DNA of 64,000 nucleotides from NCBI RefSeq assembly GCF_000763295.1, contig NZ_JRJE01000031.1, positions 310,001 to 374,000 of the forward strand. Reading direction: 5' to 3'. This DNA comes from Thalassospira australica (GTDB lineage: Bacteria > Pseudomonadota > Alphaproteobacteria > Rhodospirillales > Thalassospiraceae). The notes under the pieces were generated by a model. It ran no database searches. It had not been told where the DNA came from and saw only the letters and a program-made list of their open reading frames with translations. The translations under genes were made by a program, and so were the position numbers. Below, one piece after another: positions 1 to 64,000 of this stretch (position 1 is its first letter; each line of letters begins with the position of its first letter).

Positions 1-131
1 CCGCGCGCGTTCATCACGGATCAGAAAATGTAACCCGCGCCACAAGCACGCTAAATACCGAAGCAGGCCGTCTGCGCGACGCAATCGATGGCTTCCTTGA
101 ACAGATCAACAAAAACAAGGCCGAAGCTTGA
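1..131 (+). CDS. Methyl-accepting chemotaxis protein, 3' end only
   Basis: Only the last 42 codons are present (frame beginning at base 3, TGA at 129-131). The peptide has the amphipathic helix typical of the end of a chemoreceptor signalling domain: regularly spaced Thr, Ser and Ala residues, then LRDAIDGFLEQI and a short charged tail. In the family this region is part of the cytoplasmic coiled coil that controls CheA through CheW. Sensor, HAMP and tip regions lie outside the window, so the ligand cannot be inferred. The stop codon overlaps the next ATG by one base, so the two genes may be translationally coupled. Assignment is by pattern only. Confidence 0.6.
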   Translation, partial: ARVHHGSENVTRATSTLNTEAGRLRDAIDGFLEQINKNKAEA

Positions 132-1252
132 TGCAAGAACAACCGGGCGATCCACTAAGAAACCGCGGGATCAATCGCCTGTCTAATGTTCTGACACGAC
201 GTTTCTTCAGAAACCTTTCCATTGCACTGGGCATTGGTTTGATCGGCGGGGGACTGGCCCATTCCATCAATATGCCCTTGGCATGGATGATGGGGCCGAT
301 GCTGGCAACATTTGTGGTAAGCCTCATGCGCGTGCCCATGGCCGTGCCGATGCAGTTCCGCTCGATCATTCTTGGTGTGATCGGGGTGTTTCTTGGCGCA
401 TCTTTCACCCCGGAAACATTTGATCAGGCCGCGAAATGGCCAATCAGCATGATCGCTGTGTTGATTTATGTTCCGGTCATTACCGTTATCATTACATGGT
501 TCTATACCAAGATTGCGCGCCTCGATCCGGCAACCGCCCTGTTTTCCGCGACACCAGGCGGCTTGACGCCCATGATTGTCCTTGGTGCGGCTGCCGGTGG
601 CAATGAACAGGAGATCGCCCTTACCCAAGGTTTGCGCGTCCTGTTGCTTGTGATGTCCGCACCGGTGTTTGCGCTGATGATCACCGGGGTCGTCGCAAAC
701 GGCCACGGGGACAGCCATGCCGTCCAGATGACGCTGAACGAAGGCCTTCTGACCGGGGTTTGCGCCCTCGTCACGGTGCTTGTGTTTCGTAAGATCGGTG
801 TCCCTGCCAGTTACATGACGGGGGCCATGGCCGCAAGCATGGTGCTGCATGTAACCGGTATTGTTGAAGGAAACCTTCCGGATTGGCTGCTTGCCGGTAG
901 CCTGCTTATTCTGGGCTCTGCTATTGGCAGTCGTTTTTCCGGCGTCAAGCTTTCCGTGTTGGCAAGGCTTGCGGGATATTCCGTTCTTGCAACACTTGTT
1001 GTTCTGGCCTTTACCGGCGGCGTCGCCTGGTTTGTCGCACAGTGGCTTGATCTGGACTTTATTGCCGTGCTTCTGGCCTTTGCACCGGGCGGCGTTGCTG
1101 AAATGTCGTTGATCGCCCTGGCACTTGATGTCGAACCGAGTTTTGTCGCGTTCCATCATATTGTGCGGATTTTCGAGATCGTTCTTCTTGCACCGCTGAT
1201 GGCCAAATGGTTTCAAAACCACATGAAACGCAAAAACACATCAAAAATTTAA
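131..1252 (+). CDS. AbrB/AmoA-family inner membrane protein
   Basis: A 373-residue, very hydrophobic protein with about ten predicted membrane segments and two similar halves. Each half has a Gly/Pro-rich stretch (PLAWMMGPMLA early; SYMTGAMAASMVL in the second half) and a turn of the type ATPGGLTPM or FAPGGVAEMS. This is the duplicated AbrB membrane protein family, sometimes misnamed ammonia monooxygenase; transport is suspected but no substrate is established. The ATG at 131 is preferred over the in-frame TTG at 128. It overlaps the stop of the upstream chemoreceptor by one base. No T-rich terminator follows, only a weak GC hairpin near 1253-1274. Confidence 0.8.
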   Translation: MQEQPGDPLRNRGINRLSNVLTRRFFRNLSIALGIGLIGGGLAHSINMPLAWMMGPMLATFVVSLMRVPMAVPMQFRSIILGVIGVFLGASFTPETFDQAAKWPISMIAVLIYVPVITVIITWFYTKIARLDPATALFSATPGGLTPMIVLGAAAGGNEQEIALTQGLRVLLLVMSAPVFALMITGVVANGHGDSHAVQMTLNEGLLTGVCALVTVLVFRKIGVPASYMTGAMAASMVLHVTGIVEGNLPDWLLAGSLLILGSAIGSRFSGVKLSVLARLAGYSVLATLVVLAFTGGVAWFVAQWLDLDFIAVLLAFAPGGVAEMSLIALALDVEPSFVAFHHIVRIFEIVLLAPLMAKWFQNHMKRKNTSKI

Positions 1253-1341
1253 CGGGCAAGGTTGCCCCTGCCCGCTGCAAAATCACATTTGCCATGCTGT
1301 TTGATTGCTAAACTGTTGCTCTGGCAAAGAATCAGTGATGC

Positions 1342-1821
1342 CTAATCGCGCTTTTCAACAATAACGCCATGGTCAAGGACCGGCGCCACGTCGATCTCGC
1401 TGGCATCCATCATCCCGGACACACGCTGCAACGCAGCAATCAGGAACGTTTGTTCCCATTCTTCCAGACTGTTGAAATTGTCCGAGAACCGGTCATGAAG
1501 CGCCATTGGTGCACGGTCAAGGATCGTACGCCCCTGCTCTGTCAGTCGGACAAAGACCTTGCGTTTGTCTGTATCGCCGCGTTCACGCGTCACAAGATGC
1601 ATGGCTTGAAGTTTGTCGACCAGCGCTGTGGTTGATGCCTGCGCCAAATTCACTTTGGCTGCAATCTGGCCCACGGTCATCTCACCGAACTCTTCAAGGG
1701 ACTGCAAAACCAGTAGCTGGGAAGTTTTAAGCCCGGTCACCTTGCCAAGCTTTTTGGCGTGAATATCACTCGCGCGCAGAATACGGCGAATAGAGATCAG
1801 CGCTTCATGCAATTTGTCCAT
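1342..1821 (-). CDS. ectR: MarR-family regulator, EctR-like
   Basis: A 159-residue winged-helix protein of MarR size. Residues about 30-100 hold the DNA-binding domain: a helix around LKTSQLLVLQSLEEFG, a recognition helix with NLAQASTTALVDKL, and the wing DTDKRKVFVRLTEQG, which carries the DxRxxxxxLT pattern of the family. It is divergent from ectA-ectB-ectC-ask across a 324-base AT-rich gap. MarR-type EctR proteins beside ectoine operons are known repressors responding to salinity, so the name rests on fold plus position. Heptamers matching ATCGAAA or its complement in the shared promoter region are possible operators. No ligand-binding residues can be assigned. Confidence 0.75.
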   Translation of the reverse strand: MDKLHEALISIRRILRASDIHAKKLGKVTGLKTSQLLVLQSLEEFGEMTVGQIAAKVNLAQASTTALVDKLQAMHLVTRERGDTDKRKVFVRLTEQGRTILDRAPMALHDRFSDNFNSLEEWEQTFLIAALQRVSGMMDASEIDVAPVLDHGVIVEKRD

Positions 1822-2145
1822 TGTAGGTTTCCAGGCAAGGTTTGTTTTTATGCAGGAAACGCTGTTTTACCCGCTGAACCCGCGCTGTGCAACGATTTAA
1901 GACATTTTTACATAGACTTTCGATATTTAATTTCATCGAAAACCGTTTAATTTTTGAAACAATGATTTATGAAGAGAATAATATCCCTATCGAAAACCGA
2001 TAAATCTTTCTTTTTATGTTTATCAATGACTTACACATCTTCACAGGAAAGTCATAGTCAGGGGGTTGATCAATTTGTATCGCTGTTCTATATATCTCCC
2101 GCGACATAAATGATCGTGTATCGAAATAACAGAGCAGGCAGACCG
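1822..2145. promoter_or_regulatory. Divergent ectR / ectA regulatory region
   Basis: This AT-rich gap holds a good sigma70-type promoter for ectA: TTGATC at 2066-2071, a 17-base spacer and TATATA at 2089-2094, placing the start near 2100. An inverted repeat TTTCGAT / ATCGAAA lies at 1918-1924 and 1935-1941. An 11-base direct repeat, ATCGAAAACCG, occurs at 1935-1945 and 1989-1999. A further ATCGAAA lies at 2120-2126 in the leader. Such clustering suggests operators for the neighbouring MarR-type regulator. The promoter is read directly from the sequence; the operator role is inferred. Confidence 0.6.
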
Positions 2146-2694
2146 ATGAAAATTGCCAACACAAACGGCAATACCGGCCAGAAAGCCAACCTGATTATCC
2201 GAAAACCCAAGGCAACGGACGGCGCGGCTGTGAACAGCCTGATCGCCGACTGCAAGCCATTGGACGAGAATTCGATGTATTGCAATCTGCTGCAGTGTTC
2301 ACACTTTTCAGACACATGCGCGATTGCCGAACTGAACGGCGAAGCTGTCGGCTTTGTTTCCGGTTACATCGTACCAAGCACCCCAGACCAACTTTTCATC
2401 TGGCAAGTCGCGGTTTCACCAAAGGCCCGTGGCCTGCGTCTGGCAAAACGCCTGATCCTTGATATTCTGGATCGCCCGTCGTGCCATGACGTTTCGCAAC
2501 TGAACACGACGATCACGTCGACCAACGCTCCGTCTCAGGGTGTATTCCGCTCTGTCGCCCGCGAACTGGGTGCGGATGTGAAGCGTAAAGTTCAGTTCGA
2601 ACGTGAAACCCACTTCGAAGGCGCTGCTGCCAGCGAGATTCTTTGGCAGATCGGCCCGTTTGAACGTGAAGACGTCGAACGCGTTGCCGCCTGA
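2146..2694 (+). CDS. ectA: L-2,4-diaminobutyrate N-acetyltransferase
   Basis: Acetylates L-2,4-diaminobutyrate from acetyl-CoA to N-gamma-acetyl-diaminobutyrate, the second step specific to ectoine synthesis. The 182 residues form one GNAT domain. The family motif LDENSMYCNLLQ is near residues 40-50, and the acetyl-CoA loop region WQVAVSPKARGLRLA is near 86-100. A start at 2110 would give 12 more residues, but it lies within about 10 bases of the predicted transcription start and has no ribosome site. ATG 2146 follows AGAGCAGG and is preferred. It is the first gene of ectABC-ask, 129 bases ahead of ectB. Confidence 0.95.
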   Translation: MKIANTNGNTGQKANLIIRKPKATDGAAVNSLIADCKPLDENSMYCNLLQCSHFSDTCAIAELNGEAVGFVSGYIVPSTPDQLFIWQVAVSPKARGLRLAKRLILDILDRPSCHDVSQLNTTITSTNAPSQGVFRSVARELGADVKRKVQFERETHFEGAAASEILWQIGPFEREDVERVAA

Positions 2695-2823
2695 TCCGGC
2701 TGCCTGAATTTTCACCACCTTGATTGTAACAAGCGGCCTTGGTCGCAGTGGAACATCCGGCCCGCCGGAACGTTTGGCATGACAGGTGGACTTTGATTTT
2801 TTCCCAATCTGAAAGAGGGAACC

Positions 2824-4107
2824 ATGACTGTATTTGATCGCCTTGAATCGGAAGTTCAGAGCTATGCACGCTCCTTCCCCGTTACTTTTGACAATGCCGA
2901 GGGCGCCTGGCTTACGGACCTTGACGGTAACCGCTATCTTGACTTCCTTGCTGGTGCCGGCAGCCTGAACTATGGCCATAACCACCCGGTCCTTCAGGAA
3001 AAATTGATTGATTACATCAAATCAAATGGCATCACCCATGGCCTGGACATGCACACCAAGGCCAAAGAAGCATTCTTGACCGCGCTTGAAAGCAAAATTC
3101 TCAAGCCGCGTGACATGGAATACAAAGTGCAGTTTACCGGTCCGACCGGCACCAATGCAGTCGAAGCTGCCTTGAAGCTCGCCCGTCGTGTCAAAGGTCG
3201 CGAAACTGTTATTTCGTTTACCAACGGTTTCCATGGCTGCACGCTGGGTTCGCTTGCCATTACGGGTAACGAACATCACCGTGGCGCTGCTGGCGTATCG
3301 CTTGATAACGCTGTTGCGGTTCCGTTTGACGGTTACATGGGCGACGGCGCTGATACCACCGAATATCTGGATCGCGTTCTGTCAGACAACTCAAGTGGCG
3401 TGGCCCTGCCCGCTGCCGTGATTGTCGAAACCCTTCAGGGTGAAGGCGGCCTGAATGCTGCTGACTTTGGCTGGCTCAAGAACCTTGAGAAAGTCTGCCG
3501 TAAACACGACATCCTCCTGATTGTTGATGACATTCAGGCTGGTTGTGGTCGTACCGGGACGTTCTTTAGCTTCGAGCCTGCTGGCATCAAGCCGGACATG
3601 ATCACCCTGTCGAAGTCGCTTTCGGCATATGGTCTTCCGCTTGCTGTGGTCCTGATGAAACCGGAATTTGATGTCTGGCACCCGGGTGAACATAACGGCA
3701 CCTTCCGTGGTAACAACCACGCGTTTGTGACTGCCGCTGCCGCCCTGGACCATTTCTGGTCGGATGACAAATTCGCAGCCGATGTGCGTGACAAGGCCGA
3801 ATTCCTTGGCAACCGCCTCGAAGAGATTGCCGAACGTTATGGCGACGGCAAACTTTATCGCAAAGGCCGCGGCCTGATGCAGGGCATCTGCTTTGAAAGC
3901 GGTGAACTGGCCTCGAAAGTCACCAAGGAATGCTTCAAGCACAATCTGGTCATCGAAACCAGTGGTCCCGAAGATGAAGTGGTTAAATGCCTTGTGCCTT
4001 TGATCATCTCAAAGCAGGATTTGGCACATGGTCTGGAAATCCTTGAACTGGCAACCGCCAAAGCCATGGGCAAGGAAGTTATCCCGACCAAAGCTGCTGC
4101 TGAGTAA
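2824..4107 (+). CDS. ectB: Diaminobutyrate--2-oxoglutarate transaminase
   Basis: PLP-dependent class III aminotransferase of 427 residues. It converts L-aspartate semialdehyde to L-2,4-diaminobutyrate with glutamate as amino donor, the entry step of ectoine synthesis. The N-terminal region has the EctB pattern SYARSFPVTFDNAEG, then the cofactor motif VDDIQAGCGRTG and the Schiff-base lysine at about 264 in LSKSLSAYGLP, followed by HNGTFRGNNHAF. Length fits EctB. The ATG follows AGAGGGA. The substrate is supplied by the aspartokinase at the end of the operon together with an aspartate-semialdehyde dehydrogenase outside the window. Confidence 0.96.
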   Translation: MTVFDRLESEVQSYARSFPVTFDNAEGAWLTDLDGNRYLDFLAGAGSLNYGHNHPVLQEKLIDYIKSNGITHGLDMHTKAKEAFLTALESKILKPRDMEYKVQFTGPTGTNAVEAALKLARRVKGRETVISFTNGFHGCTLGSLAITGNEHHRGAAGVSLDNAVAVPFDGYMGDGADTTEYLDRVLSDNSSGVALPAAVIVETLQGEGGLNAADFGWLKNLEKVCRKHDILLIVDDIQAGCGRTGTFFSFEPAGIKPDMITLSKSLSAYGLPLAVVLMKPEFDVWHPGEHNGTFRGNNHAFVTAAAALDHFWSDDKFAADVRDKAEFLGNRLEEIAERYGDGKLYRKGRGLMQGICFESGELASKVTKECFKHNLVIETSGPEDEVVKCLVPLIISKQDLAHGLEILELATAKAMGKEVIPTKAAAE

Positions 4108-4113
4108 TAGTTT

Positions 4114-4136
4114 GGGCGGCGCCACGGGTGCCGCCC
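4114..4136 (+). other. Intergenic hairpin between ectB and ectC
   Basis: A perfect 7-bp stem, GGGCGGC (4114-4120) with GCCGCCC (4130-4136), and a 9-base loop. There is no T-run, so it is not a standard terminator. It starts seven bases after the ectB stop codon and could protect the upstream message or reduce expression of ectC and ask. Role inferred only. Confidence 0.5.
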
Positions 4137-4170
4137 TGCCCCACAACTTAATGAGATCAAAGAGTTAATA

Positions 4171-4572
4171 ATGATTGTTCGTACTCTGAAAGAATGTGAA
4201 GCATCCGGTCGTCGCGTGGTTTCGGATAACTGGGAAAGCACCCGTCTGTCGCTTGCCGAAGACGGTATGGGTTTCTCGTTCCACATCACGACCATTTATG
4301 CCGGCACCGAAACCGAGATCTGCTACGCGAACCATTTCGAGACGGTTTATTGCATCTCGGGTAATGGCGAAGTCGAAACGCTTGCGGATGGCAAAAAATA
4401 CAAGATCGAGCCGGGTACGGTTTACATCCTCGACAAACATGACCGTCACTACCTGCGTGGTGGTACCGAAGACATGGTTGTCGCATGTGCCTTTAACCCG
4501 CCGCTCAATGGTCGCGAAGTACATGACGAGAACGGGGTATACCCGCTCGATGGTGATGCACTCGCCAGCTAA
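4171..4572 (+). CDS. ectC: L-ectoine synthase
   Basis: Cyclises N-gamma-acetyl-L-2,4-diaminobutyrate to ectoine with loss of water, in the cytoplasm. The 133-residue cupin has the residues reported as iron ligands in characterised EctC at the same numbering: Glu57 (in HFETVY), Tyr85 (PGTVY) and His93 (DRHYL). The cupin turn CISGNGEVE follows Glu57. It is the third gene of the operon, 63 bases after ectB, with AAAGAG ahead of the ATG. No ectoine hydroxylase (ectD) is present in this window, so ectoine rather than hydroxyectoine is the product supported here. Confidence 0.97.
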
Positions 4573-4663
4573 GTAAGACTCTTGCGTTCGGGACGGCGGA
4601 ACTCGACCACCCCCAACGCACACGAGCATATATTTTCAAGGATACGCCCCCAAAGGAGGCAAC

Positions 4664-6169
4664 ATGCTTTCAGCCCAGAATAAAACGGACGCTGGGCATA
4701 GCGTTCACAAGATCGGTGGTACGTCGATGACCCAGGTTGATGCGGTCATGGACAACATTCTGGTCGGCAACCGCAGCGAAAAAGAACTGTACAACCGGGT
4801 CTTTGTCGTTTCAGCATACGGTGGGTTCACCGACCTTTTGCTGGAAAACAAAAAGACCGGCGAGGCAGGCGTTTATCAGCTTTATGCCGGTTCCGAGACC
4901 GACTGGGCCTGGGGCGATGCCCTGACCAAGGTTTCCGAGAAAATGTGTGCGATCAACGAAGAAATCTTTGGCGACGCACCTGAATTGAAATTGGCGAATG
5001 CCTTTGTACAGGAACGTATTGAAGGCACGCGTAGTTGCCTGATGGACCTCCATCGTCTGTGCAGCTTCGGTCATTTCAAACTCGAAAAGCATCTTCTGAC
5101 CGTTCGTGAAATGCTTTCGGCCATTGGTGAAGCCCATAGTGCGCACAACACCATGTTGCTGCTTCGCGCCAAGGGCGTGAACGCCGTGTTTGCAGATCTA
5201 TCAGGCTGGCGTGAGCCAGAGGCCTCCAGCCTTGATGGTCGCATCAACAAGGTGTTTGAAGATATTGATCTGCCAAACCAGCTTGCGATTGCAACGGGCT
5301 ATGCCCAATGCAGCGAAGGTTTGATGAGCATCTATGGTCGTGGCTACAGTGAAGTGACCTTCTCGCGTATTGCGTGCCTGACTCAGGCGCGCGAGGCGAT
5401 CATTCACAAGGAATTCCATCTGTCTAGTGCCGACCCGCGCATCGTTGGTGAAGATGCTGTGCGTCCGATTGGCCGCACCAGCTACGACGTGGCTGACCAA
5501 TTGTCGAACATGGGCATGGAAGCCATCCACCCGCGCGCAGCAAAAGGCCTGCGTCAGCACGACATTCCGCTTCGGATCGCCAATACCTTTGAGCCGGAAC
5601 ATCCCGGTACGGTTATTGATGATCACTGGGAGCCGGAAAACAGCCGTGTTGAGATCGTGACCGGCGTCCCGACCGCGTTCGAGATTGAAGTATTCAATCA
5701 GGATATGGTTGGTGTTCCAGGTGGCGAAGAAGCGATCCTGAGCGTCCTTAAACGTTACAAGGTTCCGACCGTTACCAAGAACCTCAATGCCAATACGATC
5801 ACGCACTATGTGGCCGCGCCGCTCAAGCAGATCCGCCGTTGCGTTGACGAGATCGAGGAAAACCAGCCCGAAGCAACCGTTCAGACCCGCAAGGTCGCAA
5901 TTGTCTCGGTGATTGGTGCGAACATCGAACAGCCTGGCCTGTTTGCCCGTGCCGTATCGATCCTTGATGATGCAGGCGTCGAGCTGGTGGCATCGCACTA
6001 TCCGAGCCGCCGTGTTGATCTGCAGTTCGTTGTTGCCGAAAGCGACTTCAACAGCGCGATCGTCGCCCTGCACCGTGGTCTCGTCGAAGGCAAAAAAGAA
6101 GAAAGCGCATCATCAAATAAAAACAACAATGATAGCGCTTCGAAACAGGAAAAGCTTAAGGCTGCATAA
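4664..6169 (+). CDS. ask: Ectoine-operon aspartokinase (Ask_Ect)
   Basis: Phosphorylates L-aspartate to aspartyl-4-phosphate, feeding aspartate semialdehyde to EctB. The 501-residue protein has the nucleotide motif HKIGGTSM near residue 16, a central kinase domain and C-terminal ACT repeats (around VAIVSVIGANIEQPGLFARA and ELVASHYPSRRVDLQFV). The tail is Lys/Asn-rich. In ectoine operons a specialised aspartokinase of this length with altered feedback control is common, and position and length fit that class. The ribosome site AAAGGAGG is the strongest in the operon, which may offset polarity. A clear terminator follows at 6199-6238. Confidence 0.93.
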   Translation: MLSAQNKTDAGHSVHKIGGTSMTQVDAVMDNILVGNRSEKELYNRVFVVSAYGGFTDLLLENKKTGEAGVYQLYAGSETDWAWGDALTKVSEKMCAINEEIFGDAPELKLANAFVQERIEGTRSCLMDLHRLCSFGHFKLEKHLLTVREMLSAIGEAHSAHNTMLLLRAKGVNAVFADLSGWREPEASSLDGRINKVFEDIDLPNQLAIATGYAQCSEGLMSIYGRGYSEVTFSRIACLTQAREAIIHKEFHLSSADPRIVGEDAVRPIGRTSYDVADQLSNMGMEAIHPRAAKGLRQHDIPLRIANTFEPEHPGTVIDDHWEPENSRVEIVTGVPTAFEIEVFNQDMVGVPGGEEAILSVLKRYKVPTVTKNLNANTITHYVAAPLKQIRRCVDEIEENQPEATVQTRKVAIVSVIGANIEQPGLFARAVSILDDAGVELVASHYPSRRVDLQFVVAESDFNSAIVALHRGLVEGKKEESASSNKNNNDSASKQEKLKAA

Positions 6170-6198
6170 GCCGTAAGGGCATCCGAACATCACATCGA

Positions 6199-6238
6199 AA
6201 CCCGCAAGTGCCATTTTGGTCTTGCGGGTTTTGTTTTG
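6199..6238 (+). terminator. Rho-independent terminator after ectABC-ask
   Basis: AACCCGCAAG (6199-6208) pairs perfectly with CTTGCGGGTT (6221-6230) across a 12-base loop, then TTGTTTTG. It ends the ectoine operon. Confidence 0.9.
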
Positions 6239-6316
6239 CAAAAATCATATCCTTGTCAGTGGTGGTGCAGCGCGATAGGACTTATTTCAGGGCAACCAAC
6301 AAACGGGACCGACCAC

Positions 6317-7141
6317 ATGACGACCAATAACAGCAAAGCCATCAATGAACTTCTTGAAGTCATGGCAAAACTTCGTGATCCCGATGGTGGCTGCCCGTGG
6401 GATTTGGAGCAGGATTTCTCAACCATTGCCCCCTACACGATCGAAGAAGCCTACGAAGTAGCCGATGCCATTGCTGACAACGACATGCCCGAACTTTGCA
6501 ATGAACTTGGCGATCTGCTCCTACAGGTGGTTTTCCACGCGCAAATGGCAAAGGAAGCAGGCCATTTCGAATTTGAAGACGTCGCCAACAGCATCGTTTC
6601 AAAAATGATCAACCGCCATCCGCACGTATTTGGTGACGGGGATGCTACGACGACCGATGGCGTCAATCAGACTTGGGAAAAGATCAAGGCCACCGAACGC
6701 GCCCGGAAGGCCGAGGACAAAGGCCACGAACGCCACAGCGCCCTTGATGGGGTCGCAAGCGCACTTCCGGCATTGATGCGCGCAGAAAAGCTTACCAAAC
6801 GTGCGGCCCGTGTTGGCTTTGACTGGCCGAGCACAGACGAAGTCTTTGACAAGCTGCATGAAGAGATAGACGAACTTAAAGCCGAAATGACGGAAAACCC
6901 GGACCCTGCGCGCCTGCAGGACGAACTTGGCGATATGCTGTTTGTGATGGCAAATCTGGCGCGTAAAATCGGTGTTGATCCTGAAGTTGCCCTTCGCGGT
7001 GCCAATCACAAATTCACCAGACGTTTTCATTTCATCGAGGATGCGCTGGCCCGCGATGGCAAAACAGCCAAGGGCTCAAACCTTGCGGAAATGGATGATC
7101 TTTGGAATTTGGCAAAAAAGACAGAGCGCGGCCAGGTTTGA
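6317..7141 (+). CDS. mazG: Nucleoside triphosphate pyrophosphohydrolase
   Basis: Hydrolyses non-canonical or excess NTPs to NMP and pyrophosphate, a housekeeping role that also affects ppGpp levels. The 274 residues hold two all-alpha MazG domains. The first has the metal-binding EEAYE (about 43-47) and ELGDLLLQVVFHAQ (63-76); the second has DELGDMLFVMANLA near 230. CPWD near residue 26 is typical of the MazG start. ATG 6317 is chosen because the longer frame runs back into the ectoine terminator. It is convergent with the inositol-phosphatase gene, six bases between stops. Confidence 0.93.
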   Translation: MTTNNSKAINELLEVMAKLRDPDGGCPWDLEQDFSTIAPYTIEEAYEVADAIADNDMPELCNELGDLLLQVVFHAQMAKEAGHFEFEDVANSIVSKMINRHPHVFGDGDATTTDGVNQTWEKIKATERARKAEDKGHERHSALDGVASALPALMRAEKLTKRAARVGFDWPSTDEVFDKLHEEIDELKAEMTENPDPARLQDELGDMLFVMANLARKIGVDPEVALRGANHKFTRRFHFIEDALARDGKTAKGSNLAEMDDLWNLAKKTERGQV

Positions 7142-7147
7142 GCCAGC

Positions 7148-7972
7148 TTAGCTAAATAGCGGCATCAGGATTTCATTGATCTCTGCCCAGAGCTCCTCGG
7201 AACTGGCGCACAGTAACCCCGGTGCCATCGCATTGGCATTATATTCATTATCGCGATCAGATGTGATGTAGCGGGCATATCCCCCCGCTTCACGCACCAG
7301 CAAGGTTCCCGGCGCATGGTCCCAAGGTTTGAGCGTACGGTAGGCACAAAAATCATATGCACCGCGCGCCACTTCTTCGTATTCCGCCCCGCAACACGAA
7401 TAATGCGCAACATCGGCAAAGAAATCGAGATGCCCGTAATGCTTGCGGATACGGTCGCGGGCATAAGAGATCAGAAATCCCTTCGCATCCGCTGGCTTCA
7501 TGATATTTGAACGCACCGAAACAGGCTCGCCCTGATAGCGCGTGCCTGCCCCCTTCTCTGCCACAGTCGCCGCGCCCTCGATCGGATCAATGATCCATGC
7601 TGCGACGGTTTCACCGCCAGCATAAAGACCGACCATGCATCGAAACGGCTGCCGATGATTGGCAAAGTTTTTCGTGCCATCCACCGGATCAATGATCCAA
7701 AAGGGCTCATCACCAGAAAACACACGGTCTTGAAGCTTCGGGTCCGCATGAGCGGCTTCTTCGCCCAACGCTCGACTGCCCGGCAGAAGATCCGTCAGGC
7801 GACGTGTCAGAACGCGCTCCGCTTCGGTATCGGCAATGGTGACAAGATCAAGCGCATGAGTCTTGGTATCGATATCGGCATCGTCCAACTGACCAAAACG
7901 CGGTGCGATTTCGGCAGCCGACACTTCCCGGATGATCTCCGTTACCTTATCCATATCGACTTTAATCGTCAC
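7148..7972 (-). CDS. Inositol monophosphatase family phosphatase
   Basis: Mg2+-dependent sugar or inositol phosphatase of the IMPase/FIG fold, 274 residues. Metal-site motifs are GEEAA (about 70-74), IIDPVDGT (93-100) and the C-terminal WDHAPG (217-222). The second motif has Val where many members have Ile. Substrate is not evident; histidinol-phosphate, inositol-1-phosphate and 3'-phosphoadenosine phosphate are all possible. The GTG at 7972 is preferred because AAGGAGAG lies just ahead. It is 20 bases after hflX, the last gene of a long minus-strand run. Confidence 0.82.
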   Translation of the reverse strand: MTIKVDMDKVTEIIREVSAAEIAPRFGQLDDADIDTKTHALDLVTIADTEAERVLTRRLTDLLPGSRALGEEAAHADPKLQDRVFSGDEPFWIIDPVDGTKNFANHRQPFRCMVGLYAGGETVAAWIIDPIEGAATVAEKGAGTRYQGEPVSVRSNIMKPADAKGFLISYARDRIRKHYGHLDFFADVAHYSCCGAEYEEVARGAYDFCAYRTLKPWDHAPGTLLVREAGGYARYITSDRDNEYNANAMAPGLLCASSEELWAEINEILMPLFS

Positions 7973-7992
7973 ACGCTCTCTCCTTGTTGGTT

Positions 7993-9372
7993 CTAGACCA
8001 AGTGTATTTCCAGCCCGGACTTCGCACACCAATCCTCGAAGCGCCCGACACGGGTGGTATCCACACGTACTTGAACGGCAATGCCATCAGCACCTTCGTT
8101 GCGCTTAAGGACTTCACCCTGCTCATAAAGCTTTGCAAGCGACTTTCCGTCCGCATATGGCACGCAAAGCTCAAAGATCGGCATATCTTCGGTGAGCCGG
8201 TCTTCGATCAGATCAAGCAACGCATTGCAGTTCGTGCCCTTAACCGCAGAAATCGCAATGGTGTTGTCGTGGCGTGCGGCATATTCTGACACAGCCTGCA
8301 GATCATCGCCTTCGAGTTGGTCAATTTTGTTAAGGGCCTCGACCAATTCTTCACCGTCGATCGCCTTTTGCAGTCCCAGTTCTTTTAGAACTTCAAGAAC
8401 ATCCAGCTTTTGCTCTTCGGTTTCGGGCGAAGATGCGTCGCGGACATGAACAATCAAATCTGCTTCAAGCACTTCTTCAAGTGTCGCACGGAAGGCCGCG
8501 ACAAGATCGTGCGGCAGGTCGGACACAAATCCAACCGTGTCTGACAGGATAACCTTGCGGCCGCTGGGCAGAACAAGCCCGCGCATTGTCGGATCAAGCG
8601 TCGCAAACAGCATGTCCTCGGCGAAGACTTCCGACAACGTCAGCTGATTAAACAACGTTGATTTTCCGGCGTTGGTGTATCCCACCAAAGCGACAATCGG
8701 ATAAGGCACCCGGCGGCGGGCTTCACGATGAAGTTCGCGCGTCCGTTTGACTTCTTCCAGTTCACGGCGAAGTTTGGCAAGCTTGTCGCCAATCAAACGA
8801 CGGTCAATCTCGATCTGTCTTTCACCCGGTCCGGCAAGGAACCCGCGACCACCACGCTGACGTTCAAGGTGCGTCCAGGTCCGAACAAGACGCGAGCGCT
8901 GATAACTCAGCAACGCCAGCTGGACCTGCAAACGACCTTCACGAGTACGCGCACGGTCGGCAAAGATTTCAAGAATCAAACCGGTACGGTCAATGACCTT
9001 GCATTTCCACTCCCGTTCCAGATTACGCTGCTGGATCGGTGTCAGAATGCCATTGATCATGACAATGTCAGCTTCTTCGGCCTTGATTTGCAGGCCAAGC
9101 CGTTCAGTAACGCCCTTGCCAAACAAGGTCGAAGGACGCAACTTTGCAATGGGCACAATATCTGCGCCCACCACTTCAAAATCCAATGCACCCGTCAAAC
9201 TGATCGCTTCTTCCAGACGTGACGAAGCGTCGCGCCAGCTCCCGGTTGGATCTGCGCGTTTTAGTTCCGGATGGAAAACCAGGACCCGGGGGGAATAAGG
9301 CGCATCGCCGCCCCCCGAAGTCAGAGACTCGTCAGCTATTTTCTTCTTCCGTCGCAGGCTGGCTCGGATCAA
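7993..9372 (-). CDS. hflX: Ribosome-associated GTPase HflX
   Basis: GTPase that binds the 50S subunit and helps rescue stalled or heat-damaged ribosomes. The N-terminal HflX domain includes TLFGKGVTE and, near 174-184, [11 protein letters not shown]; a coiled helix follows. The G domain has GYTNAGKS (231-238), DTVGF (278-282) and NKID (near 347). The frame has no ATG near its beginning: the first usable start is TTG at 9372, inside hfq, overlapping it by 41 bases. The N-terminus is therefore uncertain, but RVLVFHPEL near residue 29 is family sequence. hfq-hflX pairing is common in proteobacteria. Confidence 0.93.
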
Positions 9373-9589
9373 ACAACTTGATCGGGGTTGTTGGCATTAC
9401 CGTCGAAATCGCGTGTTTGTACACGAGCTGAGTATGAGCATCGCGCCGCAGCAAAACAGAGAAATTGTCAAACCAGGTGATGATGCCCTGCAATTTGACT
9501 CCGTTGACCAGAAACACGGTAACCGGCGTTTTGTTTTTACGGCAATAATTCAGGAATACGTCCTGAACATTTTGTGATTTTTCCGCCAT
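9332..9589 (-). CDS. hfq: RNA chaperone Hfq
   Basis: Hexameric Sm-like protein that pairs small RNAs with mRNAs. The 85 residues include the Sm1 segment ([19 protein letters not shown]) and the Sm2 segment around [11 protein letters not shown], where the YKHAIS core is diagnostic. The acidic tail (EEENS) is short, as is usual in alphaproteobacteria. It lies between a HAD phosphatase and hflX on the minus strand. A 10-bp inverted repeat 73-119 bases upstream could fold in the leader. No strong Shine-Dalgarno is visible ahead of the ATG. Confidence 0.96.
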
Positions 9590-9661
9590 TGGTTAGACCT
9601 AGCCTTCTTTTATGAGCGTTTTTTTGGTTTCGGGCGGCCAAGGAAAATGTGGAACCGTCGA

Positions 9662-9708
9662 CGTACAGGTCTGTCACGATTCCGGCCCCATTTTTAATGA
9701 CCTGTACG
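9662..9708 (-). repeat. Inverted repeat between HAD gene and hfq
   Basis: CGTACAGGTC (9662-9671) and GACCTGTACG (9699-9708) are perfect 10-bp complements with a 27-base loop. The right arm ends three bases short of the HAD stop codon. There is no T-run on the minus strand after the stem. It could be an mRNA structure in a read-through transcript into hfq, or a protein-binding site upstream of an hfq promoter. Confidence 0.5.
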
Positions 9709-9710
9709 AA

Positions 9711-10397
9711 CTATAAGACTTTCGAGAAGCTTTTTACAACCCTTACAAGCGCCTCGCAATCAGCGAAATGCCAATCAGGGCTGAGAGTCGCGGAATTCTG
9801 CGTGTCACTGTCACCGGTTATTTCGTCCCCGATCAGGATTGCCGTGGCTCCGACATTGCGTGCACATTGAATATCGACCACACTATCACCAACAAACCAC
9901 AGATTCTCATATTGCGACGCCGAAGAGTCGCCCATCGCCAGATGGACCGGATCGGGTGCCGGTTTGTCGTTGGCAGCATCTGTTGCACCAACAATTTTGC
10001 CAAAAAACGGGGTCCATTCAAGGTGATCGGCTTCCTTGCGCAAGAAGTCGCCATTTTTGTTACTGACAATCCCGATATAGGTTCCGTTATCGCGCAGTGC
10101 ACACAACAAATCATGCGCACCGGCAAGTGGCGTCAGCGTTTGAAGATGGATGGACTGGAAATGGCCATAAAAGCTGTCTTTGGCAGCCAACCATTTATCT
10201 TCCCCAAACAGGATCGGAAAACTGTCACGCATTGATCGCGCAACCCGCTGTTTGGTTTCCTCAAGTGACCAGGGATCCTTGCCAAATTCCTCAAGCGTCA
10301 TATTCAAAGCTGCCTGAATGGTGCCCCAGCTATCGACAAGGGTGTTATCCCAGTCAAAAATGACGGCATTTGGCGGTCGGGGCAATTTGTCAGACAT
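9711..10397 (-). CDS. HAD-superfamily phosphatase (Gph-like)
   Basis: A 228-residue subfamily I haloacid dehalogenase-type hydrolase. Motif I is DWDNTLVDS (15-23) with both catalytic aspartates; motif II is the Ser in GIVSNK; motif III is the Lys of NDKPAPDP; motif IV is FVGDSVVD. The helical cap between motifs I and II suits small phosphate substrates, as in phosphoglycolate or pyrophosphate-type phosphatases, but no substrate can be named. It sits between trkA and hfq on the minus strand, an insertion compared with the usual ntrX-trkA-hfq order as I recall it. Confidence 0.83.
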   Translation of the reverse strand: MSDKLPRPPNAVIFDWDNTLVDSWGTIQAALNMTLEEFGKDPWSLEETKQRVARSMRDSFPILFGEDKWLAAKDSFYGHFQSIHLQTLTPLAGAHDLLCALRDNGTYIGIVSNKNGDFLRKEADHLEWTPFFGKIVGATDAANDKPAPDPVHLAMGDSSASQYENLWFVGDSVVDIQCARNVGATAILIGDEITGDSDTQNSATLSPDWHFADCEALVRVVKSFSKVL

Positions 10398-10457
10398 TTG
10401 AATTTCCGGTGGCTTGGTGGGCAGTTATTTGTGTGAGGATAAAGAACGCCTGCCTGA

Positions 10458-11837
10458 TCAGAAATATTCCAGCCGGACAGCAAACATCTTTTCAACCTTT
10501 TTGATCTGCTCTGATCCGGCAAATACAACGATACGGTCATTGGCCTCAATCACGGTGGCGGCACGCGGCATGACAACCTCACCATTACGCAGGATCGCAC
10601 CAAACACCACACCGGCCGGCATCGAGATATCCTTGATCGCCTTGCCAACGATTGGCGCTGTCTCAAGGGCTTCGGCTTCAAGCACCTCGCCAAATCCTTC
10701 AGACAGGCTGTGAACGGCGCGGATACGCCCGCGGCGAACGTGATGAAGGATCGTCGAAACCGTTGTCATGCGTGGACTGATCACAACATCGACGCCCAGC
10801 TCAGACACCAGCGAGTTATAGGTGCTTTTGTTGATTAGCGTGAGAGCACGCGGGCAGCCATAGCGTTTCGCCAGAAGAGACGCCAGAATGTTGGTTTCAT
10901 CGTCATTGGTCAGCGCCACGACGGCTTCGGCATTCCCGACATTGGCTTCTTCAAGAAGTTCCGGATCAAGCACGTCCCCGCGAAGCACCACGCTTTTCTT
11001 GGGCAGTTTCTGCGCGACAAAGCGTGCCCTTTCCGGGTCTTCCTCGACCAGGCGGGTTGTCACCCCCGGGAAGTTCCGATTGATTTCCTCGGCAAGGAAC
11101 AATGCGATGTTACCGCCACCGAAAATCACGATGCGGCGCGCTTCGGGATCTTCGTGACCAAAGGCCGACATCGCCCGATCAACCTGATCGCTGGATACTG
11201 CAAGATACACAAGATCCCCGGCCAACATCTGATCATCCCCTTTAGGGTAGACCGCCTTATCGCCACGGATCATCCCAAGGATCGAAATATTCAGATCCGG
11301 GAACAGTTGGTGCAACTGGCGCAGCGGCGTGTTGATCACCGGGCAGTCGTCGCTGCATCGAATACCAAGGATTTTAACCTTGTCATCGGCAAACGGGATC
11401 ATGTCAAACGCGCCGGGTGCCTGAAGACGACGTGCAACCGCACGTGCAACTTCCATCTCAGGCGAAATCACAACATCAATCGGCAGTTTTTCACGACCGA
11501 ACAAACTGGCCCATTCAGGCTGCAAGTACGTCTGACTGCGGATACGGGCAATTTTGGTTGGCACATTAAACAGCGAATGCGCCACCTGACAGGCCGTCAT
11601 GTTGACTTCATCGGCAAATGTCACGGCAATGAGCATGTCCGCTTCTTCCGCGCCTGCCTGCTGCAACACGTCAGGATGCGAACCAAACCCGATGATACCT
11701 TTGACTTCCAGTGTATCGGAAATCTTGCGCACCAGTTCTTCGGATTGGTCGATCACGGTTACATCATTGTTTTCCGCAGCCAGGTATTTGGCAATGTGGA
11801 AACCCACCTGCCCGGCGCCGCAAATGATGACCTTCAT
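10458..11837 (-). CDS. trkA: Trk potassium uptake regulatory subunit TrkA
   Basis: Peripheral membrane NAD(H)-binding protein that gates TrkG/H K+ uptake. The 459 residues are two RCK units in tandem: GAGQVGFHIA at 7-16 and GGGNIALFLAEE at 240-251 are the two dinucleotide-binding turns, each followed by a TrkA-C domain. It lies 42 bases after ntrX, the usual alphaproteobacterial arrangement, which places K+ uptake under the same transcript as NtrYX. The channel subunit TrkH is not in the window. K+ uptake is the first response to osmotic upshift, functionally related to the ectoine genes nearby. Confidence 0.95.
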   Translation of the reverse strand: MKVIICGAGQVGFHIAKYLAAENNDVTVIDQSEELVRKISDTLEVKGIIGFGSHPDVLQQAGAEEADMLIAVTFADEVNMTACQVAHSLFNVPTKIARIRSQTYLQPEWASLFGREKLPIDVVISPEMEVARAVARRLQAPGAFDMIPFADDKVKILGIRCSDDCPVINTPLRQLHQLFPDLNISILGMIRGDKAVYPKGDDQMLAGDLVYLAVSSDQVDRAMSAFGHEDPEARRIVIFGGGNIALFLAEEINRNFPGVTTRLVEEDPERARFVAQKLPKKSVVLRGDVLDPELLEEANVGNAEAVVALTNDDETNILASLLAKRYGCPRALTLINKSTYNSLVSELGVDVVISPRMTTVSTILHHVRRGRIRAVHSLSEGFGEVLEAEALETAPIVGKAIKDISMPAGVVFGAILRNGEVVMPRAATVIEANDRIVVFAGSEQIKKVEKMFAVRLEYF

Positions 11838-11879
11838 GTTGTATTCTCCCGTTCACAACAGCCCAAGGTAATGGTGGGC

Positions 11880-13259
11880 CTATTGGCCGCTAACACCAAG
11901 GCTTTTCAGCTTGCGGTGCAATGCTGAACGTTCCATTCCGACAAAACTGGCCGTTTTAGAGATATTGCCGCCAAATCGGTCAATCTGCGTCTGGAGATAC
12001 TCTTTTTCAAACATCTCTCGTGCTTCGCGCAGCGGCAATGCCATGATTTCACTGGTTTTGTCAAAACTAAGTGACGTTGGCATATCAGAAAACAGCTCTG
12101 ATGGCAGCATCTTGCCGCTGATCAGATCGACCTTGTCTTCATCATCTGGCGCCATGATCATCAATCTTTCGATCACATTGCGCAACTGACGTACATTTCC
12201 GGGCCAGTCATAGGCATGCAGTGTTGCCATGGCTTCGGGCGAGAGTTTTCGTTTTGGAAGACCGGTTGCATCGGCATAGCGATCAAGAAATGTCTCCGCC
12301 AGCGTCGGAATATCATCACGTCGCTGCTGCAAGGGCGGCACTTCAAGCGGCACCACATTCAGGCGGTAATACAGATCCTGTCTGAACAGCTGTTCGGATA
12401 TGCGCTGTTCAAGGTCACGCGCCGTTGTCGCGATGACGCGTACATCGACGTTAACCGGGACCGATCCCCCTACACGCTCAAACGTCTGGTCTTGAAGAAC
12501 GCGCACGATCTTGCCTTGTGTTTCCAGCGGCATATCAGCCACTTCATCAAGTAAAAGCGTACCGCCATGCGCTAGCTCGAGAACACCAGTACGCGCTTCG
12601 CGCTCTGCCGTCGCGACCGCACCAAACAGGTTTTCTTCCATGGTATCCGGCGAGATGTTCGCACAATTCAGAACCACAAAAGGTGCTTCAGCGCGGGCAG
12701 ATTTTTGATGAATAAGGCGCGCGACAACTTCCTTGCCCGACCCGGCCGGTCCATGGATCAGGACACGACTGCCGGTTCTGGCAACCCGCTCGGCCGATTG
12801 ACGCAGATTATTAATCATCGAAGAATTGCCAACCAATTCGGTATCGCCGCCGGCGCGCAGGGTCAGCTCACGATTTTCACGCCGCAGACGCGCATCATCA
12901 ATGGCACGTTCCACAACCATCAATAGGCGATCCGTATTGAACGGTTTTTCTATGAAGTCGTAGGCCCCGATACGCGATGCCTCAAGCGCGGTTTCAATAT
13001 TGCCGTGCCCCGAAATCATAACAACGGGGACTTCGCTGTGTTCGCGCTTGATCAGTTTGAGCGTCTCAATGCCATCATGATCACTTTGATCCATCCAGAT
13101 ATCGAGAACAACAAGGCTTGGCCGACGTGCCGCCACTTCGGACAAAGCCCCCTGACTTGATCCAGCCTGACGTGTTGTGTAGCCCTCGTCTTCGAGAATA
13201 CCCGATATCAAAGCCCGAATATCTTCTTCATCGTCGACAATAAGAATGTCGTGCGCCAT
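11880..13259 (-). CDS. ntrX: NtrX response regulator lacking GAFTGA
   Basis: NtrC-type regulator paired with NtrY, 459 residues. The receiver has the acidic pair near 9-10 and phospho-acceptor Asp53; the AAA+ domain has Walker A GPAGSGKE (170-177) and Walker B TLLLDEVADM (234-243); the Fis-type helix-turn-helix is at the end (NISKTASFVGMERSALHRKL). Between NLFG (210-213) and GGTL the usual GAFTGA loop is absent and the segment is three residues shorter than in the NtrC encoded nearby. Canonical sigma54 activation is therefore unlikely; it may act at sigma70 promoters or as repressor. Gene is 46 bases after ntrY. Confidence 0.94.
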   Translation of the reverse strand: MAHDILIVDDEEDIRALISGILEDEGYTTRQAGSSQGALSEVAARRPSLVVLDIWMDQSDHDGIETLKLIKREHSEVPVVMISGHGNIETALEASRIGAYDFIEKPFNTDRLLMVVERAIDDARLRRENRELTLRAGGDTELVGNSSMINNLRQSAERVARTGSRVLIHGPAGSGKEVVARLIHQKSARAEAPFVVLNCANISPDTMEENLFGAVATAEREARTGVLELAHGGTLLLDEVADMPLETQGKIVRVLQDQTFERVGGSVPVNVDVRVIATTARDLEQRISEQLFRQDLYYRLNVVPLEVPPLQQRRDDIPTLAETFLDRYADATGLPKRKLSPEAMATLHAYDWPGNVRQLRNVIERLMIMAPDDEDKVDLISGKMLPSELFSDMPTSLSFDKTSEIMALPLREAREMFEKEYLQTQIDRFGGNISKTASFVGMERSALHRKLKSLGVSGQ

Positions 13260-13305
13260 TTTATGACCAAATCAATCTTTGTTTTGTTGCGATTTTGACA
13301 ATCAA

Positions 13306-15582
13306 TCAATTGTCTGAGGAATGTGTATCCCGCGCCACACTAGCTGTTTCGGCTTCGATGACTTTGGGGAAAGATAGCGTAATCGTTGCACCACTTTCAA
13401 CGCCGTCGGAGAGTATAAGCTCTCCGCCATGGTCTTCCATGATTTTCTTTACGATCGCCAATCCCAGTCCGGTTCCCTTTGATCGGGTCGTGACATAGGG
13501 TTCAGTCAGACGTTCACGATGTTCTGCCGGAAGCCCCTTGCCGTTATCAGAAACGGCAACAAACACACGCTGATTGTCCGGGGATTTTGCAACGGAAATT
13601 TCGATCTTGCCGGGTGGCAATTCCCCATCTGATGGTTTTTCGCGGCCTTCAATGGCTTCGGCCGCATTCTTTAACGTGTTGATCAGGCACTGGTTTACTT
13701 GGTGCGCGTCACACGAAATCTGCAGGTTTGCAACACCTTCACGATCGAAATCATAGGTGATATCGGTGTGCGCCTGTTTTTGCAGGAATACCGCACTTTT
13801 TACCAACTCACCGATATTTTCCGACCGCATGGTCGGCGATGGCATACGGGCGAAGCTCGAAAATTCGTCAACCATGCGTCCGATATCGGAAACCTGACGG
13901 ATAATCGTATCCGTGCAGGTCTTGAACACTTCCTGATCATCATCAATTTGCTTGAGGTAGCGGCGCTTCAAACGTTCTGCCGAAAGCTGGATCGGGGTAA
14001 GAGGGTTCTTGATTTCGTGCGCAATCCGTCGCGCAACATCCGCCCATGCTGCCATCCGCTGTGCTGTTTGAAGTTCTGTTACGTCATCAAATGTCACGAC
14101 GTAACCAAACACCGTACCATCATCGGCCCATTCGGCCGTCACACGCGCCAGAAGTGTCAGATTAACACCATCGCGGCGGATTTCGATCTGGCGCGGTTTG
14201 CTGCGATCACCATCCCGGCCAAAATCATCGAACAACGGCTGGAATTCCGGAATTACTTCCGTCAATTCTTGTGCAATATGCCCATCAAGGTCCAGACCAA
14301 GCAGGTTCGAAGCACTACTGTTTGGAAGATCGATTTTGCGTTCCGGGTCCAGACCAATCACGCCTGCTGTCACACCACCAAGGATGGCCTCGGTAAAGCG
14401 GCGGCGTTCATCATTAAGACGGTTTGCCGCAATCAGTTCGTTTCGCTGGGTTTCAAGTTGTGCAGTCATCCGGTTAAAGGCGCGGCTTAGGGCTTCAAGT
14501 TCATCGCCCTGCCCATCCAGCGGTACACGGAATGACAAATCCCCGTCACGCACACGTTCGGCCCCGGTGATCAGTTGCGAAACCGGCTGGACAAGACGTG
14601 TCGCCACCATCAGGCCAAGAGTTACCGACGCAAGCAACAACACAACAGAGATCAAAACAAAGATCATCACAAACGTGATCACGATCCCGGAACGTTCGCC
14701 CTCAAGGCTTTGATAGGCGTCAACAGCACGGCGCGCCTTGTCAATACGATCCAGAACGTTCGGGTCAACAAATCGCCCAACCAGCAAAAACGCGTCAATA
14801 AAAGTAGGGACTTTGGCAATGGCGCGAATGCGGTTGTCACTTGAACCAACCATCAAAACGACGTCTTTTTCCCGCGCGTCATCAAAGACTTCCGCCGGCA
14901 CCGATGCCTGGTTGGTATCGTAGGAAAAACTATACTCCGACTGCGCAATAATTTCCCCGGTACCGTCAATCATCATGACTTCCGGCAATCCTCGTGCAAG
15001 TGCCTGATCCGTTAACAGACTGGAAATACGTTCCGGACTGGTTGAAAAATTAACACCAAAGCGTTGCAGGTCGTTGGCCGTCGCCAACACATCAGCCCGG
15101 ATCAGCTCCTGATGTTCACGCAGGTAGGCATCTGCAATGACCATACTTTCTTCAACGGCCGTTCTGATGCGATCACTGAACCAGCCCTGAATACCGAAAT
15201 GCAGAAACAATGCAGAAAAGATCGCAACGATAATCGCCGGGGTAACCGCCACCAGCGAAAACATCAAAACCATACGGGTGTGAAGTTTGGCCCCGGCAAC
15301 CCCGCGCCGTCGTTCCACCCAAATCTGCACAAGCTTGCGCGCAACCAGCGTTGCCAAAAGCAGGACAAGTACAAGGTCGATATTCAGCAATAACAGAATC
15401 AGTCGTGGATCAGGGCGAAACGGTGCGGTGCCCGTCATCACGAGATAGGTCGCAACCACCGATACAAGGGCTGCTGAAACCAGTCCGAATGCAAAGCGAC
15501 GCGACTGGCCCAACCGCCCAAGAAACCGCACAAAGCCCGACCGCAAAAACCGGTTGGAGATCGAACGGTCGGTATTGTTCAT
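13306..15582 (-). CDS. ntrY: Sensor histidine kinase NtrY
   Basis: Inner-membrane kinase of 758 residues, partner of NtrX; the pair affects nitrogen metabolism, redox and envelope functions in alphaproteobacteria. Two N-terminal membrane segments and a further one ([20 protein letters not shown]) precede a roughly 170-residue periplasmic sensor, a fourth membrane segment, a HAMP linker, a PAS domain, the H-box [12 protein letters not shown] with His near 522, and an ATPase domain with DNGKGLP and [12 protein letters not shown]. The ATG overlaps the ntrC stop as ATGA, so NtrBC and NtrYX are translationally coupled here. Confidence 0.95.
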
Positions 15583-17027
15583 TTCGTGCCCCTGACGACT
15601 TCAAGACCAAGGTCACGGATCTTCTTGCGCAGAGTATTACGGTTAAGGCCAAGCACCTCAGCGGCCTTGACCTGATTGCCGCGCGTTGCTTCAAGCGTAA
15701 CGTTTAGCAGCGGGCGTTCCATTTCACGCAAGATGCGGTCATACAAGCCGTTTGCTGGCAGATCTTCATCATGCGCATCGAAATACTCACGCACATGGCG
15801 TTCGATCGACTCAGAAAGAGACTGAGGTTCGGCACTTGGCGCAGCTTCGCTGATATTATTTTCGGAGAACTCGGTCTCGATAACGTCAACACCGATCACA
15901 TCATGTGAATATAGCGCGGTCAGGCGCCGTACCATGTTTTCCAGTTCACGGATGTTGCCGGGCCAGCGATGCGCCTTAAGGCGCGCCATTGCCTCCGCGG
16001 AAAGGTTTTTGCGCGGAAGCCCCTCTTCACTTGCCTGCAACAGGAAGTGGTTCACAAGTTCAGGAATATCTTCAAGACGTTCGCGCAGCGACGGAAGACG
16101 GATGGGCACCACATTAAGACGATAGAACAAATCTTCGCGGAATGTGCCTTCGCGGATCAGTTTGCGCAGATCGCGGTGGGTTGCGGCCACAATACGGACA
16201 TTGACGCGGATCGGTGTTCGTCCGCCGACGCGGGTATATTCGCCTTCCTGCAACACTCGCAGTAAACGGGTTTGTGCCTCTAGCGGCATATCACCGATTT
16301 CATCCAGAAACAGCGTGCCCCCCTCGGCTTGTTCAAAGCGGCCGACCTTGCGTTCGTTCGCACCGGTAAAGGCGCCTTTTTCATGACCGAACAGCTCGCT
16401 TTCTATAAGCTCACGCGGGATTGCTGCCATGTTAATCGCAACAAATGGTCCGTGGCGGCGCCCGCCATATTCATGCAGGGCACGCGCGACAAGCTCTTTA
16501 CCAGTGCCGCTTTCGCCGGTCACCATCACCGTCAGGTCGGTATTCATCAGACGGGCAAGTGCACGGTAAATTTCCTGCATCGCCGACGAACGCCCGATCA
16601 GAGGCAGGCGACCATCGCCTTCTTCATCCTCTACCGTGCCCGTTTCACTTTCCTGCGGCGTTTCAAGCGCCCGATCAACAATCCCCATCAATTCATTCAA
16701 ATCAAAGGGTTTTGGCAGATATTCAAACGCTCCACGCTGGGCAGCCTTGACGGCCGTCATCAGGGTATTCTGGGCACTCATGACGATAACACGAAGATCG
16801 GGGCGCAATTTGCGAATGCGCGGCACCATATCCAACCCGTTCTCGTCAGGCATCATGACATCGGTAATAACCAGATCACCGTCCCCGTCGGCGATCCAGT
16901 CCCACAACGTGCGTCCATGACCGGTGCTGCGCACCTCATGTCCCTGACGTGACAGCGCCTGTGTCAAAACTGTGCGAATGGCCCGATCATCGTCGGCAAC
17001 CAGAATTCTGGCAGGGCTCGTACTCAT
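15579..17027 (-). CDS. ntrC: Nitrogen regulator NtrC (NR-I)
   Basis: Sigma54-dependent activator of nitrogen-assimilation genes, 482 residues. Receiver phospho-acceptor is Asp56 in [12 protein letters not shown]; the AAA+ domain has GESGTGKE (171-178), an intact GAFTGA (218-223) and the Walker B segment [10 protein letters not shown]; the C-terminal Fis-type helix-turn-helix is [20 protein letters not shown]. Both ends overlap neighbours by four bases (ATGA with ntrB upstream and ntrY downstream). It is a useful internal comparison for the altered NtrX encoded by the same run. Confidence 0.97.
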
Positions 17028-18169
17028 GCCGTTTCTTCCCTGTTATTGATTATGATCGCTTCGCTTGCACCTTCGGCCAGCGCACGATTGTAGATTGGCA
17101 GCATGATCTGAAATTCTGCACCTCCCCCCGGTACATCTTTAACTTCGATCACACCACCATGGTCATTGATTATTTTCGCAACCAGTGCAAGGCCAAGCCC
17201 CGATCCGGTTGGCTTGGTCGTGACAAATGGATCAAACAGGCTTTCGCGCATGTCTTGCGGAATGCCAGGGCCATTATCACGAACAGACACAACAAGTGGC
17301 AGATGCACACGCGCATCACCGCCCGCAACAGCCAGACGGATGCCATGCTGATAGCGCGTCGAGATGGTAATCTCGCCATCCTGTGGATCAACCGCCTCAC
17401 CCGCGTTTTTGATCAGGTTCAAAAACACCTGAATCAGTTGATCACGATTGCCAAATACCGGCGGCAAGGACGGATCATAGATTTCCTCGAACGTCAGGTG
17501 TTTGCCAAATCCGTTTTCCGCCAAACGACGCACATGTTCCAGCACGGTGTGAATATTGACCGCGCCACGTTCAAGCGGTTTGTCCGAGAAAATCTCCATC
17601 CGGTCGACAAGCTCGACAATGCGGTCCGCTTCGTCGCAAATCAGGCGGGTCAGCACCCGGTCATCTTCGTTGCTGGTCTGCTCAAGCAATTGAGCCGCCC
17701 CACGGATACCCGAAAGCGGATTTTTGATTTCATGGGCAAGGATTGCGGCCATCGCACTTACCGAACGCGCCGAATTGCGGCTGAGCAACTGGTTATCGAT
17801 CTTTTGCGCAATTGAACGTGGCTCAAACGTCAGAACCGCACAGTCACTATCATCGGGCATGGAACCGACAGTCAGGTTGACGGTGTGCTTGCCAATCTTG
17901 GGGCTTTCGATCAACAGATTGTGGTCGGCAACAAGGGTTGCCTCGTCAACTGCCTGCTTGATCAATGAGAAGACCGGACTGTCAGCGGGGATAAAATCTG
18001 TCAGATTGCCGCGACACAGCACGCTTGCGCTTGTGTTGAACAGTTGTTCGGTTGCCTGATTGACGAATTTGATCTTTCCGTCCCGATTGGCAACGACAAC
18101 GGCGCTCGCAATCGCATTGAGCACGCCAGTCGGGTCAACCCCATTGCCTTTTCCAAATCCCAGTCTCAT
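17024..18169 (-). CDS. ntrB: Nitrogen sensor kinase NtrB (NR-II)
   Basis: Cytoplasmic histidine kinase/phosphatase controlled by PII proteins, acting on NtrC. The 381 residues have a PAS domain at the N-terminus ([20 protein letters not shown]), the H-box [11 protein letters not shown] with His near 146, and the ATPase boxes VRDNGPGIP and [13 protein letters not shown]. No membrane segment is present, as expected for NtrB. It starts 60 bases after dusB and overlaps ntrC by four bases. Confidence 0.96.
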
Positions 18170-18229
18170 ACATATTTTCCCCGACGCGGCCTGCTATGCC
18201 GTCGCCATATTATTGTTGTTATGAAGTGA

Positions 18230-19240
18230 TCAGGCTGCTTGCTGATCAAATTTGATTTTGTTTTCGATCAAGGGTTCGTAAAACGCCCGTATTTGATCTT
18301 TGACCTCAATCGGATCATCCAACACATTGACAACACGACGAAATTCCGTCGCATTGCGCAAGCTGTTGCAATACCAGGCTAGATGTTTGCGTGCGATACG
18401 CACACCCTGTCGACCATGATGGTCGATCATTGCATCATAGTGACGCAGGATTGTTTGCAACTGAATTTCCAAGCTGGGCGCGGCCAGTTTTTCACCCGTC
18501 TTAAGGTAATGCGATACCTGGGCCAGGAACCACGGACGCCCCTGCGCACCACGGCCCACCATCACGCCATCCGCCCCGGAACGCTTCAGAAGCTCTTTGG
18601 CGTCTTCTTCGCTGGTAACGTCACCATTACCGATTACAGGGATTGAGACGGCCTGCTTGACCAATGCAATCGCATCCCAATCGGCATCCCCCTTGTAGAA
18701 CTGACAGCGTGTACGGCCATGGATGGTCAGCATGGTAATGCCAAGGTCCTCGGCAATGCGCGCAAGACGCGGCGCATTACGATTGTCATCATCCCAACCA
18801 AGACGCATTTTAAGCGTGACGGGCACAGAAACGGCGTCAACAGTCGCCTTGATAATATCGGCAGCCAGCCGTTCATCACGCATCAATGCGGACCCGGCAT
18901 AGCCCTTGGTGACTTTCTTGGCCGGACAGCCCATGTTGATATCGATGATCATGGCGCCGCGGGCTTCGTTCATTTTTGCCGCTTCGGCCATTTCCTCGGG
19001 TTCTGTACCTGCAAGCTGAACGGAAAGTGGACTTTCCGCAGCGCAGTCACCATGCATCTTGCGCACTTCCTTTTCATGTCGCTGGATGCGGGTCATGGCA
19101 TCAGACGCAATCATTTCCGACACAACAAGATGCCCGCCAAATTGGCGAACCTGTTGCCGAAAAGGAAGGTCAGTCACACCTGACATCGGTGCCAGCACAA
19201 CTGTCTCTGGCACATGTACAGAACCGATCTGTAATGACAT
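18230..19240 (-). CDS. dusB: tRNA-dihydrouridine synthase B (NifR3)
   Basis: FMN- and NADPH-dependent enzyme reducing uridine in the tRNA D loop, 336 residues with a TIM-barrel plus a helical tail. Visible motifs are APMSGVTDLPFR at the start, the catalytic-Cys segment MGCPAKKVTKGYAGSALM near 105, HGRTRCQFYKG, and the phosphate-binding VIGNGDV and VGRGAQGRPW. It heads the ntr run, the nifR3-ntrB-ntrC order of alphaproteobacteria. The 259 bases upstream to the next gene contain no further gene that I can support. Confidence 0.96.
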   Translation of the reverse strand: MSLQIGSVHVPETVVLAPMSGVTDLPFRQQVRQFGGHLVVSEMIASDAMTRIQRHEKEVRKMHGDCAAESPLSVQLAGTEPEEMAEAAKMNEARGAMIIDINMGCPAKKVTKGYAGSALMRDERLAADIIKATVDAVSVPVTLKMRLGWDDDNRNAPRLARIAEDLGITMLTIHGRTRCQFYKGDADWDAIALVKQAVSIPVIGNGDVTSEEDAKELLKRSGADGVMVGRGAQGRPWFLAQVSHYLKTGEKLAAPSLEIQLQTILRHYDAMIDHHGRQGVRIARKHLAWYCNSLRNATEFRRVVNVLDDPIEVKDQIRAFYEPLIENKIKFDQQAA

Positions 19241-19499
19241 GAAGAATTTCCGTTTGCCTAAATCTTGGGCAGATTAATAAAACTGACTACGACATGCAAC
19301 AACTCTAAGCGCGTTATTGCAAATATCGTTCTGCCTTGGCTGAAAATCCGACGCATGTATCCTGCGTCACACAAAGGCTCAACACGAGTATGCCCGTGGA
19401 TATGAGCACGTACCTCAGGGCAATGATTACCAATTATGCATAAGGATAAGGCGAGATTGTAAAAATTGGGCAGTTCTGCTGCATATATCGCCAAATAGC

Positions 19500-20306
19500 T
19501 TAGCTGACGATATAGCCCGTAACCAATCGCACCCCAGGAAATGCAAGCGTCAGCAATAACCAGGCCCCAAGCACGAACCGAACAGCCATACGGCCTCGAA
19601 GCGTCGATCGTTCATGGATAAAGATCAGAATGCAGATGATCACAAACCCCAAAAGGGTCAGCAGCATCTTGTGATCAATGGCCCAAAGGCTACTGCCTTC
19701 GACATAGCGCAAGGCAAACCCTGAAATGATGCCAATCGCAAGAACCCACGCCGACCATTTCAAAAAGCCGACAAGCATGTATTCACTGTCACGCAAAGGC
19801 GGAAGACGGCGGCTCCAGCGTGTTGGTTTACGCTTTTTCAGCGCATATTCCTGAACGACATACGCCATCGCCGCAATAGCCGCCAAGGTAACCAGCGCAT
19901 ATGTAATCAACGAACTGCCAATATGCGCCCAAAGCCACCCGGAATAAAGCGCTGGTCCTGTGACCGTCTCCGGTTCGTGAGGGATAAGCAGGCTAAAAAC
20001 AGCAGCCAAAATGGCAAACAACAGCAAATAACCGCCAACATAACCTGCCAAACGCCAAACCTGATGCGGGCCCTTGCAGATCACAAGCCCGCCAAAGATC
20101 ATGATCACCGTCAGTTCAGACCAATGCAAGGCCGCTGCAAAGCCGCGCGACTGGATTTCCTCCCCCGTCAGACCAAGCAACGCCATCGTCCCGGCCGCAG
20201 CCAAACAAATGGATGCATACAACCAAGTGTCACGCTTGGGTTCCGGTCGCATGATTTGCGCTGTAAGCGGCAACAAAGCCAGGATATGGATATATGCAGC
20301 GAGCAT
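19500..20306 (-). CDS. CcsA/CcmC-like cytochrome c assembly protein
   Basis: A 268-residue inner-membrane protein with about eight hydrophobic segments. It resembles the YpjD/CcsA branch of the cytochrome c assembly family in having [21 protein letters not shown] mid-protein and paired His residues that could bind haem (in LWAHIGSS and in [14 protein letters not shown]). Alphaproteobacteria usually mature cytochromes c by the Ccm system, so this copy may have another haem-related role. It is divergent from ispDF across 122 bases. Confidence 0.72.
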
Positions 20307-20428
20307 CTATTGGTCCATTTCTGTATCCGGGACGACTTCTTATTTCGACAGTCGATTTGGCGACTTGGCAAAACCTTCGCAGGAAGATAGCCTGCGGCGC
20401 ACTTCAGACAAGCCATGGCATTAAGTTT

Positions 20429-21628
20429 ATGACCAAAAAAATCGGGGTTGTCATCGTTGCAGCAGGCAGCGGTAGCAGATTTGGCGACCCAATACCAAAA
20501 CAATATCACATGCTTGGTGGCAAAAGCATCCTTGCGCATTGCATCGACTGCTTTGTGCGACACACCACGCCCGAGTTTATTCAGGTGGTCTACAATCCCG
20601 ATCACCAGCAATGGTTTGACCGCGCGATCGAAAATGCAAACGGTCGCGACCAACTTCCGCAGCCAGTCAAAGGTGGGATAACGCGTCAACAGTCGGTTCT
20701 GAACGGTTTGCGTGCGCTTGAGCCCCACGCCCCGGATATTGTATTGATCCATGACGCTGCCCGACCGGGCATTTCAGACGACGTAATCGAACGCGTGATT
20801 ACCGCCCTTCAATCGCATGCCGGGGCGATCCCTACGCTTCCTGTGGCTGACACCATAAAACAGACCACTGATACCGGGGTTATTGCCCGCACAATTCCGC
20901 GTGAAAGCCTGCACCGCGCCCAAACACCTCAAGGGTTTGACTTCAAAACCATTTTGGACGCCCATCAGAAATTTGAAGGTCTGGAATTCACTGACGACGC
21001 AGCCTTGTTTGAAGCACTCGGCCTTGATGCGATTTGCGTTGAAGGCACTACAAACAACGACAAAATCACCCATCAGGACGACTTCGGCCGTGCCCTGAGC
21101 TGGGCTGAGAGCGAAAAAAAGGATATGTCGCGCATGCCATTGGAAGAATACCGTGCCGGAACCGGCTTTGATGTCCATCGGTTCGCACCGGGTGATCACT
21201 GCATACTGTGCGGTGTCAAGGTTCCCCATTCCGCCCGGCTTGACGGGCATTCTGACGCAGATGTCGGTCTACATACCCTGACAGATGCCATATTGGGCGC
21301 GATTGGTGCGGGTGATATCGGTCAGCATTTCCCGCCAAGTGACATGCAATGGAAAGGTGCTGCTTCAGATATCTTCCTGAAACATGCCGCCGACCTTGTT
21401 CGCAAACGTGGCGGGCGGATTGTAAACGTGGATGTCACGCTGATTTGTGAACGCCCCAAGATCGGCCCACATACGCCGACGATGCGTGAAAAGGTTGCCG
21501 AAATTCTCGACATCGAAGTTGATCGGGTCAATGTCAAAGCCACGACAACCGAACGTCTGGGCTTTACCGGTCGTGAAGAAGGCATTGCAGCCCAGGCAGC
21601 CGTTAGCGTTGCGCTACCGACCTCCTGA
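20429..21628 (+). CDS. ispDF: Bifunctional IspD-IspF isoprenoid enzyme
   Basis: A 399-residue fusion carrying two steps of the MEP pathway: 2-C-methyl-D-erythritol 4-phosphate cytidylyltransferase (about 1-230) and 2-C-methyl-D-erythritol 2,4-cyclodiphosphate synthase (about 240-397). IspD shows [11 protein letters not shown] and LIHDAARPG. IspF shows GTGFDVHRF with its metal Asp/His, LDGHSDADV and [18 protein letters not shown]. The linker is a short charged segment ending in RMPLEEY. ATG 20429 is chosen; the frame is open further upstream, but the IspD fold begins here. The fused form is typical of many alphaproteobacteria. A bidirectional terminator follows. Confidence 0.96.
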
Positions 21629-21651
21629 AGGCCTTAGGCAGCTTTAATAAC

Positions 21652-21686
21652 AAAGGGCAGGATCATGATGATCCTGCCCTTTTATG
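21652..21686. terminator. Bidirectional terminator, ispDF / yciB
   Basis: AAAGGGCAGGATCAT (21652-21666) is followed one base later by its perfect complement (21668-21682), then T residues; A residues precede on the left. It can end ispDF on the plus strand and yciB on the minus strand. Confidence 0.9.
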
Positions 21687-21710
21687 TTTGACCAGGCTGC
21701 GCATAGAGGC

Positions 21711-22274
21711 TCAGGACGCGGCTTCTTCGCCGTCATCCTCGGGTAATTGATGCTTCATCAGAACCGGAACCTGCGCCATTCCAAAGATCATGGTGATGGG
21801 CATGATGCCCCACACCTTGAAGGCAACCCAGGTATCGGTCGAAAAGTTGCGCCAGACAATTTCATTGACCACAGCCAGGAAGACGAAAAAGAAAGCCCAG
21901 CGCCACGTAAGTATCCGCCAACCTTCATCGGTTGCCTTAAACGCGCTTTCAAGCACCAGCTTGAGAAACAGTTTGCGTGCCAGCAGCCCGCCAAAAAGGA
22001 TGGCAGCAAACAGCAGGTTCACGATGGTCGGCTTGATCTTGATGAACAATTCATCATCGAGATACAGCGTCAGACCGCCAAACACGACAACAAAAGCCCC
22101 ACCAATCAAGGGCATAACCGGAATGGTTCGCGCAATCATGTAGGATGTGATCAGGGCAATGACCGTCGCCGCCACAAAAACAGCGGTTGCTGTCATCAGG
22201 TTTGTGGTGGCATTAACAGCAAAGAACAAAATCAATGGCCCCATCTCGAGGGCCATTTTGGTCAGTTGGCTCAT
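21711..22274 (-). CDS. yciB: Inner membrane-spanning protein YciB (septation protein A)
   Basis: A 187-residue protein with five or six hydrophobic segments and the family start LEMGPLILFFAVNA, the central KIKPTIVNLLFAAILFGG, and RILTWRWAFFFVFLAVVNE near the end. YciB (IspZ) family members are involved in envelope integrity and division in enterics; exact function is unsettled. It is transcribed toward the ispDF terminator and lies 62 bases downstream of the cutA stop on the same strand. Confidence 0.9.
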   Translation of the reverse strand: MSQLTKMALEMGPLILFFAVNATTNLMTATAVFVAATVIALITSYMIARTIPVMPLIGGAFVVVFGGLTLYLDDELFIKIKPTIVNLLFAAILFGGLLARKLFLKLVLESAFKATDEGWRILTWRWAFFFVFLAVVNEIVWRNFSTDTWVAFKVWGIMPITMIFGMAQVPVLMKHQLPEDDGEEAAS

Positions 22275-22336
22275 TAAATCATAAATCCCAATGAATAAAT
22301 TTGCGCCATCCTAGGGGCCAAAGGACACAGATGCAA

Positions 22337-22693
22337 TCACATCAACCGTGATCTTGATCCCAATTGCGTTTGCAGCCATGAAACATAGTCATGGTTGCCC
22401 CGCCCCAATGGAACTTCAAGGATACAGGGGACTTCATATGGGTGATGTTCATCGATCCATTGCGCCAGATCTGTCGCCGTTGTGCGTGATGTTTTAAGGA
22501 TCACGATCATTTCGTTTTCTTCTTCAACATCACCATCCCACTCATAAATGGCCGTCATCTGCGGCAAGACATTTGCGCACGCCGCCAGCTTTTCCTTAAT
22601 CGCGCCTCCGGCAATCGTCCGTGCCGTGTCCATATCCGGAACGGTGACATACAAAAAAGACATTTCGCTTTGCTGAAACTCGTCCGGTGTCAT
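22337..22693 (-). CDS. cutA: CutA1 divalent-ion tolerance protein
   Basis: Small trimeric ferredoxin-like protein, 118 residues. Family motifs are VTVPDMDTARTIA, KLAACANVLP and IYEWDGDVEEENEMIVILKT, then HPYEVPCILEVPL. CutA was linked to copper tolerance in E. coli, but its molecular role is still uncertain. A second ATG ten codons in (MSFLYVTVP) would remove a non-conserved N-terminus and could be the true start. It is divergent from the small gene at 22782. Confidence 0.93.
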   Translation of the reverse strand: MTPDEFQQSEMSFLYVTVPDMDTARTIAGGAIKEKLAACANVLPQMTAIYEWDGDVEEENEMIVILKTSRTTATDLAQWIDEHHPYEVPCILEVPLGRGNHDYVSWLQTQLGSRSRLM

Positions 22694-22781
22694 TGAGATT
22701 GCTCCGTGGTTGATAATCCGTCACACTGAAAGACATCTTATGGTTAGGGTCCATCATATCATAACGGTGCGGGGAGTACCG

Positions 22782-23033
22782 ATGACGGGGAAAAAACATT
22801 CGAAACCCACTGATGTTCAACTTGAATGGCTGCGCCGTGGCCTAAGCCAACCGGGTGGCAAACTGCCGCTGTTTGATGGCAACGGAAAACAAATCAGCGA
22901 AAAAACCGTCCGGAGCTGCATTGAGCACGGATGGGCAGCACCATGGTTTGATAACCCGGTCAAACCCGACTGGCTGATCTGCAAGCTTACAGATGAAGGC
23001 CGCCGGATCGCCAGCACAGCTGCGGGAAAATAA
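22782..23033 (+). CDS. Conserved-looking hypothetical protein, 83 aa
   Basis: Not recognised as a named family. The predicted 83-residue soluble protein starts at ATG 22782, nine bases after the start of GGGGAG. It looks structured: a helix (VQLEWLRRGLSQ), a Gly-rich turn (PGGKLPLFDGNGKQ), a helix (KTVRSCIEHGW), a Trp/Pro segment (AAPWFDNPVKPDWLICKL) and LTDEGRRIA, a closing pattern seen in winged-helix proteins. A small DNA- or nucleic-acid-binding role is a guess from that last pattern. It stands alone between cutA and the phosphatase gene. Confidence 0.6.
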   Translation: MTGKKHSKPTDVQLEWLRRGLSQPGGKLPLFDGNGKQISEKTVRSCIEHGWAAPWFDNPVKPDWLICKLTDEGRRIASTAAGK

Positions 23034-23153
23034 TATCCGCTTGTCTCGCGGATTAAGATCAACCTCACCCCCAATGCATTCTCAATTTTGATCCACACGC
23101 CGCGATAACAAGTATCAAAGGTAACCTTCCCGCTACCAACAAGATGGGGATTG

Positions 23154-23735
23154 ATGATGCCTTGGATGCTTAGATCGCTGTTTATCTGTGTTGCGTTGCT
23201 CTTTGCGGCAGCACATCCCCCTGCCATTGCCACAGAGCCTGATGATGCATGGAAAATCTGGCAATCAGACGGTGTGCACGCACTGATGCGCCACGCGATC
23301 GCACCGGGCACCGGTGATCCAGCCAATTTCACACTTGGGGATTGCACAACACAGCGCAATCTTGATGCAACCGGGCAAGATCAAGCGCGCCAGGCAGGTG
23401 ATCGCATTCGCGAAATGGGCATAAAGGTCGATACCATCCTCACAAGCCAATGGTGTCGGTGTTTGGAAACAGCACAACTGCTTGACCTTGGATCCCCCAC
23501 CGAAGAACCCGCCCTAAATTCGTTCTTTCAGGATCGAAGTACCCGCACTCAACAAACCGAACAGATTAAACAACGGCTTGTAGAGATTCCTGACGGGCAA
23601 AAGGTAGTGCTGGTGACGCATCAGGTGAACATTACCGCCCTCACAGATATCTTCCCGCGCTCAGGCGAAATTATTCTGTTCCGTCTGAACAACAACGGCA
23701 ATGACGTCGAAGTGCTGGGGCGCATTATGCCCTGA
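23154..23735 (+). CDS. Exported histidine phosphatase family protein
   Basis: A 193-residue protein of the phosphoglycerate mutase-like histidine phosphatase superfamily. A signal peptide is evident (hydrophobic LFICVALLFAAAH, likely cut after AIA). The catalytic His lies in ALMRHAIAPG, with the second Arg in TSQWCRCLETA and the second His in VLVTHQVNI. The core is RHA rather than the usual RHG. A periplasmic location suggests hydrolysis of an extracellular phosphate ester; substrate unknown. Three in-frame starts (TTG 23151, ATG 23154, ATG 23157) follow a GGGGA ribosome site. Confidence 0.82.
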   Translation: MMPWMLRSLFICVALLFAAAHPPAIATEPDDAWKIWQSDGVHALMRHAIAPGTGDPANFTLGDCTTQRNLDATGQDQARQAGDRIREMGIKVDTILTSQWCRCLETAQLLDLGSPTEEPALNSFFQDRSTRTQQTEQIKQRLVEIPDGQKVVLVTHQVNITALTDIFPRSGEIILFRLNNNGNDVEVLGRIMP

Positions 23736-23782
23736 ACGAACAGACGTTTTTGGCTTGAGGGTATTAAAAGGGGGAAAATAAT

Positions 23783-23859
23783 TGGTCGGAGCGAGAGGAT
23801 TCGAACCTCCGACCCCCTGCACCCCATGCAGGTGCGCTACCAGGCTGCGCCACGCTCCG
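23783..23859 (-). tRNA. tRNA-Pro (anticodon GGG)
   Basis: A 77-base cloverleaf with the encoded CCA end. The acceptor stem CGGAGCG pairs with CGCTCCG; the D arm is GCGCAGCCTGGTAGCGC; the anticodon stem CCTGC/GCAGG carries loop ATGGGGT with anticodon GGG (codons CCC/CCU); the T arm is GGAGG-TTCGAAT-CCTCT with one mismatch. Position 1 is C, typical of bacterial tRNA-Pro. It lies downstream of the merR stop on the same strand. Confidence 0.97.
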
Positions 23860-23867
23860 ACCGTAGA

Positions 23868-23919
23868 TGCGCCGTTTGGCGCGGCTCGATAAATAGCGGT
23901 GCCGCGCCAAAGACGCAAA
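23868..23919 (-). promoter_or_regulatory. Probable tRNA-Pro promoter inside an inverted repeat
   Basis: On the minus strand TTGCGT (23919-23914), an 18-base spacer and TATTTA (23895-23890) make a plausible promoter about 31 bases from the tRNA 5' end. TTTGGCGCGGC (23875-23885) and GCCGCGCCAAA (23901-23911) form a perfect 11-bp inverted repeat that encloses the -10 element. The same repeat could serve as a hairpin after merR, but no T-run follows on that strand. Confidence 0.45.
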
Positions 23920-23925
23920 TGATTT

Positions 23926-24408
23926 TTACGGATTTTTTTTGATATTCTGCAGGCTCGACCGCAGGATGGATTGAAGGTCTTCAAGTTCGCTTAAAACGGT
24001 TCGAAGCGCTGTTTTATCCATACTCGCTGAACGATCTGGCTCTGAAACAGCCGCAATCTGAACCGATGCGGGTTTGGCCTGGTCTACATCCTGCGCAGAC
24101 ACGGAAATTTCCGAGGGCAGCTTGCCCTTGTTCTGATCAAGAAGCTTTTGAACCCCTTTGATCGTAAAACCCTGGTCGTGCAAAAGAGCGCGGATTTTGC
24201 CGAGGAATTCGATATCTTCGGGGCGGTAGTAACGCCGCCCACCGGCCCGTTTCATCGGTTGAATCTGGGGAAACTTCGATTCCCAGAACCTTAGAACGTG
24301 CTGCGGAAGACCAAGCTCCTTTGCAGCCTCGCTAATTGTTCGAAAAGCAGAGTCAGACTTTGCTGTCCGGCGGGAAGGTCCCGCCGCAGCCCCCAAGTTC
24401 GTTTTCAT
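23926..24408 (-). CDS. MerR-family transcriptional regulator
   Basis: A 160-residue protein with an N-terminal MerR winged helix: [22 protein letters not shown], then the [18 protein letters not shown] wing and [20 protein letters not shown]. The C-terminal half is polar, ends in a short helix ([18 protein letters not shown]) and lacks metal-binding cysteines. A MerR gene directly after ihfA is a fixed alphaproteobacterial arrangement; its targets are not known. It is 12 bases downstream of ihfA and probably co-transcribed. Confidence 0.88.
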
Positions 24409-24420
24409 GAGTTCTTTTTC

Positions 24421-24711
24421 TTAAGCGTTAATTCGGGCTTTCAGGACCTGTGACGGCCGGAAGACAAGCACCTTACGCGGAAGAATTGGCACTTCTTCCC
24501 CCGTTTTCGGGTTGCGTCCGATGCGTTGGCCTTTCTGACGAACAGAAAAACTTCCAAAGGAAGAAATCTTTACGACCTCATCCTTGATCAACGCAGTCGA
24601 AATTTCATCAAGCACAGTTTCAAGCAGCTGGGCGGACTCGTTCCGCGACAGACCTACTTCCTGGTAAACGGCTTCAGCGAGATCCGCACGGGTAATCGTT
24701 GTTTCCGACAT
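24421..24711 (-). CDS. ihfA: Integration host factor alpha subunit
   Basis: HU/IHF-fold DNA-bending protein, 96 residues, acting as a heterodimer with IhfB. Hallmarks are the N-terminal [19 protein letters not shown], the DNA-wrapping segment [20 protein letters not shown], and the beta-arm [18 protein letters not shown] with the conserved Pro at its tip. It lies between fabH and merR, the usual order. IHF assists sigma54 activators such as the NtrC encoded in this window. A 157-base gap separates it from fabH. Confidence 0.95.
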
Positions 24712-24868
24712 GACAGGCCGCCTCCTTATTTCGGGACATTATACACAAGGTTATATCTGGTAGCGAAATCAGTCAATATCAACAGGATACACTGCTTTAA
24801 GGCGGAATGTTGCGATTTTTAAGATTTTCACGTGTTTTTGAGGACTTCTGCCACTTTCCAAGCCGCTG

Positions 24869-25840
24869 TTACCAACGAACAAGTGAAGCGCCCCAGGTAA
24901 ATCCGCCGCCCATCGCTTCGAGAACCACAATATCGCCGCGTTGAACGCGCCCGTCATGGACCGCTTCGGCCAATGCCAATGGTATAGACGCTGCCGACGT
25001 ATTGGCGTGACGATCAACGGTCACAACAACCTTGTCTTTGGAAATGCCAAACTTGCGCGCAGTGCTATCAAGGATACGCTGGTTGGCCTGATGGGGCACA
25101 AGCCAGTCGATATCATCCGGGTCAAGCCCGGTATCGCCAAGAACTTCGCGAATAACGCTGGCAAGGTTGGTCACCGCATGGCGGAAGACTTCCTGACCTT
25201 CCATGCGCAAATGCCCAACCGTTTGGGTTGCCGATGGCCCGCCATCGACATAAAGAAGTTCGTATTTGCTGCCGTCCGAATGCAGGCGACTTGCAAGAAT
25301 ACCGTAGTCGTCAGTTGAACCGTTGCCTTCAGTTGCCTGAACAACGACTGCGCCTGCCCCATCACCAAACAACACACAGGTTCGACGGTCTTCCCAGTCA
25401 AGGATACGCGAAAATGTTTCCGCACCAATAACCAGTGCTGTTTTGGCCTGCCCGTTTCGGATGTACATGTCTGCTGTCGTCAGGGCGTAAATAAAGCCCG
25501 AACACACCGCCTGCACATCAAATGCGAAACCTTTTATACCAAGACGGTTCTGCACCTTGGTCGCCGTTGCCGGGAACGTATTATCAGGTGTTGCCGTTGC
25601 AACGATAATCAGGTCGATATCATCAGCAGTAACACCTGCATGTTCCATCGCCTTATTTGCCGCGGCACAGGCAAGATCACTGGTCGTTTCATCCTCGGCC
25701 GCGATATGGCGCTGGCGAATGCCTGTCCGCGCAACGATCCATTCATCAGATGTATCGACGCGCTTGGACAAATCATCATTGGTTACGACGTTTGCAGGTA
25801 GATATGAACCGCAACCAATAATGCGAGAACGAATTGTCAT
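24869..25840 (-). CDS. fabH: 3-oxoacyl-ACP synthase III
   Basis: Condenses acetyl-CoA with malonyl-ACP to start type II fatty acid synthesis. The 323 residues have the catalytic triad: Cys113 ([11 protein letters not shown]), His near 250 ([11 protein letters not shown]) and Asn near 280 ([10 protein letters not shown]). The C-terminal Gly-rich [13 protein letters not shown] is typical. It follows plsX by 41 bases, so membrane lipid initiation and acyl-phosphate formation are co-expressed. Confidence 0.97.
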
Positions 25841-25881
25841 GACTTGGGGACCGCCAGCTTTCTATTGTGTTGATGGGTTGA

Positions 25882-26958
25882 TCAGTTGGCTTGACCAACA
25901 GGAACGGCAACTTCTTCCTGAGCTTTTTCCAAACCGCTCATGGACTGCTCAAAAATGGCAAGTTCACTTTTGATGGTGTCATTTAGGTTATTGACGATCA
26001 AGTCGTGGCAAACCCCGATGGCGTTGGAAAAACCAAGTGCGTCTGTGCCGCCATGGCTTTTAACAGCAATACCATTGAGACCAAGCAACATCGCACCGTT
26101 ATAACGGCGCGGATCCATGCGATCCCGGAAACGCTGCAGCGAACGACGCGCAAGAAGGTAACCGATTTTGGCAAAGAAAGAGCTTTTGAAGGTTTCTCGC
26201 AGGAAATGCACCAAAAGACGGGCTGTCCCCTCTGCGGTTTTCAGGGCAACGTTACCAGTAAAGCCATCCGTCACAATGACATCGACGGTCCCTTTGGCAA
26301 GATCATCCCCCTCAACAAAACCTTCGAAACGGATTGGCAGATCAATATCGCGCAAGATTGCCGAGGCCTTCTTGACCGACTCATTGCCCTTGAGTTCCTC
26401 GATCCCGACATTGAGCAAACCGACCGACGGTTTTTCAAGTCCGAACAGGATGCGTGCAAAGACTTCACCCATCAGCGCAAATTGAACCAGATTATGTTCG
26501 TCGCACTCGATGTTTGCCCCTAAATCAAGCATGACCGTCTCGCCACGCTGTGTGGGCATATAGGTCGCAATGGCCGGGCGATCGATTCCGCGCACCGTTT
26601 TCAGAACAAACTTCGCCATTGCCATAAGGGCACCAGTATTACCAGCAGATACAACACCTTGCGCATCGCCCTCTTTGACGGCGTTGATCGCAAGACGCAT
26701 GCTGGAATCACGGCGCTGACGCAGGGCAACGGAAGGCTTGTCTTCCATCGAAACTTCCTGCGTCGCGTGGCGAATTTCACTCACAGCTTCCAAGGTAGGA
26801 TATTTGGCAAGCAGCGGCTTTAACTGCGCTTCATCACCAAACATCAGAAACTTGAGATGGGGAAGTCGTTTGAGTGCAATTTCAGCACCCGCCACGACCA
26901 TGTCTGGCGCGTGGTCTCCTCCCATCGCGTCAAGTGATATGCAAACCTGTTCAGGCAA
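25882..26958 (-). CDS. plsX: Phosphate acyltransferase PlsX
   Basis: Converts acyl-ACP to acyl-phosphate, the donor for PlsY in phosphatidate synthesis; peripheral at the inner membrane. The 358-residue protein has the family start ISLDAMGGDHAPDMVVAGAE, then VSAGNTGALMAMA, MLDLGANIECDEHNL, and the late SHGGTDALGFSNAI. Length fits the family. A further 255 bases separate it from the upstream yceD gene; no rpmF is seen there. Confidence 0.96.
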   Translation of the reverse strand: MPEQVCISLDAMGGDHAPDMVVAGAEIALKRLPHLKFLMFGDEAQLKPLLAKYPTLEAVSEIRHATQEVSMEDKPSVALRQRRDSSMRLAINAVKEGDAQGVVSAGNTGALMAMAKFVLKTVRGIDRPAIATYMPTQRGETVMLDLGANIECDEHNLVQFALMGEVFARILFGLEKPSVGLLNVGIEELKGNESVKKASAILRDIDLPIRFEGFVEGDDLAKGTVDVIVTDGFTGNVALKTAEGTARLLVHFLRETFKSSFFAKIGYLLARRSLQRFRDRMDPRRYNGAMLLGLNGIAVKSHGGTDALGFSNAIGVCHDLIVNNLNDTIKSELAIFEQSMSGLEKAQEEVAVPVGQAN

Positions 26959-27213
26959 AGTCTTCTCTTATGGTTGTTCTAAAATCTCTGAACCGGATAC
27001 CCGGCAGACTGACCAAAAGGTCTCGTCCATCATCAACTGGCCGGAACGCCCGTAATTACCGGAATTCTCAACCAGATACAAGGCAAAGCCGAAACTGATG
27101 ACCAATCGCACAGCAGTTGAACCACCGATACTATGACTTATAAAAGTGCAATGCTGGTTAACACCGGCATATTCATAGTGCCTAATCATCCGCTCTTGCG
27201 ACGATTACAGCTA

Positions 27214-27792
27214 CTATTTTTTCTTTTCAAGCTGCTCTTTAAGGCCTGCAAGCTGTGCGAACGGGTTGGGTTTATCTTCTTGGGCATCTTCTTCGGACTG
27301 GATCGAGTCCGGCAGTTCCGCATCATCTTTGCGCGGATATGGGTCCATCGCAACAGCAAGAAACTGCGCGACAACCTCGCCGACATCAATCATGCCATCC
27401 ACCAGCGGTTCTGGCTGATCAAGCAACGCCATTAACTCTTCTTCAGACAGATCTTCAAGATCATCGGGGTTTGACGGCATGTCTGCTTCTGACACATGCG
27501 GAGAGAAGAGAACCTCGACCGTATCTTCGATAACCTCGGGAACCGGCTCAAGCGTTGCCACACAGCGCTGAACGATTTGCGCGTTCATTGGCCCGCGTAC
27601 GGTAACTTCGCCATTCGAAGCCGTTTTAATTTCAAGTTCGGCTTTCAAGCTATCGATGGAAACAAGCTCAAAACGTTTGGCCAATCCTGCGCGTTCTGCT
27701 TCGTTCGCTTCGATAACAAGTTTTTCTTTGGTTTTTACCTGCTCGTCAGTTTTGACGATGCGGGAAAACTCAGGAGTAAATTTATCAGACAT
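27214..27792 (-). CDS. DUF177 / YceD-family protein
   Basis: A 192-residue acidic protein of the YceD (DUF177) family, found beside rpmF or plsX in most bacteria and linked by genetics to 23S rRNA accumulation. It shows the helical LVIEANEAERAGLAKRFEL, a GEVTVRGPMNAQIVQRCVATLEP core with one Cys (other members have CxxC-like pairs), an acidic segment rich in Asp and Glu, and DPYPRKD near the end. ATG 27792 (MSDKFTPEFSR) is preferred over the longer open frame. It is 13 bases from the bc1 chaperone gene. Confidence 0.85.
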   Translation of the reverse strand: MSDKFTPEFSRIVKTDEQVKTKEKLVIEANEAERAGLAKRFELVSIDSLKAELEIKTASNGEVTVRGPMNAQIVQRCVATLEPVPEVIEDTVEVLFSPHVSEADMPSNPDDLEDLSEEELMALLDQPEPLVDGMIDVGEVVAQFLAVAMDPYPRKDDAELPDSIQSEEDAQEDKPNPFAQLAGLKEQLEKKK

Positions 27793-27805
27793 CAGTTCAT
27801 TCTTT

Positions 27806-28357
27806 CTATTGCGGGTCAGAGACGGCGACACGTGGTACATCGGGAAAATGCACGGCACCGTTCTGCATTTGCAAAATGGTTTGATTTTCAAGCGCGGCCA
27901 ATGCGTCATGCACATATCCGACCATCGCCATCAGTTGTTCATTGCTGATCTCGCAATCAGCAAAAAGATTCCGGTCTAATGCGGCTGCAAGCTCGGCTGC
28001 GCCTGACTGAACACCTTCTTCATAGGCCACAATACGCCCGTGATAGGATTCCGACATTTTGCGGATCCGTTTCAGGATCCCAACATCACCAATCCCCATT
28101 TCACGCATATTCTGGTCAAGGTCGGCAAACATCACGTCAAAAATATATTGCGCGAGATCACGGTCTCCGTCATCTGCCTTAAGGCGGCGAAACAGGATGA
28201 ACGCATGCACCAGAATAAGGTCAAAACGACCTTCCATTGTATCGGGCACACCGACCTTCGCGTAGAAGTCCGGTTGACGCGCCTGGGTTACCATTGCCGT
28301 GTAAAGCTCGAACGCTGCGGTTTGCTTGCGGTCTTTTTTCTTCAGCCATCCAAACAA
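27806..28357 (-). CDS. Ubiquinol-cytochrome c chaperone (CBP3-like)
   Basis: A 183-residue helical protein matching the CBP3/UQCC1 chaperone family, which helps assemble cytochrome b of the bc1 complex. Family features are YTAMVTQARQPDFYAKVGVPD, the FDLILVHAFILFRRL helix, and YIFDVMFADLDQNMREMGIGD. The start is uncertain: the frame extends upstream to 28438, but a TTG at 28357 (LFGWLKKKDRK) follows GAAGGAG and gives a family-like N-terminus; GTG 28366 is another option. It is divergent from bamE and heads the yceD-plsX-fabH run. Confidence 0.82.
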   Translation of the reverse strand: MFGWLKKKDRKQTAAFELYTAMVTQARQPDFYAKVGVPDTMEGRFDLILVHAFILFRRLKADDGDRDLAQYIFDVMFADLDQNMREMGIGDVGILKRIRKMSESYHGRIVAYEEGVQSGAAELAAALDRNLFADCEISNEQLMAMVGYVHDALAALENQTILQMQNGAVHFPDVPRVAVSDPQ

Positions 28358-28522
28358 CAGTAACACTCCTTCGTTGACATTCCTGCCATGGCACGCAGAA
28401 TGCCGTAAATTCCATTGGGGCAACCCTGCCCCAGTCATTGCCCGGCAATATCATGCGCCTAGCGCAGAAACTCAAGGCAATTCCGGTTTGGCTTCAACAA
28501 GAGGGTCGCTCAGGTGAGCTTC

Positions 28523-28972
28523 ATGCATAATAAAACTACCCGCATTCCCCTGATCATGCTGGCAGGACTGGCTATTGCCTTTGTCTCTGCATGTAGCCCG
28601 ACAATTGCCTCACGTGGCAACGCACCGGAACCAGAACAGCTTGAACAGATATCGGTTGGAGAATCGACCAAAGGTGATGTGACCGATATTTTGGGCTCAC
28701 CTTCCACCATCGCTGCCTTTGACGAAAACGTCTGGCTGTATATTTCCAGAGTCACCGAAACAGTTGCATTCTTTGAACCGGAAACGGTGGAACAGAAAGT
28801 CGTTTTGATCAGCTTCGATTCCGCCAATCGCGTCGAAATCCTGAGCGAATATGATCTGGAAGACGGCAAACCCGTCATCCCGACGAACCGTGTAACGCCA
28901 ACAGCCGGACGTGAATTGACGATCCTGCAACAGCTTTTTGGCAACCTTGGCCGGTTCAGCGAAGGTCAATAA
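28523..28972 (+). CDS. bamE: Outer-membrane assembly lipoprotein BamE
   Basis: Small lipoprotein of the SmpA/OmlA (BamE) family in the BAM complex that inserts outer-membrane beta-barrels. The 149 residues have a lipoprotein signal with lipobox VSAC (lipidated Cys24) and the family core QISVGESTKGDVTDILGSPS, then ENVWLYISRVTETVAFFEPE. ATG 28523 follows AGGTGAG; a GTG at 28514 is less likely. It converges on thiL. Confidence 0.9.
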   Translation: MHNKTTRIPLIMLAGLAIAFVSACSPTIASRGNAPEPEQLEQISVGESTKGDVTDILGSPSTIAAFDENVWLYISRVTETVAFFEPETVEQKVVLISFDSANRVEILSEYDLEDGKPVIPTNRVTPTAGRELTILQQLFGNLGRFSEGQ

Positions 28973-29006
28973 GATCTAATTCGCAATTGACCGAATGCTA
29001 AATACG

Positions 29007-29981
29007 TTATCGAAAATGGTCGAACCCGCCTTCTGCGAGTTCGGCCATTTTTCCATCTGGTCCAAGTAACGACACAGTTCCAACTTCATCTGTTACCTTG
29101 CCGATCACGGTAACTGTCTCGCCCAAGGCCTTGATATCTTGGGCTTGTCCTGCGATCAGAAGCTCGTAATCATCCCCACCGGCCAAAATACGTTCCCACT
29201 TCCCCGGCTCAAGATCAACAACCGCCTTCGCCGCAGGTGACAGCGGGATGGCGTCACGGGTGATTTCCATGCCAACGCCCGAAGCAATGCAGATTTTGCG
29301 GCAATCACCAGATAGTCCGTCTGAGATATCCATCGCCGCGATACGGGCATTAAGATCCACACAGGCCAAACCCGCCTTTATGCGGGGCTGTGGCAACCAA
29401 TAACGGTTCTTGAGAAAATCTGCATCTTCGGCATCACGAACGGAGAGATTGCCGTTCAACACTTCTAATCCAAGCGCAGAATCGCCAAGCGTTCCTGTTA
29501 CAGCCAGAATATCCCCCGGACGGGCCTGATCCCGGCGAAGTGCCCTGCCCGTTGGAACATATCCAAAGGCGGTCAGGCTAAAGAAACTTGGACCAGGAGT
29601 ACTGACTGTATCCCCCCCCAGCAGGGCAACGTCATGCGCTGCGCAGTCTTCGCCAAACCCTTTGGCAAATCGTTCGATCCATTCTTCGGAAAGATCACGA
29701 TTATACCCGGTGGTCAAAACCACACCACCTGCCCTGGCCCCCATCGCGGCAAGGTCTGACAGGTTCACACGCAGAACTTTTTTGGCGACCTTTTCCGGCG
29801 CATCAATGCCCCGGAAATGCACACCTGCCACCAGCGCGTCGGTGGTGACCACGACCTCGCACCCGGCAGGAGAAGAAAACACAGCCGCATCATCCCGAAG
29901 CGACAATGCAGCCGGATCACGCCCGGCAATGGGCGCGAAATGGCGCGCGATCAGTTCAAACTCACCAGATCGCGCAGCCAT
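29007..29981 (-). CDS. thiL: Thiamine-monophosphate kinase
   Basis: ATP-dependent phosphorylation of thiamine monophosphate to thiamine diphosphate. The 324-residue AIRS/ThiL-fold protein starts GEFELIARHFAPI and has LRDDAAVF (metal-binding Asp pair), LLGGDTVSTPG, VTGTLGDSALGLEVL and MDISDGLSGD. ATG 29981 lies one base after the nusB stop, so translation is probably coupled. It is the last gene of the rpiB-glyA-nrdR-rib-nusB-thiL run and converges with bamE. Confidence 0.95.
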   Translation of the reverse strand: MAARSGEFELIARHFAPIAGRDPAALSLRDDAAVFSSPAGCEVVVTTDALVAGVHFRGIDAPEKVAKKVLRVNLSDLAAMGARAGGVVLTTGYNRDLSEEWIERFAKGFGEDCAAHDVALLGGDTVSTPGPSFFSLTAFGYVPTGRALRRDQARPGDILAVTGTLGDSALGLEVLNGNLSVRDAEDADFLKNRYWLPQPRIKAGLACVDLNARIAAMDISDGLSGDCRKICIASGVGMEITRDAIPLSPAAKAVVDLEPGKWERILAGGDDYELLIAGQAQDIKALGETVTVIGKVTDEVGTVSLLGPDGKMAELAEGGFDHFR

Positions 29982-29982
29982 A

Positions 29983-30480
29983 TCAATTTTGTCCGTTTTC
30001 ACCGGGACGCAGCGTTTTCCCAATGCGGTCAAGAACGGCATTTACAAGCTTGGGTTCGTTCTCGTCAAAGAACGAATGGGCTGCATCAACATATTCGGTA
30101 ATGACAACCCGCATTGGAACATCTTCGCGCGCGATCAATTCATAGGTTCCTGCACGCAGGATGCTCCGCAGAACCGTTTCCAAACGCTGGGTGGTCCAGC
30201 CCTTTTCAAGGGCGCCATTGATCATACCGTCGATATCGACCATGCGCGCAGCGACACCCTGGACCAGATCAGCAAAGAAACCACGATCCGGGTCAATCAA
30301 GTCCTCGTTGGGGATATCAAGGTCGCGACCGCCTTCACCATCAAGGCGGAAGTCGGAGTATTCGCGCACGATATCACTGGCAGAAAGCTGTGACAGTTCT
30401 GCCTGATAGAGCGCCTGAATGGCGGCAAAACGCGCCGCACTGCGCCGCTGTGCGGCTGATGCCTTTGATTTTTCGGTCAT
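29983..30480 (-). CDS. nusB: Transcription antitermination factor NusB
   Basis: All-alpha RNA-binding protein that joins NusE at boxA to prevent termination in rRNA operons. The 165 residues show RRSAARFAAIQALYQAELS at the start, LDRIGKTLRP at the end, and VVITEYVDAAHSFFDENEPKLVNAVLD, the strongest family motif. Its ATG overlaps the ribH stop as TAATG, the conserved ribH-nusB pairing of proteobacteria. Confidence 0.96.
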   Translation of the reverse strand: MTEKSKASAAQRRSAARFAAIQALYQAELSQLSASDIVREYSDFRLDGEGGRDLDIPNEDLIDPDRGFFADLVQGVAARMVDIDGMINGALEKGWTTQRLETVLRSILRAGTYELIAREDVPMRVVITEYVDAAHSFFDENEPKLVNAVLDRIGKTLRPGENGQN

Positions 30481-30944
30481 TACTTGTGATGTATTCCAAA
30501 ATGGTTTTGAACTTCGATCTGACGCAGAACAGCCTTGGCAGCTTCGCCACCCTTGTTCTTTTCGTCAGCCTTTGCCCGTGCAAGCGCCTGTGCCTCGTTT
30601 TCGACAGTCAGAATGCCGTTGCCGATGGCAAGTTTGTATTCAAGACATAGCTGCATCAACGCACGGTTGGCTTCTTCGCAGATGTGATCATAGTGCGTGG
30701 TTTCGCCACGGATAACACACCCAAGCGCGAGATAGCCATCATAGCGTGGTCCAGTGGCCAATTCTTTCATTGACTGCACCGCATATCGAATGGTGATCGG
30801 CACCTCGAACGCACCTGACACCGAAATACGGTCCCACGTTGCGCCACCGGCTTCCAGAGTCGAAGCAGCCCCTTTGACAAGGTCTTCGACGATATGCGTG
30901 TAATATGGCGCATCCACAATGAGAATGTGGGGGGCGTTGCTCAT
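30480..30944 (-). CDS. ribH: 6,7-dimethyl-8-ribityllumazine synthase
   Basis: Condenses 5-amino-6-ribitylaminouracil with 3,4-dihydroxy-2-butanone 4-phosphate, the penultimate riboflavin step. The 154 residues show ILIVDAPYYTHIVEDLVKGA, SGAFEVPITIR, ALGCVIRGETTHYDHICEEA (catalytic His in GETTHYD) and AIGNGILTVENEAQA. ATG 30944 with GGAGGAA ahead is preferred. The ribBA stop lies four bases upstream. Confidence 0.96.
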   Translation of the reverse strand: MSNAPHILIVDAPYYTHIVEDLVKGAASTLEAGGATWDRISVSGAFEVPITIRYAVQSMKELATGPRYDGYLALGCVIRGETTHYDHICEEANRALMQLCLEYKLAIGNGILTVENEAQALARAKADEKNKGGEAAKAVLRQIEVQNHFGIHHK

Positions 30945-30948
30945 GGTT

Positions 30949-32103
30949 TTATTCCTCCGAGACGACAAGCGGACGCTGATCAACCAGATTTAGACCGAAG
31001 CCGTCAAGTCCTACAATGTGGCGTTTTGTATTTGAAAGCAGAATCATGTCGCGAATACCAAGATCATGCAAGATTTGCGCACCAACACCGTAATCGCGCA
31101 AGTCGGCATCACCGCTTTGGTCGGCAAGTTCCTGACGCAAGGCATCGCCGTCACCGCCATTGATCTCTATAAGTTTGGCGACAGACGATGACAAGGTGTT
31201 CGGGCGTGGTTCACGGATCAAGACCACGACACCACGGCCTTCTTCTCCGATTTGGCGCATGGCTGCCGCCAGTTGGCCCTCATGTCCGTTCTGGGTATCA
31301 CCAAGCACATCTTCGATCACGTTAAGGGCATGCACACGTGTCAGCACAGGTGCATCATCACTGATGTCCCCTTTCACCAGCGCAATATGTTCTGCGTAGG
31401 TAACGTTATTAACATACAGATGCATGTCAAACTCGCCGCCATTGACGCTTTGGATCTTAGTGGTTGCCTTGCGCTGAACCACTTTTTCGTGCTTGCGGCG
31501 ATAGCGGATCAGATCGGCAATCTGCGCGATTTTGAGGTCATGTTTCTTGGCAAATTCAACAAGTTCCGGAAGCCGCGCCATTTCCCCGGAATCACTCATG
31601 ATTTCGCAGATCACACCAGACGGGTTCAATCCGGCAAGACGCGCGATATCCACCGATGCTTCGGTATGACCTGCACGCACCAAAACCCCACCCGGACGGG
31701 CACGCAACGGGAACACATGCCCCGGCGTGACGATATCGTGGCGTCCGGCATTCGGGTCGATTGCAACGGCGACTGTGCGCGCCCGATCCGGAGCCGAAAT
31801 GCCGGTGGTAACCCCGGTTTTGGCTTCGATCGAGACGGTGAATGCTGTTTCATGGCGGGTGCCGTTATGGGCACTCATCATGGTCAGCCCAAGTTCGTCA
31901 CAGCGTTCCGACTCAAGGGTCAGGCAAATCAGGCCGCGTCCATGGGTCGCCATGAAGTTGATGGCATCAGGTGTTGCCATCTGGGCCGGAATGACCAAAT
32001 CGCCTTCGTTTTCACGATCTTCGTCATCGACAAGAATAAACATTCGGCCATTGCGGGCTTCTTCGATGACGTCTTCAATCGGCGAAAGATAGTTGTTGGG
32101 CAT
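30949..32103 (-). CDS. ribBA: DHBP synthase with degenerate GTP cyclohydrolase II domain
   Basis: A 384-residue RibBA-type protein. The N-terminal half is a complete 3,4-dihydroxy-2-butanone-4-phosphate synthase: DDEDRENEGDL (27-37), THGRGLICL and RAGHTEASVDIARLAGL (143-159). The C-terminal half keeps the length and frame of GTP cyclohydrolase II, but the zinc site is gone: after RVH (256-258) the segment reads ALNVIEDVLGDTQNG, with none of the three cysteines of the C...RCDC motif. It probably makes only the butanone phosphate, with GTP cyclohydrolase II supplied elsewhere. It lies between ribE and ribH. Confidence 0.92.
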   Translation of the reverse strand: MPNNYLSPIEDVIEEARNGRMFILVDDEDRENEGDLVIPAQMATPDAINFMATHGRGLICLTLESERCDELGLTMMSAHNGTRHETAFTVSIEAKTGVTTGISAPDRARTVAVAIDPNAGRHDIVTPGHVFPLRARPGGVLVRAGHTEASVDIARLAGLNPSGVICEIMSDSGEMARLPELVEFAKKHDLKIAQIADLIRYRRKHEKVVQRKATTKIQSVNGGEFDMHLYVNNVTYAEHIALVKGDISDDAPVLTRVHALNVIEDVLGDTQNGHEGQLAAAMRQIGEEGRGVVVLIREPRPNTLSSSVAKLIEINGGDGDALRQELADQSGDADLRDYGVGAQILHDLGIRDMILLSNTKRHIVGLDGFGLNLVDQRPLVVSEE

Positions 32104-32109
32104 TATCAA

Positions 32110-32697
32110 TCAGTCCTTGCCAAGCATGCGCGCAACATAGCGTGCAAGCATGTCGATTTCGAAATTGATCCGGTCACCCGGCTGTTTTGAGCCCAGCGTG
32201 GTCTCTGTCTGAGTATGGGGTATCAGATTGATACCGAAAGTGTTTCCGTCAACCTCGTTCACGGTCAAGGACACACCTTCAAGGGTCACAGACCCCTTTG
32301 ATGCAATGTATTTTGCAAAACTTTCGGGCACTTCAAAGGTCAGGCGTAAAGAATCCCCCTCGGGGACGCGTTTTGTCAGGATGGCGACACCATCCACATG
32401 GCCCGAAACGATATGGCCACCAAGTTCATCGCCAACACGGGTCGCCTGCTCCAGATTGACCTTCGAGCCAACCTTCAGATCACCAAGTGTCGTGCGCGAC
32501 AGGCTTTCAGCCGACGCATCAATCGCAAACCAGTCACTACCGGTCTCAACCACCGTCATGCAGGCACCATTACACGCAATGGAGGCGCCCAAAACAATCT
32601 TTGACGTGTCGAAAGCAGTCGTGAATTCAAACCGGGTGTCGCCGGTTTTTTCAATCGCACGGACAGTTGCAATATCGGTGATAATACCAGTGAACAT
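32110..32697 (-). CDS. ribE: Riboflavin synthase, alpha chain
   Basis: Dismutates two lumazine molecules to riboflavin. The 195 residues are two lumazine-binding barrels: the first begins MFTGIITDIATV and has IACNGACMTVVE; the second has GGHIVSGHVDGVA, KGSVTLEGVSLTVNEV and INLIPHTQTETTLG. ATG 32697 is preferred over the TTG three bases upstream. It lies three bases after ribD and six before ribBA, so translation is tightly linked. Confidence 0.96.
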   Translation of the reverse strand: MFTGIITDIATVRAIEKTGDTRFEFTTAFDTSKIVLGASIACNGACMTVVETGSDWFAIDASAESLSRTTLGDLKVGSKVNLEQATRVGDELGGHIVSGHVDGVAILTKRVPEGDSLRLTFEVPESFAKYIASKGSVTLEGVSLTVNEVDGNTFGINLIPHTQTETTLGSKQPGDRINFEIDMLARYVARMLGKD

Positions 32698-32700
32698 CAA

Positions 32701-33822
32701 TTAATCCGTTTTATTTTCGTATGTTATCGCAATGTCTTGACCAACTGAACGAACAGAAGAGCGTTTGAATTGCGGTGCATTTTCAAGCTTATCAACACCT
32801 AAATCGGCAATCATTGCCTTGCCATCTGCACCAATCATCGACGGCGCGACGAAATGAACAATCCGGTCTACCACCCCACTCTTGATCAAACCGGCAGCCA
32901 AATTACCGCCGCTTTCGACAAGAACGCGGGTCAGACCTTCGCCCGCCAGCTTTCCTAGAACGTCATGTAGGTCCAAATGCCCGGCAGTGCATCGGGCAGC
33001 AATCACTTTTACCGAAGTTTTTTCAAATTTCTCCAGTAGTTTGGTGAAATTCTTCTCGGCAGTGACAAGCCAGGTCGGCACATCAGACGCCGTTTGGGCA
33101 AGTTTCGTCGTAACCGGCACCGTGCCAGAACGATCAAGGATAACACGGACAGGTGATTGATCTGACCGCCCCGCCAAACGGCAGGTGAGAGTTGGGTCAT
33201 CAGCAAGGACAGTTTGGGCACCGACCAAGATGGCATCATGTGTGGCCCGCATCAGGTGGCCTTCGTCGCGCGCTTGTTGTCCCGTGATCCACTGGCTTTC
33301 ACCCGAAGACGTCGCTGAACGCGCATCGATTGTCGAGGCAAGCTTAAGTGTCACGAAAGGACGGCCACGTTCAACTTTTGACAGAAAACCTTCGTTGATC
33401 CTGCGTGCGTCATCGGCAAACAAACCAACATCAGCCTGAATACCCGCCTTGCGGAGCATCTCATGCCCCCTGCCCGACACACGCGGATCAGGATCGACCA
33501 GCGCACAGACCACCCGCGTTACCCCCGCGTCAATCAGGCCGACCGCACAGGGCGGTGTTTTGCCAAAATGACTGCAAGGTTCAAGTGTGACATAGGCCGT
33601 TGCCCCACGTGCAAGATCACCTGCGATATCAAGAGCAACACGTTCGGCATGAGGACGCCCGCCGGGTTGGGTATGACCACGCCCGACGATGGTTCCGTCA
33701 GAAGACACAAGGACACAGCCAACGGCCGGGTTCGGCCAGACGTTTCCCAAACCGCGTTTTGACAGGCTCAATGCGACCCGCATGAAATGCCGGTCGTCTT
33801 CGCTAAACGCGGGGGCTGTCAT
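32701..33822 (-). CDS. ribD: Bifunctional deaminase-reductase RibD
   Basis: Catalyses the deamination and NADPH-dependent reduction steps early in riboflavin synthesis. The 373 residues have an N-terminal zinc deaminase: MRVALSLSKRGLGNVWPNPAVG, then PHAERVAL (His and Glu) and TLEPCSHFGKTPPCAVGLI (two zinc cysteines). The reductase half has TLKLASTIDARSATSSGESQ, AILVGAQTVLADDP and RVLVESGGNLAAGLI. Its ATG overlaps the nrdR stop (TAATG). Confidence 0.96.
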   Translation of the reverse strand: MTAPAFSEDDRHFMRVALSLSKRGLGNVWPNPAVGCVLVSSDGTIVGRGHTQPGGRPHAERVALDIAGDLARGATAYVTLEPCSHFGKTPPCAVGLIDAGVTRVVCALVDPDPRVSGRGHEMLRKAGIQADVGLFADDARRINEGFLSKVERGRPFVTLKLASTIDARSATSSGESQWITGQQARDEGHLMRATHDAILVGAQTVLADDPTLTCRLAGRSDQSPVRVILDRSGTVPVTTKLAQTASDVPTWLVTAEKNFTKLLEKFEKTSVKVIAARCTAGHLDLHDVLGKLAGEGLTRVLVESGGNLAAGLIKSGVVDRIVHFVAPSMIGADGKAMIADLGVDKLENAPQFKRSSVRSVGQDIAITYENKTD

Positions 33823-34295
33823 TACTCTGCGTCCGCCTCTTCTTCCCCATCATGCATTTTTTCGACGAATTGTTCGAAGTCCCGCGCTTCGCGGAAGTTC
33901 TTATAGACCGAAGCGTAGCGCACATAGGCCACCTGATCGAGGGCATTAAGCGCCTCCATCACCATTTCGCCAATGGTATCGGTGGAAATATCGCTTTCAC
34001 CGCTGCTTTCAAGACGGCGTTGAATGCCATTAAGGGCCTTTTCAACCCGCTCGTCTTCGATCGGGCGTTTGCGACACGCAAGAAAGATCGACCGCGCCAG
34101 TTTGTCGCGGTCGAACAATTCGCGTTGCCCGTCTGTCTTGACAACCATCAGTTCACGCAATTGAACACGTTCAAATGTCGTAAAGCGCGATCCGCAGGCA
34201 GGACAGAACCGGCGACGGCGAATGGCATGATGCTCTTCGGTCGGACGGGAGTCCTTAACCTGGGTATCGGTATGTCCGCAAAACGGGCAACGCAT
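33822..34295 (-). CDS. nrdR: Transcriptional repressor NrdR
   Basis: Zinc-ribbon plus ATP-cone repressor of ribonucleotide reductase genes. The 157 residues have the four zinc cysteines C3, C6, C31 and C34 ([10 protein letters not shown] ... CPACGSRF) and the ATP-cone from about 48 ([20 protein letters not shown]). The C-terminal tail is acidic. It is 24 bases after glyA and overlaps ribD, the standard glyA-nrdR-ribD order of alphaproteobacteria. Confidence 0.96.
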
Positions 34296-34319
34296 TATGT
34301 TTTACTCAGTTCAGTTCGA

Positions 34320-35594
34320 TCAGGAATAGATCGGGAAGCGTTTGCACAGGTCTTCGACCTTTGCACGGACAGCGGCTTCGACTTCGGCATTGCCTTCCGG
34401 GCTATCGACCATGGCGTCAAGAACGTCACCGATCAGTTCGCCAATCTGCTGGAATTCAGCAACACCAAAACCGCGCGTAGTACCGGCCGGGGTGCCAAGA
34501 CGCACACCCGAGGTCACGGTCGGTTTCTCGGTATCGAACGGAATGCCGTTTTTGTTGCAGGTAATCCCAGCACGTTCAAGCGCGACTTCTGCGGTGTTGC
34601 CCTTAAGGCCCTTCGGGCGCAGGTCAACAAGCATCAGGTGCGTATCGGTGCCACCGGTAACAATATCAAAGCCGCGCTTGACCAGAACTTCGGCCAGGGC
34701 TTTGGCATTATCGACAACCTGCTGCGCATAGTCTTTGAATTCCGGGCGCAGCGCTTCGCCAAAGGCAACAGCCTTGGCTGCAATCACATGCATCAACGGA
34801 CCACCCTGCAGACCAGGGAACACCGCCGAATTGATCTTTTTGCCGATATCGAGGTTGTTCGACAGGATCATGCCGCCACGCGGGCCACGAAGGGTTTTGT
34901 GCGTCGTGGTGGTGACAACATCGGCATAAGGAAGCGGGCTCGGATGAACGCCACCGGCAACAAGGCCGGCAAAGTGCGCCATATCCACCATCAGCAATGC
35001 TCCAACTTTGTCAGCGATTTCGCGGAAACGCTTGAAATCGATCTGACGCGGGATCGCAGAACCACCAGCAATAATCAGGGCTGGTTTGTGCTCGACCGCA
35101 AGGGCTTCGACCTGATCGTAATCAAGGGTCAGGTCGTCTTCACGAACCCCGTACTGAACGGCATTGAACCATTTGCCCGACAAAGCAGGGCGTGCGCCAT
35201 GCGTCAGGTGACCACCGGCATCAAGCGACATGCCCAAAATGGTGTCGCCCGGCTTGCAAAGGGCCAGCATGACAGCACCGTTTGCCTGTGCGCCGGAATG
35301 CGGCTGCACGTTGACGAATTCGCAGCCAAAGATTTCCTTGGCGCGTTCAATTGCCAGTGCCTCGGCAACATCAACGAATTCACAACCACCGTAATAGCGG
35401 CGCGAAGGATAGCCTTCGGCATATTTGTTGGTCAGAACGGTACCCTGTGCATCAATAACCGCTTTGGAGACGATATTCTCCGAAGCAATCATTTCGATCT
35501 GGTTCTGCTGACGATCAAGTTCGTCAGTAACCGATTTGAACAGTGCCGGATCAGCTTCGGACAAGCTGGTGGTGAAAAAGCCTTTGAACGACAT
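34320..35594 (-). CDS. glyA: Serine hydroxymethyltransferase
   Basis: PLP enzyme interconverting serine and glycine and charging tetrahydrofolate with one-carbon units. The 424-residue protein shows [12 protein letters not shown] near the start, [16 protein letters not shown], the PLP lysine near 232 in [17 protein letters not shown], and [10 protein letters not shown]. Length is as expected. The 87-base gap to rpiB upstream may carry a promoter. Confidence 0.97.
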
Positions 35595-35681
35595 ACAGGG
35601 GCCTCTTTCAATACGATGTGACGGGTCAACGATCCAAACAGACCGCCTGCCCGTTCCGGTTGATGCCAGATGGCGGTAAAA

Positions 35682-36125
35682 TCAGACAGAGCAAGACATT
35701 TTTGCGACGCGACCTTCGTGACGACCACCTTCAAACTCGGTCGACATAAATGCATCCACACAATCGAGTGCCGTAGCATCACCCAACAGGCGTGCACCAA
35801 GGCACAAAACGTTTGCGTTGTTATGTTGGCGGCACAATTCCGCAGAAAGCCGGTCATGCACCAGAGCCGCACGAATTTGCGGGTATCGGTTTGCGGCCAT
35901 GCTCATACCGATGCCAGAACCACAGACGAGAATGCCCGCCTCGGCCTTGCCATCGATAATCGTTTTGGCAACGGCCTGCGCAAAGTCCGGATAATCCACC
36001 GATGCGGAGCCATCCGTGCCAAGGTCAAGCACTTCTACTCCGCGCTTTTTCAAGGTATCAATGATAGCCGATTTAAGCTCGACACCACCATGATCGGCAG
36101 CAATAGCAAGGGTCTTGACAGTCAT
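35682..36125 (-). CDS. rpiB: Ribose-5-phosphate isomerase B
   Basis: Interconverts ribose 5-phosphate and ribulose 5-phosphate; the latter feeds RibB two genes downstream of nrdR. The 147 residues show the start IAADHGGVELKS, VDYPDFA, the catalytic Cys near 68 in LVCGSGIGMSMAANR and the His in ALVHDRLSAELCRQHNNANV. ATG 36125 is used: upstream frame is open but not family-like, and GAAGGC lies ahead of the ATG. It is the first gene of the minus-strand riboflavin run. Confidence 0.94.
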   Translation of the reverse strand: MTVKTLAIAADHGGVELKSAIIDTLKKRGVEVLDLGTDGSASVDYPDFAQAVAKTIIDGKAEAGILVCGSGIGMSMAANRYPQIRAALVHDRLSAELCRQHNNANVLCLGARLLGDATALDCVDAFMSTEFEGGRHEGRVAKMSCSV

Positions 36126-36587
36126 AGGCTTGCCTTCATCCAAAAGCAGAATACTAAAATTGAGCGCCTTGTAGCATATAGCATTGGGCCTGCCAACGCG
36201 GAGCTCACCCAAAACAGCAAGTTTTCCAAACAGAATTATACAACAAACCAACAGGGTCGAACGGCTTTATGCACTTACGACCTATGTACGGTTTTGCACC
36301 GTCTACAAGATCAAGCGGAGTATCAGAGGCAGGCTAATGTCGTACAGTACGATCATGCCATTTAAACAGTAGCATTGCGCATTCGCGTTAAACGTGTATC
36401 GCGACTGCTTTACAAGCATTTCCTGACATAACAAAAAATCTGATACCTAAAGTTATAATGGCCATAAAAATCCATTTTTACACATCATAAATGACAAATT
36501 GACTTGTCTTTTTCTGTGGTTTGATTATATCGGATAAATAGTGCATTAAGATTAAACTCAGTTGATACACAAAGGATTACTTTAATT
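36126..36587. promoter_or_regulatory. Long AT-rich region between rpiB and mucR
   Basis: No gene is supported here. The left part carries the rpiB promoter side; the right part (about 36430-36587) is strikingly AT-rich. TTGACT at 36499-36504 with GATTAT at 36523-36528 (18-base spacer) is a possible mucR promoter. A 13-base palindrome, TCGTAC-A-GTACGA, lies at 36340-36352. MucR proteins bind AT-rich DNA and often control their own gene, so autoregulation is likely but inferred. Confidence 0.45.
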
Positions 36588-37007
36588 ATGTCTGAACAAG
36601 AGACCAGCGTGCTTGATCGCGACGAACTATTGCAGATGACCGTCGATATCGTTTCTGCCTATGTAAGCAACAATGCTCTCGCAGCGGCGCAGATTCCGGA
36701 ACTGATTTCGACCGTATTTTCATCGCTTGATGAAATACACGAAGTTGACAAAGAACCAGTTCAGGAACCGCTGAAACCGGCCGTTCCGATCAAAAAATCC
36801 ATTGGTGATGACTTCATCGTCTGCCTCGAAGATGGCAAAAAGCTTAAAATGCTCAAACGTCACCTTCGCACGACCTATAATCTGACACCGGAAGAATACC
36901 GTGCAAAATGGGGCCTTCCGTCCGATTACCCGATGGTCGCACCAAACTATGCAAAACAGCGTTCCCAATTTGCCAAGCAAATCGGTCTGGGTCGCAAGGC
37001 GAAATAA
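36588..37007 (+). CDS. mucR: MucR/Ros-family transcriptional regulator
   Basis: Global, often H-NS-like regulator of surface polysaccharide, motility and cell-cycle genes in alphaproteobacteria. The 139 residues have the N-terminal oligomerisation segment (DIVSAYVSNNALAAAQIPELI) and the DNA-binding core FIVCLEDGKKLKMLKRHL, then YNLTPEEYRAKWGLPSDYPM and VAPNYAKQRS. The zinc finger has one Cys and Asp and one His (CLED ... KRH), but the second His of Ros is replaced (RTTY). AAAGGA lies 19 bases before the ATG, rather far. Confidence 0.93.
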   Translation: MSEQETSVLDRDELLQMTVDIVSAYVSNNALAAAQIPELISTVFSSLDEIHEVDKEPVQEPLKPAVPIKKSIGDDFIVCLEDGKKLKMLKRHLRTTYNLTPEEYRAKWGLPSDYPMVAPNYAKQRSQFAKQIGLGRKAK

Positions 37008-37040
37008 CGCCGATCAGACAAGAACTGCGAAGTTACAAAC

Positions 37041-37077
37041 AAAAAACGCCGCCCTTTTTATGGGGTGGCGTTTTTTG
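37041..37077 (+). terminator. Rho-independent terminator after mucR
   Basis: AAAAAACGCC (37041-37050) pairs with GGCGTTTTTT (37067-37076), with additional pairing between CCC and GGG inside. The T-run is part of the stem. Confidence 0.85.
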
Positions 37078-37134
37078 TTGTGCTCAGTGCAGACACCGGA
37101 ACAACAAAGAAACCGACGCTTCGTGGCGCAGGCA

Positions 37135-37326
37135 TCATCCCTTATTGAGAACGTATTCAAGTTTTTGTGCGGCAACCCGTTTCAGTTGCTCCGCATTACG
37201 GCTTACCGGCCCCGCAACTGTGACCTCGACGCCGGTTTTTCCATCAATCGCTGTACAGCGAAGATAGGTCCCGACCTGGCGAAGCTCAAAATAGATTTCT
37301 CTGGGGGTATTGTTGCGTGTCGTCAT
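37135..37326 (-). CDS. Small DUF6898-like protein
   Basis: A 63-residue soluble protein beginning MTTRNNTPREIYFEL at ATG 37326; a longer start at 37347 is possible. It has the pattern I recall for the alphaproteobacterial DUF6898 family: EIYFELRQVGTYLRCTAID, then GKTGVEVTVAGPVS, and a helix ending KLEYVLNK. The fold looks like a small beta-sheet plus helix. Function unknown. It lies alone between the mucR terminator and the terminator of the valine operon. Confidence 0.7.
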   Translation of the reverse strand: MTTRNNTPREIYFELRQVGTYLRCTAIDGKTGVEVTVAGPVSRNAEQLKRVAAQKLEYVLNKG

Positions 37327-37397
37327 AAATACACTGTTGCCTGTCAAAACTTGCTTTGATCATTTTGCTCGCATTTTCCAACAACGCAACAGATAAC

Positions 37398-37436
37398 AAA
37401 AAACGGGCCTGGTTTCCCGGACCCGTTTTTATTGTT
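37398..37436 (-). terminator. Terminator of the valine degradation operon
   Basis: On the minus strand, CCCG-containing AAAAACGGG (plus 37422-37430) and CCCGTTTTT (plus 37399-37407) pair, followed by further T residues (GTTTTTTGTT). It lies 16 bases or more beyond the mmsB stop. Confidence 0.8.
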
Positions 37437-37452
37437 CTTCAAAGTCCGAGGC

Positions 37453-38343
37453 TTATTTTTCACCGTCAAGCATTTTGACTATGGCCGAGAAATCCATGTC
37501 CCCATTGCCGCCATTGGAATAAAGCGCATAAAGGCTTTCAGCCAGCGCGCCCATCGGGGTGGTTGCCCCTGATTCTGCTGACGCCTGCTGGGCAAGTTTC
37601 AGGTCCTTCAGCATCATATCCACCGCAAAGCCCGGCTGGTAATCGCGATTGGCCGGTGATGTCGGAACCGGTCCGGGAACCGGGCAATAGCTGGTCAACG
37701 CCCAACACTGACCAGATGCCTTTGATGAAACCTCAAACAGTTTCTGGGCATCAAGCCCAAGGCGCTTTGCCAGCATGAAGGCCTCGGAAACGGCAATCAT
37801 GCTCACACCCAACACCATATTGTTGCAAATCTTGGCTGCCTGCCCTGCACCACTATCACCGGCATGAACAATATTGCTGCCCATCGCTGCCAGGATGGGT
37901 TCTGCACTGGCGAAATCGGCATCAGCCCCCCCAACCATGAAGGTCAGGGTTCCAGCCGCGGCACCGGCTGTTCCGCCCGAAATCGGGGCATCAACAACAC
38001 CAAGCCCGGCAGCCTTGGCAAGTTCAGATGCCTTGCGGGCCGAATCCACATCAATGGTCGAACTGTCGATCAGGACCGTCCCCGGCTTGGCATGGGCAAT
38101 GACACCGTCCAGTCCGTCATAGACGGCCAGAACATGTTTTCCCGCTGGCAGCACCGTCACAACGAAGTCAACATCGGCCGCAGCCGCCCCGACCGAAGCG
38201 GCCTTATGTGCACCACCTTCAACAGCGTTGGCCACCGCATCATCGGACAGGTCGAAAACCTTGACCATGTGTCCGGCCTTGACCAGGTTGGCCGCCATCG
38301 GCCCACCCATATTGCCCAAACCAATAAAACCGATATTCGCCAT
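37453..38343 (-). CDS. mmsB: 3-hydroxyisobutyrate dehydrogenase
   Basis: NAD-dependent oxidation of 3-hydroxyisobutyrate to methylmalonate semialdehyde in valine catabolism. The 296 residues show the Rossmann start IGFIGLGNMGGPMAANL, the substrate motif DAPISGGTAGAAAGTL and the catalytic Lys in GAGQAAKICNNMVLG. ATG 38343 has GGAGAC ahead; the longer frame upstream is not family-like. It is the last gene of a three-gene operon with the hydrolase and the acyl-CoA dehydrogenase. The next enzyme, mmsA, is not in the window. Confidence 0.93.
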   Translation of the reverse strand: MANIGFIGLGNMGGPMAANLVKAGHMVKVFDLSDDAVANAVEGGAHKAASVGAAAADVDFVVTVLPAGKHVLAVYDGLDGVIAHAKPGTVLIDSSTIDVDSARKASELAKAAGLGVVDAPISGGTAGAAAGTLTFMVGGADADFASAEPILAAMGSNIVHAGDSGAGQAAKICNNMVLGVSMIAVSEAFMLAKRLGLDAQKLFEVSSKASGQCWALTSYCPVPGPVPTSPANRDYQPGFAVDMMLKDLKLAQQASAESGATTPMGALAESLYALYSNGGNGDMDFSAIVKMLDGEK

Positions 38344-38427
38344 TTGAAGTCTCCTCTGATACCCGTCTCGGGGCTTTTTGGTCTGTTTTTCGTGTGTTTT
38401 TTGGGCAGAAGATCGCCCCGACACATT

Positions 38428-39519
38428 TTAAAGATTAAGTTCTTTGTTTTCTGGCAACAGCTCGAAATATTCGGCCACCTCGCTCGGGTCGACCTGTCCG
38501 ATATCACCATGCTGCCATTTGGGGGCATGGTCCTTATCAAGGATCACTGCCCGCACACCTTCAAAAAGGTCGGGCTTACAGACCATGCGCTGCGACAAGC
38601 GGTATTCCATATTTAAAACACCTGCGAGTGACATATCGCTCCCCTGACGGATTTGTTCATAGCTAACGCAAAGCGCTGTTGGTGATTTTCCCGCCAACAT
38701 TTCAAGGGTTTTGGTGCCAAATTCAGTTTCTTCATGCTCAAGAGCAGCGAAAATCGCCGCCACACTCTCACCCGAAAAGGTGCGGTCAATTGGCTCGCGA
38801 ATTTCGGCAAGCGGGGCGTTGTCGAATGATTTGGCGTGTTTATCAAGAACGGCTGACACCACCGCGAAGCTATCACCATCATAGGACGCCGCTGCCAAAT
38901 CAGCACAAATCTGATTGATGCCATCACTTTGTGCCCCATGGGTTGCCAGTCCGGCATAAAGACAGTCCGCCGCTTTTATCCGGGCACCGGTCAATCCAAG
39001 GTACATGCCAATCATTCCGGGGCAGCGCGGCAGGAAGTATCCCCCACCAACATCGGGAAAGAATCCGATACCAGTTTCGGGCATGGCAAATAACGTCCGT
39101 TCCGTCACCACCCGGAAACGCCCATGGATCGAAACACCAACACCTCCACCCATCGTGATCCCATCCATCATGGCAACATAAGGCTTCGGGTAATTGGCGA
39201 TATAATGGTTCAAGTGATACTCGCGCCGATAAAACGCATCGAGTATTTCTTCATCGTCAACCTGGCGCGCATCATAAAGGCCCCGGATATCTCCGCCAGC
39301 GCAGAATGCCTTTTCGCCAGCACCCTCGATGATAACGACCTTGATCGACACATCCTGTTCCCAGGATTTGAGCTGCGCCATCATCATATCAACCATTTCC
39401 AAATCAAGCGCATTCAACGCCCGTGGACGGTTAAGAACAATACGACCAGAACTACCTTCCTGTGAAAACAGGACCGGGGCTTCTATGGCGTCATTTGTCG
39501 ACTTTGAATCAGTAGTCAT
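38428..39519 (-). CDS. 3-hydroxyisobutyryl-CoA hydrolase
   Basis: A 363-residue member of the enoyl-CoA hydratase/isomerase fold in the HIBYL-CoA hydrolase branch. It releases 3-hydroxyisobutyrate from its CoA ester in valine degradation. Features are NRPRALNALDLEMV, AFCAGGDIRGLYD (oxyanion loop), MDGITMGGGVGVSIHG and FAMPETGIGFFPDVGG with the branch-specific Glu and Asp. Length exceeds simple hydratases, as expected. It starts three bases after the dehydrogenase stop; an ordinary enoyl-CoA hydratase for the intermediate step is not in the window. Confidence 0.9.
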   Translation of the reverse strand: MTTDSKSTNDAIEAPVLFSQEGSSGRIVLNRPRALNALDLEMVDMMMAQLKSWEQDVSIKVVIIEGAGEKAFCAGGDIRGLYDARQVDDEEILDAFYRREYHLNHYIANYPKPYVAMMDGITMGGGVGVSIHGRFRVVTERTLFAMPETGIGFFPDVGGGYFLPRCPGMIGMYLGLTGARIKAADCLYAGLATHGAQSDGINQICADLAAASYDGDSFAVVSAVLDKHAKSFDNAPLAEIREPIDRTFSGESVAAIFAALEHEETEFGTKTLEMLAGKSPTALCVSYEQIRQGSDMSLAGVLNMEYRLSQRMVCKPDLFEGVRAVILDKDHAPKWQHGDIGQVDPSEVAEYFELLPENKELNL

Positions 39520-39522
39520 GTG

Positions 39523-40662
39523 TCAGTCCTTCAGGGCCGCGCGCGAGATGATCAGGCGCATGATTTCGTTTGTACCTTCAAGGATTTGATGGACACGCAG
39601 ATCACGCAACAGCCGTTCAATCGGGTATTCGCGAATATAGCCATATCCACCGTGAAGCTGCAGCGCTTCATTACACACATTAAACCCGACGTCGGTCGCA
39701 AACCGTTTGGCCATCGCACAAAACTGCGTCGCATCATCAGTTTTGTGATCCAGCTTCCAGGCCCCTTTGTGAAGCATCAGGCGCGCAGCTTCGAGTTCGG
39801 TGACCATATCGGCGAATTTGAATTGCAGCGCCTGAAACTGATCAAGGCTTTTGCCAAACTGCTTGCGCACCTTCATATGGTCGCGTGCATGTTCCATAGC
39901 CGCACGTGCCCCGCCGACCGAACAGGCCGCGATATTCAATCGACCACCATCAAGGCCCTTCATGGCGAATTTAAACCCTTCGCCCTCTTCACCCAGACGG
40001 TTTTCGGCCGACACCTTGCAGTTGCTAAAGATAACGGCTGCGGTCGGCTGACTGTTCCAGCCCATTTTTTCTTCCAACTTGCCAAATGACAGCCCCTCGG
40101 CATCCTTTGGCACGATGAACGTCGAAATACCTTTCGGGCTGTCATCGCCAGTGCGCGCCATGACCACATAAACATCGCTGCGCGATCCGCCGGAAATAAA
40201 GGCCTTCTCACCATTCAGGATGTAATGATCACCATTACGCTCTGCGCGGGTTCGAAGCGCCCCGGCATCTGAACCTGCCCCTGGCTCGGTCAGACAGTAG
40301 CTGGCGAAATGTTCCATGGTCACCAGTTTGGGCAAAAATTTCGCGCGCTGCGCGTCATTGCCAAACGTATCGATCATCCAGCAGGCCATGTTGTGGATCG
40401 AAATATAGGCCGCAGTGGACGGACAGGCCGCAGCAAGTTCTTCGAAGATCACCGCAGCATCAAGGCGACCAAGCCCCGTGCCACCATATTCCTCGCCGGT
40501 GTAGATCGCGGCAAAACCAAGTTCGGCTGCCTTGCGCAGGGTTTCTTCGGGAAAAATATGGTTTGCATCCCATTCCCCGGCATGCGGGGCCATTTCATTC
40601 TGTGCGAAATCGCGCGCAGCCTCGGCAAATGCCTGCTGATCGTCAGACAGGTTGAACTCCAT
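39523..40662 (-). CDS. Isobutyryl-CoA dehydrogenase-type acyl-CoA dehydrogenase
   Basis: FAD enzyme of 379 residues oxidising short branched acyl-CoA, most likely isobutyryl-CoA to methacrylyl-CoA given its neighbours. It has AAIYTGEEYGGTGLGRLDA, the flavin/substrate motif CLTEPGAGSDAGALRTRA, the GEKAFISGG segment, and the C-terminal catalytic Glu in QILEGTNEIMR. A near-palindrome resembling sites of the MerR-type LiuR regulator lies 35-51 bases upstream. Electrons go to an electron-transfer flavoprotein outside the window. Confidence 0.9.
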   Translation of the reverse strand: MEFNLSDDQQAFAEAARDFAQNEMAPHAGEWDANHIFPEETLRKAAELGFAAIYTGEEYGGTGLGRLDAAVIFEELAAACPSTAAYISIHNMACWMIDTFGNDAQRAKFLPKLVTMEHFASYCLTEPGAGSDAGALRTRAERNGDHYILNGEKAFISGGSRSDVYVVMARTGDDSPKGISTFIVPKDAEGLSFGKLEEKMGWNSQPTAAVIFSNCKVSAENRLGEEGEGFKFAMKGLDGGRLNIAACSVGGARAAMEHARDHMKVRKQFGKSLDQFQALQFKFADMVTELEAARLMLHKGAWKLDHKTDDATQFCAMAKRFATDVGFNVCNEALQLHGGYGYIREYPIERLLRDLRVHQILEGTNEIMRLIISRAALKD

Positions 40663-40696
40663 TGGATCGCCGCCTCTTTTACATTTCTATTTTCCC

Positions 40697-40713
40697 TTTA
40701 CGTAAACGTGAAA
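40697..40713. promoter_or_regulatory. Candidate LiuR-type operator upstream of the valine operon
   Basis: TTTACGTAAACGTGAAA is a near-palindrome with ACGT half-sites 35 bases upstream of the acyl-CoA dehydrogenase ATG. From memory it resembles TTTACGTwwACGTAAA-like sites of LiuR, the MerR-family regulator of branched-chain amino-acid degradation. No liuR gene is in the window. Confidence 0.4.
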
Positions 40714-40731
40714 TCCCGGTTTTGTCAATTC

Positions 40732-40753
40732 ATTCGGTATAATCGTACCGAAT
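40732..40753. promoter_or_regulatory. Palindrome containing the probable metY -10 element
   Basis: ATTCGGTA (40732-40739) and TACCGAAT (40746-40753) are perfect 8-bp complements with a 6-base spacer. A consensus TATAAT (40738-40743) sits across the left arm and spacer, and no good -35 lies 17 bases upstream. This layout suggests a regulated metY promoter, repressor- or activator-controlled. The leader to the ATG would be about 135 bases and shows no riboswitch I recognise. Confidence 0.5.
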
Positions 40754-40888
40754 TATCGCTATTTAAGAAAAATCAACCCGCCGATGAATACGCACAAGCC
40801 TTTGCTGCAATTGTTTCTTGCAGACACCCGGTTGCTACGCATACCCTCCTCACGTCTGAAAAAACGATCCATCAGGGAAACATTCATT

Positions 40889-42175
40889 ATGTCTTCGACC
40901 AAACCGGAAACCATTGTCCTACATGCTGGCTATCGCGCCGAACCGACAACCGGTTCCGTTGCTGTGCCGCTCTATCAAACAACCAGCTATCAGTTCCGCG
41001 ACACCCAGCATGCAGCAGATCTTTTTGCGCTTAAGGAACTCGGCAATATCTATACCCGCCTGATGAACCCCACCAATGATGTGCTCGAACAGCGCATTGC
41101 CGCACTTGATGGCGGTGCCGCAGCGGTCGCACTTGGATCGGGACAGGCAGCATCGACTTTCGCCATTCTCAATATCGCCCAGGCCGGCGACAATATTGTC
41201 AGCTCGACCGATCTTTACGGTGGCACCTGGAACCTGTTTGCCAACACCTTCAAGCAGATGGGGATCGAGGTGCGTTTTGCCGATCCGTCTGATCCGGAAA
41301 ACTTCCGCCGTCTCGCCGATGACAAAACCCGTGCGTTTTATGCCGAAACCCTGCCCAACCCGAAACTTCAGGTGTTCCCGATCCGCGAAGTGGCCGATAT
41401 TGGCGATGATCTTGGCATTCCGCTGATTGTTGACAACACGTCTGCACCGGTGATTTGCAAACCGATCGACCATGGTGCCAGCATCGTGATGTATTCGACG
41501 ACCAAATTCATTGCCGGTCACGGCACATCGGTTGGCGGGGTTGTTGTCGATTCCGGCAAGTTTGACTGGGAAAAGCATGCAAAACGCTTCCCGCTTCTGA
41601 ACGAACCGGACCCAAGCTATCACGGTGCTGTCTGGACCGAGGCCGTCAAACCGATTGGCCCGGTGGCCTATGCGATCAAACTGCGCTGCACAGTGCTGCG
41701 CGATATGGGTGCGGCTGCATCGCCGTTCAATTCCTTCCAGACCATTCAGGGCATGGAAACCCTGCCGCTACGGATGGAACGCCATTGCGAAAACGCCAAC
41801 AAGGTTGCCGACTTCCTGGCGTCTCATCCGAAAGTCACCAAGGTCATTCACCCCAGCAAACAGGACGGCGAAAGCCGCCGTCGCGCCGATACCTATCTCA
41901 AAGGTGGTTTCGGTGCCTTGATGGGCTTTGAACTGGCAGGCGGCAAAGATGCCGGCGAGAAATTCATCAATTCGCTGGAGCTGCTTTACCACGTGGCCAA
42001 CATCGGGGATACGCGATCGCTTGCCATTCACCCGGCAACGACGACCCATAGCCAATTGTCCGAAGAAGACCGCCTGTCATCAGGTGTGACCGACGGCTAC
42101 GTTCGCCTGTCGATCGGAATCGAACATATTGATGACATTCTGGCAGATCTGACTCAGGCACTTGAAAAAGCCTGA
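40889..42175 (+). CDS. metY: O-acetylhomoserine sulfhydrylase
   Basis: PLP enzyme of the Cys/Met metabolism family, 428 residues, using sulfide and O-acetylhomoserine to form homocysteine. Features are ETIVLHAGY at the start, VPLYQTTSYQF, YTRLMNPTNDVLEQR, ALGSGQAASTFA, the PLP lysine near 206 in MYSTTKFIAGHG, and NIGDTRSLAIHPATTTHSQL. Length fits MetY rather than the shorter MetB/MetZ. ATG 40889 has AGGGAAA ahead; the frame is open to 40784 but that part is not conserved family sequence. A terminator follows. Confidence 0.92.
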   Translation: MSSTKPETIVLHAGYRAEPTTGSVAVPLYQTTSYQFRDTQHAADLFALKELGNIYTRLMNPTNDVLEQRIAALDGGAAAVALGSGQAASTFAILNIAQAGDNIVSSTDLYGGTWNLFANTFKQMGIEVRFADPSDPENFRRLADDKTRAFYAETLPNPKLQVFPIREVADIGDDLGIPLIVDNTSAPVICKPIDHGASIVMYSTTKFIAGHGTSVGGVVVDSGKFDWEKHAKRFPLLNEPDPSYHGAVWTEAVKPIGPVAYAIKLRCTVLRDMGAAASPFNSFQTIQGMETLPLRMERHCENANKVADFLASHPKVTKVIHPSKQDGESRRRADTYLKGGFGALMGFELAGGKDAGEKFINSLELLYHVANIGDTRSLAIHPATTTHSQLSEEDRLSSGVTDGYVRLSIGIEHIDDILADLTQALEKA

Positions 42176-42203
42176 CGACCAGTCCGTTTTCGAATGATTT
42201 CCT

Positions 42204-42239
42204 AAACCGGCCGGACACATGTCCGGTCGGTTTTTTGTT
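42204..42239 (+). terminator. Rho-independent terminator after metY
   Basis: AACCG and CCGGAC pair with GTCCGG and CGGTT around an ACAT loop (one G-T pair between the stem parts), followed by TTTTTTG. Confidence 0.88.
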
Positions 42240-42308
42240 GACGCATGACAGGGCCGCCCCTAAACAAATATCGGCAAAATACGCATAACATGCAAAACAG
42301 GCACACAA

Positions 42309-43070
42309 ATGTCGAGCGTTACAACACGACAAGACGAAATCCAGAAACTTTTGCGGCGCAACGGCACGGTGCATATCCATGATCTGGCCGCCCTGTTCCA
42401 TGCATCTCTTGATACCATCCGGCGTGATTTGCGTCAGATGGAAGAAGACGGATATTTGCGCCGCATCCACGGCGGTGCGGTTCTTCCCAATAAGGCGTCG
42501 GACACATATGTAGAACGTGCTCAGGAATTACAGCCCGAACGGGCGATGATTGCGCAAAAGACCGCACGTGACCTTATCCCCGATGACGGTGTCCTGTTTT
42601 TTGACAGCGGCACGACCGTCTGTGAAGTTGCCCGCCATCTGAAACCATCTTTTCGCGGCACGATTATTACCGTAAATCCGATGGTTGCGGCTGAACTGGC
42701 CGATCACCCAAACGCCAACGTTATCATGCTGGGCGGTACTTTGCGTAAAACTGAAATGGCGGTATGCGGCCCGACGACCATTGACGAAATCCGCAAATAT
42801 AACGCCGACCTTGCACTGCTGGGTACCTGCGCCCTGCACCCAGAGGCCGGTTTATCGACCAGCAGCACGGAAGAACGGGCATCAAAAGCCGCCATGATCG
42901 CCCAATCGGCCGAGGTCATCGCCGTGACGACAGCAGACAAGCTTGAAACCAGCCTGCCCTATCGGGTTTGTGACATTGATGCGATTTCACACCTTGTCAC
43001 CGGTCGTAAATTGTCATCGGGTTATCTTGCCAACTATTCCCGTCGCGGGATCAATATTGTTCAGGCTTGA
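42309..43070 (+). CDS. DeoR/GlpR-family transcriptional regulator
   Basis: Sugar-phosphate-sensing repressor type, 253 residues. The N-terminal helix-turn-helix has RQDEIQKLLRRNGTVHIHDLA, HASLDTIRRDLRQMEEDGYLRRIHGGA, the DeoR signature. The C-terminal DeoRC sensor has DDGVLFFDSGTTVCEVARHL and ALLGTCALHPEAGLSTSSTEE. It precedes an MFS transporter by 43 bases and probably controls it; the ligand is likely a phosphorylated sugar but cannot be named. Confidence 0.88.
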   Translation: MSSVTTRQDEIQKLLRRNGTVHIHDLAALFHASLDTIRRDLRQMEEDGYLRRIHGGAVLPNKASDTYVERAQELQPERAMIAQKTARDLIPDDGVLFFDSGTTVCEVARHLKPSFRGTIITVNPMVAAELADHPNANVIMLGGTLRKTEMAVCGPTTIDEIRKYNADLALLGTCALHPEAGLSTSSTEERASKAAMIAQSAEVIAVTTADKLETSLPYRVCDIDAISHLVTGRKLSSGYLANYSRRGINIVQA

Positions 43071-43113
43071 ATTTGATAACGCCTGAAACACGATGCTTTG
43101 GAGCCCCAATTAA

Positions 43114-45383
<2,270 letters not shown>

Positions 45384-45423
45384 TTCCCTCAAAACCAACC
45401 AATCCCTGCCACCGGATAGATCA

Positions 45424-45449
45424 AAGGGCCTCACGTGAGGCCCTTTTTC
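45424..45449. terminator. Bidirectional terminator, hemB / HAD-IIA gene
   Basis: AAAGGGCCTCAC (45424-45435) is immediately followed by GTGAGGCCCTTT (45436-45447), a perfect palindrome with flanking A and T residues. It ends hemB and the minus-strand HAD gene. Confidence 0.92.
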
Positions 45450-45473
45450 GTGTTCACCGATCTGATGATGTAA

Positions 45474-46454
45474 TCAAGCGTCACAGCATGCAGGTTCACC
45501 AGACGCATCCTGATCGTCAGAAATGCCATGACCAATGGCACGTGCACAAAAATGCGGGCGCAGACCGGAACGGGCGAAGACATCTTCGATATCCTGGCCG
45601 TCAAGGAAACCACCCTGATGCACCAGCAGCGTTTTTATGCCTGATGCCAACCCACCCAGAACATCTGTGTGAACCGTATCGCCAACCATAAGCACGCGAT
45701 CACGCTCAACATCAGGGTGACGGCGCAGGACTTCCTCGAACACATGATGATATGGCTTGCCAACGCATTGTGGCGTTACGCCGGATACATCTGCTGCCAA
45801 ATGGGCAAAGTAACCGGACTCAACCGACAGAAAATCCCCCATCGGCGCACAGATATCCGGATTTCCGACAAGGATCGGTCGCGGATTGTCGGCAAGGCTT
45901 TTTTCCAGCATTGCTTGCTGAGCATCTGTCCAATTTTCCGAATCAATCAGCAAAAAACCACCAACCGCGTCATATAATGCGCGATCGGCGCCAAGTGGCT
46001 CGACATGATCTGGTAACACATCAAACGGCCAATGGGTTGGCGCCATCGCCCCCCAATGGTTGATATCGACATGGGCATTCATCATCGGGGCGATGAATTG
46101 CTGGCTGCTGATCAGGTTATGCTTGGTAAAATCAAAGCCGCGGTTACGATGGCGCGCAAGGATCGCCTCAGCCGAACTCGACGCATCGTTGGTGACCACC
46201 GCCAGCTTTTTTCCCATACCTTGCAAGGTGCCAACTGCCTTGACCGCCCCGGGTATTGCGTTTGGGCCGCTATTGAGCACCCCAAAAGCATCAAACACAA
46301 TCAGGTCGAACTGATCTGCAATCGCCAGAAGATTATCGACATAGTCAGTTGTCTGCGGGACTGCGTCGTTGGGCACTTGTGGCAGACGCGGCGCGTATTG
46401 CAGATAGGCTTCAATGGCCTGCGCAAAATTCAATCGCAGCCGATTGATGCTCAT
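45474..46454 (-). CDS. HAD subfamily IIA hydrolase-like protein
   Basis: A 326-residue NagD-type HAD protein. Motif I is VFDAFGVLNSG: the nucleophile Asp55 is present but the second catalytic Asp (position +2) is Phe57. An aromatic residue there is, as I recall, a feature of an alphaproteobacterial IIA subgroup. Motif II is VVTNDASSS; motif III Lys is in GKPYHHVFEEVL; motif IV is VLMVGDTVHTDVLGG. The cap lies between motifs II and III. Lack of the general acid suggests weak or altered phosphatase activity. AGGAGAG precedes ATG 46454. Confidence 0.8.
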   Translation of the reverse strand: MSINRLRLNFAQAIEAYLQYAPRLPQVPNDAVPQTTDYVDNLLAIADQFDLIVFDAFGVLNSGPNAIPGAVKAVGTLQGMGKKLAVVTNDASSSAEAILARHRNRGFDFTKHNLISSQQFIAPMMNAHVDINHWGAMAPTHWPFDVLPDHVEPLGADRALYDAVGGFLLIDSENWTDAQQAMLEKSLADNPRPILVGNPDICAPMGDFLSVESGYFAHLAADVSGVTPQCVGKPYHHVFEEVLRRHPDVERDRVLMVGDTVHTDVLGGLASGIKTLLVHQGGFLDGQDIEDVFARSGLRPHFCARAIGHGISDDQDASGEPACCDA

Positions 46455-46934
46455 GGTCGTCTCTCCTGCTTGCAAAGGTTTGGGAAAATCCCTGCATATT
46501 CAATCTGATTAGTGCAACAAATACACCTCAAATTTTTCCCGCTTCAAGATTTGCAGGAACTCAACCAAAGGTCATCACGCAATGTCACTAGCTATGCGTT
46601 AATAGCATAACAACAAAAGCAGTAAAAGTGTCGCCCCAAACGCCAATTATGGTGGATTCATGACAATTCAGCGACTTTCTGCGCTTTTCAAGCCCCTGCC
46701 ATGCAAAAAACGCATTGGATTAAACACGCAATTCTACGTAGATTGCCCTCACGAAATGAATAGGACGCATCGACTGACAATTGCGCCACCGTGCAGAAGA
46801 TCACTCGATACAGTCCAAACAAACCGACACGTCAAACCAGTTATCTATTCCGACACGGAATACTCTCGGTGAGAACATGCCGGTTAGCTGAAAACAGATG
46901 CCGAACAATCGGCCGGTTTGAAATAGGTGATGAA
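46455..46934. other. 480-base gap without a supported gene
   Basis: No convincing gene. A 70-codon frame at 46660-46872 lacks a ribosome site and family features. The AT-rich first half should hold the promoter of the minus-strand HAD gene and that of the DUF1127 gene. Short inverted repeats lie at 46590-46615 (GCTAT...ATAGC overlapping TATGC...GCATA) and at 46729-46745 (CAATTCTACGTAGATTG). Confidence 0.4.
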
Positions 46935-47093
46935 ATGATCGTAACTAAAATCTTTGCTTTTCTTCGTGCTCTGCGCGTTCAGTACCAGACCCAAAGTGCG
47001 CTGCGCCAGCTTGATCCGCGCGAACTTGCTGACATCGGTCTGAACCGCGACATGATCGACGATGTAGCACATCGTGTTGCGTTCGGTCGCTAA
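46935..47093 (+). CDS. DUF1127 micro-protein (YjiS-like)
   Basis: A 52-residue basic helical protein: IFAFLRALRVQYQTQSALRQL, then the family signature LDPRELADIGLNRDMIDD and VAFGR. DUF1127 proteins are small, often stress-induced and in some alphaproteobacteria bind RNA or affect RNA turnover. The ATG lies five bases after AGGTGA, and a strong terminator begins 22 bases after the stop, so the transcript is short and monocistronic. Confidence 0.85.
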   Translation: MIVTKIFAFLRALRVQYQTQSALRQLDPRELADIGLNRDMIDDVAHRVAFGR

Positions 47094-47114
47094 GCCACGA
47101 CCGTAGCGTCCTTG

Positions 47115-47150
47115 AAAAACCCCGGCAGGTTTCCTGCCGGGGTTTTTCTT
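47115..47150 (+). terminator. Strong terminator after the DUF1127 gene
   Basis: AAAAACCCCGGCAGG (47115-47129) pairs perfectly with CCTGCCGGGGTTTTT (47133-47147) around TTT. The A-run on the left lets it also act on the minus strand. Confidence 0.93.
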
Positions 47151-47205
47151 TGTCTGCATCCCAAAACTCACGCAGGTTGCCCTGCCCCGCCTTCACTGAC
47201 CTAGC

Positions 47206-48723
47206 CTAGTTGGCAAATAGCGCCTTGTATTCTTCGCGCAGAACATTCTTTTGTACCTTGCCCATGGCATTGCGCGGCAGTTCATCGACAAAGAAGACCC
47301 GCTTGGGGACCTTGAAATTCGCAAGCTGTGACTTGATGTCAGTGATGACGGCATCTTCACTAAGCGCGTCTTTTTGTTCCGCGACGATAACGGCAACAAC
47401 CGCCTCACCGAAATCAGGGTGTCCAACACCAATCACTGCACTCTCTACAACCCCATCCATCTTGTCGATCAGGGTTTCAACTTCCTTGGGATAAATATTG
47501 AACCCGCCGGAAATGACCAGATCCTTTGACCGCCCGACAATATGGACATATCCCTTGGCATCAATTTTGGCGATGTCGCCGGTAATGAAGAAACCGTCCT
47601 GGCGGAATTCCTCTGCCGTTTTCTCGGGCATTTTCCAGTATCCGGCGAACACATTTGGACCGCGTGCTTCAAGAACGCCAATTTCATCCGTTCCCAAAAC
47701 AGTGCCATCCTCATCACAAACACGTACATCCACATCCGGAAGTGCGGGGCCAACAGTATGAACAATACGCTCCCCCTCCAGCGGATTGGAGGTCGCCATG
47801 CCCATTTCTGTCATTCCGTAACGCTCCAACAGCGCCTTGCCAGTGCGCTCTTTGAACGCGGTAAAGGTTTCAGGCAGAAGCGGCGCCGAACCGGAAATAA
47901 ACAACCGCATGTTTGACGTCACATCGGCTGTGAAATCATCCCCCGAAAGAAGGCGCACATAAAAGGTGGGAACCCCCATCATCACGGTACTTCTGGGCAA
48001 CAGACTCATGACCTGATCGCGGTCAAACTTCGGCAGGAAGAACATCTTTGACCCAGACAGCATTACACAATGGCAAGCAATGAACAGCCCGTGCGTATGA
48101 AAGATCGGAAGCGCATGCAGCAATGTATCTTCGCTCGTAAAACCCCAAAGCTTTTCAAGGGTGGATGCATTGGACCACAGGTTCATCTGCGTCATCATCG
48201 CACCTTTGGGTTTCCCTGTCGTGCCGGATGTATAAAGAATGGCTGCTAAATCATCATCAGCACAATCAACCGGTTCAAACGCTGTGGGTCGCGATGCAGC
48301 ATCGGCCATCAGACTGCCATCAGCCTCCATACCCAACGTCAACACCTGGGCAACACCCTGCGCATCTGCGATCGCCTTGACTTCGGCCTCCCGGTGAGGC
48401 TGACACACAAAGATAACCGGTGATGCGTTTTCCATAAAATAGGAAAGCTCGCCCGCCTGATAAGCCGTATTAAGCGGCAAATAGACAAGGCCCGCACGGA
48501 TACAGCCAAGATACAGAAACAGTGCCTCCGGGGATTTATCGACCTGAACCGCGACCCGATCACCTTTCTTTGCGCCAAGTGACGTCAGAAGTCCGGCAAT
48601 TTGCGCAGAACAGGCATCGGCATCGCCATAGCTGTAGGTTTGCCCTGTCGGTGTCTCGATCAAGATCGAAGACAGGTCCGCCGGAAAACGGTTCTGAATG
48701 CGCAAGAATAGGCTGTTGGTCAC
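47206..48723 (-). CDS. matB: Malonyl-CoA synthetase
   Basis: Acyl-CoA synthetase of 505 residues, close to the 504 of Rhizobium MatB. It activates malonate with ATP and CoA. Motifs are ILYTSGTTGKPKGAMMTQ (AMP loop), MGVPTFYVRLLSGD (MatB-type acyl pocket), LERYGMTEMGM, ITGDIAKIDAKGYVHIVGR and the catalytic Lys in PRNAMGKVQKN. GTG 48723 follows GGGGAAG and gives the family length. No malonyl-CoA decarboxylase or malonate transporter is nearby, so malonate use versus another short dicarboxylate is inferred. Confidence 0.87.
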   Translation of the reverse strand: MTNSLFLRIQNRFPADLSSILIETPTGQTYSYGDADACSAQIAGLLTSLGAKKGDRVAVQVDKSPEALFLYLGCIRAGLVYLPLNTAYQAGELSYFMENASPVIFVCQPHREAEVKAIADAQGVAQVLTLGMEADGSLMADAASRPTAFEPVDCADDDLAAILYTSGTTGKPKGAMMTQMNLWSNASTLEKLWGFTSEDTLLHALPIFHTHGLFIACHCVMLSGSKMFFLPKFDRDQVMSLLPRSTVMMGVPTFYVRLLSGDDFTADVTSNMRLFISGSAPLLPETFTAFKERTGKALLERYGMTEMGMATSNPLEGERIVHTVGPALPDVDVRVCDEDGTVLGTDEIGVLEARGPNVFAGYWKMPEKTAEEFRQDGFFITGDIAKIDAKGYVHIVGRSKDLVISGGFNIYPKEVETLIDKMDGVVESAVIGVGHPDFGEAVVAVIVAEQKDALSEDAVITDIKSQLANFKVPKRVFFVDELPRNAMGKVQKNVLREEYKALFAN

Positions 48724-48847
48724 TTTACTGCTTCCCCGATGAATAACGTTGGACCGATAAGAACCCCTTTCGGTCTTTTGTGCCGGCAGCATAGTGCAAT
48801 CAACCCTTATAGGTAAACAAGTACGTTTTTACCGTAATCAGTCATTT

Positions 48848-48899
48848 CATAGAGTCTGACCGGTCCCTATCACTTGGATAAGGCCGGTCAGACATAGAG
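48848..48899. repeat. Hairpin flanked by direct repeats, decarboxylase 3' end
   Basis: GTCTGACCGG (48854-48863) and CCGGTCAGAC (48884-48893) are perfect complements; inner bases (TAT/ATA, CC/GG) extend the pairing. The 7-mer CATAGAG borders both sides (48848-48854 and 48893-48899). No T-run follows the decarboxylase gene on the minus strand, so a non-canonical terminator or an mRNA-end structure is likely. Confidence 0.5.
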
Positions 48900-48900
48900 A

Positions 48901-50079
48901 TTATCCGACTGACGGAAATTCTCCGTCAACATATGGGAAAGCTTCGCCGACTGTGACCTGCACATCAGGGTAAAAACCATTAAAGTGCGTCGCCAAGGCA
49001 TTGCTGTATGCGCCTATATGGCCAAACTCGATCCAGTCCCCCTCGCGGATATCCGCAGGCAGCGACACGGTGGCTGGTAACACATCCATGTTGTCACAGG
49101 TCGGGCCATAGATCGTGAATTCAAGGGTTTCTTCCTGGTCGAAATCACCTGTAATGCGCATCGGACGGACCGGATAACGAAGTTGACCGGTCACGGTCTC
49201 CGAAAGGCTGCCATATACACCGTCATTGATGAAAAGCGTATCTTCCTTGCGCAGGTGAATCTGCGTGATCAGCGAAACACCGCTTGAAACCAAAGCCCGG
49301 CCCGGTTCGCACATAAACGTTGTCTCAGGCATATCAAGCCACCGGATACAGTCCTTGATTTCATCCATGAACTCTTCAAGGCTGGCGCCACGCTGGTTCA
49401 TGTACTGCCCCGGGAAGCCGCCCCCTACATCAATATGTTTCACCTGAACGCCAGAAAAATCGACAACCTGACGGATCAATTCGACGGCAATTCGATAACC
49501 GGTCGGTGTTGTACACTGCGATCCAACGTGGAAACAAAGCCCACTGTCATATCCATATTCATCAACCTTCTTAAGCAGTTCAGCGGCGACCATCGGGCGC
49601 GCTCCGAACTTGGCTGACAGGTTATAGGCAGCACCGGCTGGCGGTGTTGCAAGGCGCACATGAATTACCAGGTTCTTGTCGCCTTCAGTTTCCTCACGGA
49701 TTTTTTCAAGTTCTTCTTCCGTATCGATCACATAGTGATCAATGCCAAACACCCGATGCGCGTTGCGAATGGCGTCACGACTTTTGACCGGATGCATGAA
49801 GTACGCCTTCATGCCCGGGAATTGGCGACGTACAAGCGATATTTCCTCAGGTGAGGCTGTATCGAAATGCCGAACGCCCCCTTCATGCAGGTATCGCATG
49901 ACTTCTGGATGCGGGTTGCATTTAACCGCATAAAGAACATCGCCAGGGAACATTTCGACAAAGCGCTGCGCTGTTTCTCGAAGAATATTGGGTCTGAGGC
50001 AATAGACCGGATAGGAAGGTTTGAGTTCCTTAACAACATCGAACGTCGTATCGAAATGACGTGGCACAATATACTCCAT
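48901..50079 (-). CDS. Type III PLP ornithine/lysine decarboxylase
   Basis: Alanine-racemase-fold decarboxylase of 392 residues producing putrescine or cadaverine from ornithine or lysine. The PLP lysine is Lys53 in LYAVKCNPHP; other motifs are FDTASPEEI, FHVGSQC, HIDVGGGFPG, CEPGRALV and the substrate-site GPTCDNMDVL near 325. These are typical of the ornithine (or dual ornithine/lysine) group rather than diaminopimelate decarboxylase. A MITE-like element ends about 57 bases upstream of the ATG and may have altered its promoter. Polyamines would be cytoplasmic. Confidence 0.87.
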   Translation of the reverse strand: MEYIVPRHFDTTFDVVKELKPSYPVYCLRPNILRETAQRFVEMFPGDVLYAVKCNPHPEVMRYLHEGGVRHFDTASPEEISLVRRQFPGMKAYFMHPVKSRDAIRNAHRVFGIDHYVIDTEEELEKIREETEGDKNLVIHVRLATPPAGAAYNLSAKFGARPMVAAELLKKVDEYGYDSGLCFHVGSQCTTPTGYRIAVELIRQVVDFSGVQVKHIDVGGGFPGQYMNQRGASLEEFMDEIKDCIRWLDMPETTFMCEPGRALVSSGVSLITQIHLRKEDTLFINDGVYGSLSETVTGQLRYPVRPMRITGDFDQEETLEFTIYGPTCDNMDVLPATVSLPADIREGDWIEFGHIGAYSNALATHFNGFYPDVQVTVGEAFPYVDGEFPSVG

Positions 50080-50135
50080 CGTTTACGAATATCAGGCGCC
50101 CAGACACGTACCGCCGCCGGGCTGGCCTTTTAGCT

Positions 50136-50398
50136 AGGGTCTAAACTCATTCACATAATCGCTCTGGTCTCCCGGATTTGTGCGGATATGCCGAGCGAAA
50201 TCGTAGAAACATCCACATCTTTCAAGATTGTGCGACAAAATAGCCCGTGCAAATCCGGGGGATCCGAAGGACAACTGATATGACAGAAATCCTCTGCGTC
50301 AAATCCCTTGACCGGGGATTACCCCACTTAGCGGTCTTTTCCTTGCTTTTTCTCCAATATCAGTTGCAAGGGCGGTCATGTGAATGAGTTTAGACCCT
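50136..50398. mobile_element. MITE-like element with 21-bp terminal inverted repeats
   Basis: AGGGTCTAAACTCATTCACAT at 50136-50156 recurs as its exact reverse complement at 50378-50398. TA lies at both outer borders (50135-50136 and 50398-50399) within CTAG and CTAA, a pattern like the YTAR targets of IS5-family elements. The 221-base interior has no transposase, but holds a second inverted repeat (CCCGGATTTG at 50171-50180, CAAATCCGGG at 50250-50259). It lies between the decarboxylase and aldehyde dehydrogenase promoters. The ends are seen directly; the family is inferred. Confidence 0.75.
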
Positions 50399-50585
50399 AA
50401 ATTAGCGTACCAGCCCTTTGACACCCTGTCATGCACCTTGCAAGCATCGTGGTTTGATTGGAACACGAATTGCGCTTGATATTGCTCCCTTCTGCCGATA
50501 ATTTGGTAAACCAATACCGAATAACCAATATCGTGCGCCCCACGCGGTTTACCGCACCTGCACGTCAAACCACAGGGAGCCTGAA

Positions 50586-52073
50586 ATGCCCATCGATCCG
50601 ATCCTTGATCCGACCCTTTTGGCCAAGGAACTGTCTGGCTATCATCTGATTAACGGCAAACTTGTCGCCGCCAAACACGGCAAGACTTTTGATGTTCTCA
50701 ACCCTGCAACGGGCAAGGTGATCGGTCAGGCTGCTGATGGTGATGCCGATGATGTTGCGATTGCCGTCGCCGCCGCCAAAGCAGCCCAAAAGGACTGGGC
50801 AGAACGCCCGGCGCGCGAACGCGGCAAGCTTTTGGCTGAATGCGGTCGCATCCTGATGTCCCACACCGAAGAACTCGGCCGTTTGGTGGCGCTGGAATCG
50901 GGCAAGGCCCTGCGCACCGAAAGCCGGGTCGAGGCATCGGTTCTTGCCGACATGTTCGTCTTCTTTGGCGGGCTCGCCTCCGAGCTCAAGGGTGAAACCG
51001 TACCGTTTAACCCGAACATGATGACTGTAACCACCCGTGAAGCTGTCGGCGTGGTTGGGGCAATCATTCCATGGAACGTGCCGATGATGCTGATGGCGAT
51101 CAAGGTTGCCCCGGCACTGGTTGCGGGCAACGCGGTTGTCGTAAAATCCGCAGAAGACACACCGCTTGCAGTGCTGCGTGTCTGTCAGATCATGCAGGAA
51201 GTTCTTCCGGCTGGTGTCTTTAACATCCTGTCTGGCTTTGGCCCTTCATGTGGCGGCCCTTTGGTCGAACACAAGGATGTCAAGAAAGTCTCCTTCACCG
51301 GTTCGGTTGAAACCGGCCGTACCGTTTATCGCGCGGCTGCTGAAAAACTTATTCCGGTAACCCTGGAGCTTGGCGGCAAATCACCGATGATCGTGATGGG
51401 TGACGCCGACCTCGACAAGGCGATCGCAGGTGCGATTGGCGGCATGCGCTTTACCCGTCAGGGGCAAAGCTGCACGGCAGCGTCACGTATGCTGGTGCAC
51501 GAAAGCCTGCATGACGAATTCGTCAAACGGTTGATTGATAAGGTCAACACCCTCAAAATGGGTGACCCTCTTGACGAGGAAACCGACATCGGCACCATCA
51601 TCAACCGCAAGCAATTCGACAAGGTTTGTGGTTACATCGCAACAGGCGAACAGGAAGGCGCAACCAAAAACGAACTAAGCGCGCTTCCAGATGACCCTGC
51701 ACTTTCAGATGGCACGTTCGTGCGTCCGGTTATCTTTACAGATGTCGATCCCGACGCCCGGATCGCACGTGAAGAGATCTTTGGCCCCGTCGCATGTGTG
51801 TTCAAGTTCAAGACCTTTGAAGAGGCACTTGAACTGGCCAATGACAGCGATTTTGGCTTGGCCGCAACTGTCTGGACAACTGACCTGAAAACCGCACTGG
51901 TCGCGACAAAGCGTCTTGAGGCAGGATTTGTTCAGGTTAACCAGAACCTTGTTGTGCAGCCCAACTTGTCTTATGGCGGGATCAAGCTTTCCGGCCTTGG
52001 CAAGGAAGCATCGCTTGAAAGCATGCTGGAACATTTCACCTACAAGAAAACCGTTATTCTGAATATGGAATAA
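50586..52073 (+). CDS. NAD(P)-dependent aldehyde dehydrogenase
   Basis: Soluble enzyme of 495 residues oxidising an aldehyde to an acid. Cofactor and catalytic motifs are IIPWNVPMMLMAIKVAPALVAG, SFTGSVETGR, the general-base Glu261 in LELGGKSP, the nucleophile Cys296 in RQGQSCTAASR, EEIFGPVACVFKF and NLSYGGIKLSGLG. Substrate is not evident; the neighbouring amine-forming decarboxylase makes aminoaldehydes possible, but that is only suggestive. The promoter region abuts the MITE-like element. A terminator follows. Confidence 0.88.
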   Translation: MPIDPILDPTLLAKELSGYHLINGKLVAAKHGKTFDVLNPATGKVIGQAADGDADDVAIAVAAAKAAQKDWAERPARERGKLLAECGRILMSHTEELGRLVALESGKALRTESRVEASVLADMFVFFGGLASELKGETVPFNPNMMTVTTREAVGVVGAIIPWNVPMMLMAIKVAPALVAGNAVVVKSAEDTPLAVLRVCQIMQEVLPAGVFNILSGFGPSCGGPLVEHKDVKKVSFTGSVETGRTVYRAAAEKLIPVTLELGGKSPMIVMGDADLDKAIAGAIGGMRFTRQGQSCTAASRMLVHESLHDEFVKRLIDKVNTLKMGDPLDEETDIGTIINRKQFDKVCGYIATGEQEGATKNELSALPDDPALSDGTFVRPVIFTDVDPDARIAREEIFGPVACVFKFKTFEEALELANDSDFGLAATVWTTDLKTALVATKRLEAGFVQVNQNLVVQPNLSYGGIKLSGLGKEASLESMLEHFTYKKTVILNME

Positions 52074-52107
52074 CGCCTGATCCCCACATACCAGGCGTTC
52101 AACTCCG

Positions 52108-52142
52108 CCGGGTTGCAGTAAACGCAACCCGGTTTTTCTTTT
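52108..52142 (+). terminator. Rho-independent terminator after aldehyde dehydrogenase
   Basis: CCGGGTTGC (52108-52116) pairs with GCAACCCGG (52124-52132), followed by TTTTTCTTTT. Confidence 0.9.
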
Positions 52143-52425
52143 GATCCTCTTGACCTGCGGAACTCAATCCGCAAAGCTGCGAAACGAAAACGCATCCTTG
52201 ACCCAGAAAGTACATGGCTATGTCTGCATATACTGACATCCTCGCATCGCATTCCCGTCCGACAGTTCGTGCCGGTGCGATGGCCATGATTATGGGTATT
52301 TCCGACCTGCGAATGTGATCCCTGTCATCTGCGGATGACAGGTCCGGTTAAATACCGCTCTCTCTCAACACATGATATTATTGCCATCGCATCACCCAGT
52401 TGATGGCCGCAGGAGTACGGAAATA
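52143..52425 (+). promoter_or_regulatory. Leader of the threonine ammonia-lyase gene
   Basis: The gap between the aldehyde dehydrogenase terminator and the next ATG holds a 34-codon frame (52214-52318) and, three bases after it, a perfect 9-bp hairpin, CCTGTCATC (52321-52329) with GATGACAGG (52334-52342) and a TGCG loop. No T-run follows. The combination resembles a leader peptide plus attenuator, but the peptide is not rich in one amino acid. Confidence 0.4.
52214..52318 (+). CDS. Possible 34-aa leader peptide upstream of tdcB
   Basis: ATG 52214 to TGA 52316-52318, with AGAAAG ahead. The peptide begins MAMSAYTDILAS and is rich in Ala and Met with a basic middle (SRPTVRAGA). It is too short to judge by family. 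Position three bases before a strong hairpin and 107 bases before threonine ammonia-lyase suggests a leader peptide or a small protein; it may also be chance. Confidence 0.3.
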   Translation: MAMSAYTDILASHSRPTVRAGAMAMIMGISDLRM

Positions 52426-53646
52426 ATGACTGTTTCCTATCACGACATTGTACGCGCATCCGGTTTACTGGAAGGCATTGTCGCCAAAACACCTTTGGTA
52501 AAATCATTAACACTTTCAGATATTTGCCAGGCAGAAGTTTATCTTAAACTTGAAAACCAGCAATATACGGCTTCCTTCAAGGAACGTGGCGCCTATGTCA
52601 AATTGGCAAGCCTCACCCCCGAAGAACGCGAAAAAGGCGTTATTGCCGTCTCCGCAGGAAATCACGCCCAAGGTGTTGCCTATAACGCCAAACGGCTGGG
52701 CATTCCCGCAACCATTGTGATGCCCAAAAACACCCCCTACACCAAAGTTCATCACACACGTTCACACGGTGCAGAAGTGGTCCTGACCGGCAACGTCTTT
52801 GCCGAAAGCCTGGAGGCCGCAGGCAAAATACAGCACGAACGCGGCCTGACCTTTGTTCACCCGTTTGATGATGCGCATATTGTCGCCGGACAAGGCACGG
52901 TAGGGTTGGAGATCCTCAATGAAAGTGTCGATCTGGACACGATTGTGGTTCCGATCGGCGGCGGGGGTTTGGCTTCAGGTATCGCAACAGCAATCAAGGC
53001 ACGCAGACCCGACATCGAAGTCGTTGGCGTTGAGACCAAGCTTTATCCTTCCATGTATGAAGGCATGCGCGGGGATGCGTTTACCGGTGGTGGCGTGACC
53101 ATTGCCGAAGGCATTGCCGTCAAACAACCCGGTGGCCTGACGCTTGAAATCTGCAAGGAAAAACTCGATGAAGTCGTTCTGGTCGATGAAAGTTCGATTG
53201 AACGTTCGATCCAGATGCTGATCGAGATTGAAAAAAGCGTGGTTGAAGGTGCAGGTGCTGCCACCCTTGCCGCCCTGCTAGATCATCCGGAACGGTTCAA
53301 GGGCAAGAAGGTTTGCCTGATTGTCAGTGGCGGGAATATAGATACCCGACTTCTGGCACAGGTTCTAATGCGTGGCATGGCACGACAAGGGCGCCTGGTT
53401 CGGGTGCGTATTGAAATCCCCGATGTTCCAGGCGCGCTTGCAACCATCAGCCAGCTTATTGGCGAAGAAGAAGCCAACATCATTGAAGTTTATCACCAGC
53501 GGCACTTCTATGACGTACCCGCCAAGCAAACTGACGTTGATATGGTGCTTGAAGTCCGCGACACCGGCCATGCGCAAGAGGTCATTGACCGGCTGATCAA
53601 GGAAGGCTTTGGCGGCAGGTTGCTTGGCAACACATCCCTTGATTAA
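52426..53646 (+). CDS. tdcB: Threonine ammonia-lyase with ACT domain
   Basis: PLP enzyme of 406 residues deaminating threonine (and serine) to 2-oxobutyrate and ammonia. The PLP lysine is Lys52 in TASFKERGA; SAGNHAQGVAYNAK and the phosphate loop PIGGGGLASGIAT follow. One C-terminal ACT domain begins at VRVRIEIPDVPGALATIS. The single ACT domain and length fit the shorter TdcB/IlvA-type enzyme rather than the 500-residue biosynthetic IlvA. ATG 52426 is preceded by AGGAG about 11 bases upstream. Confidence 0.9.
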   Translation: MTVSYHDIVRASGLLEGIVAKTPLVKSLTLSDICQAEVYLKLENQQYTASFKERGAYVKLASLTPEEREKGVIAVSAGNHAQGVAYNAKRLGIPATIVMPKNTPYTKVHHTRSHGAEVVLTGNVFAESLEAAGKIQHERGLTFVHPFDDAHIVAGQGTVGLEILNESVDLDTIVVPIGGGGLASGIATAIKARRPDIEVVGVETKLYPSMYEGMRGDAFTGGGVTIAEGIAVKQPGGLTLEICKEKLDEVVLVDESSIERSIQMLIEIEKSVVEGAGAATLAALLDHPERFKGKKVCLIVSGGNIDTRLLAQVLMRGMARQGRLVRVRIEIPDVPGALATISQLIGEEEANIIEVYHQRHFYDVPAKQTDVDMVLEVRDTGHAQEVIDRLIKEGFGGRLLGNTSLD

Positions 53647-53771
53647 CCTTGAAGTCTGTTCCGTTTAGTGCGCATCGCTTTTGGGTGGCGTGCCACAAAT
53701 CTTGGTGAGTTACACCGCGCAAGGGCGATGTAGAACATCATTCCACCCAACTTTTCCCCGCTGAAAAAAAC

Positions 53772-53806
53772 AAGGGCCGCAGGCAGAAATGCCACGGCCC
53801 TTTTTC
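53772..53806. terminator. Bidirectional terminator, tdcB / flavin reductase
   Basis: AAGGGCCG (53772-53779) pairs with CGGCCCTT (53795-53802) over a partly paired loop, with a T-run to the right and an A-run to the left. Confidence 0.85.
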
Positions 53807-53841
53807 TTGACCAACGGACGGATAAAAACAGCACCACTTGG

Positions 53842-54324
53842 TCAGTCGGCCAAAGAACGATAACGCCCGCCGTAATACAACAAGGGTGCGCCTGTTTCGC
53901 CCATAACAAGGTCTTTGACCTGCCCCACAATGATGCTGTGGTCGCCCCCCTCATACAGGGCATGGCGTTCGCAGCTAAATGCTGCAACGCTTCCGGTTAA
54001 TCGTGGCATTCCATGGCCATCATCTTCGTAGGCAATATTGTGCCACCCGTCCTGCCCCGGCGCAGAAAACAGCTCAGAAACTTCTCGCTGATCCTGACTG
54101 AGGATATTGATGCAAAAGCGCGTTGCATCACCCGCAAAGAGTGCGTGTGTCGCGGCACGTTGATCAACAGAGAACAGAACCAATGCCGGATCAAGCGAAA
54201 CTGAAGCAAAACTGTTTATCGTAATACCCGCTTTTGTACCGTCCTGTGCGCGTGTGGTCACAACGGCAACACCTGTTGTGAACTGTCCAAGACAGTCGCG
54301 AAAATCACGGGGAGAGAAAGACAT
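53842..54324 (-). CDS. Flavin reductase family protein
   Basis: A 160-residue FMN-binding split-barrel protein of the HpaC/flavin reductase-like family. Motifs are FTTGVAVVTTRAQDGTKAGITINSFASVSLDP at the start (the segment before the flavin phosphate), SQDQREVSELFS, and HSIIVGQVKDL with the conserved His. It would supply reduced flavin to a monooxygenase, but none is adjacent. It is read toward the tdcB terminator and is divergent from motA. Confidence 0.85.
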   Translation of the reverse strand: MSFSPRDFRDCLGQFTTGVAVVTTRAQDGTKAGITINSFASVSLDPALVLFSVDQRAATHALFAGDATRFCINILSQDQREVSELFSAPGQDGWHNIAYEDDGHGMPRLTGSVAAFSCERHALYEGGDHSIIVGQVKDLVMGETGAPLLYYGGRYRSLAD

Positions 54325-54580
54325 ATTAAAAAAATGCTCTTGATGACTACATTAAGGATGACGTTCCCCGTTTCTTTGGGGCATGGGGAAAATGCCGCCT
54401 AAAGCCTGCCCTGTCAAACCTAACTCGTCTCTAATTTAAACGTGATGTTAATAACATTGAAAGTTAATAGGACCATATAGATACCTGATTGAACTTCTGA
54501 GGAAACACGAAGGATTTGTGATTCCAAAGGCCAAGGATGTTTGTTGTGGTAGCGGTCTTGGGTAGCGGGGAAGAAAAAGA

Positions 54581-55435
54581 ATGTTCTTGATAATCGGTTA
54601 TATCATCGTAATCGGCTCTGTCCTGGGTGGCTACTTGCCACACGGGGAATTTGGCATTCTTGTTCAACCGCTTGAAGTTTTGATTATTTTCGGGGCAGCA
54701 TTTGGCGCATTCCTGACAGCCAACCCGCTAAGCGTTGTAAAGCGATCATTCGCATACACCTTGCGTGCCATGAAAGGCCCCAAGAAAAAAGCCGCCTATC
54801 AGGAACTCCTGCTTTGCCTTTATGCTGTATTTCGTCTGGCAAAATCAAAGGGTGACCTTGCACTCGAAAGCCACGTCGAAAACCCTGAAAGCTCCAGCCT
54901 GTTTTCCAATTTTCCATTGCTTATGAAAGACCATCACGCATTGGAATTCATGTGTGACTATCTTCGACTGCTGACCCTTGGCACCACCAATGCCTATGAA
55001 CTGGAAGCAGTGATGGATCAGGAACTTGAAGCCCATCACGAAGAAGAACATGCTGTTTCCGACGCAGTTCAAACTGTGGGCGACGGTCTTCCTGCACTTG
55101 GCATTGTCGCAGCCGTTTTGGGCGTGATCGTGACCATGAGCTCGGTGACCGAACCTCCGGAAATTCTTGGCGGCCTGATTGCTGCGGCACTTGTCGGGAC
55201 CTTTCTTGGTATTCTCGGTGCCTATGGTTTTGTCGCCCCGACAGCTTCGATTATCAAGACGACTGTCGATGCAGATTCAAAGTATTATAGCTGCATCAAA
55301 GCCGCATTGATCGGACATATGCAGGGCTATGCACCGCAGGTTTCGGTCGAATTTGCCCGAAAGACCCTACCGCATGACCTTCGCCCGAGTTTCAAGGAAC
55401 TTGATGAAGCCTTGCAAGACGCGCCAACAGCTTGA
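54581..55435 (+). CDS. motA: Flagellar motor stator protein MotA
   Basis: Proton-channel stator subunit, 284 residues, four membrane segments: two at the N-terminus (IIGYIIVIGSVLGGYL; LEVLIIFGAAFGAFL) and two near 170-220 (LPALGIVAAVLGVIVTM; GLIAAALVGTFLGILGAYGF). The cytoplasmic loop between them carries charged residues (YAVFRLAKSKGDLALESHV) that contact FliG in the family. motB follows 38 bases later. Direct repeats GTTAATA at 54447-54453 and 54463-54469 lie upstream; function unknown. Confidence 0.95.
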   Translation: MFLIIGYIIVIGSVLGGYLPHGEFGILVQPLEVLIIFGAAFGAFLTANPLSVVKRSFAYTLRAMKGPKKKAAYQELLLCLYAVFRLAKSKGDLALESHVENPESSSLFSNFPLLMKDHHALEFMCDYLRLLTLGTTNAYELEAVMDQELEAHHEEEHAVSDAVQTVGDGLPALGIVAAVLGVIVTMSSVTEPPEILGGLIAAALVGTFLGILGAYGFVAPTASIIKTTVDADSKYYSCIKAALIGHMQGYAPQVSVEFARKTLPHDLRPSFKELDEALQDAPTA

Positions 55436-55473
55436 TGTTTGATTGACCGATCAGGTTCAGGGAACCGCCACGC

Positions 55474-56412
55474 ATGCCCGATATCGTCATAAAGAAAATC
55501 AAGAAAGGTGGTCATGGCCACCATGGCGGCGCGTGGAAAGTTGCCTACGCTGACTTTGTGACGGCGATGATGGCGTTCTTCCTGTTGCTCTGGCTGCTTT
55601 CAAGCGCGACAGAGGAACAGTTGCAAGGTGTTTCCAATTACTTCACGCCTGAGACCATCTCTCAGAATGAGTCTGGATCGGGCGGTCTTTTGGGCGGCAC
55701 AAGTCTTGCCGAAGAAGGTGCATCGCGCTCCGAATTTGGATCGCCAAGCGTCAGCATGGATATCCCCCCTGTTCAGTCACCTGACGACCGCGAAGCCATC
55801 CGTGTCGCGCAAATGGAAGCACAGGAATTCAACGACGCCCAGGAAGAACTTCTCAAAGCAATTGAAAGCAACGAAGAACTTCAGGGGCTTGAAAAGAACA
55901 TCCGCATCGAAGAATCCGACGAAGGCCTGCGCATCCAGATCCTTGACGAAGATGGTACGGCAATGTTCCCCAGCGGCAGTGCAAGCATGGCTGAACATAC
56001 CAAACTGTTGCTGCAACAAGTTGCAAGCGTCATCGCAAACATGCCGCAGGACGTCTCGATCGAGGGCCATACGGATTCCATTCCGTTTAACCGCACAGAT
56101 GGCTATTCCAACTGGGAATTGTCGGCTGATCGCGCCCTGGCAACGCGCCGCACACTTGAAGACCTTGGCCTTGAAACAGCTCGTTTTGCTAAGGTTGCCG
56201 GTCTTTCGGACACAGATCCGCTGCTTCCGGAAACACCCGAAAATGAAAGCAACCGTCGCATAAGCATCACCTTGTTGCGTGGAACGGGTGAACGTTCTGC
56301 GCTTGGCAACGGCGGACAGCAAGGAACGAACGGATCAGCAGAACCGGACCAGCCACAGGCACCCGATAATGGTCAACGTCGCCCGACGTTCGGGGTTCCC
56401 TCGCAGCCATAA
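55474..56412 (+). CDS. motB: Flagellar motor stator protein MotB
   Basis: Partner of MotA, 312 residues. The single membrane helix carries the proton-binding Asp27 in VAYADFVTAMMAFFLLLWLL. The periplasmic part has a linker and an OmpA-type peptidoglycan-binding domain with IEGHTDSIPFNRTDGYSNWE and ADRALATRRTL. The tail is Gly/Pro/Gln-rich and disordered. Together with MotA it implies a flagellated cell, in keeping with the chemoreceptor at the start of the window. Confidence 0.95.
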   Translation: MPDIVIKKIKKGGHGHHGGAWKVAYADFVTAMMAFFLLLWLLSSATEEQLQGVSNYFTPETISQNESGSGGLLGGTSLAEEGASRSEFGSPSVSMDIPPVQSPDDREAIRVAQMEAQEFNDAQEELLKAIESNEELQGLEKNIRIEESDEGLRIQILDEDGTAMFPSGSASMAEHTKLLLQQVASVIANMPQDVSIEGHTDSIPFNRTDGYSNWELSADRALATRRTLEDLGLETARFAKVAGLSDTDPLLPETPENESNRRISITLLRGTGERSALGNGGQQGTNGSAEPDQPQAPDNGQRRPTFGVPSQP

Positions 56413-56531
56413 GCAGACGTAAACAAAACTTTTGAACGTCCTTTTGGCAACATAACCTTTAAACTGTCACAAATAACACCTAATCTCATAAGATAGACAT
56501 TCTCGGATGTGATCGGGATTTAGCTTACCAA

Positions 56532-57299
56532 ATGACAGTCAATCAGCGGCGCCTTACCCAGCACTATTTCATGACCGCCCCAATGCCGTGCCCCTACTTG
56601 CCCGGCCGGTTTGAGCGCAAGCTGGTAACAGAGTTACGCGGCCCCGAAGCCAACAATGTCCACGATCTTCTGTCCCGCGCGGGTTTTCGACGCAGTCATT
56701 CAATTGCCTATCTTCCAGCCTGCAGCGATTGCAATGCCTGCATTCCGGTCCGCGTCCGCAGCCAGGAATTCCGCCCTAGCCGATCATTTCGCCGTATTCT
56801 GGGCAAAAACAGCGATCTTGTACGTTCGGAATTGCCCCCGACGGCAACACAGGAACAATACCAGCTATTTAACAGCTATCAGGATGCCCGCCATGGCAAT
56901 GGTGACATGGCCCGGATGGATGCCCGTGATTACCGTGCAATGATCGAAGACAGCACGGTTGAGTCGTCTGTCTTTGAATATCGCCGCCCTGACAACAGCT
57001 TGATTGCAGTGGCACTGGTCGACACCCTCGCTGACGGTTTATCCGCTGTTTACAGCTTTTTTGACCCGGCAGAACATCGGCGCGGTTTAGGTACATACAT
57101 CGTCCTCGACCTGATCGAGGAAGCCCGCGTACTTTGCCTGCCTCACGTCTATCTTGGCTATTGGATCGGCGATTGCCGCAAAATGTCATATAAAATGCGC
57201 TTCCAGCCGCTTGAAGGTTTCCGGGGCGGCGAATGGGTAGCAATGCAGGATGATGAAGTGCCGAAAGAGCCGACGTCCAAGGCCGTTCTGGGCGAATAA
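56532..57299 (+). CDS. bpt: Aspartate/glutamate leucyltransferase Bpt
   Basis: Transfers leucine to N-terminal Asp or Glu, marking proteins for ClpS-ClpAP; 255 residues, the usual size. Features are the N-terminal Cys segment MPCPYLPGRFERKLVTEL, LPACSDCNACIPVRV with its Cys cluster, FRPSRSFRR, and the GNAT-like core LVDTLADGLSAVYSFFDP with RRGLGTY, then LGYWIGDCRKMSYKMRF. The length and FLTAP-like start (HYFMTAPMPC) fit bacterial Bpt rather than eukaryotic-type arginyltransferase. The ribosome site is weak. Confidence 0.93.
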   Translation: MTVNQRRLTQHYFMTAPMPCPYLPGRFERKLVTELRGPEANNVHDLLSRAGFRRSHSIAYLPACSDCNACIPVRVRSQEFRPSRSFRRILGKNSDLVRSELPPTATQEQYQLFNSYQDARHGNGDMARMDARDYRAMIEDSTVESSVFEYRRPDNSLIAVALVDTLADGLSAVYSFFDPAEHRRGLGTYIVLDLIEEARVLCLPHVYLGYWIGDCRKMSYKMRFQPLEGFRGGEWVAMQDDEVPKEPTSKAVLGE

Positions 57300-57454
57300 C
57301 TCGATCTCCCCCATCCATATTAGACTAAAGTCCTAAGAAACAACTCGATCCCCAGTTGCCTGCTTTTGCAGACGCATATAAGCTTTGTTTCAAAGTCGAT
57401 TAAACGGCTTTTGCAGATAAATCATGAGCTTGCATCTTTGGGAGGTTGTAACCA

Positions 57455-58549
57455 ATGAAACGTCGCCAATTTCTTTCCGGCGCAGCCGTAGCGGGCGCAA
57501 CAGCCGCTGCCGCATCTACTTTCGCAAAACCGGCAATTGCACAGGACGTCCGTGAATGGCGCCTTGTCACCACCTGGCCGAAAAACTTTCCGGGCCTTGG
57601 CACCGGTGCAAACCTGCTTGCAGAATACATCACCAAGGCATCCGAAGGCCGCCTGAAAGTCACCGTTTTTGGTGCTGGCGAAATCGTTCCGGCATTCGAA
57701 GCCATCGACGCTGTCGGTAGCGGCACCGTCGAAATGGGTCACGGCGCACCTTACTACTGGAAAGGTAAAGTTGACGCGACCCAGTATATCGCGGCAATGC
57801 CGTTTGGTCTGAATGCTCAGGAACAGAACGCTTGGTTCCAATGGGGCGGCGGTCAGGAACTTGCTGACGAAGTCTATGCTGAACTGAATTGTAAGTTCTT
57901 CCCGTCCGGCAACACCGGCACCCAGATGGGTGGTTGGTTCAACAAGGAAATGAACACCATTGACGACTATAAAGGTCTGAAAATGCGTATTCCGGGCCTT
58001 GGTGGCGAAGTTGTCAAAGCTGCGGGTGCCAATGTTGTGAACCTTCCGGGTGGTGAAATTCCGCCGGCACTGCAGTCGGGCGCAATTGATGCAACCGAGT
58101 GGGTTGGCCCTTACAACGATCTGGCATTTGGCCTCTATAAATCGGCGAAATACTACTACTACCCGGGTTGGCACGAGCCGGCGACCGTTCTTGATAACTT
58201 CATCAACCTGGATGCATGGAATGCACTCCCAGATGATCTGAAAGCAATCGTCGAGCAGGCCAACCGTGCAGTGAACCAGATGGTTCTGTCAGAGTTCACC
58301 GCGCGTAACGTTCAGGCGCTTGATACCCTGCGCAACAAGCATGGCGTTGATGTTCGTCCGTTCTCTGACGACATCCTGACCAACCTGGGCAAACTGTCGG
58401 GTGAAGTTCTGCGTGATCTGGTTTCTTCGAACCCGCTGTCTCAGAAAGTGTTCGAAAGCCTTATCGAGTTCCGTACCCAGTCGATCGCATGGTCGAAATT
58501 CTCGGAATCGGCATTCGCTCAGGCACGTATCCTGCCATTCAAATACTAA
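57455..58549 (+). CDS. TRAP transporter solute-binding protein, TakP-type
   Basis: Periplasmic DctP-family protein, 364 residues, binding subunit of a Na+-driven TRAP carrier. A Tat signal (RRQFLSG, cut after AIA) leads to TTWPKNFPGLGTGANLLAEY. The binding motifs KMRIPGLGGEVVK, NLPGGEIPPALQSGAIDATE and KYYYYPGWHEPATVLDNF resemble R. sphaeroides TakP and calcium-lactate proteins, so a 2-oxo or hydroxy monocarboxylate is likely. GGGAGG precedes the ATG. It converges on the two membrane-subunit genes rather than sharing an operon with them. Confidence 0.9.
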   Translation: MKRRQFLSGAAVAGATAAAASTFAKPAIAQDVREWRLVTTWPKNFPGLGTGANLLAEYITKASEGRLKVTVFGAGEIVPAFEAIDAVGSGTVEMGHGAPYYWKGKVDATQYIAAMPFGLNAQEQNAWFQWGGGQELADEVYAELNCKFFPSGNTGTQMGGWFNKEMNTIDDYKGLKMRIPGLGGEVVKAAGANVVNLPGGEIPPALQSGAIDATEWVGPYNDLAFGLYKSAKYYYYPGWHEPATVLDNFINLDAWNALPDDLKAIVEQANRAVNQMVLSEFTARNVQALDTLRNKHGVDVRPFSDDILTNLGKLSGEVLRDLVSSNPLSQKVFESLIEFRTQSIAWSKFSESAFAQARILPFKY

Positions 58550-58573
58550 GTCCTCCGCTTCACGGAAGACGAC

Positions 58574-58603
58574 AAAGGGCTGGCATTTGCCAGCCCTTTT
58601 TAT
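58574..58603 (+). terminator. Terminator after TRAP binding protein
   Basis: AAAGGGCTGGC (58574-58584) pairs with GCCAGCCCTTT around an ATTT loop, followed by TT; a perfect stem. Confidence 0.9.
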
Positions 58604-58642
58604 TTGCCGAAATCACGCGCCGCCGAACGTAATATCAAAAAG

Positions 58643-58670
58643 CAAAAAGGCACCCAACCGGGTGCCTTTC
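58643..58670 (-). terminator. Terminator after TRAP membrane subunits
   Basis: AAAGGCACCC (58646-58655) and GGGTGCCTTT (58660-58669) pair around AACC; on the minus strand the stem is followed by TTTTTGCTTTTTG. Confidence 0.88.
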
Positions 58671-58696
58671 GATAGATTCAATGCTGTGATGTCTGT

Positions 58697-60073
58697 TTAG
58701 AACAGAACGCTTGGCAACCAGGTTGCAAGCCATGGGAAGGCTGCCACAAGGCACAATCCCAGCATCTGGATCGCCACAAACGGGATGATGCCGCGATAGA
58801 TATCAAGCGTCTTGATTGCCGCTGGTGCAACGCCGCGCAGATAAAACAGCGCAAAGCCAAACGGCGGTGTCAGGAAGCTGGTCTGAAGGTTGATTGCAAT
58901 CATCACACCCAACCAGACCGGATCAATATCAAGCTTCAGCAGGATCGGACCGACAATCGGGATCACAACAAACACGATCTCGATAAAATCAAGGAAGAAG
59001 CCCATGAAGAACATCAGCAACATCACAACCAGCATGGCACTAAACACTCCACCAGGCAGATTATGCAGAAGTTCCTCGACAAGATGATCACCACCAAGAC
59101 CACGGAACACCAGTGAGAACACCGACGCGCCGAGCAGGATGACAAACACCATCGCACTGACCTGAACCGTCTGACGCACAACATGGCGCAGAACCGCCAT
59201 ATCAAGGCGTTTGTAGAACGCAGCCAAAATCATCGCACCGATGGAACCGAACGCAGCTGATTCCGTTGGCGTTGCAATACCTGTCAGGATCGACCCCAGA
59301 ACCGCAACAATCAAAAGGGCTGGCGGCAGCAATGCACGCAACACCTCACCCCACAGGCCTTCCGGACGTTTGCCTTCAACAAGAGCCGGGGCAGAGTCCG
59401 GATCGATCAGCGATTTGATGATGATCCAACCGATATAAAGACCGACCAGCATGATGCCCGGAATGAATGCACCGGCAAACAGATCCATCACCGAAATCGG
59501 CTCAGGCGCCCAGTTGCCCAGCGACCGCTGTGCTTCGGCATAGGCCCCCTGCAGAATATCGCCCAGCAGAACCAGAACGATGGACGGCGGAATGATCTGG
59601 CCCAATGTGCCCGATGCACAAATAACACCGGTCGACAGTTTCGGGTCATATCCGGCTTTCTGCATCGCCGGCAGGCTGAGCAAGCCCATGGTCACCACGG
59701 TCGCGCCAACAATGCCGGTCGATGCAGCAAGCAACATGCCGACAATAACAACCGAAATACCAAGACCGCCGCGCATGGTGCCAAACAGCATGCCCATGGT
59801 CGTCAGAAGTTTTTCAGCAATCCGCGCACGTTCAAGCATGACACCCATGAACACGAACAGCGGAATGGCCACATACAGCTCGTTGGTCATCACACCGAAA
59901 TAGCGTGACGGCAAGGAGCCCAGAAGCGGCATATCAAAAACGCCCATCGAATTGCCGATAAGCGCAAAAGCAAGACCGGTGCCCGCAAGCGAGAAAGCAA
60001 CCGGAAAACCAAGAAGAAGCACGCCGCAAGCTACGGCGAACATCACCAGGCTAAGAATTTCCCCTGACATCAA
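58697..60073 (-). CDS. TRAP transporter large membrane subunit (DctM)
   Basis: Carrier subunit of 458 residues with about 12 hydrophobic segments, coupling solute uptake to Na+. Family motifs are GFPVAFSLAGTGLAFAL at the start, YVAIPLFVFMGVMLERA, IPPSIVLVLLGDILQGA, PGIMLVGLYIGWIIIKSL, ESAAFGSIGAMILAAFYKR and LQTSFLTPPFGFALFYLRG. It overlaps the small subunit by four bases (ATGA). With the TakP-type binding protein next door it forms a complete monocarboxylate-type TRAP set. Confidence 0.92.
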   Translation of the reverse strand: MMSGEILSLVMFAVACGVLLLGFPVAFSLAGTGLAFALIGNSMGVFDMPLLGSLPSRYFGVMTNELYVAIPLFVFMGVMLERARIAEKLLTTMGMLFGTMRGGLGISVVIVGMLLAASTGIVGATVVTMGLLSLPAMQKAGYDPKLSTGVICASGTLGQIIPPSIVLVLLGDILQGAYAEAQRSLGNWAPEPISVMDLFAGAFIPGIMLVGLYIGWIIIKSLIDPDSAPALVEGKRPEGLWGEVLRALLPPALLIVAVLGSILTGIATPTESAAFGSIGAMILAAFYKRLDMAVLRHVVRQTVQVSAMVFVILLGASVFSLVFRGLGGDHLVEELLHNLPGGVFSAMLVVMLLMFFMGFFLDFIEIVFVVIPIVGPILLKLDIDPVWLGVMIAINLQTSFLTPPFGFALFYLRGVAPAAIKTLDIYRGIIPFVAIQMLGLCLVAAFPWLATWLPSVLF

Positions 60074-60615
60074 ACGCCCTCGTGTTCTTCTTCTTGAATT
60101 TCAAATTCTTTGTGACCGGTCAGCACCAGAACACTGCGGGCAGCAAGTGAAAGCCCCTGCAGCAGCATCAGCACACAAAATACCAAAATCACGGACTTAT
60201 ACAGGAACAGGCCCGGAAGACCGCCAGTCTGATGCGACCCCTCAAGACGTTCCCAGCTCGTCGCAATATATGGATAGCTGTACATCAACATCATGATGAT
60301 TACGGGTGCCAAAAGGAACAGCGACCCGAACAGGTCAACCCATGCCTTATAGCGCGCAGATGCCGGACGATAGAACACGTCAACACGAACGTGACCGCCA
60401 TGCAAAAGCGTGTAACCGGCACCCACCATGAAAACGATGCCATAAAGCCACATATAGCTTTCCTGCATCGACACCCAGCCAATCGAAAAGCCGTAACGCA
60501 AGGTCGCCACCAAAAAGGTGATTACAACCATCGGCATCACAAGCCAGGCCACTCCGCGACCGATCCAGTCGTTAAGACCGTCGATCAAACGGACGAAATT
60601 TCCGAGAAATCTCAC
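60070..60615 (-). CDS. TRAP transporter small membrane subunit (DctQ)
   Basis: Four-helix subunit of 181 residues that helps dock the binding protein to DctM. Helices are visible at VAWLVMPMVVITFLVATL, MWLYGIVFMVGAGYTLL, the segment around LFGSLFLLAPVIIMMLM and SVILVFCVLMLLQGLSLAA. The loop with GGHVRVDVFY is the DctQ signature. The C-terminal tail is acidic. It precedes dctM on the minus strand. Confidence 0.88.
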   Translation of the reverse strand: MRFLGNFVRLIDGLNDWIGRGVAWLVMPMVVITFLVATLRYGFSIGWVSMQESYMWLYGIVFMVGAGYTLLHGGHVRVDVFYRPASARYKAWVDLFGSLFLLAPVIIMMLMYSYPYIATSWERLEGSHQTGGLPGLFLYKSVILVFCVLMLLQGLSLAARSVLVLTGHKEFEIQEEEHEGV

Positions 60616-60796
60616 TTTTCACTCCCAAGCCCTTTTTGAATCTCACAGGAATATTGCGGGCATCCTGATAATCAGGTTGGGAAGTTACATATTAACCACC
60701 CAAAACGCTATATCTTTTGCACCAATTCGCCGCCATTTCTGCCGGGAAATGTAACAATCCAAACTCCCGAACCAAAACCAGACGGCCAGAAGAACG

Positions 60797-60832
60797 AAAA
60801 AAGCCGGATGGCAATGCACCATCCGGCTTTTT
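60797..60832 (-). terminator. Terminator after parC
   Basis: AAAAAAGCCGGATGG (60797-60811) and CCATCCGGCTTTTT (60819-60832) pair; minus-strand T-run follows. It ends the parC message. Confidence 0.92.
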
Positions 60833-60856
60833 GAACAGGTTACTGGTCAAGGACCG

Positions 60857-63100
60857 CTATTCAAACTTGTTGGAACGCGGGAAGCCGTTTGGCGGCAAAC
60901 GCCCGGCACCTGCACGTTTGCCAATCCATTCTGTCAGTTCGGTCACATTACGCGTGCGTCCTTCGCTGCCGCCCATGGTCCAGCTCAGCCCGTCTTCAAG
61001 GTTAAACATAACCAGATCCGAAAGGCCGCCCTGACGATACTTCTGCAGGATCACGCCCCGGCCACGGGTCATTTCCGGAATTTCCGCAATCGGATAAATC
61101 AGAAGTTTGCGGTTATCGCCCAAAACAGCAACATGATCCTTCTCAACCGGCAGGAAGATCTTTGCGACCTCGCCCGTACCAAGGTTCAGGACCTGCTTGC
61201 CGTTCTTGGTCTGTGCAACGACCTCTTTTTCAGCGACCTGGAAACCACGACCGCCGGAACTCGCGACCAGAAGATTACGCCCATCCTTGTGAACGACCAT
61301 CGAAACGATGTCATGTTCCTGTGGCAAATCGATAGACAGACGGATTGGTTCACCATGGCCACGACCGCCCGGAAGCTTGTCACATGACATGGTGTAACAG
61401 CGCCCTGCCGTCGACAGGATCAGGAGCTTGTCCGTGGTGAAGGCTTTCAACGCAAAGCGATGTTCATCTCCATCCTTGAACTTAAGATCACTGATATCGG
61501 CAACATGGCCCTTAAGCGCACGCACCCAGCCCATTTTCGAACAGATCACAGTGATCGGCTCACGTTCAATCAACGCTTCAAGCGGCACTTCGATTTCTTC
61601 AGGGGCATCACCGATTTCGGTGCGGCGTTTACCAATCGCGGTCTTCTTGCCAAAGTTTTCGCGCATGGTTTCGATTTCATCGCGAATTTTTTCCCAACGC
61701 ATGGGTTCACTGGCCAGAAGCGCTTCAAGACCTTCTTTTTCTTCAGTCAGTTTGGTGTGCTCGTTCTTGATTTCCATCTCTTCGAGCTTGCGCAAAGACC
61801 GCAAACGCATATTCAGGATCGCATCAGCCTGCACTTCGGTCAGGTCAAACGCTTTCATCAGTGCGTTTTTCGGTTCATCCTCGAAACGGATAATCCGGAT
61901 CACTTCATCAAGGTTGAGATAGGCAACAAGATAGCCTTCCAACACCTCAAGACGATGATTGATCTTGGCCAGTCGATGATTGGAACGACGGATCAGAACT
62001 TCCTGACGGTGGGCCAGGAATGCACGCAGCACTTCGCGCAGGTTCATCACCCGTGGGGTGTTGTCGGCATCCAGAACGTTCATGTTCAAGCCAAACCGGA
62101 TTTCCAGTTCGGTATTCTTAAACAGCATTTCCATCAAATGTTCAGGTTCAACCGCACGGGTTCGCGGCTCAAGCACAAGCCGGATAATATCGGTCGACTC
62201 ATCGCGCACGTCATTTAAAAGCGGCAACTTCTTTGCCACCATCAAATCGGCGATGCGCTCAACCAGCTTGGCTTTCTGAACCTGATAGGGAATTTCGGTG
62301 ATCACAACCTGATACAGGCCGTGGCTCAGCTTCTCGACTTCCCATTTCGCCCGCAAGCGGAATGACCCGCGCCCGGTTGCATAGGCTTCCAGAATGTTTT
62401 CGCGCGGTTCAACCAGAACGCCACCGGTCGGGAAGTCCGGCCCCGGCACACAACGCACCAGTTGCGCAATCGAAGTTTCCGGATCATCGATCAGTTTGAT
62501 CAGTCCCGCACACAATTCGCCGGCATTATGCGGCGGAATGTTGGTCGCCATACCAACAGCAATACCGGCCGCACCGTTGGCCAGAAGGTTCGGGAAGGCC
62601 GCCGGCATGACAATCGGTTCCTGTTCCTCGCCATCATACGTCGGGCGAAAATCAACCGAGTCTTCATCAAGCCCGTCCATCAGGGCTGCGGCAATGGCAG
62701 TCATCCGGGCTTCGGTGTAACGCATCGCAGCGGCGTTATCGCCATCGATGTTGCCAAAATTACCCTGACCATCAACCAGCGGATAGCGCACGGCAAAGTC
62801 CTGTGCAAGACGGACAAGCGCGTCATACACCGACTGGTCACCATGCGGGTGATATTTACCGATCACGTCACCGACCACACGGGCGCATTTCTTGAACCCC
62901 TGCTCCGGGTTCAGTTTAAGCTGCCGCATCGCATAAAGAAGACGCCGATGTACAGGCTTCAGGCCATCTCGCACATCAGGCAGGGAACGCGACATGATTG
63001 TCGACATCGCATAGGCGAGATATCGTTCGCTTAGCGCGTCAGCAAGGCGGGTTTCCCTGATTTGACCGGCACCGGCCGGATCGGAAGTCTTGGTGCTCAT
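60857..63100 (-). CDS. parC: DNA topoisomerase IV subunit A
   Basis: Cleavage subunit of topoisomerase IV, decatenating daughter chromosomes. The 747 residues have the catalytic Tyr128 in AAMRYTEARM, the helix-turn-helix KYHPHGDQSVYDALVRLAQ, and a shorter C-terminal barrel than GyrA with no GyrA-box. At the positions equivalent to E. coli ParC Ser80 and Glu84 it has Gln89 and Asp93, a natural variant that may reduce quinolone affinity. Length separates ParC from GyrA (about 900 in this group). recO lies upstream on the same strand. Confidence 0.95.
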   Translation of the reverse strand: MSTKTSDPAGAGQIRETRLADALSERYLAYAMSTIMSRSLPDVRDGLKPVHRRLLYAMRQLKLNPEQGFKKCARVVGDVIGKYHPHGDQSVYDALVRLAQDFAVRYPLVDGQGNFGNIDGDNAAAMRYTEARMTAIAAALMDGLDEDSVDFRPTYDGEEQEPIVMPAAFPNLLANGAAGIAVGMATNIPPHNAGELCAGLIKLIDDPETSIAQLVRCVPGPDFPTGGVLVEPRENILEAYATGRGSFRLRAKWEVEKLSHGLYQVVITEIPYQVQKAKLVERIADLMVAKKLPLLNDVRDESTDIIRLVLEPRTRAVEPEHLMEMLFKNTELEIRFGLNMNVLDADNTPRVMNLREVLRAFLAHRQEVLIRRSNHRLAKINHRLEVLEGYLVAYLNLDEVIRIIRFEDEPKNALMKAFDLTEVQADAILNMRLRSLRKLEEMEIKNEHTKLTEEKEGLEALLASEPMRWEKIRDEIETMRENFGKKTAIGKRRTEIGDAPEEIEVPLEALIEREPITVICSKMGWVRALKGHVADISDLKFKDGDEHRFALKAFTTDKLLILSTAGRCYTMSCDKLPGGRGHGEPIRLSIDLPQEHDIVSMVVHKDGRNLLVASSGGRGFQVAEKEVVAQTKNGKQVLNLGTGEVAKIFLPVEKDHVAVLGDNRKLLIYPIAEIPEMTRGRGVILQKYRQGGLSDLVMFNLEDGLSWTMGGSEGRTRNVTELTEWIGKRAGAGRLPPNGFPRSNKFE

Positions 63101-63230
63101 GAACGATTTTTCTTGTTGCTTGTCAAAATGGACATGTGCAAGTGGGTTCGATCCCGAACAGCTTGCAGTGTTGGCAACATACTACGCCGGGCATGGTCTT
63201 GGTCAACATATGGCGCGCAATTTGCCAAAT

Positions 63231-63986
63231 TTATTTTTCTGTGCCGACATCCGCACGCCAGATGTAACTGACAAGGCGATCCCGCGCCGCAACCGGCTTG
63301 ATGCCTTTTGCCTCAAAGATATCACGGTGAATAAAGAAACCGGTCAACTTCACGCCATCGCGAAACTGTTCGGGAAGAGACATGTTTTTACGTGATTGTG
63401 CCGCCCGGCCCGACGCCAAAAAGGCTGGCAGCGGCAACAACCGGTCACGATAGGCATGCCCGGACGCCTCGCCGACTGCACGACCACTTTTGGGGGAGAC
63501 GAAGGCAAGGTTTTCCGTCTCATTCGTTGCTGCACACCGATCGAGTACCAATCCATACCCCAATTCTTCAAGCAGCCCGACTTCCCAGCGGATATAGGCA
63601 GGCAACCATTGGTCTGATTTAAGGGCGCCAAGTAACGCAACGGTACCGTGATAAAGGTCGGGATGGGCTTCACGTTCGGGCAAGGTGGCATCAAGCATGG
63701 CACAGGCCGAACTCATCGCCATCAGCGGCCCGGCCTGCAACAACAGGTCTGCAGCATGCGCACCGGTCAATTCGCAGCGAAACTGACCAAGATGCTCTGC
63801 CAGTCGGGCAGACCACCCTACCCGCACTTCGTTGCCGGGCTCCAGGGTTCCGCGCATGGATTTGCTTGTGGCACCGCGCACCATACCTGCATGGCGACCG
63901 TAATCACGGGTCAGGACGGATAGACGCACCGCGTTTTCACCCAGCTTGCGGGTCGAAAGAACAATGCCGTCATCACGCCAATCCAT
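63231..63986 (-). CDS. recO: DNA repair protein RecO
   Basis: Recombination mediator loading RecA at gaps in the RecFOR pathway, 251 residues. The N-terminal OB-fold begins WRDDGIVLSTRKLGENAVRL and has VLTRDYGRHAGMVRGATS. The C-terminal helical part shows IRWEVGLLEELGYGLVLDRCA, then AFVSPKSGRAVG and GHAYRDRLLPLPAFL. Only one of the zinc-site cysteines remains, as in related alphaproteobacteria. The ATG lies 15 bases from the window end, so the usual upstream neighbour (era) is not visible. Confidence 0.94.
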   Translation of the reverse strand: MDWRDDGIVLSTRKLGENAVRLSVLTRDYGRHAGMVRGATSKSMRGTLEPGNEVRVGWSARLAEHLGQFRCELTGAHAADLLLQAGPLMAMSSACAMLDATLPEREAHPDLYHGTVALLGALKSDQWLPAYIRWEVGLLEELGYGLVLDRCAATNETENLAFVSPKSGRAVGEASGHAYRDRLLPLPAFLASGRAAQSRKNMSLPEQFRDGVKLTGFFIHRDIFEAKGIKPVAARDRLVSYIWRADVGTEK

Positions 63987-64000
63987 ATGCGACCTTTAGA

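Follow-up and report, generated by a model that had tools for sequence, protein, structure and literature searches.

A MITE-type insertion upstream of a Thalassospira decarboxylase gene represents an element family with a predicted, covarying structured core

The intergenic region between a PLP-dependent decarboxylase gene and an aldehyde dehydrogenase gene (both assigned by Pfam) of a Thalassospira strain carries a real MITE-type insertion at 50135-50399 of the 64-kb stretch of DNA analysed here (64,000 nt, hereafter the window), which belongs to a 4.26-Mb genome assembled in 31 contigs. We consider it likely that this insertion is one copy of a non-autonomous element family of about 265 nt, in which IS5-type ends enclose a conserved structured core, and that the window copy lengthens the leader of the decarboxylase gene. 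The first-pass annotation of the window had recognized the insertion and missed its conserved covarying interior, the core of which, as judged by covariance models, extends beyond the class.

The insertion and the decarboxylase leader

The element spans 265 nt with TA at both borders, and its plus strand is the strand of the conserved fold. The left (50135-50156) and right (50378-50399) terminal inverted repeats match exactly over 22 nt including the TA, or over 20 nt without it. The first-pass annotation had thus placed the element and its TA borders correctly and was right that the repeats are exact, while its length of 263 bases and its repeat length of 21 bp needed adjustment. An inverted repeat at 50135-50165/50369-50399 (31 nt, 90%) was the longest of the 11 listed in the window with arms of at least 18 nt lying no more than 600 nt apart, and two inverted repeats, at 50163-50185/50245-50267 and 50272-50289/50349-50366, are nested inside the element, where one had been described. 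No ORF of at least 100 aa in the ORF list of the window overlaps the element, in agreement with the lack of coding capacity claimed for it. The decarboxylase gene (PF02784/PF00278) occupies 48901-50079 on the minus strand with its ATG at 50079, so that 55 nt rather than the previously counted 57 separate it from the element; the aldehyde dehydrogenase gene (PF00171) occupies 50586-52073 on the plus strand with its ATG at 50586.

Empty sites in relatives and further copies in the same genome had been named as checks, and both were found. The decarboxylase gene was located in 23 loci of other records, and the orthologous site lacked the element in all 22 alignable relatives (21 under the name Thalassospira, plus a Rhodospirillales MAG that is closely similar), in a set of records from which very near relatives of this genome may be missing; the remaining locus, L028, belongs to a distant MAG whose protein is 54% identical and was excluded from the alignment. 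The 55 bases preceding the element are identical between the window and its closest relatives (L010 and L011), where the site reads TTTTAGC-CCG-ATTAGCG, against TTTTAGC-[TA...TA]-AATTAGCG in the window. As to a possible target-site duplication, TA flanks both sides in 55 of 98 copies, a signal of only 2 bp, and at this point substitutions set the empty site apart from the window. Three further full-length copies of the same subfamily are present in the same genome (87, 82 and 79% identical), together with many divergent or partial copies, and 14 places in this genome match the element at E≤1e-8. At the same threshold, matches occurred in 25 of 29 Thalassospira genomes, this one included, and reached at least 26 per genome. 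Its terminal repeats, its length of 265 nt, its multiple copies and its empty orthologous sites bear out the designation as MITE-like; the sequence is multicopy and variable in site, rather than single copy and fixed at one place across distant relatives.

Since the element lies in a divergent promoter region, it had been suggested that it may supply or break a promoter. All 22 empty relatives carry ATGACA (20) or ATGACT (2), a 17-nt spacer and TAnnnT before the decarboxylase gene. The corresponding predicted promoter of the window, with its -35 (ATGACA) at 50427-50432 and its -10 (TACGCT) at 50404-50409 on the minus strand, is intact and outside the element, whose edge at 50399 comes 4 nt past the -10, indicating that the promoter was neither broken nor, as far as seen, supplied by the insertion. 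The proposed promoter was absent from the output of a consensus promoter scan, so that conservation is its one support, and the same scan gave a weak promoter-like match (9 of 12) inside the element on the minus strand; together with the location of the element, these two points are what speak for a promoter effect. However, the scan gave two matches in all against 0.8 expected, the conserved decarboxylase promoter persists outside the element, and the likely promoter of the aldehyde dehydrogenase gene, TTGATA-17-TAATTT at 50476-50504, starts 77 nt past the element (by eye). We consider a promoter supplied or broken by the element to be very improbable.

The insertion would instead act on the transcript. 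With the element 4 nt downstream of the -10, transcription would start at about the element edge, and the decarboxylase leader would grow from about 55 to about 320 nt, taking in the minus strand of the element and folding strongly on itself. The predicted fold of the lengthened leader is -128.9 kcal/mol (z -6.7), and a terminator scan of the window copy found none.

Two further features of the site were seen by eye. A GGGCTG...CAGCCC inverted repeat stands beside the -10, at 50119-50125 and 50410-50416 in the window, and is kept in 14 of the 22 relatives; it is a possible candidate for a decarboxylase operator, whose halves would have been pulled apart by the insertion. Besides, L022 and L024 have about 14 extra nucleotides at this position (ATTAGGGTCATGACT...), which look like an IS5-type end and are possibly a relic of another insertion or excision.

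A covarying fold in the interior

To describe the interior, we used 104 copies, of which 98 were full length and aligned. A subset of 47 copies, no two of which reached 90% identity, was aligned without structure and then folded. The consensus fold contained 92 pairs, 66 of which showed changes on both sides, compared with 37.4 in shuffled alignments; 95.8% of the cells were paired (81.9% shuffled), and the covariation score was 0.411 (0.156 shuffled). On each of the five measures none of 500 shuffles was as high, and structures slid along the alignment were paired at 47.5% at most. Because the shuffles keep the relatedness of the copies and the structure was drawn from the same alignment, the breadth of the core, described below, matters. 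The window copy folded as RNA at -116.3 kcal/mol (z -9.9), and 0 of 200 shuffles were as good. On this comparative ground, the interior of the element is predicted to be a conserved, covarying multi-helix structure, and it probably carries function.

The fold, read on the plus strand, consists of a terminal helix and two arms. The terminal helix P1 (helix 1 of the consensus) pairs 50136-50167 with 50367-50398 and shows double-sided changes in 27 of its 30 pairs. The P2 arm (50168-50262; helices 2-5) has an outer helix with a conserved U.G/G.U step, a GA/GA internal loop and inner helices. A small linker hairpin, TCCGAAGGA (50263-50271; helix 6), separates P2 from the P3 arm (50272-50366; helices 7-9), the base helix of which shows double-sided changes in 11 of 15 pairs. 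Within P2 lies a 63-nt core at 50183-50245, covered by the covariance model R2; this is the single R2 match in the 64-kb window (63 bits, E 4e-14), and the window copy is one of the 24 training sequences of the model. The shared core reads GGAGCAA..CC-GCAGGAA..TTTCAAGG..TTGCGAC (by eye). GA stands on both sides of the inner P2 helix, an arrangement that we take to resemble a kink-turn. A kissing pairing of GCAGGA in P2 with TCCTGC in P3 was considered and rejected, as the two sides vary without matching (by eye). Rfam release 15 gave one match in the window region, at E 0.37 and 15 bits against a gathering score of 50, and nothing on the core in 17 further copy-bearing loci, where four matches fell elsewhere in the loci.

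Three wobble pairs are nearly fixed in the 47 copies: the U.G of P2 (45/47), the G.U of P2 (40/47) and the G.U of the hairpin (43/47), which together are G.U in 128 of 141 cells. As these steps would be A.C mismatches on the opposite strand, they favour the plus strand as the folded molecule. The consensus folding score was -241 on the plus strand and -221 on the minus strand. Elsewhere in the fold, the counts of G.U versus A.C were 56/33 in P1, 41/21 in P2 and 20/20 in P3, and this mild strand bias of sporadic mismatches would lend weak support to an RNA. The core most likely acts as RNA from the plus strand.

The outer arms were diverse between copies and consistent within them: 65 distinct left terminal arms occurred among the 98 copies, and the arms differed at a mean of 0.93 of 21 positions within a copy versus 6.03 between copies. 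Such self-matching ends agree with an alternative in which the element is an ordinary decayed IS5-type element, internally deleted, whose interior is passive and whose repeats are kept by DNA-level palindrome correction or gene conversion between the arms. Template switching is a known means of palindrome correction. The alternative also accommodates the compensated doubles between orthologous copies (below) and the existence of core-less derivatives. However, correction should erase the wobble steps in the helices, and these persist; the unpaired core motifs recur outside the class (by eye), and the R2 core is absent within the IS of the transposase loci scanned. We regard a passive, decayed IS as an unlikely explanation of the family.

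Orthologous copies gave 28 compensated doubles, 32 single changes keeping G.U and 83 singles breaking a pair, as counted over 18 pairwise comparisons that overlap and are not independent. About four doubles would be expected if the two sides changed independently, as reckoned from the totals, so that the doubles observed are in excess. The excess of pair-breaking singles over compensated doubles indicates that inserted copies mostly decay. This pattern would fit a fold that is important for spread and under weak maintenance once a copy has inserted; DNA-level palindrome correction may also have a part in it.

The decay of inserted copies also bears on whether they are retained as a host-adapted RNA regulator that serves neighbouring genes as leader, attenuator or stability element, a role proposed for other bacterial MITEs. 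Predicted genes lie close to the copies (medians of 34 and 73.5 nt), and in 64 of the 98 Thalassospira copies the gene on the left reads away from the element, figures that come from crude ORF calling on copies that are not independent, 24 of which overlap a predicted long ORF. Several insertions are common to different species, as seen in the 18 comparisons, and a terminator-like hairpin with a T-run is present in P3 of copies with group B ends that were inspected (by eye). A regulator kept by its host is at odds, however, with the predominance of pair-breaking changes in orthologous copies, with the absence of the window copy from all 22 aligned relatives, with the mixed orientation of copies toward their neighbours and with the negative terminator scan of the window copy. 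We hold host adaptation to be improbable. The core most likely serves the spread of the element itself rather than each host gene; the fold, comprising P1, P2 with its GA/GA loop, the linker hairpin and P3, would be maintained in the lineages that spread. Both the action as RNA and selection at the level of spreading lineages are what we infer from these patterns of sequence change.

Termini and IS5-type partners

The Thalassospira copies fall into groups that have a common interior and differing ends: group A with GGGTCYAAACTCATTCAC, to which the window copy belongs, group B with GGCTCAGGACCTATTAATTT and group C with GGGTCTGAACCCAATT. Two sister copies of group A (L187 and L112) have 22 nt in common with an IS end in genome G005, from which the window copy differs at 2 of 19 positions. 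The A-type IS of G005 is present as fragments only, at contig ends, and bare ends lie at contig ends in G013. The C-terminus encoded by the G005 IS scored 105.7 bits with NF033580, just below the cut-off of 110 for what is a partial protein, and matched PF13586 and PF01609 above their cut-offs, placing it in the IS5 family. A group B copy from the genome of the window (L036) has 22 nt in common with a two-frame IS of about 850 bp in G015, and a group C copy (L149) has 18 nt plus further matches in common with an IS of about 833 bp in G025. For the Thalassospira transposases behind the matching ends, the matches were to NF033580 and to Pfam DDE families. The A-type IS of G005 is located at the CTA that forms the extreme end of a C-type element, L109 (by eye).

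An IS with the exact ends of the window copy, which had been proposed as a further check, was not found in its own assembly when NF033580-type transposases were sought, though the 31 contigs may miss copies. The sole NF033580-type IS of this genome, at G000:C23:29365-30098 (L155, L156), has ends unlike those of the window copy. Its transposase consists of two overlapping stretches in different frames, with one degenerate end, near a contig end. No R2 core was found inside an IS in a scan of 20 transposase loci, a set in which several loci cover one and the same IS; two partial R2 matches, in L120 and L285, correspond to the cut-off start of a single element copy adjoining that IS.

Outside Thalassospira, 9 of 13 genomes searched contained an NF033580 match, and the core-bearing genomes G087, G247, G395 and G760, which were among the 13, contained none. 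In G583 and G480, the ends of the IS found differ from the element ends, and G223 and G647 have IS with broadly similar ends. The earlier description of the termini as IS5-type therefore holds within Thalassospira, where the 22-nt matches of the sister and group B copies support it; outside the genus, the proposed IS5 link is thin. Given the matching ends, the natural interpretation within Thalassospira is that IS5-type transposases move the element in trans, and it is what we infer there: the short termini, of about 20 nt with a TA target, would let an IS5-family transposase move the element.

Several shortened elements (L045, L047, L077, L108, L112 and L042) consist of two ends with little or no core or a partial interior. 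Those in which both ends are kept and the core is reduced or missing measure about 57-160 nt, and their existence implies that some movements may do without the core in cis. Positions 11216-11480 of L097, a 17.7-kb IMG/VR viral contig, hold a complete group A copy, and a virus or provirus may therefore carry the element; phage records gave no match to the element, and two stricter core patterns were without matches in viral contigs.

The core beyond the genus and related systems

Copies on two Nitratireductor plasmids have the same core but differ in their arms. Searched at E≤1e-4, the covariance model R1, which describes the P2 domain, matched at least 5 of 385 genomes of the class, namely two Thalassospira and three of other families. 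An alignment of 26 P2 sequences that included the R1 finds, and that was fitted to the model, showed double changes in 31 of 37 pairs, a result reached by 0 of 500 shuffles. The 63-nt core model R2, trained on 24 sequences from Thalassospira, Nitratireductor and the three families found with R1, was then searched at E≤1e-4; in these core model searches 10 or 13 candidates were scored per genome, so that the counts are floors. R2 matched at least 7 of the 385 class genomes, five of which had supplied copies to the training or its relatives, and at least 15 of 398 genomes of the phylum, comprising 4 Thalassospira, 5 other Alphaproteobacteria and 6 from outside the class (G480, G547, G583, G629, G639 and G760). 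None of the 11 phylum genomes outside Thalassospira was in the training set. Most genomes sampled had no R2 match. Going by these model matches, the putative P2 core is also present outside Alphaproteobacteria, and its unpaired motifs GCAGGAA, TTTCAAGG and GCGAC recur there (by eye).

The ends of the distant copies provided an independent check. Of 26 copies examined, 24 lie between 20-nt terminal repeats matching at 17-20 of 20 positions, compared with a best of 14-16 of 20 per locus at 7-12 control positions; the two that fail (L234 and L236, with 14 and 13 of 20) both come from G247. The lengths of these 24 copies were 263-273 nt in 15 cases and 166-210 nt, a short class, in seven, and the other two were measured inside their ends. 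L272 and L273 belong to two genomes of one genus and have the same arms. A relative of the G583 copy is found on a Variovorax plasmid, and relatives of a G647 copy on two Phyllobacterium plasmids. One distant copy (L223, 1470-1644) ends 2 nt before a tRNA gene (1647), and another (L274, 1456-1661) ends about 53 nt before a small SRP RNA gene (1715).

A more far-reaching version of our account is that what endures is the core and not the ends. The core would then be a mobile, structured RNA found in Pseudomonadota, a modular RNA parasite that would swap termini between transposition systems, as the three IS5-type ends in Thalassospira may illustrate, and that would depend on its fold in order to spread, one conceivable way being the binding of a transposase or a host factor. 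We offer this version tentatively, as a possibility that we lean against.

Several known systems resemble the element in part. As described in the portion of PMC2229807 available, RUP of Streptococcus pneumoniae is likewise short and non-coding, with a TA target and IS-like ends proposed for movement in trans; by that description, not by sequence, it differs in its 107 bp, its IS630-type partner and the lack of any other signature of structure or function, whereas the window element has a conserved multi-helix core and belongs to a family with several end types. The Correia/NEMIS elements also have terminal inverted repeats with TA, and their transcripts were proposed to fold and to affect neighbouring mRNAs, but they are set apart by their description in the same part of that source (107/155 bp, Neisseria). 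The CIR elements of Caulobacter and Brucella are, according to it, alphaproteobacterial and intergenic with a two-armed RNA fold and a linker, but measure about 110 bp, have no end pairing and carry GANTC in the loop; we rejected an assignment of the element to CIR on the strength of this description, given its 265 nt and its terminal helix. MITEPye1 of Paracoccus yeei, likewise an alphaproteobacterial MITE, has IS-like ends and is predicted to yield a stable RNA; it differs in its IS1182-type ends and its 1-3 chromosomal copies, and covariation is not mentioned in the sections of PMC11578231 consulted.

A further relationship is with the two-frame, NF033580-type IS of the IS5 family, which share the TA context, measure about 830-860 bp in Thalassospira and have ends matching the element subfamilies. 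They differ from the element in encoding a transposase and in having no core inside those scanned; we take them to be the IS427 group.

We found no description of this element family in the open-access literature, subscription papers and ISfinder lying outside that search. That MITE transcripts can form stable stem-loops and may have regulatory roles is a known idea, and a covarying core common beyond a class under differing ends is not described in the sections consulted of the reviews PMC2229807 and PMC10969869 and of PMC11578231 and PMC2267715.

Bacterial MITEs are usually treated as passive remnants of IS. A covarying core that occurs beyond one class, under ends that differ between copies and yet match each other within a copy, suggests selection on something inside the element. 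The long-standing question whether small bacterial palindromic elements carry a function of their own becomes directly testable, since a single core with its covariance model and many variants from nature are at hand, and the window copy offers a clean case in which an insertion would make a short leader long and structured while leaving the promoter untouched.
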